33,985 nt of DNA from the IMG/VR virus record IMGVR_UViG_3300020160_000080, positions 1 through 33,985 of that record; one strand, given 5' to 3'. The position numbers were made by a program, and so were the translations under genes. Position 1 is the stretch's first letter, and each line of letters starts with the position of its first letter. Positions 1 to 33,985 of the stretch are shown piece after piece. The DNA comes from a virus. The notes under the pieces were generated by a model that ran no database searches, was not told the DNA's origin, and was given only the letters and a program-made list of their open reading frames with translations.

Positions 1-249
1 CTGATCGACAAGGCCACCGTCACCAACACCGACACGGTGAACCGCACGTTCAGCGTCAACCTGGTGCAAGTGGGCGGCAGCGCTGGCAACGCCAACCTGA
101 TCATCGACGACCGCACCGTGGTGCCAGGCGAGACCTACCTGTGCCCTGAGTTGGTCGGCCAAGAGCTGGATGCCGGTGCATTTATCAGCACGATCGCCAG
201 CAACGCCACAGCACTGACGCTGCGCGTGTCTGGCCGCGAGATTACATAA
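1..249 (+). CDS. Small phage virion-associated protein, 5'-truncated
   Basis: The frame is open to the left edge, so the true start lies outside the window; a GTG at 37 is internal. The visible 82 residues look beta-rich, with a TNTDTVNRTFSV segment, a PGETY motif and a C-terminal SGREIT ending. I recall similar roughly 100-residue proteins in tail regions of environmental podoviruses, with no known function. About 20-25 N-terminal residues are probably missing. An AAGGAG site for the next gene directly follows the stop, so the two are likely co-transcribed. Accessory virion protein is inference from position. Confidence 0.7.
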   Translation: MIDKATVTNTDTVNRTFSVNLVQVGGSAGNANLIIDDRTVVPGETYLCPELVGQELDAGAFISTIASNATALTLRVSGREIT

Positions 250-259
250 GGAGCACCGC

Positions 260-667
260 ATGGACTACGCAAAAATGCCAAAAATGATGCTTGCCGGATT
301 CGGCGGCATCCCTATGACCGAGCCGATGCTGACCAATGCAGAGAACAAAAAGAACTACGTCATCGCGGTGCAAGACTGGAACTACGGCCCCGAGGTGCCC
401 ACCAACGAGCCAGGCGCAAACAAGGAGTTCTACGCAGGACTGGCCGAGGCCATGCAATGCGACGAGAAGGAAGCGCGGCGCAAGCACTGCTCCAACTGTG
501 GCTACTACGACAACAGCCTGATGGCACAGGTGCGCATCGAGCGCATCCCATTGGCAGCCTACGACAAGGGCGCAGGCTTTCGTGGCCACTGCGAGAAGCT
601 GAACTTCATCTGCAACGACATGCGCGTCTGCCAAGCCTGGGAAGACCGGGAAGAAGACGAGGATTGA
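260..667 (+). CDS. Cys-rich HiPIP-like small protein
   Basis: A 135-residue protein with AAGGAG before the ATG. The second half has six cysteines: C67, C77-x2-C80 followed by GYY, C111 after FRGH, C118 and C124 in VCQAW. The pattern CxxC-aromatic, GxC and C-x-A-W resembles the ligand layout of high-potential iron-sulfur proteins, which hold a [4Fe-4S] cluster. The C-terminus is acidic (DREEDED). There is no signal peptide. It lies among tail and ejection genes, so a virion or assembly role is possible. A zinc site is the main alternative. Gene call firm; cluster assignment is inference from cysteine spacing. Confidence 0.8.
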   Translation: MDYAKMPKMMLAGFGGIPMTEPMLTNAENKKNYVIAVQDWNYGPEVPTNEPGANKEFYAGLAEAMQCDEKEARRKHCSNCGYYDNSLMAQVRIERIPLAAYDKGAGFRGHCEKLNFICNDMRVCQAWEDREEDED

Positions 668-691
668 CCAAATGTCAAATTGTGAGAAAAT
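664..691 (+). promoter_or_regulatory. Putative sigma70-type promoter, extended -10
   Basis: TTGACC at 664-669, a 16-nt spacer, then TGA plus GAAAAT (-10 at 686-691, TGn extension at 683-685). It begins at the stop codon of the cysteine-rich gene and precedes the gene at 749. The block AAATTGTGAGAAAATGC closely matches the one before the portal gene at 24047-24063, which strengthens the call. Confidence 0.5.
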
Positions 692-748
692 GCAAGGGCT
701 GAGCTTATCGAGCCGCCAGCAGCTCATCCGACCATTGAAAGGTTGCGC

Positions 749-1198
749 ATGACTGGTGTCGATTGGCTGAGACTGAACCTGCAAAGGGTTCTTGCGCTAC
801 CTGCGCCAGCCATCGAGTGGCTGCTCATGCTCTATGGAGCGATTCAGGTCTTTGATGACGTGGCCGACGGTGATGCCGTCGAGCGTGATGACCTGAACGC
901 TGCGATCTGGAACACCCTGGTCGGCATGAGCCAAAACACATTTTGGATTGCAAACTCGCAAACCCTGACGCCTGTCGTGGCATCAATGATTTTAAAGTGG
1001 CAAGCATCTGACCAGGCCGAGCGCAGTGGCAAGGCAGATGCACGCTCGTTTGTCTGGCGTGCAGGCTACTATGACGTGGTGCTGATGACGGTGGCGCTGT
1101 GCCACGGAACTCAGCGCGCCACTGAAACGGCGCAACAAGTCATGGAGCTGTATGGCGAGACGCTTGAAGATTATATGAAGGAGTTTGGCAATGCCTGA
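749..1198 (+). CDS. Helical phage protein with a DDxxD motif, function unknown
   Basis: A 149-residue, apparently all-helical protein. ATG 749 is preferred over TTG 743 because GAAAGG at 737-742 gives 6-nt spacing. A hydrophobic helix around residues 22-35 runs into DDVAD (36-40), which has the DDxxD spacing of class I isoprenoid synthases. Further on are a WRAGYYD segment (near 109-115), a CHG motif and a YGETLEDY C-terminal part. No second Asp-rich motif is evident and the length is about half that of a synthase. I recall homologues beside ejection genes in podoviruses without a function. It overlaps the next gene by 8 nt. Confidence 0.8.
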   Translation: MTGVDWLRLNLQRVLALPAPAIEWLLMLYGAIQVFDDVADGDAVERDDLNAAIWNTLVGMSQNTFWIANSQTLTPVVASMILKWQASDQAERSGKADARSFVWRAGYYDVVLMTVALCHGTQRATETAQQVMELYGETLEDYMKEFGNA

Positions 1199-2126
1199 TC
1201 CAGTAACAGCCCTAGTTGTCGGCGGCTCTCAGCTTGTCGGCGGCTTCATTCAAAGCAATGCGGCCAGCGAGGCTGCAGGGGCACAAACGCAAGCCGCTGA
1301 GGCTGGCATCCAAGAGCAGCGTCGCCAGTTCGAGGCGGTGCAAGAAATCCTCAAGCCCTACGTCACCGCAGGCACCACTGCACTCGGTGGCCTGCAGCCT
1401 TACGCTGCAGCCGGAGCGCCTGCATTGGAGCAACAGCAGGCCATTGCCGGGTTGCTTGGTCCAGAGGCGCAGCAAGCAGCCATTGCCGCCATTGAAGGAG
1501 GCGCAGGCTTCCAGGCTCAAGTCCGGCAGGGCGAGGAAGCGCTGCTGCAGCGTGCATCGGCCACTGGTGGCCTGCGCGGTGGCAACATCCAAGCCGCACT
1601 GGCCCAGTTCCGGCCACAAATGCTGCAGCAGGAAATCGCAACCCAGTACGGTCGCCTTGGTGGCCTGACATCACTGGGCCAGCTCACCAGCCAGAACTTG
1701 GCGCAAATTGGCCAGTCATCGGCTGCAGGCACGGCCACGGCTGGCCTGAGAACTGGTGCAGACATTGCAGGACTGATGGGGCAGCAAGGCGCTGCACGCG
1801 CTGGCGCAGAGCTGGCGCAGGGCCAAGCCTTTGCCAACGTCTTGAACCTGCCTGCTCAGTTCTTGGGCGCGCAGTACGGTGCCACCGCAGGCAAAACTGG
1901 CACAGCAATGACACCAGGCCTGGGCAACATCTTCAGCGACATCCGACTGAAAAAGAACATCCAACGCATCGGCACCCGGTCAGATGGCCTGGGCGTCTAC
2001 GAGTTTGAATACACCTGGGGCGGCGGTCGTCAGATCGGTCTGATGGCGCAAGAGGTGCTGGGCATCTATCCTGACGCTGTGGGCCAATCCGGTGGCTATC
2101 TCACCGTGGACTACAGCAAGGTATAA
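1191..2126 (+). CDS. Ejection-type virion protein (gp7 position) with C-terminal S74-like domain
   Basis: 311 residues from ATG 1191, with AAGGAG at 1178-1183. Residues 1-245 are Ala/Gly/Gln-rich and helical, with a QRRQFEAVQEIL stretch and a GGLRGGNIQAAL segment, as in P22 gp7-type DNA-transfer proteins. Residues 248-311 resemble the start of a peptidase S74 intramolecular chaperone: S249-D-x-R-x-K254, IGLMAQEV, YPDAV and VDYSKV. The S249/K254 pair, five residues apart, matches the S74 autocleavage dyad, but the domain is shorter than a full S74. It probably acts in genome ejection through the tail, by position before two larger ejection proteins. P22 gp7 is about 229 residues, so the tail domain is the addition. 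Confidence 0.8.
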   Translation: MPDPVTALVVGGSQLVGGFIQSNAASEAAGAQTQAAEAGIQEQRRQFEAVQEILKPYVTAGTTALGGLQPYAAAGAPALEQQQAIAGLLGPEAQQAAIAAIEGGAGFQAQVRQGEEALLQRASATGGLRGGNIQAALAQFRPQMLQQEIATQYGRLGGLTSLGQLTSQNLAQIGQSSAAGTATAGLRTGADIAGLMGQQGAARAGAELAQGQAFANVLNLPAQFLGAQYGATAGKTGTAMTPGLGNIFSDIRLKKNIQRIGTRSDGLGVYEFEYTWGGGRQIGLMAQEVLGIYPDAVGQSGGYLTVDYSKV

Positions 2127-2136
2127 GGAGCCACAA

Positions 2137-3606
2137 ATGGTCCAACCAATCAACTACTCACTCAACGTCCAGAGTCCTTTTGAGGCTGCCCTGGGCGGCT
2201 TCAAGATCGGCGCAACGATTGCCGACATCGGTGCCCAGCGTCAACTGCAGGAGCAGGAGCTGGTGCGCAAGCAGAACTTGCAAACGCAGGTCAATGCGCT
2301 GATTCAAAACCCCAACCCGACTGCGCGAGACTTCACCAACGTGGCCATGCTACTGCCTGAAAAAGAAGCAGCCAGCATGCGCGCCAACTTTGAGACGCTG
2401 TCCAAAGAGCAGCAGCAGAACCAGTTGCGCTTTGGTGGCCAAGTCATCTCGGCATTTAGCGCCAACCAGCCCCAGATCGGCATCCAGCTTTTGAAAGATC
2501 GTGCCTTGGCCGAGCGCAACTCAGGACGAGAGAGCGAAGCCAAAGCCTACGAGGTTGCAGCGCAACTTGCAGAAAATGACCCAACCTCAGCACTAAAAAT
2601 TGCTGGCATCAACATGGCCGGACTGCCTGGTGGTGACAAGGTTCTGGAGTCCTCAATCAAGGCGCTGAAGGCACCAGGCGAGATTCGCACAGCCGAGGCT
2701 GGCGCAACCAAGGAAGAGCTGATCACGGCCAACACGCCAACCCGCCTGGCGCTGGAGAACACGAACACGGCTGCCAACATCCGCAACCTGGACAGCCAGA
2801 TCGTGGAGCGCTCCAACAGGCTGGTGCTCGACAAAGATCGCCTAAAACTGGACCGCGACAAGTTGCAGTCTGACGTTGAACTCAAACTTTTTGAGCTGAA
2901 TCAAAAGGGCACCACGCTCGATGCCAACGCAGCCAAGATCGTCAACGATGCAGCAGTGGCTGCCGTCGGCTCTGAGCAGGCCGCAGGCCGCATGCTTGAT
3001 CTGGCCAGCCGCATGGAGTCGGCTGGCGGCGGTAAGGGCTTAGGAACATCGTTCTCTGAGAAGGTGAAAAACCTCACCGGCAACCAGGATGGCTTCACGC
3101 AACTGCGCAACGAGTACACCCGGCTGCGCAACACGCAGGCCATCAAGTCGTTGCCACCAGGCGTGGCCACAGACAAGGACATCGAGCTGGCGCTCAAGGG
3201 CTTGCCCCCAGAAACGGCTGATGCAGCCGTGCTCGCATCATTCCTGCGCGGCATGGCCAAGATGGCACAGTACGAGGCGGTGGCCGAAAGCGCCAAGTCT
3301 GAGTGGGTGAACTCAAACGGCACCCTTGGCCGTGCCAACAAAGACATCGACATTGGCGGCATCCAAGTGCCCAAAGGCACCACCTACGTGGACTTTGCAC
3401 GCCAGTTCATGGACCAGCGTGCGCAGGACTTGGCAGCAGCTCAAGCTGGCCGTGCGGTATCTGGCCGTGGCTACATGCGCTTTGCCAACCCTGAAACAGG
3501 CGCTGTGCCTGGTCAGAATTTATCGCCACTGCCCTCGACGCCAGTGAACCCACCGCCATTCGGAGGCGGTGTCACTGTGCCCACTCCGTTTACAGGCGCA
3601 CCATAA
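2137..3606 (+). CDS. Internal virion / DNA ejection protein (gp20-like position)
   Basis: 489 residues, close to P22 gp20 at about 471. Start ATG 2137 follows AAGGAG at 2125-2130; the open frame extends to 2092 within the previous gene but without a better site. The N-terminus (PINYSLNVQSPFEAALGGF) is typical of podovirus internal proteins as I remember them. The middle is Ala/Gln/Glu-rich and strongly helical with heptad-like stretches near residues 215-270 (many Asn, Leu, Lys, Asp). The C-terminus is Pro/Gly-rich, ending in a flexible tail. The family assignment rests on position, size and composition. It is followed 1 nt later by the transglycosylase-bearing ejection gene. Confidence 0.75.
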   Translation: MVQPINYSLNVQSPFEAALGGFKIGATIADIGAQRQLQEQELVRKQNLQTQVNALIQNPNPTARDFTNVAMLLPEKEAASMRANFETLSKEQQQNQLRFGGQVISAFSANQPQIGIQLLKDRALAERNSGRESEAKAYEVAAQLAENDPTSALKIAGINMAGLPGGDKVLESSIKALKAPGEIRTAEAGATKEELITANTPTRLALENTNTAANIRNLDSQIVERSNRLVLDKDRLKLDRDKLQSDVELKLFELNQKGTTLDANAAKIVNDAAVAAVGSEQAAGRMLDLASRMESAGGGKGLGTSFSEKVKNLTGNQDGFTQLRNEYTRLRNTQAIKSLPPGVATDKDIELALKGLPPETADAAVLASFLRGMAKMAQYEAVAESAKSEWVNSNGTLGRANKDIDIGGIQVPKGTTYVDFARQFMDQRAQDLAAAQAGRAVSGRGYMRFANPETGAVPGQNLSPLPSTPVNPPPFGGGVTVPTPFTGAP

Positions 3607-3607
3607 G

Positions 3608-6600
3608 ATGGCAACGCAACAAACCCCCACCAGCTACAAAGACCCGTTTTGGTCTGACCTGGCCGCTGGCACCGAGCAAAAGCTCGGGCTGCCGCAGGGC
3701 TTGCTGGTCTCGGTGCTCACACGAGGCGAGCGCAGCAATGCCGACCAGGTGTCTGAGGCAGGCGCAAAAACCCCATTCCAGATCATCCCGGCCACCCGCC
3801 AGGCGGTGCTCAAGAAGTACGGCGTGGACGCCTACCTCAGCCCAGAGAACTCAGCCGAGGCCGCTGGCCTGCTGCTCAAGGAGTCGCTGGACCGCAATAA
3901 GGGCGACATCAAGCTGGCGGCTGCTGAGTACCACGGCGGCACCAACCCGGCCAACTGGGGACCACGCACCAGGGCATACATCGATCGCGTCTCGCAAGGC
4001 GTGCGCGACCTCAGCCCACAGCGTGCCCCTGCGCAGGCACCAACTATTGCGGAGGGCGGCACGACCAGCACCTTTCAGCGTGCTCTTGGTGCCAGCAGCA
4101 TGGCTGCTGTACCGCCGGATGCGATTGCGAGGGTCTACCAAGCCTACAGCTCCGGACAAATGACGCCTGAAGAGTCGGCAGAGTTTGAGGCCGACGTTCG
4201 CGGCGGCACCCTCATGCTGCCCCGTGGCGCGGCCTTGCGTGGCGAGCAGCCCCAAGGTGCCAGACCAACCACGCCAGAGCTGCCTGCGGCTGTGCTGCAG
4301 GCCTACAGCACCGGACGCATGACACGCGAGGAGATGATGGAGCTGGAGCGCGACGTCTCCAGCGGCATGGCCAAGGTGCCCACTGGCTTTGCGATCCAAA
4401 AGACCGAGCCAATGGGCATCGTGGGCGGCATCCGTGAGGCCATCACTGGCACCGAGCGTGCCACGCCAACCACGCAAGCACTGCCAGACTATGCGGCCAT
4501 GCCCGAGCTGAACACCTTTAGCATGGCCAGCTTCAAGTCTGCCCTGGGCACGATGATCAGCAGCCCCGAGGAGACGATCCAGATCATCAAGTCTAACTAT
4601 CCCGGCGTGCAAGTCACCCAGGACGAGAAGGGCAACTATGTGTTGCAGTCGTCCATCGACGGCCAGTTTTATGCCATCAAGCCTGGCTTCCAAGTCAGCG
4701 ACATTCCACGCGCTGTTGGCGCTGTGGCTGCCTTCACGCCTGCTGGCCGTGCTGTCACCATCCCTGGCGCAATTGCTGCTGGCGCTGGCACCCAGGCAGT
4801 GATCGAGGCAACCCAAGCAGGCACTGGCGGCAGATTCGACACTGGCGAGGTGGCGCTGGCCGGAGCGCTTGGCGGCGCTGGCCAAGCGGTCACCCGCATC
4901 CCGCAGGCCGTGCGCGACGTTCGTGCTGGCCGAGTTCCACCGGCTGCTGCCCCACCGGCAGCGCCAGCAGGAGCGCCTGGTGCGGCTCCTGTGGCCCCTG
5001 TGGCCCCTGTCACGCCTGCCGCACCTGCTGGTGCGCCTATGGGCACGGCAATGGCCCCAGCGGTGCCACCGGCCCCAGCAGCCCCTGCAGTGGCCATGAC
5101 GGCTGAGGAGCTGACAGCCACCACCCGCAGGGCGGCAGAGGGTGGCCTTGGCGCAGGCCGAGCCACTGAGATTCTGGCCACACAGGCAGCGCCTGACCCC
5201 AAGGTGCTGGAGGCTGCGCGTCGGCTCAAGATCGAGGGCTACCTGCAGCCGGACCACCTGACCTCGAACCAAGCCTACCGCGAGCTGGCTCAGGCCGTGA
5301 AGTCAATCCCCGGCAGCCAGGCGCGTGCGGCAGAGATCGCAGGCTTGGAGCAGGTCGGCAAGCAGGCCGACGACTTGATCACCAAGATCGGTGGCCTGAC
5401 GGACCTGAGCCAAATGAACAAGGCCGTGCGCACGCAGCTCGACCAGACCGTGACAAACCTGTCAAATCAGGCAGACGACGCCTACAAGGCGCTGCGCACA
5501 GCAATCCCTGCGCAAACCCGTGGCCCTGCTGACAACGTGATCAACTTCGTGCAGCAGCGTGCTGACGATCTGGACGGCGCACAAAACCTGTCCGGCTTGG
5601 AAAAGTCAGTCCGGCGTAAGCTGACACCAAAAGAGATCAAGGACGATGCTGGCAATGTGATCGGCATGCGCAACCCGACCTATGCATTGATCGACGATGT
5701 GCGGCGCGACATTGGCGCAGCAGCGCGCCAGCAAGGACCGTTTGCAGATGCAGACACCGGTCTGGCCAAGCGCCTGTATGCCCTGATTGATGACGACCAG
5801 TTCAACCTGGCCGAGACCGTTGGCCGTGGTGAGCAGTACCGCTTGGCCAAAAGCCTGGTGCAAATGCGCAAGGGCTTCGAGGATGACATGGTCTCGCTGT
5901 TCGGCAAGCAACTCGACCAGAGCCTAGTCACCAAGCTGTCAACGGCCACCACCTCGCTGTCCAAAGGCGATGGCGAGAAGCTGGTCAACATCCTGACCGC
6001 TATCCCCAAGGACATGCGCCAGATGGTGGCAGCCTCTGCTCTGAACACAGCATTCGGCAAAGCCACTCAGACCGGCACGCTGAACTTCAACACCTATGCC
6101 AACTGGTACAAAGGTCTGCTGGAGAATAAGCAGGCCTACGCTGCGCTGATGAACAACCTGCCGCAGCCAGCCAGGAAGTCGCTGTCGGACCTGTACCGGG
6201 TTGCTGACAACGTGCGCAAGGCCAGCCGCGAGCGCATCACCACAGGCCGCATTCAGGCCGTCCAGCAGGAGCTGCAAGGCGCAGACTCGTTGCTGGGCAG
6301 CGTCTACATGGTGGCCAAGCGTGCAGCCATTGGCCTGCCCATCGAGGCTGCCACGACTGCCGTCGGCCTGCCAGGCGCTGGCATTGCCTCCGGCCTGACA
6401 GCAGCTCTGAGCAAGGGCGTCAAGCCGCAGGTGATCAAGGCAGCCGACGAGCTGATTGCCTCGCCTGATTTTCAGCGCCTGGCCATCGAGGGCGCAAACA
6501 AAACACCGAGCCAGGCTACAGTGAGAGCTGTGGCACGATCAGCCGCATTTCAGCGATTCGCTGAGGCTGCCAAAATGCCACGCGAGATGAGCTGGCGCGA

Positions 6601-6658
6601 GAGATGGCTTGTGCAATCTATGCAAGCTGGCAGACAATCTACACAGGAGAATGAATAA
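3608..6658 (+). CDS. Large ejection protein with N-terminal lytic transglycosylase domain (gp16-like position)
   Basis: 1016 residues from ATG 3608. Residues 25-135 form a soluble lytic transglycosylase domain: catalytic E41 in RGERSN, the SEAGAKTPFQIIPATR motif (49-64) and AEYHGG (106-111) in place of the usual AYNxG. Two related segments follow, each with AYS[ST]G[QR]MT and an acidic helix ending in GG/SG, near residues 175-205 and 230-260. A Gly/Ala-rich hydrophobic region (about 385-450), an Ala/Pro linker (about 458-510) and a long helical C-terminal half complete it. It probably opens local peptidoglycan during genome entry, as in T7 gp16. P22 gp16 is about 609 residues, so this one is much larger. 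Confidence 0.85.
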   Translation: MATQQTPTSYKDPFWSDLAAGTEQKLGLPQGLLVSVLTRGERSNADQVSEAGAKTPFQIIPATRQAVLKKYGVDAYLSPENSAEAAGLLLKESLDRNKGDIKLAAAEYHGGTNPANWGPRTRAYIDRVSQGVRDLSPQRAPAQAPTIAEGGTTSTFQRALGASSMAAVPPDAIARVYQAYSSGQMTPEESAEFEADVRGGTLMLPRGAALRGEQPQGARPTTPELPAAVLQAYSTGRMTREEMMELERDVSSGMAKVPTGFAIQKTEPMGIVGGIREAITGTERATPTTQALPDYAAMPELNTFSMASFKSALGTMISSPEETIQIIKSNYPGVQVTQDEKGNYVLQSSIDGQFYAIKPGFQVSDIPRAVGAVAAFTPAGRAVTIPGAIAAGAGTQAVIEATQAGTGGRFDTGEVALAGALGGAGQAVTRIPQAVRDVRAGRVPPAAAPPAAPAGAPGAAPVAPVAPVTPAAPAGAPMGTAMAPAVPPAPAAPAVAMTAEELTATTRRAAEGGLGAGRATEILATQAAPDPKVLEAARRLKIEGYLQPDHLTSNQAYRELAQAVKSIPGSQARAAEIAGLEQVGKQADDLITKIGGLTDLSQMNKAVRTQLDQTVTNLSNQADDAYKALRTAIPAQTRGPADNVINFVQQRADDLDGAQNLSGLEKSVRRKLTPKEIKDDAGNVIGMRNPTYALIDDVRRDIGAAARQQGPFADADTGLAKRLYALIDDDQFNLAETVGRGEQYRLAKSLVQMRKGFEDDMVSLFGKQLDQSLVTKLSTATTSLSKGDGEKLVNILTAIPKDMRQMVAASALNTAFGKATQTGTLNFNTYANWYKGLLENKQAYAALMNNLPQPARKSLSDLYRVADNVRKASRERITTGRIQAVQQELQGADSLLGSVYMVAKRAAIGLPIEAATTAVGLPGAGIASGLTAALSKGVKPQVIKAADELIASPDFQRLAIEGANKTPSQATVRAVARSAAFQRFAEAAKMPREMSWRERWLVQSMQAGRQSTQENE

Positions 6659-8941
6659 ATGTCAGCACTATCAGTTCAACCACCATATCCAGCATTTGCG
6701 GAGACTAGTGGACAGCCGCTTGAGGATGGTTACATCTGGATTGGCACTGTCAACCTGAACCCAATCACCAACCCGATTGGTGCTTATTGGGATGCTGCGC
6801 TGACAATCCCTGCTGTGCAGCCAATCCGCACCTCTGGCGGCTATCCTGTTTATCAGGGTACGCCAGCGCGCTTATATGTCAACAGCGACTACAGCATCCA
6901 AGTTCAGAACAAGAACGGCAGCGTGGTGTACAGCGCACCTGCTGCGACTGAGCGTTACAACGGCGTAGTTGTAACTGTTGATGCTACCAATGTCACTTTT
7001 ACTCAATCTGGCACTGGCGCGATCCAGACGACTGCACAAGTAAAGTTTGAAGAATGGGTTCACGTTGCAGACTTTGGTGCATCGCCCTCTGCATCTGCAT
7101 CTGTCAACACTACGGCATTGATCAACGCATTTGCGGCTGCAACAGGTAAACATCTGGTTTTTGACAATGGTATTTACCAAGTAAATCAGTTGATTGCAAC
7201 TGGAGACTCAATTGCAATCATTGGCAACAATGCCACAATCGAATACACGGCCAACGTCAATGAACCGAGCCTTGATTTGACCGACTGCTCTGTGCAGGAC
7301 ATTACTTTTGACGGCAGTGGCTTCAACGTTGGCAAAAGCGCTCCAGACGTTAAAGACAGCGCTGTCATTAAGGCGCAGGGCGAGTCTTTCCGCATGGTCA
7401 ACGTGACCTTCAAAGACCTGCACGGCCTGCAAGACAACTACCAGTACGGCGCGGTGGTCAACGCTGCCACGCGCTCGCTGGTGAGCAACTGCAAGTTCAT
7501 CGAGATCAAGACCCGCACCGACAGCACCAACACAGGCGGCTTCTGCGGCGGCTACATGATCAACGCATCGCAGGGTGTCCCAATGACGCCAAGCACACAC
7601 CTGATTGAGAACTGCCTGTTTCAAGACATCTACACCACACGCAACAACCTTGGTCAGCTTTACGATGATAGCGACGGTGTTCGCGCTTACTTTTACGACA
7701 TTGGCACTGGTGTGCCTGGGTACGACGCTGCTGTTCGTGCAACGACGATCACGGTCAACAACTGCTCGTTCGTCAACGTGTTGAAGTCGGCCTGCAAACT
7801 GCAGGACTGCAACTCCTACATCAACGACTGCCGTGTGGTGGTCAACGATCTCAAGTCCGAAGGGCAGACCAGTGTTTACACAGGATTCCGTTACCAGCAG
7901 GGCAACTACGTCAGTTTGAGTAACTGCTCTGTGGTCGGCTTAATTCGACTTGGTTCGCTGCTTGTTGGAGACAATAGTTTCTGCAACAACTTCTATTTTG
8001 GCGCACAGAACATTGTTGGCGATGACCAGTATGGCCTGACGATTGGTCGAGTTGCTGGAACTTTTGACCCGACAGCATCAACCATCGACTACTGTGGGGT
8101 GACGAACTTCACATGCTCCGGCACAGACTACTCGCTTGATATTTACGGATGCGATGAGGTTTTTGCCGATGGCTGCAAGCTGAAAGGCCCGATTGCCGTG
8201 ATTCACTGCGATCAATTGTTTGTGAGCAATAGCACACTCACAAGCATGATCCAAAACGCTCACAGATCACCATACGCACCGTATTTGAAGAAGGTGATCT
8301 TCAACAACTGCTATATCGACAACGATTCGGCTGGCTTCTACCAAAACAACATTTTGTCGGCAGACCCAATCGAGTTTGTTGTTGAGAACACCAAGCTGGA
8401 AGATTCGCGTGAGCAGTTCATTGAAACGGCTCAGACCATCAACATCAAGATTTCCAATTGCAACTTTACAATCAACGATCCAAGCAACTCTGGCCGCAAG
8501 TTCTTGGACTTGGTTTCGGTCGCAAAACTTAGAATCTACGACACGACAATCACAGACACGCGAGAGGCAACGTCCCCGGCCCAGATGATCATTACTGGCG
8601 CAAACACGGAGTTTGTTGATGTTGATGGCTTGGTTTTCAATGCTAGGACGACCAGCAACTACACAAACGCGATATACATGGCTCCCGGTGGTGCAAACCC
8701 TGTGTTGTCGAACATCGTGTTCAACAGCCTGCCGTCAGGCTGCACAGCCATCGATTGCAGGAATACGACCAACCCGGCGTTGAGCAACATCCGATGCAAC
8801 TACGCCAGCGCAAACCTGAACTTTTTTGCTGGCTCGAACGCCATCGTCAACATGTTCTACGGAACGCTGCGGGCGACGCCAAACCACATCACAACTGGTG
8901 GTGGCGTCGTGCTGCATGAATACAACACAACTTTCCTGTAA
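6659..8941 (+). CDS. Tailspike with P22-type head-binding domain and beta-helix
   Basis: 760 residues with AGGAG before the ATG. Residues 1-95 match the P22 tailspike head-binding fold: QPLEDGYIWIGTVNLNP, YWDAALTIPAVQPIRTSGGY and the YVNSDYSI strand. VADFGA at 136-141 followed by a helix marks entry into a pectate-lyase-3-like region, then many short repeated strands with NC/NN turns indicate a right-handed parallel beta-helix. It should bind, and perhaps cleave, host surface polysaccharide; I could not place catalytic residues. Base use is more AT-rich than in neighbouring structural genes, as expected for an exchangeable receptor-binding module. Confidence 0.85.
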   Translation: MSALSVQPPYPAFAETSGQPLEDGYIWIGTVNLNPITNPIGAYWDAALTIPAVQPIRTSGGYPVYQGTPARLYVNSDYSIQVQNKNGSVVYSAPAATERYNGVVVTVDATNVTFTQSGTGAIQTTAQVKFEEWVHVADFGASPSASASVNTTALINAFAAATGKHLVFDNGIYQVNQLIATGDSIAIIGNNATIEYTANVNEPSLDLTDCSVQDITFDGSGFNVGKSAPDVKDSAVIKAQGESFRMVNVTFKDLHGLQDNYQYGAVVNAATRSLVSNCKFIEIKTRTDSTNTGGFCGGYMINASQGVPMTPSTHLIENCLFQDIYTTRNNLGQLYDDSDGVRAYFYDIGTGVPGYDAAVRATTITVNNCSFVNVLKSACKLQDCNSYINDCRVVVNDLKSEGQTSVYTGFRYQQGNYVSLSNCSVVGLIRLGSLLVGDNSFCNNFYFGAQNIVGDDQYGLTIGRVAGTFDPTASTIDYCGVTNFTCSGTDYSLDIYGCDEVFADGCKLKGPIAVIHCDQLFVSNSTLTSMIQNAHRSPYAPYLKKVIFNNCYIDNDSAGFYQNNILSADPIEFVVENTKLEDSREQFIETAQTINIKISNCNFTINDPSNSGRKFLDLVSVAKLRIYDTTITDTREATSPAQMIITGANTEFVDVDGLVFNARTTSNYTNAIYMAPGGANPVLSNIVFNSLPSGCTAIDCRNTTNPALSNIRCNYASANLNFFAGSNAIVNMFYGTLRATPNHITTGGGVVLHEYNTTFL

Positions 8942-8950
8942 GGAGCAACC

Positions 8951-9478
8951 ATGCTAAAAACCGTAGGCAACCCATCAACCAGGTACGGAGACCAGACCAT
9001 CGTCGATGGCAACCTGGTCATCGGAACCGCAGGCAAAGGCATCGACTTTTCTGCCGACCCACACTCCGCTGGAATGACCAGCGAGTTGCTTGATGACTAT
9101 GAAGAGGGCACATACACTCCGGCGATTACTTTTGGAGACGCATCGGTAGGTCAGTCTTATTCAATGCAGATTGGTCGTTACACCAAGGTCGGTCGTGTCG
9201 TCAATGTTCAAGCGGCAATGATATTTACGAACAAAGGCAGTTCAACTGGCACTGCTAGAGTCACGCTTCCGTTTGCTGTTGTAGAAGCTGGTTGCACAGC
9301 TTCTTTCTATTTCGTCAGCGTTTCTCACGGCGGTTTCATGATGGGTTTTGTTTACCCAGGAGACACTGCCATTCAACTCCAGTACAACCCAGATGCTGGA
9401 GGCGGTTCTAACCTTGATGATACGAATTTCACGAACGGAAGTCGCGTCAACATGAGCATGACGTACATCACCAACTAA
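8951..9478 (+). CDS. Tail-fibre-like beta protein, receptor-binding candidate
   Basis: 175 residues, AAGGAG before ATG. The N-terminus reads VDGNLVIGTAGKGIDFSADP, then SELLDDYEEGTYTP, a motif I recall from exchangeable C-terminal tail-fibre modules of many environmental phages. The rest is beta-rich with IGRYTKVGRVV and aromatic strands, and ends in MSMTYITN. It is 9 nt after the tailspike and shares its AT-leaning codon use, so the two may be exchanged together. It could be a second spike subunit or a fibre tip. No enzymatic motif is visible. Confidence 0.75.
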   Translation: MLKTVGNPSTRYGDQTIVDGNLVIGTAGKGIDFSADPHSAGMTSELLDDYEEGTYTPAITFGDASVGQSYSMQIGRYTKVGRVVNVQAAMIFTNKGSSTGTARVTLPFAVVEAGCTASFYFVSVSHGGFMMGFVYPGDTAIQLQYNPDAGGGSNLDDTNFTNGSRVNMSMTYITN

Positions 9479-9495
9479 TCCAGAAAGGGCAAATC

Positions 9496-9744
9496 ATGTC
9501 TATTGAAAAACAAACGGTCGTTGACCAAATCTCTGTAAACGAGGATGGTGTTGTGCATGTTCGCACGGCGACCAGAATCGTTGAAGACGGCAAAGTCATT
9601 GGCCAGTCTTACTATCGGCACTTGGTCGCACCTGGCGATGATTACAGTGCCGAGGATGCCCGTGTGAAGTCCATCTGCGCTGCCACCCACACTGCTGACG
9701 TGATCGCAGCCTACAAAGCAGCCCAAGCTGCACAAGGAGTCTGA
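9496..9744 (+). CDS. Small phage protein, unknown function
   Basis: 82 residues, with AAAGGG upstream of ATG 9496. The N-terminal half has alternating strand-like segments (HVRTATRIVEDGKVIGQSYYRHLVAPGDD) and the C-terminal half is helical and Ala-rich. Small proteins with RHLVAPGDD are, to my memory, common next to tail-fibre genes. They could be fibre assembly factors. Its end carries the ribosome-binding site for the next gene, one nucleotide after the stop. Confidence 0.7.
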   Translation: MSIEKQTVVDQISVNEDGVVHVRTATRIVEDGKVIGQSYYRHLVAPGDDYSAEDARVKSICAATHTADVIAAYKAAQAAQGV

Positions 9745-9745
9745 C

Positions 9746-10099
9746 ATGGCCCAGAATAGTCAAATTGCATTTGCCCCACTTGGCAACACCGTTGTCATCC
9801 CTGCTGCTGCTGTTGCCTCCACAGGCGTCCAAGCGCTTGTTGACGCACGCTTCGATGCCCAAAGCACTGGCCAGTACCGCATCATCAACTCAAGCGCCAA
9901 CACAGTGTTTTTAGGCGTTGGCCCCACGGCTGCAATTGCTACGGCAAACGCTGTGGCTCCGGTCGCTGGCACGCCATCCGCAGCCATCGTTTTGGTGCCT
10001 GGTGCCGTTGAGGTGCTGCGCTTTGGGCGCGAGGTGTTCTTCTCGGGTCTGGCCTCTGCTGCCTCCACGGTTTACATCGTCCAAGGCGAAGGCATGTAA
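9746..10099 (+). CDS. Small beta-rich structural protein candidate
   Basis: 117 residues with AAGGAG before the ATG. It is rich in Ala, Val and Thr with strands such as YRIINSSANTVFLGVG and VEVLRFGREVFFSGL, and shows no charged core or catalytic motif. The composition resembles small decoration or fibre-associated virion proteins. Its TAA overlaps the next ATG (TAATG), indicating translational coupling to the lysis-side genes. Function is inferred from context only. Confidence 0.65.
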   Translation: MAQNSQIAFAPLGNTVVIPAAAVASTGVQALVDARFDAQSTGQYRIINSSANTVFLGVGPTAAIATANAVAPVAGTPSAAIVLVPGAVEVLRFGREVFFSGLASAASTVYIVQGEGM

Positions 10100-10302
10100 T
10101 GAGTCAAGTCGATGCAACTGATGCACGACTTCAGACGCACGAGGAAATTTGTGCACTAAGGTACGAGGCCATCCAAAAGTCGTTTGAGTCAGGCAGCAAA
10201 CGCATGAGCCGCATCGAGTACATCCTCTATGCGCTCATTGCCGTGACGCTGCTCGGCCCAGGCTTTGCTGCGGAAATGTTGAAAAAGATGCTGGGGGTTT
10301 GA
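10099..10302 (+). CDS. Small single-TM protein, lysis-region candidate
   Basis: 67 residues. A charged helical N-terminal part (DATDARLQTHEEICALRYEAIQ) precedes one transmembrane segment near residues 40-58 (YILYALIAVTLLGPGFAA). The layout, soluble helix followed by a C-terminal membrane anchor, is like haemolysin XhlA-type or accessory holin proteins of lysis cassettes. It overlaps neighbouring genes at both ends by 1 nt, so all are probably co-translated. The precise role is unknown. Confidence 0.7.
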   Translation: MSQVDATDARLQTHEEICALRYEAIQKSFESGSKRMSRIEYILYALIAVTLLGPGFAAEMLKKMLGV

Positions 10303-10757
10303 TGATTGACGTCACCAAGGCCATCGGAGCGGTTGCCGCCAGTGTTGCCGCACTGGGCGGCAGCTACACCTTGGCCGACAAGTTTGGCTGGTTTGACCGG
10401 GCGATCATTGAGTGGTCGCCCGAGAACTTCAAGATCGTTGCTGAGGCTGGGAAGCCGATCAATGTCACGGTTGCGCGGATCAAAAAGCGCGACGACTGCT
10501 CTGTCGAGAGCTTCACACCAAGCATCAGAGACGCAGCAGGCATGGTGCATGAGGCAACCACCACGGCAAGCAAGTTCAGCGGCCCAGCAGGGCCAGAGAT
10601 TGACACCTTCACGTACCAGCTCACGATGGTGAGGAAAGAAAAGATTGCGCCTGGGGCAGCCACCCTGCTGGCGACGATCAAGTACAAATGCCCCGAGGGT
10701 GAGCGAGTGGTGCAGTATCCCCGCCACCCCAACCTAAGTTTTGACCTGAAAGGGTAA
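10302..10757 (+). CDS. Membrane-anchored Ig-like protein of the lysis region, unknown
   Basis: 151 residues from ATG 10302; an in-frame TTG three bases upstream is less likely. A short hydrophobic N-terminus (residues 6-22) can serve as a signal anchor, followed by a beta-rich domain with two Cys that could form a disulfide if exported. The gene sits between a one-TM protein and the holin. A spanin-like role is conceivable, but there is no lipobox and no recognisable Rz/Rz1 feature. Unknown function is the honest call. Confidence 0.65.
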   Translation: MIDVTKAIGAVAASVAALGGSYTLADKFGWFDRAIIEWSPENFKIVAEAGKPINVTVARIKKRDDCSVESFTPSIRDAAGMVHEATTTASKFSGPAGPEIDTFTYQLTMVRKEKIAPGAATLLATIKYKCPEGERVVQYPRHPNLSFDLKG

Positions 10758-10759
10758 TC

Positions 10760-11251
10760 ATGGACTGGCTCAAACAGATCGCACCGACCATCGCCACAGC
10801 AATGGGTGGCCCACTGGCTGGGATGGCCGTGTCTGCCATCTCCAAGGCCATTGGCGTCGACGAGGCCAAGGTGGGCGACCTGATCGCAAACAACAAGCTG
10901 ACCGCCGACCAAATCGCCCAGGTGAAGCTGGCCGAGATTGAGCTGCAAAAGCAGGCTCAAGAGCTGGGCCTGAACTTCGAAAAACTTGAAGTCGAGGATC
11001 GCAAGAGCGCCAGAGAGATGCAGGCCACCACGCGTTCCATGATGCCGCCGCTACTTGCTGGCGCTGTCACGCTGGGCTTCTTCGGCATCATGGTGATGAT
11101 GTTCTTCAACCAGATCGACAGCAGCAACCCCGCCATTCTGATGATGCTGGGCAGCTTGGGCACAGCCTGGACTGGCATCATTGCCTATTACTTCGGCTCG
11201 TCTGCTGGCTCGCAGGCCAAAACCGATCTGCTCTCCAAGGCTGCAAAATGA
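10760..11251 (+). CDS. Holin-like protein (Holin_3TMS type)
   Basis: 163 residues, AAAGGG before ATG. A moderately hydrophobic N-terminus (8-30) precedes a charged amphipathic helix (40-92) and two strong transmembrane segments at about 97-116 and 125-146, ending in a short Lys-containing tail. This matches holins of the 3-TM family also used for release of gene-transfer agents. It would perforate the inner membrane to let the endolysin reach peptidoglycan. ATGA overlap with the endolysin gene supports the role. Confidence 0.75.
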   Translation: MDWLKQIAPTIATAMGGPLAGMAVSAISKAIGVDEAKVGDLIANNKLTADQIAQVKLAEIELQKQAQELGLNFEKLEVEDRKSAREMQATTRSMMPPLLAGAVTLGFFGIMVMMFFNQIDSSNPAILMMLGSLGTAWTGIIAYYFGSSAGSQAKTDLLSKAAK

Positions 11252-11685
11252 ACCTGACCCCTCACTTCACCCTGGAAGAACTGACAGCCAGCGAGACCGC
11301 AGAACGCAACGGATGGGACAACAGCCCCAATGACACCGAGCTGGCCAACCTCACCAGGCTGGCTGACTTCTTGGAGCAGGTCAAGGTGGTGATGGGCGGC
11401 AAGCCCATCATGATCAGCTCAGGCCTGCGCACAAAGCTGGTCAACGACGCAGTGGGCAGCAAGGACACCAGTCAGCATCGTCTGGGCTGCGCTGCCGATT
11501 TCAAGGTGCCAGGCATGACACCAGACGAGGTGGTGCGCAAGATTGTGGCCAGTGGCATTCCTTACGACCAGGTCATCCGCGAGTTTGATCGCTGGACGCA
11601 CATCAGCGTGCCCAACAGCGTCGATGTCAGCCCCCGCAAGCAGGCGCTGATCATCGACAAGGCAGGCACCAGGCCGTTTGCTTAA
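11248..11685 (+). CDS. Endolysin, M15-type peptidase
   Basis: 145 residues. The motifs are those of M15A/M15_3 D-Ala-D-Ala or L-Ala-D-Glu peptidases: SSGLR (57-61), SQHRLGCAADF (75-85) giving zinc ligands H77 and D84, and RWTHIS (115-120) giving the third ligand H118. There is no signal peptide, so export depends on the adjacent holin. The ATG overlaps the holin stop (ATGA). The stop overlaps that of the convergent gene at 11682. Confidence 0.88.
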   Translation: MNLTPHFTLEELTASETAERNGWDNSPNDTELANLTRLADFLEQVKVVMGGKPIMISSGLRTKLVNDAVGSKDTSQHRLGCAADFKVPGMTPDEVVRKIVASGIPYDQVIREFDRWTHISVPNSVDVSPRKQALIIDKAGTRPFA

Positions 11686-11879
11686 GAAGGCTGGCGCTCG
11701 CCAGTCTCGAAGGCTTCCCGGCCATCCATCGAGTGGTGCACCCACACACCATCGTCCAGTGTCGGCTTGCAAAAGCAACTGCCGTTGGCCTCGTGATCGC
11801 GCAGATCATTCAGCGGAACCACGTGCCAGCCTGCGCAGTTGCATTCCCGGCCTTGGCGACAGTTCTGGTTGCAGGTCAT
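11682..11879 (-). CDS. Cys-rich small phage protein, unknown
   Basis: 65 residues from ATG 11879, which overlaps the upstream stop as ATGA; a GTG at 11885 would add two residues. Cysteines cluster near the N-terminus (C-x3-C-x5-C-x-C) with a later CFC, then GVWVHHSMDGREAFE. The WHVVPLNDLRDHEANG segment is one I associate with a widespread phage family without known function. Metal binding is plausible. It is the last gene of the leftward operon and ends tail-to-tail with the endolysin gene. Confidence 0.7.
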   Translation of the reverse strand: MTCNQNCRQGRECNCAGWHVVPLNDLRDHEANGSCFCKPTLDDGVWVHHSMDGREAFETGERQPS

Positions 11880-12067
11880 CTGCACATCCCATCACCGTTG
11901 TAGGCTGGCCAGCCTGACTGGCCCTTGGTCTGCTTCCACAGCTTGACCATGTCGCAGTATTCGGCCTGCTGGCGCTCGGCCTCCTCAAAGTCGGACTGGC
12001 CGACGATGCCCATTGCAACGATCAGGCCAATGACGGCCAGAATGACTTGGTAGCGTTTGAGTTGCAT
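11876..12067 (-). CDS. Small membrane protein, unknown
   Basis: 63 residues with GAGGAGG before the ATG. One transmembrane segment covers residues 7-22 (QVILAVIGLIVAMGIV), followed by an acidic helix and a WPAYNGDG motif near the C-terminus. It is probably an inner-membrane protein with a short soluble tail. I recall very similar proteins in betaproteobacterial phages. Function unknown. Confidence 0.75.
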   Translation of the reverse strand: MQLKRYQVILAVIGLIVAMGIVGQSDFEEAERQQAEYCDMVKLWKQTKGQSGWPAYNGDGMCR

Positions 12068-12077
12068 GGTGGCCTCC

Positions 12078-12227
12078 TCAGACTTTGAACTCGTTGGCCT
12101 TCAAGAAGGCGATCTCTTCAGGCGTGGCCATGCAGGCAGCCATCATGTGCTTTTGCAGGTAAGTCTGCAGCTTGGCCCTGTTGGAAGGCGTCGGGCACTT
12201 GCGGTAGGTTTCAATCAGTTTTCTCAC
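12078..12227 (-). CDS. Small helical phage protein
   Basis: 49 residues from GTG 12227, chosen because AAGGAG lies 6 nt upstream; the longer frame from TTG 12260 has no good site. It is Lys/Arg/Met-rich and helical: RKLIETYRKCPTPSNRAK, LQKHMMAACMATPEEIAFLKANEF. I recognise this as a recurrent small phage protein without assigned function. It probably opens a three-gene unit driven by the promoter at 12273-12301. Confidence 0.7.
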   Translation of the reverse strand: MRKLIETYRKCPTPSNRAKLQTYLQKHMMAACMATPEEIAFLKANEFKV

Positions 12228-12272
12228 GGTCAGCTCCTTGCTGGTTGGTTGATGTGCCAAGATATTACCACG

Positions 12273-12301
12273 ATTTCACACAATATATTTAATCAGGACA
12301 A
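12273..12301 (-). promoter_or_regulatory. Putative leftward sigma70 promoter
   Basis: On the minus strand TTGTCC (12301-12296), a 17-nt spacer and TGAAAT (12278-12273) lie in the AT-rich 77-nt gap between the gene at 12305 and the GTG at 12227. The spacing and AT-richness are right and the -10 is only partly consensus. It would serve the three distal genes. Confidence 0.4.
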
Positions 12302-12304
12302 ACC

Positions 12305-12463
12305 CTAATCTTTTGGGATTTTTGCAACAATGATTTTGACCACCGTTTCGAGCGTCGTGAAGCGGTGCATGTTGGCGCATTCATAGCGTCGGTACTTGGC
12401 ATTGTCTGGACGCTGGCGAGTCTCCTTCACCAGCGTCCAGGTGCCGCAGACAGGGCACTTCAT
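12305..12463 (-). CDS. NrdR-like zinc-ribbon protein, ribbon only
   Basis: 52 residues from ATG 12463. It starts MKCPVCG (Cys 3 and 6) and continues TRQRPDNAKYRRYECANMHRF, close to the N-terminal zinc ribbon of NrdR, the repressor of ribonucleotide reductase genes. The second Cys pair is changed to C-x3-H. The ATP-cone that normally follows is absent. It could bind DNA alone, compete with host NrdR, or act as an adaptor. The start overlaps the upstream stop as TGATG. Confidence 0.75.
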   Translation of the reverse strand: MKCPVCGTWTLVKETRQRPDNAKYRRYECANMHRFTTLETVVKIIVAKIPKD

Positions 12464-12594
12464 CAGTACCCTCTCCAGATGCGCACGTCCAGCAGCCACA
12501 GCGACAAAAAGAACTCGCCATTGGCAAAGCCAACAGCGAACACCGGCCACTTGTGCATCAGGGTCTCGATGCTGATCTTGATCTGCTTTTTCAT
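12463..12594 (-). CDS. Very small protein, unknown
   Basis: 43 residues, with AAGGTGG shortly before ATG 12594, which overlaps the upstream stop (ATGA). It is lysine-rich at the start, then hydrophobic and aromatic (WPVFAVGFANGEFFLSLWLLDVRIW). Tight overlaps on both sides support translation. The hydrophobic half may touch the membrane. I do not recognise a family. Confidence 0.6.
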   Translation of the reverse strand: MKKQIKISIETLMHKWPVFAVGFANGEFFLSLWLLDVRIWRGY

Positions 12595-12758
12595 GCAGCC
12601 ACCTTCTTGCCCTCGTCGGCCAGACCCTGCTTGATGTAGTGCAGCACCTGGGCAGCCAGGGTGCGCGTGTCGGCCTCGGCCTGGCGGCGCAGCGCCAGCT
12701 CCACGTCCGGTGGGATGCGGATCGTCATCCAGCGGTCCTTGGTCTTGTCGGTAGCCAT
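12591..12758 (-). CDS. Arc-like ribbon-helix-helix regulator
   Basis: 55 residues. WMTIRIPPDVELALRRQAEA (10-29) gives the beta strand and first helix, and TRTLAAQVLHYIKQGL the second helix, of an Arc/MetJ ribbon-helix-helix fold, which binds DNA as a dimer of dimers. Its ATG overlaps the upstream stop (TGATG) and its own stop overlaps the next ATG. It could repress early or late phage promoters, or be an orphan antitoxin-like repressor; no toxin gene is adjacent. Confidence 0.8.
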   Translation of the reverse strand: MATDKTKDRWMTIRIPPDVELALRRQAEADTRTLAAQVLHYIKQGLADEGKKVAA

Positions 12759-12997
12759 CAGTCGGTGCCTCCGGCGTTGGTGATCGCGTCCTCGAACATA
12801 TCGGCAGTGGCACCTGCACCGGCCAGCTCGATGGGGATGCCGTTGGTCAGCAGGCTGACCAAGTCCTCCTGGCCAGCCACCTCGATGTCGAAGCGGGTCT
12901 GGGCGGCGTGCCGGATGGCCTGCGCCTGGTTGCTTGCGCGGATCAGGCGGTGGCGGCTGGTCTCGATGTCGGTGACAACGTAAATGCGAGTGCTCAT
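12758..12997 (-). CDS. Small phage protein, unknown
   Basis: 79 residues. A beta-alpha start (STRIYVVTDIETSRHRLIRASNQAQAIRHAA) is followed by a QEDLVSLLTNGIPIE segment. I recall this family as common in betaproteobacterial phages, with no function assigned. The mixed alpha/beta pattern suggests a small globular cytoplasmic protein. ATGA overlap with the VRR-NUC gene upstream. Confidence 0.7.
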   Translation of the reverse strand: MSTRIYVVTDIETSRHRLIRASNQAQAIRHAAQTRFDIEVAGQEDLVSLLTNGIPIELAGAGATADMFEDAITNAGGTD

Positions 12998-13353
12998 GGT
13001 GTGTTCTTTCGTTGGTTAAAAAAGGCACTGATCTGCCCCTTGGCAGCTTCCGCACCTTTTCCCACTATACAACAGAATCCCACACTTTCAAGGTACGTGA
13101 TCCAGTCTTTTTGCTCGGCGCTCAGGCTGCCGCCTTTGGTGCGCTTCATCTCCACCCACAGCCCCCAAGCAGGCACAAACAAGTCAGGCACGCCAGAGGC
13201 CACGCCTTCGGCCTTGAGCCTGCCAGCGGTGGCCGGACTGCGTGCGCCACCGTTTGGGATGGCAAAGATGCGCACGCCTGGCCAAGTCTGGCGAAACCAG
13301 CGCACCAGCTCGCGCTGCTCCTCGTGCTCGGTGGGGATGCGGTCGGCGGTCAA
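12994..13353 (-). CDS. VRR-NUC domain nuclease
   Basis: 119 residues from TTG 13353, which overlaps the upstream TGA (TTGA) and has GGAG 8 nt before it; the longer frame has no comparable site. PD-(D/E)XK VRR-NUC motifs are clear: E12 in the first helix (EHEEQRELVRWF), PNGGARS (33-39), GVPDLF with D57, E68-M-K70, and a following Q81. This family includes structure-specific or junction-resolving nucleases; the phage forms probably process replication or recombination intermediates before packaging. Located downstream of the helicase and PAPS-reductase-like genes. Confidence 0.85.
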   Translation of the reverse strand: MTADRIPTEHEEQRELVRWFRQTWPGVRIFAIPNGGARSPATAGRLKAEGVASGVPDLFVPAWGLWVEMKRTKGGSLSAEQKDWITYLESVGFCCIVGKGAEAAKGQISAFFNQRKNTP

Positions 13354-13541
13354 AAGGGCAGCTCCAATTCCCACTTGTCGCAGCCATCCACCGTGGCCGC
13401 AAAGTCTGCTGGCGGCTTCATGAAGAACACCACACACAGGCCATCGATCCCGTAGTGTTCGCAGGTGTGGCAGCACCTTGGTGGACCATCAGCAAGCCAT
13501 CTTTTGTAGTCCGTCACCAAATCCGGTTCGGCGTGTCTCAT
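13350..13541 (-). CDS. Cys-rich small phage protein, probable metal site
   Basis: 63 residues, AAGGAG before ATG 13541. Cysteines occur as CCHTC, then GLC and DGC before the C-terminal KWELELPF. The pattern CxxC...C...C with nearby His suggests a small zinc-binding fold. I have seen similar RCCHTCEHY proteins in many phage early regions; function unknown. It ends overlapping the TTG of the nuclease gene, so they are probably translated together. Confidence 0.75.
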   Translation of the reverse strand: MRHAEPDLVTDYKRWLADGPPRCCHTCEHYGIDGLCVVFFMKPPADFAATVDGCDKWELELPF

Positions 13542-13551
13542 TTCCAGCTCC

Positions 13552-14301
13552 TTAAAATCCGCAGTAACCACTGCTGCATTGATTAAACATTTGGTCTTGC
13601 TTGTCGTTGTATTCGCCACGCTCCGCATAAGCCCAGGCAATCACCCGACGAATGCCAACAGCTCCACCGTGGCGCTTTGGCCTGAACATCGTCTTCCCGA
13701 CCTTGGCCTCCAGCTCTTCAACACGGGTAATGTCGGCCTCAGTCAGTTGCCGCATGTCGTCCCTGTTTGAATTTATGCAAGGCGAACACTCCTTGCTTCG
13801 GTGTGGCAGCTTGGCAATGCCAGCACGCTTCAGCAGCTCGTCGCGCATTGCCTCGGTGTGCAAGTACAAAGGATGCCAAATTCGACGGCCTCCGTGGTAT
13901 TCGCTCGACTCAATAAATTCAGGCGTATCGGCACGCTCTTGGCTTTCCTCTCGGCGTTTTCCAATCATCACCGTGCACACCCCCCCAACATCAGCGTCAT
14001 CAATCCATGTCAGGAATGGCAGGCCTTTCAGTATCCCGCTGCACCATTGGTAGCGCTGGCTTGGAAAGCCTTTTTTCCGCATCATCAAATCCTCAAAAGA
14101 AATCTCAGACTTGATGTGAACGACATTGAAGCCAAGAGATTCAACCCAATCCTCCAGCCTTTTCACGCGATCAAGCCAGCCTGGTGCGGCCCAGCCGGTG
14201 TCAACAAATATGACCGACACATCTTGCAGACATTGTTCTTTTGCCCACTGAATCATGGCCACGCTGTCGTTGCCATAACTTGTGCTTATCGCGTGTCTCA
14301 T
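13552..14301 (-). CDS. PAPS-reductase-like ATP pyrophosphatase
   Basis: 249 residues from ATG 14301, overlapping the helicase stop, with AAGGAG 6 nt upstream. The PP-loop is S8-Y-G-N-D-S13, with Tyr where SGGxDS has Gly. Other marks: FVDTGW (32-37), QWCSGILK with C87, GKRREES (114-120), ECSPCINSNRD with C172 and C175, and a terminal CSSGYCGF. The family uses ATP to activate a substrate by adenylylation and includes PAPS reductase, DndC-like and tRNA-thiolation enzymes. The paired cysteines suggest an Fe-S cluster or sulfur relay. No dnd companion genes are seen, so the substrate is unknown. Confidence 0.85.
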   Translation of the reverse strand: MRHAISTSYGNDSVAMIQWAKEQCLQDVSVIFVDTGWAAPGWLDRVKRLEDWVESLGFNVVHIKSEISFEDLMMRKKGFPSQRYQWCSGILKGLPFLTWIDDADVGGVCTVMIGKRREESQERADTPEFIESSEYHGGRRIWHPLYLHTEAMRDELLKRAGIAKLPHRSKECSPCINSNRDDMRQLTEADITRVEELEAKVGKTMFRPKRHGGAVGIRRVIAWAYAERGEYNDKQDQMFNQCSSGYCGF

Positions 14302-15887
14302 GCCCATCTCCTTTTCATCACTCTGAAAAACTTGCCATCGCGCTTGAACTCGATGCTGGCCGGTGGTTGCGTTTGATTCATGTTGGCCACCATCTCCTCC
14401 AGCGACTGAACGTTCAGGCCACCAGGCACGATCTGGCTGCGCTCAGCCATGTTGACCAGCTTTTGCATGGCCATCTGCCCCGCATATCCCTCGTGCAAGA
14501 TCGGCAGGTATTCGGTGATGGCCGGATCGCTCAGGCCACCGTAGTAGGTCACGGCGATCATTTCCTTGCCACTGGCCTTGCTGACGTGCTTGCGCCAGGA
14601 CCAGGCTGTCACGTCCAGATCACTACCCTCCAGCCCCATGATGTCGTCGTTGCGCAGCTCCAGCTTCTTGCGCTCAGGCTCAGGAAACGGGTGGTCGCAG
14701 GCAGGGCAGACAGACACCGAGATGGCGCACAGCTCCCCGCAGTTGTCGCAGACCTTGACCGGTGCCTCACCGTTGCCCTCTCCGGCCTTCTTGGGCGGCT
14801 GCACAGCGGTGATCGGACCATGAGTGGCCACCACCCCGGCGAAGTCCAGCACCAGGCAGTGATCGATGTGCGACTTCACCCGCATGCCCCGGCCTGCCAT
14901 CTGCACGTACAGGCTCGCGCTCATGGTTGGACGCAGCATGGCAATCAGATCGATGTCAGGATAGTCGAAGCCGGTAGTCAGCACGTTGGCGTTGGTAAGA
15001 GCCTGCAGCCGTCCGGCCTTGAAGTCGGCCAGCATGCGCTCGCGCTCCTTCTTTGGCGTCTCTCCCGTCACGCACTCAGCAGCCACCCCATGCTGGCGCA
15101 GGACAGCGGCGATGTGCTCGGCGTGCTTGACACCTGTGCAAAACACCAGCCACGCCTTGCGCTCGCCTGCCAGCTCGACGATCTCGCGCACCACGCGCTC
15201 GTTGTTGTCCTTGGTGTCCACAGCGGCCTGCAGCTCGGACTCGATGAACTCCCCGCCACGCTTGTGCACCCCAGTGGTGTCCAGCTTGGCCTTGGTGACC
15301 TTGCTGCGCAGCGTGGCCAGATACTTCTTGAAGATCAGCTCCTCGATGGTCACCGGCTCGATCAAGGCATCGAACAGCGCAGGCTTGTCGGTGATCAGGC
15401 CATGCCCCAGGCGGTAGGGCGTGGCGGTGAGGCCAATCACCCGCAAGTGTGGATTGATGGCCTTCAGCTCGGCCAGCAGTTTGCGGTAGCCTCCCTCCTC
15501 CTTGTGGTTGACCAGGTGGCACTCGTCGATCAGCACCAGATCAATGTGGCCCAGCTCCTTGGCCTTGGTGCGCACCGACTGAATGCCTGCAAAGGTGATC
15601 GGCTCACCGAGCTGCTTCTTGCCAATGCTGGCGCTGTAGATGCCCAGCGGTGCACCAGGCCAATGCTGGCGCATCTTTTCGGCGTTCTGCTCAATCAGCT
15701 CCTTGACGTGCGTCAGCATGAGCACCACGGTCTCCGGCCAATTCTGCAAGGCATCCTTGCACAGGGCAGCGACGATGTGGCTCTTGCCCGAGCCGGTCGG
15801 CAGCACCAGGCAAGGGTTGCCTGACTCACCAGCCTCGAACCAAGCATAAAGCTGGTCGATGGTGCGTTGCTGATAGTCACGGAGCAT
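14298..15887 (-). CDS. SF2 DEAD/DEAH-type helicase with zinc ribbon
   Basis: 529 residues. ATG 15887 (MLRDYQQ) is preferred, with AAGGGG 5 nt upstream. Motifs: Q-like start, Walker A LPTGSGKS (29-36), DECH box (121-124), LTATPYR (153-159), TTGFDYP (304-310) and motif VI QMAGRGMR (329-336). A zinc ribbon follows: C380-x2-C383, C387, C394-x2-C397. The C-terminal ~130 residues are phage-specific. It resembles phage helicases related to RadD/SSL2 that remodel replication forks or recombination intermediates. Overlaps genes on both sides. Confidence 0.9.
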   Translation of the reverse strand: MLRDYQQRTIDQLYAWFEAGESGNPCLVLPTGSGKSHIVAALCKDALQNWPETVVLMLTHVKELIEQNAEKMRQHWPGAPLGIYSASIGKKQLGEPITFAGIQSVRTKAKELGHIDLVLIDECHLVNHKEEGGYRKLLAELKAINPHLRVIGLTATPYRLGHGLITDKPALFDALIEPVTIEELIFKKYLATLRSKVTKAKLDTTGVHKRGGEFIESELQAAVDTKDNNERVVREIVELAGERKAWLVFCTGVKHAEHIAAVLRQHGVAAECVTGETPKKERERMLADFKAGRLQALTNANVLTTGFDYPDIDLIAMLRPTMSASLYVQMAGRGMRVKSHIDHCLVLDFAGVVATHGPITAVQPPKKAGEGNGEAPVKVCDNCGELCAISVSVCPACDHPFPEPERKKLELRNDDIMGLEGSDLDVTAWSWRKHVSKASGKEMIAVTYYGGLSDPAITEYLPILHEGYAGQMAMQKLVNMAERSQIVPGGLNVQSLEEMVANMNQTQPPASIEFKRDGKFFRVMKRRWA

Positions 15888-16209
15888 CATCACCCCTTGC
15901 CCTGATGGCGGCGGCGCAATCAGGTGCTGAATATGGTGGGACATCAGCAAATAATTCTTCGCACACCTTTGCACAGGCTTCACGCTCGCTCTCTCTGATC
16001 TGCCACTCCAACTCTTTCAGCAGGTCTTCGGTCGTGTCACCGTGGCCTGTGGCGTATCCTTGCTGCATCATCCATGCCGCCAACTTGTTGCGCTCGGCAG
16101 CACGGACAAGGGCGGCAAAGCGTTCAAGGTGCTCAATGTGATCGCGGTATGCCGGTACCAAAATACCCGCCTGCCGCGCCATGCGGATGATGTCTTCTTT
16201 ACTCGTCAT
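15877..16209 (-). CDS. Small phage protein, unknown
   Basis: 110 residues, mostly helical. It has DIIRMARQAG at the start, then HLERFAALVRAAERNK, ESEREACAKVCEEL and a C-terminal CAAAIRARG. I recognise the EACAKVCE...AIRARG pattern from many proteobacterial phages, where it is unassigned. Two Cys-containing helices could coordinate metal or pack against each other. It overlaps the small gene upstream by 11 nt and the helicase gene by 11 nt. Confidence 0.75.
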   Translation of the reverse strand: MTSKEDIIRMARQAGILVPAYRDHIEHLERFAALVRAAERNKLAAWMMQQGYATGHGDTTEDLLKELEWQIRESEREACAKVCEELFADVPPYSAPDCAAAIRARGDDAP

Positions 16210-16363
16210 CGTCAGTCTCCAGTGATTCGTTAATCAGTTGTTGCTTGACAAGCTCCAGACATCCAATCACGGTTGCCATGTACAGCGTCTCGTCATACTT
16301 ATGGACGGCTTCAAGTAAATCGTCTACCAAGCCATCAGCCAGCTTTCCTTGAGACAAAATCAT
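16199..16363 (-). CDS. Small acidic helical protein, unknown
   Basis: A 54-residue gene. It begins MILSQGKLADGLVDDL, continues with helical segments containing YMATVIGCLELVKQQL, and ends in an acidic DDDE tail. The ATG overlaps the upstream stop (ATGA) and its end overlaps the downstream gene by 11 nt, which fits the packing of this operon and supports it being real. No family recognised. Confidence 0.65.
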   Translation of the reverse strand: MILSQGKLADGLVDDLLEAVHKYDETLYMATVIGCLELVKQQLINESLETDDDE

Positions 16364-16584
16364 GCTTCCCTCGCTTTCAGCATCGCGTCGGCAAACGCAT
16401 AGGCTTTCTCAGCCATCCAATTACGATCAGAAAAATCACCGTTGTCGTCGAGCAGCAGCCCCTGCATTACCTTGGCGGCAAAGTAGTCGCGCAGGGTCAT
16501 GCCAAAGGCCACATTGAAGTCATCGCCTGGCTTGTCTGGAAAAGCATAGGGGAACGCTGGCCCACCTGTATTGATCTTGCTCAT
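16360..16584 (-). CDS. Widespread small phage protein (GMTLRDYFAAK family)
   Basis: 74 residues. GGPAFP, GMTLRDYFAAKVMQGLL and AYAFADAMLKAREA are the signature of a small protein found in a great many tailed phages and prophages, usually in early regions; its function is not established. It starts by ATGA overlap with the nuclease gene upstream and ends by ATGA overlap with the 54-residue gene. Confidence 0.8.
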   Translation of the reverse strand: MSKINTGGPAFPYAFPDKPGDDFNVAFGMTLRDYFAAKVMQGLLLDDNGDFSDRNWMAEKAYAFADAMLKAREA

Positions 16585-17609
16585 CCCACAATCCTCCCGC
16601 CAAAATCCTTGCGCATCTCGGCAATGAATGAATCACCGCTGGCGCAGGCAGCAGCATTGATCAGCAATTCCTTGCTGCTGTAAACACCCTCAATCTCTGG
16701 GTCTCCGTTGGCCACGGTCACACCACCAACCACATACACAGCCGTGAAATCGTCCGGCCCGTCTTGACGCTGCCAGGGCACCAGGTCAGGGTGCAGCACA
16801 TGGCCCTCGCAGCCGGTGTGCTGGGCCTCCAGCGGCACCACAGCATTCCAGCGCACACAGTGCCACTCGCTGGCCTTGGTGGCCGTGCTGTGCGCGCAAG
16901 TGCGGCAGTTCACGTGCTTGGTGGTCTTACTCTCGTGGCAGAACTCGTGCGCGTCGCAGAACTTGCACTGGTACCAGCTCGGGTCTGTGCTGATCGGTGG
17001 CGGCATGTGGTCGTCCAGCGCCAGCCGGTGGCCACGCTCAATGGCCTTCATGGCCACAGCCTTGTCGTAGGCCACGCGCTCGGTGTAGATGCGGTCGTCG
17101 TCTTTGCAGACAGCCAGGTACAAGGCGCGGTCAATCTCGGTGCCGTGCATGTAGAGCTGCATCTGCACAAAGTGCTCGGGCTTAGACTTCTCGACCCCAT
17201 GTTTGTCCAGGTCATCAAACGACTTCTTGCTGTGCGTCTTGAACTCGGCGATGTGGCGCTTCTTGGGTGCCTCCGGCACGCCAGACTCGACGATGGCGTC
17301 CAGGCTGCCGGAGACGTGGCAGCCAAGATCGACTCGGGTCTGCTTGCCCGAGGTGCCGCGAATGTCCATGCCGATGGCTCTGAGGTCGGACACGATGGTG
17401 GCCTCCTCCATCTGGCCCCTGCGAAAGAGGCGCAGGATGCGACCAGGGAACTTGGGCTGCACAGCCCAGCGAAACGACAGCCACAGCCACCGGTCGCAAG
17501 GGTGGCCCAACTGGCTGCAGCCCATGTGCCCCCTGGGCTGCTCAGCCTTTGCCTCGTGCGCCTTGTCAATCAAGGCCTGAATGGTATGCTCTGATTCGGG
17601 AATCTTCAC
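16581..17609 (-). CDS. PD-(D/E)XK nuclease with Cas4/AddB-like cysteines
   Basis: 342 residues from GTG 17609, chosen because AAGGAG lies 6 nt upstream; ATG 17624 would contain that site. Nuclease motifs: D104 in GSLDAIV, E122-F-K124 in AEFKTH, and QMQLYM (149-154). Cysteines are placed as in Fe-S nucleases of the Cas4/AddB kind: C31 and C38 before the core, then C215-x2-C218-x5-C224 after it. A further group (C235, C238, C251, C267) could bind zinc. It probably acts as a 5'-3' exonuclease with the Sak4-like ATPase and ssDNA-binding protein. Confidence 0.8.
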   Translation of the reverse strand: MKIPESEHTIQALIDKAHEAKAEQPRGHMGCSQLGHPCDRWLWLSFRWAVQPKFPGRILRLFRRGQMEEATIVSDLRAIGMDIRGTSGKQTRVDLGCHVSGSLDAIVESGVPEAPKKRHIAEFKTHSKKSFDDLDKHGVEKSKPEHFVQMQLYMHGTEIDRALYLAVCKDDDRIYTERVAYDKAVAMKAIERGHRLALDDHMPPPISTDPSWYQCKFCDAHEFCHESKTTKHVNCRTCAHSTATKASEWHCVRWNAVVPLEAQHTGCEGHVLHPDLVPWQRQDGPDDFTAVYVVGGVTVANGDPEIEGVYSSKELLINAAACASGDSFIAEMRKDFGGRIVG

Positions 17610-17637
17610 TGGGTTCTCCTTCATATAGTTGCCATTT

Positions 17638-17674
17638 GCCCCAACCTCCGCAAGAGGCTGGGGCTTTTCTTTTG
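17638..17674 (+). terminator. Intrinsic terminator oriented rightward
   Basis: An 11-nt arm GCCCCAACCTC (17638-17648), loop CGCAA, and arm GAGGCTGGGGC (17654-17664) with one G-T type mismatch are followed by TTTTCTTTTG on the + strand. On the - strand no T-run follows. The direction therefore opposes the operon in which it lies. Confidence 0.7.
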
Positions 17675-17675
17675 C

Positions 17676-18215
17676 TTACTTCTTGACCCAAGGCGGCGAA
17701 GCCTTGGCAGGCTTGGCCGGTGCGGCTTCAGCGGTCTGGACGGCAGCCGCAGGCGCTGCAGACAATGCGCCTTTGAAGGCAGGCGCAGCGCCACCGCTGA
17801 TGGCGCGGTAGGCCTTGACCTCGTTGCTGGCCTCGTAAGTCTTGCCGGTCTTTTCGTCCTGGCGCGAGGCACGGATGGACAGCTTGATGTTGAGGCTGCC
17901 GCCAATGAGCTGGTCGGTGTCGGTCACCTTCGCCAAGCCGATGGCGCGCATGATGTCGCCAAGCTGCTGGCGTCCGATCTCCTCGGCCTTGGCGCTCGCG
18001 TTCTTGATGTTGAGGTTTGAGAACACCACCCGGCCCTGGTGCGTTGGACCGGTGATGTCCAGGCGCATCTTGATGTACTGGCCAGTGCCGTCGGCGGTGG
18101 GTTTTAGCTCGGCCTGCGTGATGGTGGCGTTGTAAGCGCCTTCAGGAACCGGCGTGCTGATGCTGGTGCCCTGGGGCAGATCGTTTGCGTCAAATGTTTG
18201 TCCAAGAAAAGCCAT
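17676..18215 (-). CDS. DUF669-like, probable ssDNA-binding protein
   Basis: 179 residues. Residues 20-140 form a beta-rich domain with VPEGAYNATITQAELKPT, QYIKMRLDITG and FSNLNIKN, as in DUF669 phage proteins often found with recombinases. A low-complexity Ala/Pro linker leads to a terminal PPWVKK. The placement between a Sak4-like ATPase and an exonuclease supports a single-strand-binding role in phage recombination and replication. The C-terminus is basic rather than the acidic tip usual for bacterial SSB. Confidence 0.75.
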   Translation of the reverse strand: MAFLGQTFDANDLPQGTSISTPVPEGAYNATITQAELKPTADGTGQYIKMRLDITGPTHQGRVVFSNLNIKNASAKAEEIGRQQLGDIMRAIGLAKVTDTDQLIGGSLNIKLSIRASRQDEKTGKTYEASNEVKAYRAISGGAAPAFKGALSAAPAAAVQTAEAAPAKPAKASPPWVKK

Positions 18216-18218
18216 GAG

Positions 18219-18605
18219 TTACTCCTTGATGGTTATTTTGAAAGATGGGCGGCCAGGCTTGGCCGTGATAGCACCGGCCAGCGGCTTGGTGATTGACTCG
18301 TCTGCAGCTTTCCACAGCGCCATGCTGATCTCAGGCTTCCAGCGAAACAGGCGGCTCAGGTGCTCGGTCAGGCCGTGCTCAGCGGCCAGCTCCTGCAGCT
18401 TGTCGCTGTCCACCTTGCGGTCGATGCGGCCAGCAATCTTGACCACAAAGCCTTGCGGCTCGGCGGTCTCGGTGGTCTCGAACGACTCAGGCAGCTTGAG
18501 CATCTTGACGATCTGGTCCTCGATCTTGCGGCGCTCTGTGACTGCCTTCTCCTCGTCGGTCTTGTGGCGCATCCAATCGGCGCTCAAAGTTTTCAGGTCA
18601 CTCAT
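18219..18605 (-). CDS. Early phage protein, unknown
   Basis: 128 residues from ATG 18605 (ATGA overlap with the ATPase gene). A charged helix (residues 15-38, KTDEEKAVTERRKIEDQIVKM) precedes a beta-rich stretch with FVVKIAGRIDRKVD and a helical part with HLSRLFRWKPEISMALWK. Proteins of this layout occur next to Sak4-type ATPases, in my memory, and may be recombination accessory factors. No catalytic motif is visible. Confidence 0.75.
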   Translation of the reverse strand: MSDLKTLSADWMRHKTDEEKAVTERRKIEDQIVKMLKLPESFETTETAEPQGFVVKIAGRIDRKVDSDKLQELAAEHGLTEHLSRLFRWKPEISMALWKAADESITKPLAGAITAKPGRPSFKITIKE

Positions 18606-19279
18606 GCTCGTGCTCCAATCTTGGCGATGATGGCGCTGAGGTCCGGCGTCTCCCAGGCGTCCAGCTTGCCGCTGCGGTCCTTGGCCAGCCACAAGCCGTC
18701 GCTGTCGCACATCAGGGCGCGCTGCGTGGCACCCTCGCCATCCTTCTCCACCCGCAGGGCCAGCACCTCGTCGAAGAAGTAGGGCAGCGCCTGGCCGGTC
18801 TTGTTGCCAGGCATCGAGGGCGCATACAGCACCCGGCCCATCTCGTCTTGCGTCTTCTCCAGCTTGGCGCTCATGTAGACATGGCGTCCAGGCAGATCGC
18901 GGAAGGCTCGGATGATGTCGGCCATCTGCTCCTGCATCGCACCGTAGGCTGCGCGTGGGTCTTTGTTGACCTTCTTCTCGTGGTTGAGGCAGACCTCGGC
19001 GATCTCGCTGATCGAGTCCAAAGCCACCGACTGGTAGGCCTTGGCATCGTCCGAGCTGGTCAGCCATTCGTAGGCCTCCCGCAAATCCTCCATTGAGGCG
19101 ATCTCGATAAAGGGCAGGTCTGCGTCCTGAATGGACAGCAGGCCACCTTCAGCGGACAGCACGATGGGGCTTGGCAGGCTTTTGATCAGCGAGGTTTTAC
19201 CCGCACCGGCCTGGCCATAGACCAGGACTTTCACACCGTTGGCAGCCAGGCTGCCGGTGGTCTTCACGTTGATTGCCAT
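18602..19279 (-). CDS. Sak4-like RecA-fold ATPase / recombinase
   Basis: 225 residues from ATG 19279 with AAGGAG upstream. Walker A is GQAGAGKTS (22-30). Walker B-like hydrophobics end in VALDSISE (85-92). A GNKTG segment and FFDEVLALRV follow. This is the AAA_24 / phage nucleotide-binding protein family, which includes Sak4 single-strand annealing recombinases. With the DUF669-like and nuclease genes it makes a compact recombination-dependent replication set. It lies just after a leftward terminator, so expression needs read-through or a separate signal. Confidence 0.85.
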   Translation of the reverse strand: MAINVKTTGSLAANGVKVLVYGQAGAGKTSLIKSLPSPIVLSAEGGLLSIQDADLPFIEIASMEDLREAYEWLTSSDDAKAYQSVALDSISEIAEVCLNHEKKVNKDPRAAYGAMQEQMADIIRAFRDLPGRHVYMSAKLEKTQDEMGRVLYAPSMPGNKTGQALPYFFDEVLALRVEKDGEGATQRALMCDSDGLWLAKDRSGKLDAWETPDLSAIIAKIGARA

Positions 19280-19301
19280 ATTGGCTCTCCTTCTTGGTTG
19301 C

Positions 19302-19326
19302 AAAAAATGGCCGGCTCGCACCGGCC
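19302..19326 (-). terminator. Leftward intrinsic terminator after first early gene
   Basis: On the - strand GGCCGG (19326-19321), loop TGCGAG and CCGGCC (19314-19309) are followed by A and six T (19307-19302). It starts 9 nt after the stop of the gene at 19336 and lies upstream of the ATPase gene. A 6-bp all-GC stem with a T6 tail is canonical. Confidence 0.8.
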
Positions 19327-19335
19327 GTCCTGTTG

Positions 19336-19719
19336 TCAATGAGCAGCGCGCTCAGCGAAGACACGCTGCAGCTCGATACCTTGACTCACATACTCGTCGG
19401 ACCCATAAACAGGATCGACTTCGTACCACTGATTGGCATCGAGGCGGCCGCCTTGTGCCAGACGTTCTTGAACACGAGCCACCAGGCGCTCCAGGCGCTC
19501 CTGGGCTTGTGCGCGCACATCGGAGAAGTGAGGCTCTCCGGTCTCTTCGCAGTAATGACGCTCGGCACCGTTGATGCCGAGGTTATGACGCCAACGGCGT
19601 CCGGTCTCGACGTTGACCAACTCAACGAAGAAGCGCTCGGCGATGAATGGATGACCATCGTCTTGTGGACCTGCGTCGTACAGATCAGAGGTGACGCCGA
19701 CTTCAAACTTGCTGTTCAT
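19336..19719 (-). CDS. First leftward early gene, unknown function
   Basis: 127 residues from ATG 19719 with AGGAG upstream. Acidic start (SDLYDAGPQDDGHPF), then a beta-rich segment FFVELVNVETGRRWRHNL, an HYCEETGEPHF motif and a long charged helix (DVRAQAQERLERLVARVQERLAQ). It is the only gene between the leftward promoter (19773-19802) and the terminator at 19302-19326, the position of antitermination genes in lambdoid phages. It has no Arg-rich N-terminus, so homology to N is not claimed. A similar phage family may exist; I cannot name it. Confidence 0.75.
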   Translation of the reverse strand: MNSKFEVGVTSDLYDAGPQDDGHPFIAERFFVELVNVETGRRWRHNLGINGAERHYCEETGEPHFSDVRAQAQERLERLVARVQERLAQGGRLDANQWYEVDPVYGSDEYVSQGIELQRVFAERAAH

Positions 19720-19768
19720 TTCAATCTCCTGGTTTCTGCGCCTTTGGCCAATTCCGTTCGCGCAGTGA

Positions 19769-19798
19769 TTGCATCTTAAACCAGAAATCTGGTACAGT
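19769..19798 (+). promoter_or_regulatory. Rightward early promoter
   Basis: TTGCAT (19769-19774), 18-nt spacer, TACAGT (19793-19798) with a TGG extension (TGn) before it. The start would be near 19806, about 32 nt before the regulator gene. The operator palindrome fills its spacer. Confidence 0.6.
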
Positions 19799-19802
19799 GC
19801 AA
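19773..19802 (-). promoter_or_regulatory. Leftward early promoter
   Basis: On the - strand TTGCAC (19802-19797), 18-nt spacer and TAAGAT (19778-19773). The leader to ATG 19719 is about 47 nt. It overlaps the rightward promoter face to face. Confidence 0.6.
19780..19793. promoter_or_regulatory. Operator palindrome shared by two promoters
   Basis: ACCAGA-AA-TCTGGT, two perfect 6-bp arms. It lies in the spacer of both divergent promoters, its last base coinciding with the rightward -10. The small helix-turn-helix protein encoded at 19838 is the obvious candidate ligand. Confidence 0.6.
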
Positions 19803-19837
19803 GCACCCCCGCAAAAATATTTTCAGAGGTGCAACTT

Positions 19838-20023
19838 ATGATGACTGTTGAGCAAATCAAGAAAAGGCTGGAAGACGCCAACCTGAAGAGGGTGGCCGAG
19901 AATGCCGGCGTGCATCCTGCGACCGTTTACCGCTTCATGCAGGACGAGTCCAAGCCCCTGTACGAGACGGTGAAGGCACTGTCGGACTACCTGACACGGC
20001 AGGAGGCAGCGGCACATGGCTGA
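19838..20023 (+). CDS. Small helix-turn-helix regulator (Cro-like position)
   Basis: 61 residues; AGAGGT lies 7 nt before ATG 19838, and a second ATG follows at once. LKRVAENAGVHPATVYRFMQDE (about 16-37) is a helix-turn-helix of the lambda-repressor/Cro or YdaS type, followed by a short helix. It has no dimerisation or cleavage domain. It probably binds the palindrome at 19780-19793 and sets the balance of the two early promoters. Its end overlaps the primase start by 8 nt. Confidence 0.8.
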   Translation: MMTVEQIKKRLEDANLKRVAENAGVHPATVYRFMQDESKPLYETVKALSDYLTRQEAAAHG

Positions 20024-22037
20024 CCTTTCCAACGTCCTTGGCGGCCCCTGGTCGCCACCTCCAGAAAAGCGCATCGCACCACCCGAAGAACAACTGCGCG
20101 ACGCCATGCTGGCGTCCGGCCTGGAGCCGCCAGACGAGCTGCTGCTGGACGGAAAGATTCACAGGTTCAAGTCCGGCACAAAGGGCAGCGGCAGTCACGG
20201 AGGTGACAAGCCAGGCTGGTACCTGGTGTTCGGCGACGGTGTGCCGGCCGGTCGCTTCGGCTGCTGGCGCGCAGGTGTCGAGGTTACATGGCGTGCAGAG
20301 GTCGGGCGCAAGCTGACAGCAACCGAGGAGATGGCGCATGCAAGGCGCATGGCCGAGGCCAAGGCGCTGCGCGACGCCGAGCTGGAGCGCAAGCACGAGG
20401 TGGCAGCGGCGACCGTGGAGACAATCTGGACCTCGGCCCAGACAGCCAGCCCTGAGCACCCATACCTGGCTCGCAAAGGTATCGGCGTGCATGGGGCGCG
20501 CGTGACCGGCGACGGTCGTCTGGTGGTGCCGCTGTATGGGCAAGACGGCACCCTGGCCACCCTGCAGTACATCTCGCACGACGGAGGCAAGCTGTACCAC
20601 CCAGGCGGCCAGACAGGAGGAAAGTTCTGGATGGTAGGCTCACTGGATGAGCCTGGCACGCTGTTTGTGGCCGAGGGCTTTGCCACGGCAGCGACCATCC
20701 ACGAGACGACCGGCAGGCCGGTGGTGGTGGCTTACAGCGCCAGCAACTTGGTGCCGGTGACTGGAACCTTGCGCGAGATGCACGGTGCCAGCCAGGACAT
20801 CGTGATCGTGGCCGACAACGACAAGTCAGGAGTTGGCCAGCGGTATGCAGAACAGGCCTCGGCCAAATTTGGAGCCAGGATGGTCATGCCGCCAATCGAG
20901 GGAGATGCAAACGACTACGTGCAGGCAGGGCACGACCTGGCCAGCCTTCTCATGCCCAGCCACGATGACTGGCTGACCCCGGCTGACGACTTCTCGGCCC
21001 AGCCCTCACCCATCTCCTGGCTGATCAAACGCTGGCTGCAGTCCCAAGCGCTAATCATGGTCCACGGCCCATCCGGCGGCGGCAAGACCTTCGTGGTGCT
21101 CGACTGGTGCCTCAGGATTGCCTCACAAGCGCCTGAATGGGCTGGCCAAAAGGTTCGGCCAGGCACGGTGGTGTACTTGGCCGGTGAAGGCCACCACGGC
21201 CTGCGTGGGCGCGTCGCAGCCTGGAAGCACCACCACCAAGCCGGACACTTGGCCATGTGGCTGTCCAAAGACGGCTGCGACCTCAACACCCCGACCGGCT
21301 ACCTGAAGGTGGTCGAGCAGGTCAGGATGCTGCCAGAGAACCCGTCCGTCATCGTGGTCGACACCCTGCACCGATTCCTGGCCGGAGACGAAAACAGCGC
21401 TCAGGATGCCAAAACCATGCTGGACGCCTGCAATGCCCTGATGATGGAGTTCAAGTGCTCGGTCATCCTGGTGCACCACACCGGCGTCTCCGACGAGGCC
21501 CAGCACAGGGCGCGAGGCTCAAGCGCATGGCGCGGCGCTCTGGACATCGAGATCAGCATCGTGCCAGGCAAGGACGGCGTGCCCATGCAGATCGTGCAGC
21601 GCAAGTCCAAAGACGCAGAGCTGGCGCAGACGGTTCACGTCGAGCTGCAGCAGGTGACCATCCCCGGCTGGTACGACGAGGACAACCAGCCGGTCACCAG
21701 CGCAGTGATCGTGGAGACCTCAGCACCCGTCCAAATCACCAAAAAGGACAGCAAGATCGATACCCACCGCAAAACACTTGAGAGCGCTTGGTGGGGCACA
21801 GGCGCTGAAGAGCGGGAGGGTTTACCCTACATCAGCAGGTCGGCACTCAAAGACAAGCTGGCAGCCGATGGCCGAAAACCTCGGACCATTGAGAACGATC
21901 TTAGCCCAGCCTACCCAGACAAATTGATCGGCGCACTCATTCTGGCCGAAATTATCAGCCCACTTGAGCACGGCTGGGTGGTGGTCGACGACGTCCAATC
22001 GAGTGCCATGATGATGCGAAAAGGTGGTAAATCGTGA
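20016..22037 (+). CDS. Toprim primase / RecA-like replicative helicase
   Basis: 673 residues, with AGGAGG 9 nt before ATG. An N-terminal domain (about 1-130) contains GKIHRFKSG and GWYLVFGDG as in phage Toprim primases. The Toprim core has VAEGFATAAT with E220 and VIVADNDKSG with D267 and D269. A RecA/RepA-like ATPase follows: Walker A GPSGGGKT (351-358), VIVVDTLHRF as Walker B and ILVHHTG. A C-terminal region ends in MMMRKGGKS. It should prime and unwind DNA at the fork. The stop codon abuts the structured intergenic region. Confidence 0.9.
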   Translation: MADLSNVLGGPWSPPPEKRIAPPEEQLRDAMLASGLEPPDELLLDGKIHRFKSGTKGSGSHGGDKPGWYLVFGDGVPAGRFGCWRAGVEVTWRAEVGRKLTATEEMAHARRMAEAKALRDAELERKHEVAAATVETIWTSAQTASPEHPYLARKGIGVHGARVTGDGRLVVPLYGQDGTLATLQYISHDGGKLYHPGGQTGGKFWMVGSLDEPGTLFVAEGFATAATIHETTGRPVVVAYSASNLVPVTGTLREMHGASQDIVIVADNDKSGVGQRYAEQASAKFGARMVMPPIEGDANDYVQAGHDLASLLMPSHDDWLTPADDFSAQPSPISWLIKRWLQSQALIMVHGPSGGGKTFVVLDWCLRIASQAPEWAGQKVRPGTVVYLAGEGHHGLRGRVAAWKHHHQAGHLAMWLSKDGCDLNTPTGYLKVVEQVRMLPENPSVIVVDTLHRFLAGDENSAQDAKTMLDACNALMMEFKCSVILVHHTGVSDEAQHRARGSSAWRGALDIEISIVPGKDGVPMQIVQRKSKDAELAQTVHVELQQVTIPGWYDEDNQPVTSAVIVETSAPVQITKKDSKIDTHRKTLESAWWGTGAEEREGLPYISRSALKDKLAADGRKPRTIENDLSPAYPDKLIGALILAEIISPLEHGWVVVDDVQSSAMMMRKGGKS

Positions 22038-22159
22038 TGCCCCCTAGCCCCCTGAATCCCCCTCTAGGGTGTTTTGGGGTTAGGGGGCAAAACGCACGAA
22101 AAAGCCCCCTCCCCTCCCCTCACTCTCTTAAGAGTGAGGGGGCAGGGGGGCATCGATGC
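22038..22159. repeat. GC-rich inverted repeats in 172-nt intergenic region
   Basis: Three nested dyads. (1) TGCCCCCTAGCCCC at 22038-22051 pairs with GGGGTTAGGGGGCA at 22076-22089, one G-T. (2) CCCCTCACTCT (22116-22126) pairs with AGAGTGAGGGG (22131-22141), loop CTTA. It extends outward through GCCCCCT (22104-22110) and AGGGGGGC (22144-22151). (3) GCATCGATGC (22150-22159) is palindromic. GATGCCCCC at the left end also pairs with GGGGGCATC at the right. No T-run follows, so these do not look like ordinary terminators. Candidates are an origin, a packaging site or a structured RNA. Confidence 0.75.
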
Positions 22160-22179
22160 GGCAGGTTTCCAGAGAAAAG

Positions 22180-22188
22180 TTATCCACA
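22180..22188 (+). promoter_or_regulatory. Consensus DnaA box
   Basis: TTATCCACA, identical to the high-affinity DnaA 9-mer, between the GC-rich dyads and the next gene. It is the only one I noticed in the window. A single 9-mer can occur by chance. Confidence 0.5.
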
Positions 22189-22209
22189 GGAAAGTGAGTA
22201 GGCGCTAAC

Positions 22210-22392
22210 ATGAAGCAACACCGAGAGACTCCAGACTTCAAGACCTGGCAGCTCGACACCCTGGCCAAGTTTGCGACCGAGGTCTACCTCCGGCTGCAAG
22301 ACGAGCAGGCCGCAAACGAGCAGCTCAGGCTCGACCTCAAAGATGCCATGAAACTGGCGCGAATCCAAAACATGAAGGAGAATGCAGCATGA
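22210..22392 (+). CDS. Small coiled-coil protein before terminase
   Basis: 60 residues. PDFKTWQLDTLAKFATEVYLRLQDEQAANEQ leads into a heptad-like helix (LRLDLKDAMKLARIQ). I recall similar proteins directly upstream of small terminase genes in related phages. The ribosome-binding site is weak (AGTAGGCGC region). It overlaps the terS start as ATGA. It could be a terminase accessory or regulatory protein. Confidence 0.7.
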   Translation: MKQHRETPDFKTWQLDTLAKFATEVYLRLQDEQAANEQLRLDLKDAMKLARIQNMKENAA

Positions 22393-22832
22393 CCACGAAA
22401 ACCCACAAAACAAAAGCGCCGACCAAGACCGGCAGCCCAGACCGGCGCAAGATCGCCGACCTGGTGTTTGCTGGGATGCGCAGCGGCATCAGCGCATTCA
22501 AAGCCTGCCAAGTCGCTGGCGTCAACCAGAGCACGTTTAATTCGTGGCTGAATGAGGATGCTAAGCTGGCTGCAGAGTACGCGCGCGCGCGCGAGGACTT
22601 GATCGAGCGCATGGCCAACGAGGTGCTGGAGCTGAGCGACGTGGATGTCGGCCTGCAACCTGACGGCAAAAGGGACTGGGCGGCAGTTCAGAAACACAAG
22701 CTGCAGGTTGACACCCGCAAGTGGCTGCTGTCCAAGCTGGCCCCAAAGAAGTTTGGCGACAAGCTGGAGCTGACTGGCGATCCAGACCGACCGCTGGCCA
22801 TCCAGAAAATTGAGCGCGTGGTGGTGAAGTGA
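22389..22832 (+). CDS. terS: Terminase small subunit
   Basis: 147 residues. An N-terminal helix-turn-helix (about 22-58: IADLVFAGMRSGISAFKACQ, VNQSTFNSWL) for DNA recognition is followed by a helical oligomerisation region and the C-terminal KWLLSKLAPKKFGDKLEL motif typical of phage small terminases. It should recognise the packaging start and recruit the large subunit. A 17-nt alternating purine-pyrimidine run lies inside the gene at 22577-22593. Overlaps TerL by 4 nt. Confidence 0.85.
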   Translation: MTTKTHKTKAPTKTGSPDRRKIADLVFAGMRSGISAFKACQVAGVNQSTFNSWLNEDAKLAAEYARAREDLIERMANEVLELSDVDVGLQPDGKRDWAAVQKHKLQVDTRKWLLSKLAPKKFGDKLELTGDPDRPLAIQKIERVVVK

Positions 22833-24055
22833 CAACCCTTCGAATTGAGACCCCAGAGTGGGCGCTGCCCATGCTGGAGCCTGCGCGCTACAAGGGCGCA
22901 CACGGTGGCCGTGGCTCGGGCAAGTCCCACGCCTTTGCCGAGATGATGATCGAGGCCCACATCCTCGACCAGACCAGCCGCAGCGTCTGCGTGCGCGAGG
23001 TCCAGAAATCACTGGCCCAGTCCGTCAAGCGCCTGCTTGAACTCAAGATCGAGCAGATGAATGCCGGTGCCTACTTTGAGGTGCAGGAGGCCGTCATCAA
23101 GTCCAAGAAGGGCGACGGCCTGATCATCTTCCAAGGCATGCAAAACCACACAGCCGACTCGATAAAATCTCTCGAAGGCTACGACCGTGCCTGGTGCGAG
23201 GAGGCACAAAGCCTGTCGCAGCGCAGCCTGGACCTGCTGCGGCCAACCATCCGCAAGCCCGGCTCTGAGCTGTGGTTCACGTGGAACCCCAGCCAGGCCA
23301 GCGACCCGGTCGACTTCCTGCTGCGCGGTGACCAGCCGCCACCCGACGCTGTGGTGGTCGAGGTCAACTACAGCAACAACCCCTGGTTCCCCGACGTGCT
23401 GCGCTTCGAGATGGAGTACGACCTGTCCCGAGACCCGGACAAGTACGCTCACGTCTGGCGCGGTGCCTACCTGCAAAACAGCAGCGCTCGCGTCTTCCGA
23501 AACTGGCGCGTCGAGGAGTTCGAGACGCCACCGGACGCCATCCACCGGCTCGGTGCCGACTGGGGCTTCGCATCCGACCCGACCGTGCTGGTGCGCTGCC
23601 ACATCATTGGTCGCACGCTCTACATCGACGAAGAGGCCTACATGGTCGGCTGCGAGATCATCAACACACCTGACCTGTTCATGACCGTGCCCGAGTCCGA
23701 GAAGTGGCCCATCGTGGCCGACAGCTCCCGGCCCGAGACGATCAGCCACATGCGCAAGCACGGCTTCCCCAAGATCATGGGCGCGGTCAAAGGTGCCAAG
23801 TCGGTCGAGGAGGGCGTCGAGTGGCTCAAGTCCTACGACATCGTGGTGCACCCACGCTGCACGCACACCATCGACGAGCTGACGTTCTACAGCTACAAGA
23901 CCGACCCGCTGACCGGCAAGGTGCTGCCAGTGCTCCAGGACAAGAAGAATCACGTCATCGATGCGTTGCGATATGCTTGCGAGGGCGTGCGCAGGGCGGT
24001 ACCCGTTACACGGTCCATAAACTTCACGCCATTGCCAGTGAACAGTAAATGGTGA
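22829..24055 (+). CDS. terL: Terminase large subunit, PBSX/Terminase_3 type
   Basis: 408 residues from GTG 22829, overlapping the terS stop. ATPase: Walker A GGRGSGKS (26-33), Walker B/catalytic Glu in AWCEEAQ (121-127), coupling motif FTWNP (150-154). Nuclease: D244 in GADWGF, D297 in IVADSSRP, and a C-terminal KKNHVIDALRYA. It pumps DNA into the prohead and cuts it. It is shorter than P22 gp2 (about 499), so the terminase belongs to a different lineage from the P22 one although the capsid is P22-like. Confidence 0.92.
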   Translation: MTTLRIETPEWALPMLEPARYKGAHGGRGSGKSHAFAEMMIEAHILDQTSRSVCVREVQKSLAQSVKRLLELKIEQMNAGAYFEVQEAVIKSKKGDGLIIFQGMQNHTADSIKSLEGYDRAWCEEAQSLSQRSLDLLRPTIRKPGSELWFTWNPSQASDPVDFLLRGDQPPPDAVVVEVNYSNNPWFPDVLRFEMEYDLSRDPDKYAHVWRGAYLQNSSARVFRNWRVEEFETPPDAIHRLGADWGFASDPTVLVRCHIIGRTLYIDEEAYMVGCEIINTPDLFMTVPESEKWPIVADSSRPETISHMRKHGFPKIMGAVKGAKSVEEGVEWLKSYDIVVHPRCTHTIDELTFYSYKTDPLTGKVLPVLQDKKNHVIDALRYACEGVRRAVPVTRSINFTPLPVNSKW

Positions 24056-24061
24056 GAAAAT
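24032..24061 (+). promoter_or_regulatory. Promoter before portal gene
   Basis: TTGCCA (24032-24037), 18-nt spacer, TGA-GAAAAT (-10 at 24056-24061). It straddles the terL stop codon and lies 21 nt before the portal ATG. Shares AAAT-n-GTGAGAAAAT with the site at 677-691. Confidence 0.5.
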
Positions 24062-24082
24062 ACTTGAAACGAGGGCGAAAAT

Positions 24083-26143
24083 ATGGCACGCATTTCAAAA
24101 GAGCAATTCCTAAGCACCCTGCACGACGATGCGCTAAAGCAATTTAACGACATCCAGACTGCCCTGCGCGACGAGCGCCTGCAGTGCCTGCAAGACCGGC
24201 GCTTCTACAGCCTGTGCGGTGCGCAGTGGGAAGGGCCACTCTGGGACCAGTACGAGAACAAGCCCAAGTTCGAGGTCAACAAGATCATGCTGTCGGTGAT
24301 CCGCATCGTCAACGAGTACCGCAACAACCGCATCACCGTTGACTACGTCAGCAAGGACGGCGAGAACGACAAGCTGGCCGACACCTGCGATGGCCTGTAC
24401 CGTGCCGACGAGCAAGACAGCGTGGCCGACGAGGCCTACGACAACGCCTTCGAGGAGGCAGTGGGCGGCGGCTTTGGTGCCTGGCGTCTGCGCACCGTCT
24501 ACGAGGACGATGAGGACGAGGACAACGAGTATCAGCGCATACGCATGGAGCCGATCTTCGATGCCGACAGTTCGGTGTTCTTTGACCTCAACAGCAAGCG
24601 CCAGGACAAGTCGGACGCCAAGTCCTGCTTCGTGGTCACCTCGATGACTAGGGCCAGCTACAAAGAGGAATGGGGCGACGACCCGACCGACTGGCCCAAG
24701 ATCATCCACCAGTACGAGTTCGACTGGGCCACGCCTGACGTGGTGTTCATCGCTGAGTATTACAAGGTCGAGGAGGTCAACGAGACCATCCGCATCTTCC
24801 GAGCCATCGACGGCACCGAAGAGCGCTACCGCCAGATCGACTTTGACAAGGACGAGAACCTCGAAGAAACCCTGAACGCCATCGGCAGCCGCGAGGTCCG
24901 GCAGCGCAAGATCAAGCGCAAGCGCGTGCACAAGTACATCATGTCGGGCGGCAAGGTGCTCGAAGACGCAGGCTACATCGCAGGCAACTGCATCCCCATC
25001 GTGCCGGTCTACGGCAAGCGCTGGTTCGTGGACAACATCGAGCGCTGCATGGGCCACGTGCGCCTGGCCAAAGATGCACAGCGCCTGAAGAACATGCAGC
25101 TCAGCAAGCTGGGCGAGATCAGCGCGCTGTCCAGCGTCGAGAAGCCCATCCTCACGCCTGAGCAGGTCTCCGGCCACCAGCTCATGTGGGCAGACGACAA
25201 CCTGCGCAACTTCCCCTATCTGCTGGTGAATCCGATCACGGCACCCGACGGCAGCCAGACCGTCAGCGGCCCCGTGGCCTACACCCGCAGCGCACAGATA
25301 CCGCCAGCGATGGCAGCCCTGCTGCAGATCACCGAGCAGGACATGCAGGACATCCTGGGCAGCTCGCAGCAGGCCGACAAGATGGTGAGCAACATCTCCG
25401 GCAAGGCCGTCGAGATGATCCAGACTCGCGTGGACATGCAGACCTACATCTACATGAGCAACTTTGCCAAGGGCATGAAGCGCTGCGGCGAAATCTGGCT
25501 CAGCATGGCCAAGGACATCTACGTCGAAGAGGGCAGGCGCATGAAGGTGATCGGCAGGACCGAGGACGTGGACACGGTCGAGCTGATGCAGCCAATGGTC
25601 AGCGAGACCGGCGAAGTGGTCATGCAGAACGATCTGAGTGGTGCCAAGTTCGACGTGATCGTCGATGTCGGCCCGTCCAGCTCCAGCAAGCGTGCATCCA
25701 CCGTGCGTGCCCTGACCGGCATGATGGCCATCACCGACGATGCGCAGACCAAGCAGGTGCTCCAGGCGATGGCCATGATGAACATGGAAGGCGAGGGCAT
25801 CGGTGACGTGCGCGACTTCTTCCGCAAGCAGCTTCTGCGCATGGGCGTGGTCAAGCCGACCGAGCAAGAGGCCGAGCAGTTGATGGCCGAGCAGCAGGCA
25901 CAGGGCCAGCAGCAAGACCCGAACGCCATCTTCTTGCAAGCCGCAGCCGAGGAGGCTGTGGCCAAGGCTGCCCAGGCACGAGCCAGCACGATCAAGACCG
26001 TGGCCGACGCTGGCCTGTCGAGAGCCAAGACAGCCGAGACGCTGGCCAAGACCGGCGTGGAACAACAGAACATGGTGCTGACCGAAATCGAGGCAGCCCA
26101 GCAGGCCGTCATGGGCCAAGAGGTCCAGCCTGTTGTCAGATGA
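24083..26143 (+). CDS. Portal protein, P22 gp1-like
   Basis: 686 residues (P22 gp1 about 725). The N-terminal helices and QWEGPLWDQYENKPKFEVNK match P22-type portals, followed by the FDADSSVFFD wing region and the clip/crown region with GKRWFVDNIERCMGHVRLAKDAQRL. The C-terminal ~90 residues are Ala/Gln-rich and helical, a shortened barrel. It forms the dodecameric ring at the capsid vertex for DNA passage. AAGGAG is lacking; a weaker GAGGGCG precedes the ATG. Confidence 0.9.
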   Translation: MARISKEQFLSTLHDDALKQFNDIQTALRDERLQCLQDRRFYSLCGAQWEGPLWDQYENKPKFEVNKIMLSVIRIVNEYRNNRITVDYVSKDGENDKLADTCDGLYRADEQDSVADEAYDNAFEEAVGGGFGAWRLRTVYEDDEDEDNEYQRIRMEPIFDADSSVFFDLNSKRQDKSDAKSCFVVTSMTRASYKEEWGDDPTDWPKIIHQYEFDWATPDVVFIAEYYKVEEVNETIRIFRAIDGTEERYRQIDFDKDENLEETLNAIGSREVRQRKIKRKRVHKYIMSGGKVLEDAGYIAGNCIPIVPVYGKRWFVDNIERCMGHVRLAKDAQRLKNMQLSKLGEISALSSVEKPILTPEQVSGHQLMWADDNLRNFPYLLVNPITAPDGSQTVSGPVAYTRSAQIPPAMAALLQITEQDMQDILGSSQQADKMVSNISGKAVEMIQTRVDMQTYIYMSNFAKGMKRCGEIWLSMAKDIYVEEGRRMKVIGRTEDVDTVELMQPMVSETGEVVMQNDLSGAKFDVIVDVGPSSSSKRASTVRALTGMMAITDDAQTKQVLQAMAMMNMEGEGIGDVRDFFRKQLLRMGVVKPTEQEAEQLMAEQQAQGQQQDPNAIFLQAAAEEAVAKAAQARASTIKTVADAGLSRAKTAETLAKTGVEQQNMVLTEIEAAQQAVMGQEVQPVVR

Positions 26144-26161
26144 CAAAAAGTAAGTGAAAAT
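26133..26161 (+). promoter_or_regulatory. Promoter before scaffold gene
   Basis: TTGTCA (26133-26138), 17-nt spacer, GAAAAT (26156-26161), overlapping the portal stop codon. A second copy of TGTGAGAAA follows directly at 26161-26169, like the element near 681 and 24052. It lies 56 nt before the scaffold ATG. Confidence 0.5.
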
Positions 26162-26216
26162 GTGAGAAACGGTATCCACCCAGCCGTACCAATGGGTGAG
26201 TTTGATGGGGTCAAAG

Positions 26217-27050
26217 ATGAATCAAAAGGCAGTAATTGCAGACGAAGAGATCGTGATTGAGGATGAGGTTGTTGAGGAAATCGACGTTGTCGATGACTTG
26301 GACCAGCCCGATGACGAGGTAGTTGTCAGCATTGGTGAGGAAGCGCCGCCCACCGAAGAGGAAGTTCGTGCGCCTGAATGGGTGCGTGAGTTGCGGAAAA
26401 CAAACAGGGAAAAAGAGCGACGCATTCGTGAACTCGAAGCCAAGCTGACGGCCACTACGACTGAGAACAAGCCGGTCGTGACGATGGGGCCAAAGCCAAA
26501 GCTGGAAGACCACGACTACGATGCGGATAGGTACGAGCAAGCATTGGACGCATGGCATGAGCGCAAGCGCCAGCACGACTTGGAGGCCGAGACGGTCAAG
26601 AGGTCCGAGCTGGAGCAGCATCAAGCCTGGCAAGCCAAACTGGACTCCTACGGCAAGGCCAAGGCCGAGCTGAAGGTACGTGACTACGAGGATGCTGAGG
26701 AAACCGTCCAGCAACTCTTGAACGTCACCCAGCAAGGCGTCGTCTTGCAAGGCGCGGACAATCCAGCCCTGGTTATTTATGCACTCGGCAAGAACCCAAA
26801 GAAGGCCAAGGAAATCGCTGAAATCACAGACCCCGTGAAGTTTGCCTTTGCGGTAGCAAAACTGGAGAAGGAATTGAAAGTTACAAACCGCAGGGCAGCA
26901 CCCGCACCGGAGCGTATCGTCTCGGGAACTGGACGATCATCTGGCGCGGTGGACTCAACCCTTGATCGGCTGAGAGAAGAAGCAGCAAGGACTGGAAACA
27001 TGACGAAAGTCATTCAGTACAAAGCGCAGAAACGATCAGCTTCCAAATAA
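26217..27050 (+). CDS. Scaffolding protein, P22 gp8-like position
   Basis: 277 residues from ATG 26217; an in-frame ATG at 26205 is also possible and no start has a strong site. The first 60 residues are highly acidic (EEIVIEDEVVEEIDVVDDL), the middle is helical and charged (KTNREKERRIRELEAKL), and the C-terminus is basic (YKAQKRSASK), as in P22 gp8 where the C-terminal helix-turn-helix binds coat. It guides procapsid assembly and is then lost. P22 gp8 is about 303 residues. Confidence 0.8.
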   Translation: MNQKAVIADEEIVIEDEVVEEIDVVDDLDQPDDEVVVSIGEEAPPTEEEVRAPEWVRELRKTNREKERRIRELEAKLTATTTENKPVVTMGPKPKLEDHDYDADRYEQALDAWHERKRQHDLEAETVKRSELEQHQAWQAKLDSYGKAKAELKVRDYEDAEETVQQLLNVTQQGVVLQGADNPALVIYALGKNPKKAKEIAEITDPVKFAFAVAKLEKELKVTNRRAAPAPERIVSGTGRSSGAVDSTLDRLREEAARTGNMTKVIQYKAQKRSASK

Positions 27051-27072
27051 TTTTTTTGAATAGGAAACCAAA

Positions 27073-28359
27073 ATGTCTAATGCATTTTCCAAAGAAGAGC
27101 GCGTCGCGTTCGAGGACATCCTCGAAGGCTTCAACGACGCGCTGGTACTGTCCCGCAACGTGTCCGTCTACAACACCGACGGCTCGATGATGGAACGCAC
27201 CAACAACGTGATCTACCGTCCCCAGCCCTACATCGCACAGTCGTACGATGGCATGGACCAGACCGGCAACTTCACGGCTTACACCCAGCTCTCCGTCCCT
27301 GCAACGCTCGGCTTCCAAAAGTCCGTACCGTTCATCTTGGACGCGCTTGAGTTGCGTGATGCCTTGCAAGAAGGTCGCCTGGGCGAAGCTGCAAAGCAAA
27401 AGCTGGCCTCCGACATCAACATCGCCATCATGAACGTGGCCGCAGCCCAAGGCTCGCTGGTCGTGACCGTGAATACCGCTGCTGGTGACTACGACGACAT
27501 CGCACTGTGCGACTCGATCATGAACGAGCAGGGCGTCCAAGCCTTTGACCGTTACATGGCCCTGTCCTCACGCGACTACAACGGTATCGCTGGCAACATC
27601 GCTGGTGGCGCTGGTGGTGCATCCGTGTCTCGCAGCTTCGCAGGCAGCAAGTCGAACAACGCTTTCGAGCGCTCGTTCGTCGGCATGGTTGCAGGCTTTG
27701 ACACCTACAAGCTGGACTACGCAAACCGCATCGCGGCTCGCACTGGTGCAGACCCAACGATGAGCACCTTGGCTGCTGCTGGCAACTACTATGTGCCACA
27801 AGCAACCCAGACTGCCGCCACCGGAGAGACCCAGAACGTGGACAACCGCTTCCAGACCATCACGGTCTCCAGCACCACCGACCTGCCAGCAGGCACGCCA
27901 ATCCAGATTCAAGGCGTTGAGGCCGTGCATCACATCACCAAACAAGGTACTGGTTTCTCCAAGACCTTCCGTGTGGTGCAAGTGATTAACGCCACGACCT
28001 GCGTCATCACCCCACCGATCATCTCGGCCCAGGGTGGCACTGATGCAGAACTGCAATACCAAAACGTCATCGTGACTGCAGCCGCTGGCCGCACCATCAC
28101 GCGCCTGAACGTGGCTGCAGCACCCATCAACTGCTTCTGGCAGAAAGATGCGCTGGAAATCCTGCCTGGCCGTTACGCAGTGCCTTCGGACGCTGGTGTC
28201 GCAGTGATGCGCGCAAGCACCGATCAGGGCATCGAGCTGGTGATGCAAAAGCAGTACGATGTCAACACTATGAAAACCAAGTATCGTCTCGATACTTTGT
28301 TTGGTGTGGTCAATAAGCAGCCAGAAATGTCTGGCATTTTGCTCTTCGGTCAAGCATAA
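27073..28359 (+). CDS. Major capsid protein, P22 coat family
   Basis: 428 residues against about 430 for P22 gp5. The N-terminal arm, the central GGAGGASVSRSFAG and an I-domain-like insertion (about 245-320), and the C-terminal EILPGRYAVPSDAGVAV ... KTKYRLDTLFGV are characteristic of the P22 coat fold, an HK97-type fold with an inserted domain. It builds the T=7-size head with the scaffold. Start is ATG 27073 after AGGAAACC. A T7 run at 27052-27058 precedes it without a hairpin. Confidence 0.9.
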   Translation: MSNAFSKEERVAFEDILEGFNDALVLSRNVSVYNTDGSMMERTNNVIYRPQPYIAQSYDGMDQTGNFTAYTQLSVPATLGFQKSVPFILDALELRDALQEGRLGEAAKQKLASDINIAIMNVAAAQGSLVVTVNTAAGDYDDIALCDSIMNEQGVQAFDRYMALSSRDYNGIAGNIAGGAGGASVSRSFAGSKSNNAFERSFVGMVAGFDTYKLDYANRIAARTGADPTMSTLAAAGNYYVPQATQTAATGETQNVDNRFQTITVSSTTDLPAGTPIQIQGVEAVHHITKQGTGFSKTFRVVQVINATTCVITPPIISAQGGTDAELQYQNVIVTAAAGRTITRLNVAAAPINCFWQKDALEILPGRYAVPSDAGVAVMRASTDQGIELVMQKQYDVNTMKTKYRLDTLFGVVNKQPEMSGILLFGQA

Positions 28360-28370
28360 GGAGTCACATC

Positions 28371-28985
28371 ATGAGCTATCAAGTAATTTTCACCCAAGGC
28401 ACGGCCACCGTTACTGTGCCAGCAGGCGAGAAAATCGCCGTTCAAGCCTTTTCACCAGCACTGGTGTTTCAGGAAGTTGGCTTCCCCAACTTTCCTGATT
28501 CGCAGGATTTGCTGACCACGGTCGAGAACACCACCTACGTGTCGAGCGCATTTACCAATGCCACCAGCGTGACCATTCAAGCCGGTGCATCGGGTGCGTA
28601 CTACTCTGTTGGTGTTGCTCCTGACATCAGCAACAATGGCAACTGGCAACCTCAAGGTGCGCCAGCCAACATTGCTGACGGTGGCTCGATGGCGGCAACT
28701 GCCGCTAACGTGCTGACTGGCATCATCACTGCAACCCCAACCGCATCACGCGACATTCAACTGCCAACAGGTGCAAACCTTGACCTGGCAACTGAGTGGG
28801 CGATTGGTGATTCGTTTGACTTCAGCGTCATTACTTTGGCTGCATTTGCTTTGACCCTCACGGTCAATACAAACGTGACCATCGTGGGTGCTGCGGCAAC
28901 TGCTGCAACGTCTGGTGCATCTGCACGCTTCCGTTGCCGTAAGACTGCGGCTGACACCTTCGTCGTCTATCGTATCGGTGGTTAA
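28371..28985 (+). CDS. Head-associated structural / decoration candidate
   Basis: 204 residues, AAGGAG before the ATG. Beta-rich: YQVIFTQGTATVTVPAGEKI, a YVSSAFTNATSVTIQAG segment, then a second beta domain with alternating hydrophobics. There is no catalytic motif. A gene of this kind directly after coat is often a capsid decoration or head-fibre protein. The N-terminal half recurs, to my memory, in many environmental phages. Decoration is an inference from position. Confidence 0.7.
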   Translation: MSYQVIFTQGTATVTVPAGEKIAVQAFSPALVFQEVGFPNFPDSQDLLTTVENTTYVSSAFTNATSVTIQAGASGAYYSVGVAPDISNNGNWQPQGAPANIADGGSMAATAANVLTGIITATPTASRDIQLPTGANLDLATEWAIGDSFDFSVITLAAFALTLTVNTNVTIVGAAATAATSGASARFRCRKTAADTFVVYRIGG

Positions 28986-28989
28986 ACCC

Positions 28990-29019
28990 AGACAGGCCAG
29001 CAGAAATGTTGGCCTGTCT
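28990..29019. terminator. Perfect hairpin after the head accessory gene
   Basis: AGACAGGCCA (28990-28999), 10-nt loop, TGGCCTGTCT (29010-29019), a perfect 10-bp stem 4 nt after the stop. No T-run follows in either direction, so it may be an mRNA-stabilising or processing hairpin rather than a full terminator. It would separate abundant coat mRNA from the tail genes. Confidence 0.6.
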
Positions 29020-29035
29020 CACTTAGGAGCGAATC

Positions 29036-29206
29036 ATGCCAATGACCAAAGGTTACTCAAAAAAGACCATCGGTAAAAATATTGCAATGGAGATGAAGTC
29101 CGGCAAGCCCCAAAAGCAAGCCGTGGCAATGTCTTTGAACGTGGCAAGCAAGGCAGCGAAAGCCGCAGGCAAGCCCAGCAAAGCACCGATGAAGAAGATG
29201 AAATGA
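29036..29206 (+). CDS. Small basic protein, DUF6496-like
   Basis: A 56-residue gene with TAGGAG before the ATG. About one residue in four is Lys: MTKGYSKKTIGKNIAMEMK, KPQKQAVAMSLNVA, ending PMKKMK. KPQKQAVA-type proteins are common in phages, and the segment resembles DUF6496. It may bind DNA or be a minor head protein. Ends by ATGA overlap with the next gene. Confidence 0.75.
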   Translation: MPMTKGYSKKTIGKNIAMEMKSGKPQKQAVAMSLNVASKAAKAAGKPSKAPMKKMK

Positions 29207-29502
29207 TCAAGTCAGCCGCTATCATAAAAGACAAGACTCTTGCCCCGTGGAAAGAGTTGCGGCTGCAAAAACGACGCTTTAAAAAGCAGCAGACCATTGA
29301 GCGCAAAGCCTCAAAGGTCTGCTTTCCATCGCCCATAAATGCCACAATCATTGAGGTGCAAAATGCACCACAGGACGATGCACCACCGACACGCGACGAG
29401 CTGCAGGCCAAGGCCACCGATCTGGGCATCCCGTTCAACGGTCGCACCACAGACAAAAAGCTAAGTGGCTTGATCGCCACAGCACTGGCACAAGGAGCCT
29501 AG
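29203..29502 (+). CDS. Small protein with HeH/LEM-like C-terminus
   Basis: 99 residues. A basic N-terminus (KELRLQKRRFKKQQTIERK) is followed by a C-terminal helix-extended-loop-helix pattern, TRDELQAKATDLGIPFNGRTTDKKLSGLIATAL, like HeH/SAP-type domains in phage head-completion proteins. This suggests DNA or protein binding at the portal vertex. It lies just before the gp4-like adaptor. Confidence 0.7.
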   Translation: MIKSAAIIKDKTLAPWKELRLQKRRFKKQQTIERKASKVCFPSPINATIIEVQNAPQDDAPPTRDELQAKATDLGIPFNGRTTDKKLSGLIATALAQGA

Positions 29503-29503
29503 C

Positions 29504-29986
29504 ATGGGTTACAGCAAGCGCCAATTTATCAGCGCAGCGTTCGAAGAGATCGGCCTTGCGTCCTATGCCTTTGATCTTCAGCCTGAGCAACTTGAGACTG
29601 CTAGGCGCAGGCTCGATGCCATGATGGCCGACTGGAACGGCAAGGGCATCCGGCTCGGATACCCGATCCCGTCCAGCCCCCAAGACGGCGGCATCGATGA
29701 GGAAACCAACGTCCCCGACTCGGCCTATGAGGCCATCATCTGCAACTTGGCCGTGCGCCTAGCCCCGAGCTACGGCAAGGTGGTGATGCCCGAGACCAAG
29801 GCCACCGGCAAGCAAGGCTACGACACCCTGCTGCAGCGCGCCACGTTCCCGCTGGAGCAGCAACTGCCAGCTACCATGCCAGCAGGCGCAGGCAACAAGC
29901 CCTGGCGCGTCTACGACAATCCGTTTGTCAGACCGCCTTACAACCCAGTGGACGCTGGCCCTGATGGGCCACTGACATACAACTAA
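29504..29986 (+). CDS. Tail accessory/adaptor protein, P22 gp4-like
   Basis: 160 residues (P22 gp4 about 166), AAGGAG before ATG. Helical N-terminus (KRQFISAAFEEIGLA, PEQLETARRRLDAMMADW), then NVPDSAYEAIICNLAVRLAPSYG and a C-terminal extended part with RVYDNPFVRPP, as in the gp4 adaptor that binds under the portal and gives the tail hub its base. In P22 gp4 also has muramidase activity; I see no clear catalytic pair here. Confidence 0.85.
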   Translation: MGYSKRQFISAAFEEIGLASYAFDLQPEQLETARRRLDAMMADWNGKGIRLGYPIPSSPQDGGIDEETNVPDSAYEAIICNLAVRLAPSYGKVVMPETKATGKQGYDTLLQRATFPLEQQLPATMPAGAGNKPWRVYDNPFVRPPYNPVDAGPDGPLTYN

Positions 29987-29994
29987 GGACCATC

Positions 29995-31035
29995 ATGCCA
30001 TCCATCAATCAACTACCCGTCATCGGCCAAGTCTCACCTGGCGATCAAATTCCCGTCTACACCCCGAACAACGGCGACGCTCGGCGCATGTCGGTCAATG
30101 CGCTGCTGCAGTATTTTCAGCAGACATTTGCCAGCCCCACGCTGGCGGTCAATCTCTATGTTCCTGGTTCAGGTTTTAACATCACCGTGCCAACACCAGT
30201 CAGCGAGCAGCAGTGGATGCTGTTGCAGCCTGCTGGAACGCTGGCCACTGGCACGATTACCCTGCCATTGAACACAGGCGTGCCTGATGGCACTACGGTG
30301 CTCATTACCTCAACGCAAGAGATCACCTCGCTGACCATTGCCCTGAACGGTGCATCTGCCATTTATGGCGCAGTCACAGCTTTGGGCGCAGGAAGTGCTG
30401 CTGTTTATCGCTTTTATCAGCCCACCAATTCTTGGTACAACATCAACGCTGAGACAGTTCTGGCGGCAGGTATTGCTGCATGGTTGACCAACCCAACCAG
30501 TGCCAATCTACGGGCGGCGATGACAGACGAGACAGGCACTGGTCTGTTGGTGTTCAACACCAGCCCGACCCTGACAACTCCAACAATTACAAATCCAACA
30601 GTCACCACAGGAACATTCACCAGCCCCACATTGGTGACACCAGTCATCGGTGCAGCTACCGGCACAAGTCTAGCAGTCACCGCGGCGGTCACATCCTCTG
30701 GCACTGCTGGCGTGGGTTATGCCACAGGCGCAGGCGGCACAGTAACCCAAGGCACAAGCCGCACCACAGGCGTGACGCTAAACAAGACCACGGGTGCAAT
30801 TACCCTTTTTAGCGCAGCAGGTTCGGCAACAGCGGCAACTTTCACCGTGACCAACAGCACCGTGGCGGCAACCGATGTCATTATCCTGAACCAAAAATCA
30901 GGCACTGATCTGTACGACTTGATGATCACCGCAGTGGCGGCTGGCAGTTTCAACATCACATTCCGCACTACTGGCGGCACGACCACAGAAACGCCAGTGT
31001 TTAACTTTGCAGTCATCAAAGCCGTGAGTGCGTGA
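29995..31035 (+). CDS. Thr/Ala-rich tail or fibre protein
   Basis: 346 residues, AAGGAC before ATG. An N-terminal segment INQLPVIGQVSPGDQIPVYTPNNGDARRMSV resembles the attachment part of phage tail-fibre proteins. The middle is beta-rich. A DETGTGLLVFNTSPTLTTPTI repeat-like section full of Thr/Pro follows, then a C-terminal globular beta domain. It is inserted between the gp4-like and gp10-like genes, where P22 has no fibre gene, and may be a head or tail appendage. Confidence 0.75.
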   Translation: MPSINQLPVIGQVSPGDQIPVYTPNNGDARRMSVNALLQYFQQTFASPTLAVNLYVPGSGFNITVPTPVSEQQWMLLQPAGTLATGTITLPLNTGVPDGTTVLITSTQEITSLTIALNGASAIYGAVTALGAGSAAVYRFYQPTNSWYNINAETVLAAGIAAWLTNPTSANLRAAMTDETGTGLLVFNTSPTLTTPTITNPTVTTGTFTSPTLVTPVIGAATGTSLAVTAAVTSSGTAGVGYATGAGGTVTQGTSRTTGVTLNKTTGAITLFSAAGSATAATFTVTNSTVAATDVIILNQKSGTDLYDLMITAVAAGSFNITFRTTGGTTTETPVFNFAVIKAVSA

Positions 31036-31223
31036 TGGCCACCAAGCCCAAGTCCTCCGTCAACAAGGCTGCGGTCTACACCAAGCCGACGATGCGCAAG
31101 CGTTTGTTTGAGCAGATCAAAGGCGCATCGGTGCAGGGCACCGCTGCCGGTGAGTGGTCTGCACGCAAGGCGCAGTTGTTGGCCAAGGAGTACAAGGCAA
31201 AGGGCGGAGGCTACAAGTCATGA
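31035..31223 (+). CDS. Small basic protein I
   Basis: 62 residues; ATG 31035 overlaps the stop of the fibre gene (TGATG). Basic and helical with TKPTMRKRLFEQIK, EWSARKAQLLAKEYKAKGGGYKS. The WSARKAQLLAKEY...GGGYK signature recurs in environmental phage and, I believe, large algal virus genomes. Probably a DNA-associated virion or packaging protein. The next gene overlaps by 4 nt. Confidence 0.75.
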   Translation: MATKPKSSVNKAAVYTKPTMRKRLFEQIKGASVQGTAAGEWSARKAQLLAKEYKAKGGGYKS

Positions 31224-31453
31224 AAGCCCCGCAAAAAAGCCTGAAGGACTGGGGCGCGCAAAAGTGGCGCACTAAGTCCGGCAAGCCGTCGAGCGAGACC
31301 GGTGAGCGCTACCTTCCCGAAAAAGCCATCAAGGCTTTGTCGTCGGCTGAGTATGCGGCCACCACCAAGGCCAAGCGCGAGGGCACCAAGGCAGGCAAGC
31401 AGTTCGTCAAGCAGCCCAAGAAGGTGGCTGCCAAGGTTGCGAGGTTCAGATGA
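31220..31453 (+). CDS. Small basic protein II, DUF5872-like
   Basis: 77 residues, ATGA overlap at both ends. SLKDWGAQKWRTKSGKPSSETGERYLPEKAI and AEYAATTKAKREGTKAGKQFVKQPKK are the hallmarks of a conserved domain I recall as DUF5872, present in phages and giant viruses. Highly basic and probably nucleic-acid binding. It forms a trio with its neighbours. Confidence 0.75.
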   Translation: MKAPQKSLKDWGAQKWRTKSGKPSSETGERYLPEKAIKALSSAEYAATTKAKREGTKAGKQFVKQPKKVAAKVARFR

Positions 31454-31746
31454 AAACACCGGCATGGCAGCGCAAGGAAGGGCAGAACCCCAAGGGCGGC
31501 TTGAATGCTGCTGGGCGCGCCAGCTTGAAGGCTGCAGGCCAGAACATCAAGCCGCCTGTCAAGTCCGGCGACAACCCACGCAGGGCATCGTTCCTGGCGC
31601 GCATGGGAAACAACCCCGGCCCTGAGTACAAAGACGGCGAGCCAACCAGGCTGCTGCTCAGTCTGAAAGCCTGGGGCGCGTCAAGCAAAGCTGACGCACA
31701 GGCCAAGGCCAAGAAAATCTCGGCCCGAAACAAGGCTAAGAAGTAA
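31450..31746 (+). CDS. Small basic protein III, DUF6321-like
   Basis: 98 residues. NPKGGLNAAGRASLKAAGQNIKPPV and a PRRASFLARMGNNPGP segment, then SLKAWGASSKADAQAKAKK, match what I recall as DUF6321, found in phages and phycodnavirus-like genomes. Basic and glycine-rich at the start. It sits directly before the gp10-like gene. A role in DNA condensation or head completion is inference. Confidence 0.75.
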   Translation: MKTPAWQRKEGQNPKGGLNAAGRASLKAAGQNIKPPVKSGDNPRRASFLARMGNNPGPEYKDGEPTRLLLSLKAWGASSKADAQAKAKKISARNKAKK

Positions 31747-31748
31747 CC

Positions 31749-33155
31749 ATGCAAATCTCAATTCTCAACGGCATCTACACGGACAACGGCCCGGACTTTC
31801 GCACGTCCTACCCGGTCAACATGGTGCCGGTGCCCAAAAACAGCGGCATCAGCACCGGCTACCTGCGGCCAGGCGATGGCCTCGTGGCCAACGGCACAGG
31901 CCCAGGCATTGACCGAGGCGGCATCAACTGGCAGGGCGAGTGCTACAGGGTCATGGGCACCAAGCTGGTGTCGGTGGCCAGCAATGGCGCTGTGACCGTG
32001 CTGGGAGATGTGGGTGGGCCTGTCAACACGCTGGTGACGTTTGACTACAGCTTCGACGAGCTGGCCATCGCATCCGGTGGGCGGCTGTACTACTGGGACA
32101 ACTCCACCCTGACCCAAGTCACCGACCCAGACCTCGGCATCGTGCTCGATGTGGTGTGGGTGGACGGCTACTTCATGACCACCGATGGCGAGTTCCTGAT
32201 CGTCACCGAGCTGTCAGACCCGACCCAAGTCAACCCGCTGAAGTACGGCTCCAGCGAGGTCGATCCCGACCCCGTGGTGGCGCTGCTCAAGCTGCGCAAC
32301 GAGGTCTATGCTCTGAACCGCAACACCGTCGAGGTGTTCGACAACATCGGCGGCGACCTGTTCCCATTCCAACGCATTGATGGCGCTCAAATCCAAAAGG
32401 GCGTGGTCGGCACCTTTGCCTGCTGCGTCTACATCGAGCGCATCGCCTTTTTAGGCAGTGGCCGCAACGAGTCCCCAGGCATCTACGTCGGCGCAGCGGC
32501 CACCACCCAAAAGATCAGCACCCAAGAGATCGACGAGCTGCTGCTGACCTACACCGAGGCGCAACTGTCACTGGTCAAGCTGGAGGCACGCAACGACAAG
32601 TCGCACCAGCACCTCTACGTGCACCTGCCAGACCGCACCATCGTCTACGACGCAGCCGCATCCGAGGCGCTGGGCGATCAGGTGTGGTTTACCCTGACCA
32701 CCACGGTGGTGGGCTTTGCGCAGTACCGAGCACGCAATCTCGTCTGGGCCTACGACAAATGGCTGGTGGGCGACCCGCAGTCCAGCACCATCGGCTACTT
32801 GGTGGACGACATCGGCAGCCACTGGGGGCAGCAGGTGCGCTGGGAGTTCGGCACCATCATTGCTTACAACGAGGGCAAGGGCGCACTGTTCCAAAAGATG
32901 GAGCTGGTGAGCCTGACCGGACGAGTGGCGCTGGGCACCAACCCGCAGATCAGCACCAGCTACTCGCTGGACGGCTTGTCCTACAGCCAGGACCGCTACA
33001 TCTACGTGGGCACCATCGGCAACACCTCCAAGCGCCTGGCATGGTTCCAGCAGGGCCACATGCGCAACTGGCGCATCCAGCGTTTCCGTGGTGACAGCGA
33101 TTCACATATTGCATTTGCACGACTTGAGATGCAGATCGAAGGGTTGCTGTACTGA
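31749..33155 (+). CDS. Packaged-DNA stabilisation protein, P22 gp10-like
   Basis: 468 residues (P22 gp10 about 472). YPVNMVPVPKNSGISTGYLRPGDGL, NRNTVEVFDNIGGDLFPFQRIDGAQIQKG and FLGSGRNESPGIYVG are typical of this family, a beta-propeller-like hexamer that closes the tail channel below gp4. The C-terminal ~80 residues have WRIQRFRGDSDSHIAFARLEMQIEGL. Order gp4-gp10 is as in P22, apart from the inserted fibre and basic genes. Confidence 0.88.
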   Translation: MQISILNGIYTDNGPDFRTSYPVNMVPVPKNSGISTGYLRPGDGLVANGTGPGIDRGGINWQGECYRVMGTKLVSVASNGAVTVLGDVGGPVNTLVTFDYSFDELAIASGGRLYYWDNSTLTQVTDPDLGIVLDVVWVDGYFMTTDGEFLIVTELSDPTQVNPLKYGSSEVDPDPVVALLKLRNEVYALNRNTVEVFDNIGGDLFPFQRIDGAQIQKGVVGTFACCVYIERIAFLGSGRNESPGIYVGAAATTQKISTQEIDELLLTYTEAQLSLVKLEARNDKSHQHLYVHLPDRTIVYDAAASEALGDQVWFTLTTTVVGFAQYRARNLVWAYDKWLVGDPQSSTIGYLVDDIGSHWGQQVRWEFGTIIAYNEGKGALFQKMELVSLTGRVALGTNPQISTSYSLDGLSYSQDRYIYVGTIGNTSKRLAWFQQGHMRNWRIQRFRGDSDSHIAFARLEMQIEGLLY

Positions 33156-33985
33156 TGGCCACCGCACCCGTCTCCCGCAAGCTAAACCTGACCCGCGACC
33201 AGCTCGCGCAGTTCCTGACCGACCAGCAGCAGATCAGGCAGTTCGAGCTGTTGTTCGCAACGGTCGACGCCATCGCGCCTGATGTGGTGCTGGAGATCAA
33301 TATCTCGGCAGGCACTGCGCAGGCAACTGCTGTTCAGGCGCTGGGCATGATTGCTTCGCTGGCGCAGGAGGCCGCTGTCAGCTCTGCCGTGATCGATGGC
33401 AAGGCCACGCTGGCCTTGGGCCAGATCGCTTCGCTGGCCCAAGATGCTGCAGTCAGCATCGCGTCAACGGAGAACAAGGTCAACCAGGTGATGGCCCTTC
33501 TGGCTCAACTGACCTCAGCCGTCGAAGGGCTGCAGATGACACCTCCGGCCAGAGAGTTCAAGCGTGCGCGGTACGGCTCGTTTTACGACACCACCACACA
33601 GACGGCGACAGTCATCAACACGGCCACGGCGATCACGTTCAACAACACCGACCTGAGCAATGGCGTGTTTATTGGCTCGCCCACCTCGCGCATCATTGTG
33701 GACAGCGAGGGCGTCTACAACTTTGATACATCATTCCAGCTTGATAAGACCGCAGGCGGCACGGGAATATTTGATTTTTGGTTTCGCCTTAATGGTGTAG
33801 ATGTAACAGACAGTTGCAGCCGAATTAGAATTCAAGGTAATAACGCTGAAATTTTCTCGTCGCTGAATTACTTTTTTGACCTCAAGGCCAACGATTATGT
33901 TGAGCTGATGTTCTCGGTCACCGATCTCAGCGTCGAGGTTACTGCATTTCCTGCGGCTGCACCGCACCCAGGTATTCCGTCCATA
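33155..33985 (+). CDS. Tail-needle candidate (gp26 position), 3'-truncated
   Basis: 277 residues visible, cut by the right edge; ATG overlaps the gp10-like stop (TGATG). Residues 10-125 are helical and include two 25-residue-period repeats, ALGMIASLAQEAAV (62-75) and ALGQIASLAQDAAV (87-100), with a trimeric coiled-coil look. From about 140 a beta jelly-roll of C1q/TNF type begins (GSFYDTTTQTATVINT, FDFWFRLNGVDVTDS), with an ending like APHPGIPSI. P22 gp26 is a trimeric coiled-coil needle and Sf6 has a TNF-like knob, so this fits a needle plus knob. Perhaps 5-15 residues are missing. Base use turns AT-rich after 33720. Confidence 0.8.
   Translation, partial: MATAPVSRKLNLTRDQLAQFLTDQQQIRQFELLFATVDAIAPDVVLEINISAGTAQATAVQALGMIASLAQEAAVSSAVIDGKATLALGQIASLAQDAAVSIASTENKVNQVMALLAQLTSAVEGLQMTPPAREFKRARYGSFYDTTTQTATVINTATAITFNNTDLSNGVFIGSPTSRIIVDSEGVYNFDTSFQLDKTAGGTGIFDFWFRLNGVDVTDSCSRIRIQGNNAEIFSSLNYFFDLKANDYVELMFSVTDLSVEVTAFPAAAPHPGIPSI

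Follow-up and report, generated by a model that had tools for sequence, protein, structure and literature searches.

A candidate iteron-and-hairpin replication origin behind the primase-helicase gene of an environmental phage and its relatives

The window analysed here is the whole 33,985-nt stretch of a viral record (IMG/VR IMGVR_UViG_3300020160_000080), and the element under study is a GC-rich gap of 172 nt containing two large hairpins, which lies directly behind a primase-helicase gene (Table 1). Downstream of the element follow a 60-codon frame (orf60), then TerS and TerL. The sequence-only reading of this DNA took the gap to be the longest gene-free stretch of the window, which is plausible, and listed an origin, a packaging site, an insulating structure or a small RNA as its possible functions, a list that our results partly support; the repeated word, the DnaA box and a layout that is kept in relatives despite changed sequence did not figure in it. 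Elsewhere in the window, what looks like a gap between an ORF end at 28985 and an ORF start at 29203 is taken up by a small lysine-rich reading frame (29035-29202) that starts MPMTKGYSKKTIGKNIAMEMKSGK.

Table 1. Positions of the element, its parts and the gene upstream of it in the window
Feature	Position	Strand	Remarks
Primase-helicase gene, proposed initiator	20016..22037	+	673 aa; Pfam Toprim_3, AAA_25; PDB 1g8y
C-terminal 112 aa, modelled winged helix, proposed iteron reader	21699..22034	+	AlphaFold2, winged-helix matches
Codons 627-634, putatively the end of the recognition helix and the turn	21894..21917	+	Three class-separating residues
Whole element, proposed origin	22038..22209	.	From primase stop to next reading frame
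Hairpin 1	22038..22089	.	Four iteron copies: CCCCCT at 22040, 22048, 22058; AGGGGG at 22082
GGGGGCAAAA	22083..22092	+	GGGGC(A)AAA-like motif, found here in many relatives whatever their word; by eye
Outer stem around hairpin 2	22093..22160	.	Minimum-energy fold; pairs co-change in relatives
Hairpin 2	22104..22151	.	Three iteron copies: CCCCCT at 22105; AGGGGG at 22137, 22144; fold
ATGCGGC	22156..22162	+	Directly past hairpin 2, retained with variants in relatives; by eye
Perfect DnaA box TTATCCACA	22180..22188	+	Sole DnaA box of the window

The plus strand of the element folds to -85.1 kcal/mol, compared with a shuffle mean of -62.5 (z = -5.68, reached by 0 of 200 dinucleotide shuffles), and the minus strand gives z = -4.16 against dinucleotide shuffles. 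The earlier expectation that the segment is fold-prone is borne out, but not the suggestion that an outer pairing closes the whole of it: the two arms named for that purpose, GATGCCCCC (22036-22044) and GGGGGCATC (22146-22154), are present, and yet the minimum-energy fold prefers two local hairpins (22038-22089 and ~22104-22151). In the outer stem around hairpin 2, CGCACGA (22093-22099) pairs with TCG (22153-22155) and TGCG (22157-22160), leaving A22156 bulged, and hairpin 2 itself also has an apical stem with an A/T-rich apex. The C-runs pointed out previously, of 5, 4 and 4 at 22105-22119 and three of 5 at 22040-22062, are where they were said to be. The G-quadruplex proneness that had been read into the segment did not hold, as a strict motif (four runs of at least 3 G, with loops of 1-7 or 1-12) is absent from both strands and the words of the relatives are often without G-runs. 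An intrinsic terminator on the plus strand was also rejected, since a terminator scan gave no site at the element and hairpin 2 is followed by CATCGATGCGG; hairpin 2 has a T-run solely in the minus-strand reading.

The 6-bp word CCCCCT/AGGGGG occurs seven times within 150 nt of the element, a density that 0 of 200 shuffles match, and seven of the eight AGGGGG copies of the 34-kb window fall in the element. Short repeats thus cluster in the element far beyond chance, as iterons do, and at 22180-22188 these repeats are adjoined by a DnaA box, a common though not universal companion of iterons. An AT-rich stretch that could be an unwinding region is visible by eye in the Alteromonas phages, and no obvious one is seen in the window. 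A repeat search of the phage's own record with the element returned self matches only.

The upstream gene encodes a protein made up of a Toprim primase, an RSF1010-RepA-like AAA_25 helicase and a C-terminal winged-helix domain. The helicase part matches Pfam AAA_25 (E=2e-36) and, as a sequence match, RSF1010 RepA (PDB 1g8y, E=6.5e-6), which places it with the RepA-type helicases on sequence, its hexamer state being putative. Of the two domains that mark initiators of the P4 alpha/pRN1 type, the SF3 helicase domain is missing from the protein, which has the RepA-like AAA_25 instead, whereas the C-terminal winged-helix domain is indicated by an AlphaFold2 model and a fold search. The model, for which four alignment rows from named phage records were left out, has a mean pLDDT of 86.8, with 86 residues over 90. 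The fold search returned general winged-helix proteins, SelB among them (the best match at Z 7.3, with PDB E-values above 0.1), and pointed to no particular initiator. P4 alpha is not among the matches listed, an absence that carries no weight.

Scanning IMG/VR with TerL, the primase and the primase C-terminal domain yielded 320 loci, to which we added the named genomes of Salicola phage CGphi29, Idiomarinaceae phage 1N2-2, Alteromonas phages XX1924 and PB15, and the circular MW202867; 198 distinct elements behind a primase stop codon, that of the window among them, were compared. The last ~100 aa of the protein are common to relatives that differ strongly in their catalytic parts, with N-termini that are either Toprim or Prim-Pol-like (the Prim-Pol call was made by sequence inspection) and helicases of two kinds. 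Catalytic modules are swapped wholesale among the relatives, and the C-terminal domain and the element remain. A Prim-Pol-like N-terminus was seen in loci L216 and L007, and a different helicase part in L048, L019 and L031. A search for plasmid relatives of one C-terminal domain found none, and an alignment led by L216 showed too little conservation to serve as a query.

Most of the elements share one plan: a hairpin 1 bearing the word, often a GGGGCAAAA-like motif, a hairpin 2 with its outer stem, and an ATGCGG-like end. Each lineage uses its own word of 5-7 nt, and about ten word classes can be told apart, with GGGGGC in the class of the window and GGGGCA, GGGTCA, GGGACA, GGTAAC, GGGAAC, GGTTCA, GGTACA, GGTACG, GGGTAC or GGGGGA in other lineages; described by eye, the form GGNNCA fits many of these in one orientation. 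In 198 of 223 loci the repeats are densest directly behind the primase stop, and the cluster is the only one in the genome in the three cases of the window, MW202867 and XX1924. Neighbouring repeats of the same orientation are often spaced by 9-10 bp (7 bp in the GGTAAC class). In the Alteromonas phages the copies are mostly direct and many are unpaired; XX1924 and PB15 have 12 GGTTCA in 230 nt and 1N2-2 has 11 GGTACA copies, in each case clustered far above chance. Four relatives share the first 130 nt of the window's element without a difference, while the median block identity of their primase coding DNA is 93-97%; the element is better conserved than the adjacent coding DNA. Perfect DnaA boxes reach a 56-fold higher density in the 260 nt behind the primase than in the rest of the same loci (211 boxes in 51 kb vs 88 in 1.19 Mb, a rough count in that the loci overlap and are related), and 92 of the 198 elements are without a perfect box.

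Several loci depart from the common pattern. A 70-aa frame lies between primase and element in L296 (2850-3062) and L295, and the displaced element, which follows this frame, keeps the two-hairpin layout and has AGGGTA words. The elements of L106 and L113 are mixed arrays in which GGTAAC and GGGAAC words occur together, possibly caught between two word classes. Only a weak repeat cluster is found in L054, and in L286 and L289 the C-terminal domain is present with no repeat cluster in the ~2.4 kb downstream of the primase; in these two (in L286, 2590-3500) the site may be elsewhere or lost. L129 has no origin-like repeats after its primase, and its very dense GCCAGA repeats at 1801-2160, which reach 13 copies within 160 nt, are unrelated to the element.

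The word classes follow the sequence of the C-terminal domain. Proteins of the GGTAAC and GGGAAC classes are otherwise very similar, and in a full-length alignment only 3 of 267 variable columns separate them perfectly, namely residues 627, 633 and 634, which in the modelled domain lie within helix 61-68 and the turn that follows it. At residue 627, GGTAAC goes with Gln in 18 of 18 and GGGAAC with Val in 23 of 24. In a tree built from residues 1-561, eight joint switches of the word and residue 627 are seen, and on well supported branches six of six independent pairs agree (p = 0.031); as residue 627 was picked for separating the classes, the tree speaks for repeated joint switching and is not an independent discovery of the residue. 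Between GGGTCA and GGGGGC, the class of the window, eight of the ten separating columns of the whole protein lie in residues 601-650.

Co-variation of this kind could arise if recombination exchanged the element together with the 3' end of the gene, with no functional contact between protein and repeats, and indeed the two adjoin each other in a group in which catalytic modules are clearly exchanged. Joint exchange, however, should leave class-separating sites along the ~120 coding nt from residue 634 to the stop codon and the 43 nt after it, and there are none. At the nucleotide level, GGTAAC and GGGAAC are told apart by only 5 of the 1054 variable coding sites, all of them in the codons of residues 627-634; no such site occurs from there to the stop or in the 43 nt that follow it, and further on sites of the element separate the two classes again. 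Since no separating site lies between the helix and the repeats, hitch-hiking of a single block is not the explanation, and we regard joint recombination as extremely improbable. The C-terminal domain of the primase-helicase is the candidate reader of the repeats, with which it co-varies strongly at residues 627-634.

The apical stems of hairpin 2 vary by lineage and yet remain complementary: the 138 elements whose loop consists of A and T only, mostly TATA, TTTA or TTA, have 40 distinct perfect apical hairpins, a few short chance ones included. The hairpin finder mis-centres a few hairpins (e.g. L302, L380). When 18 relatives were aligned, 11 of the 25 pairs proved to be preserved by two-sided changes, some of them outside the repeats. 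The hairpin structure is real. The sequence-only reading had named a lack of covariation or conservation in related phages as grounds for giving it up; both were found, and its proposal stands in that respect. A strong fold with covariation would also suit a structured RNA, be it regulatory, small or acting in mRNA processing or attenuation, that is read by the C-terminal domain, and some winged-helix domains do bind RNA, SelB being one of the structural matches. Nevertheless, G.U pairs are not favoured on the plus strand, where distinct hairpins show 16 G.T vs 34 A.C wobble contexts, many copies in the Alteromonas phages are direct and unpaired, the spacing of the repeats is often 9-10 bp, and DnaA boxes are present. 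Against Rfam 15 the element gave no match above the gathering score, and four sub-threshold hits at a relaxed setting were at chance level. An RNA is thus very unlikely, and the small RNA listed earlier finds no backing on the plus strand; a minus-strand RNA is excluded less clearly. The hairpin may work as folded DNA.

The presence of TerS and TerL directly downstream, in the window and in many relatives, would fit a pac or cos site serving these terminase genes. However, for 54 of 147 elements a homology check, blind to other terminase families, detected neither TerS nor TerL nor orf60 within 2.3 kb downstream, and in Alteromonas phage XX1924 the terminase is ~5 kb away and the element is still at the primase. 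The words, moreover, co-vary with the primase domain. None of the loci in bacterial genomes found via TerL has the C-terminal domain. The element is linked to the primase and not to the terminase, and the packaging site that had been among the options listed is, in our judgement, hardly credible.

Based on these comparisons of sequence we propose that the element is very probably the iteron-plus-hairpin replication origin of the phage, bound by its own primase-helicase and working in the manner of the SaPI, pRN1 and P4 origins. We favour this reading because of the repeat clusters, the constant linkage to the primase, the coupled switches of word and residue, the enrichment of DnaA boxes, the conservation of the element and the winged-helix model, and because the element persists next to differing catalytic modules and behind an inserted small gene; of the functions suggested previously, the origin is the one that the coupling between iterons and primase-helicase domain, the DnaA boxes and the primase linkage support. 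Counted against it are the lack of a clear GC-skew signal, the elements without a perfect DnaA box, the two loci without a cluster, the weak cluster of L054 and the choice, for the tree, of a residue already seen to separate the classes. The skew of the circular MW202867 gives no origin signal, and in XX1924 the minimum lies ~2.4 kb away and is confounded by gene direction.

The absence of a skew signal would equally suit a site at which the primase-helicase binds for autoregulation, incompatibility or another DNA transaction while replication starts elsewhere, and the coupling demonstrates that word and domain co-vary, not that an origin fires. On the other hand, no second repeat cluster is found in the window, MW202867 or XX1924, DnaA boxes adjoin the repeats, an operator located 3' of the gene's own coding region would be odd, and in published helicase initiators arranged like this one the site is the origin (PMC7581432, PMC4234260). 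We therefore consider a binding site other than the origin unlikely. For the origin that we propose, physical binding, opening, firing and a role of the folded hairpins are inferred steps, which may be pictured as follows. The C-terminal winged-helix domain would bind the iterons (GGGGGC/CCCCCT here) and bring the RepA-type helicase and the primase to them, whereupon the DNA would be opened, probably with the assistance of host DnaA at the adjacent box. Hairpins, hairpin 2 above all, may then form on the opened strand, and once folded may be a platform for helicase assembly or priming. More tentatively, we entertain the possibility, which we hold to be somewhat doubtful, that in a large and mostly uncultured group of phages a 6-bp word (often GGNNCA) and a few residues of the recognition helix are rewritten repeatedly within a hairpin frame that is kept although its bases change, the hairpin serving helicase loading or priming as folded single-stranded DNA and the words acting as compatibility types.

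Known systems share parts of this arrangement. In SaPI Rep and SCCmec Cch2, a C-terminal domain reads repeats downstream of the helicase gene (PMC7581432, citing Ubeda 2007). Short repeats directly downstream of a helicase gene, with a C-terminal domain as their reader (proposed here), are common to both, but there the primase is separate, whereas here primase, helicase and reading domain are in one protein, the helicase is RSF1010-RepA-like, the repeats lie inside two large hairpins and there are DnaA boxes. The pRN1 origin is a stem-loop of ~100 nt downstream of a primase-helicase-winged-helix gene, an origin of the same kind is predicted for Bordetella phages BIP-1/BPP-1, and in this kind the structure is retained as the sequence changes, with no iterons reported as origin (PMC4234260). 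Our element resembles these in being a stem-loop downstream of such a gene and in a structure that outlasts its sequence, but pRN1 has an SF3 helicase and a Prim-Pol, and here the repeats, co-varying with the domain, are the main feature. At the oriV of RSF1010 (IncQ), iterons, the RepA helicase and hairpins for priming act with the proteins RepA, RepB' and RepC (PMC4234260). Iterons, a RepA-type helicase and hairpins are found here too, though with one protein in place of three and with shorter iterons. Those of RSF1010 are about 20 bp. The alpha protein of P4 unites a primase, a helicase and, at the C-terminus, a winged-helix domain for origin binding in a single chain; its helicase is of the SF3 type, and a second site, crr, is required. 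The phage protein has the same three parts in one polypeptide, but neither the SF3 helicase nor the second site of P4 has a counterpart here, where there is a single cluster. Alpha is described as a fused helicase-primase (PMC7145576). The phage protein is functionally like the initiators of the published systems, but we do not file it in the P4 alpha or pRN1 families because its helicase is RepA-like and not SF3.

In the literature seen, which consisted of titles and abstracts with few subscription journals, the replication of these phages is not described, and within that scope no account of where it starts was found. The element and the primase-helicase now give this widespread group of environmental phages a candidate origin and a candidate initiator. 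The about ten word classes, with eight parallel switches between two of them, make up a natural data set for the DNA recognition code of winged-helix domains. If the words are indeed compatibility types, co-infecting relatives would be kept off each other's origins, which would bear on their competition within the cell.
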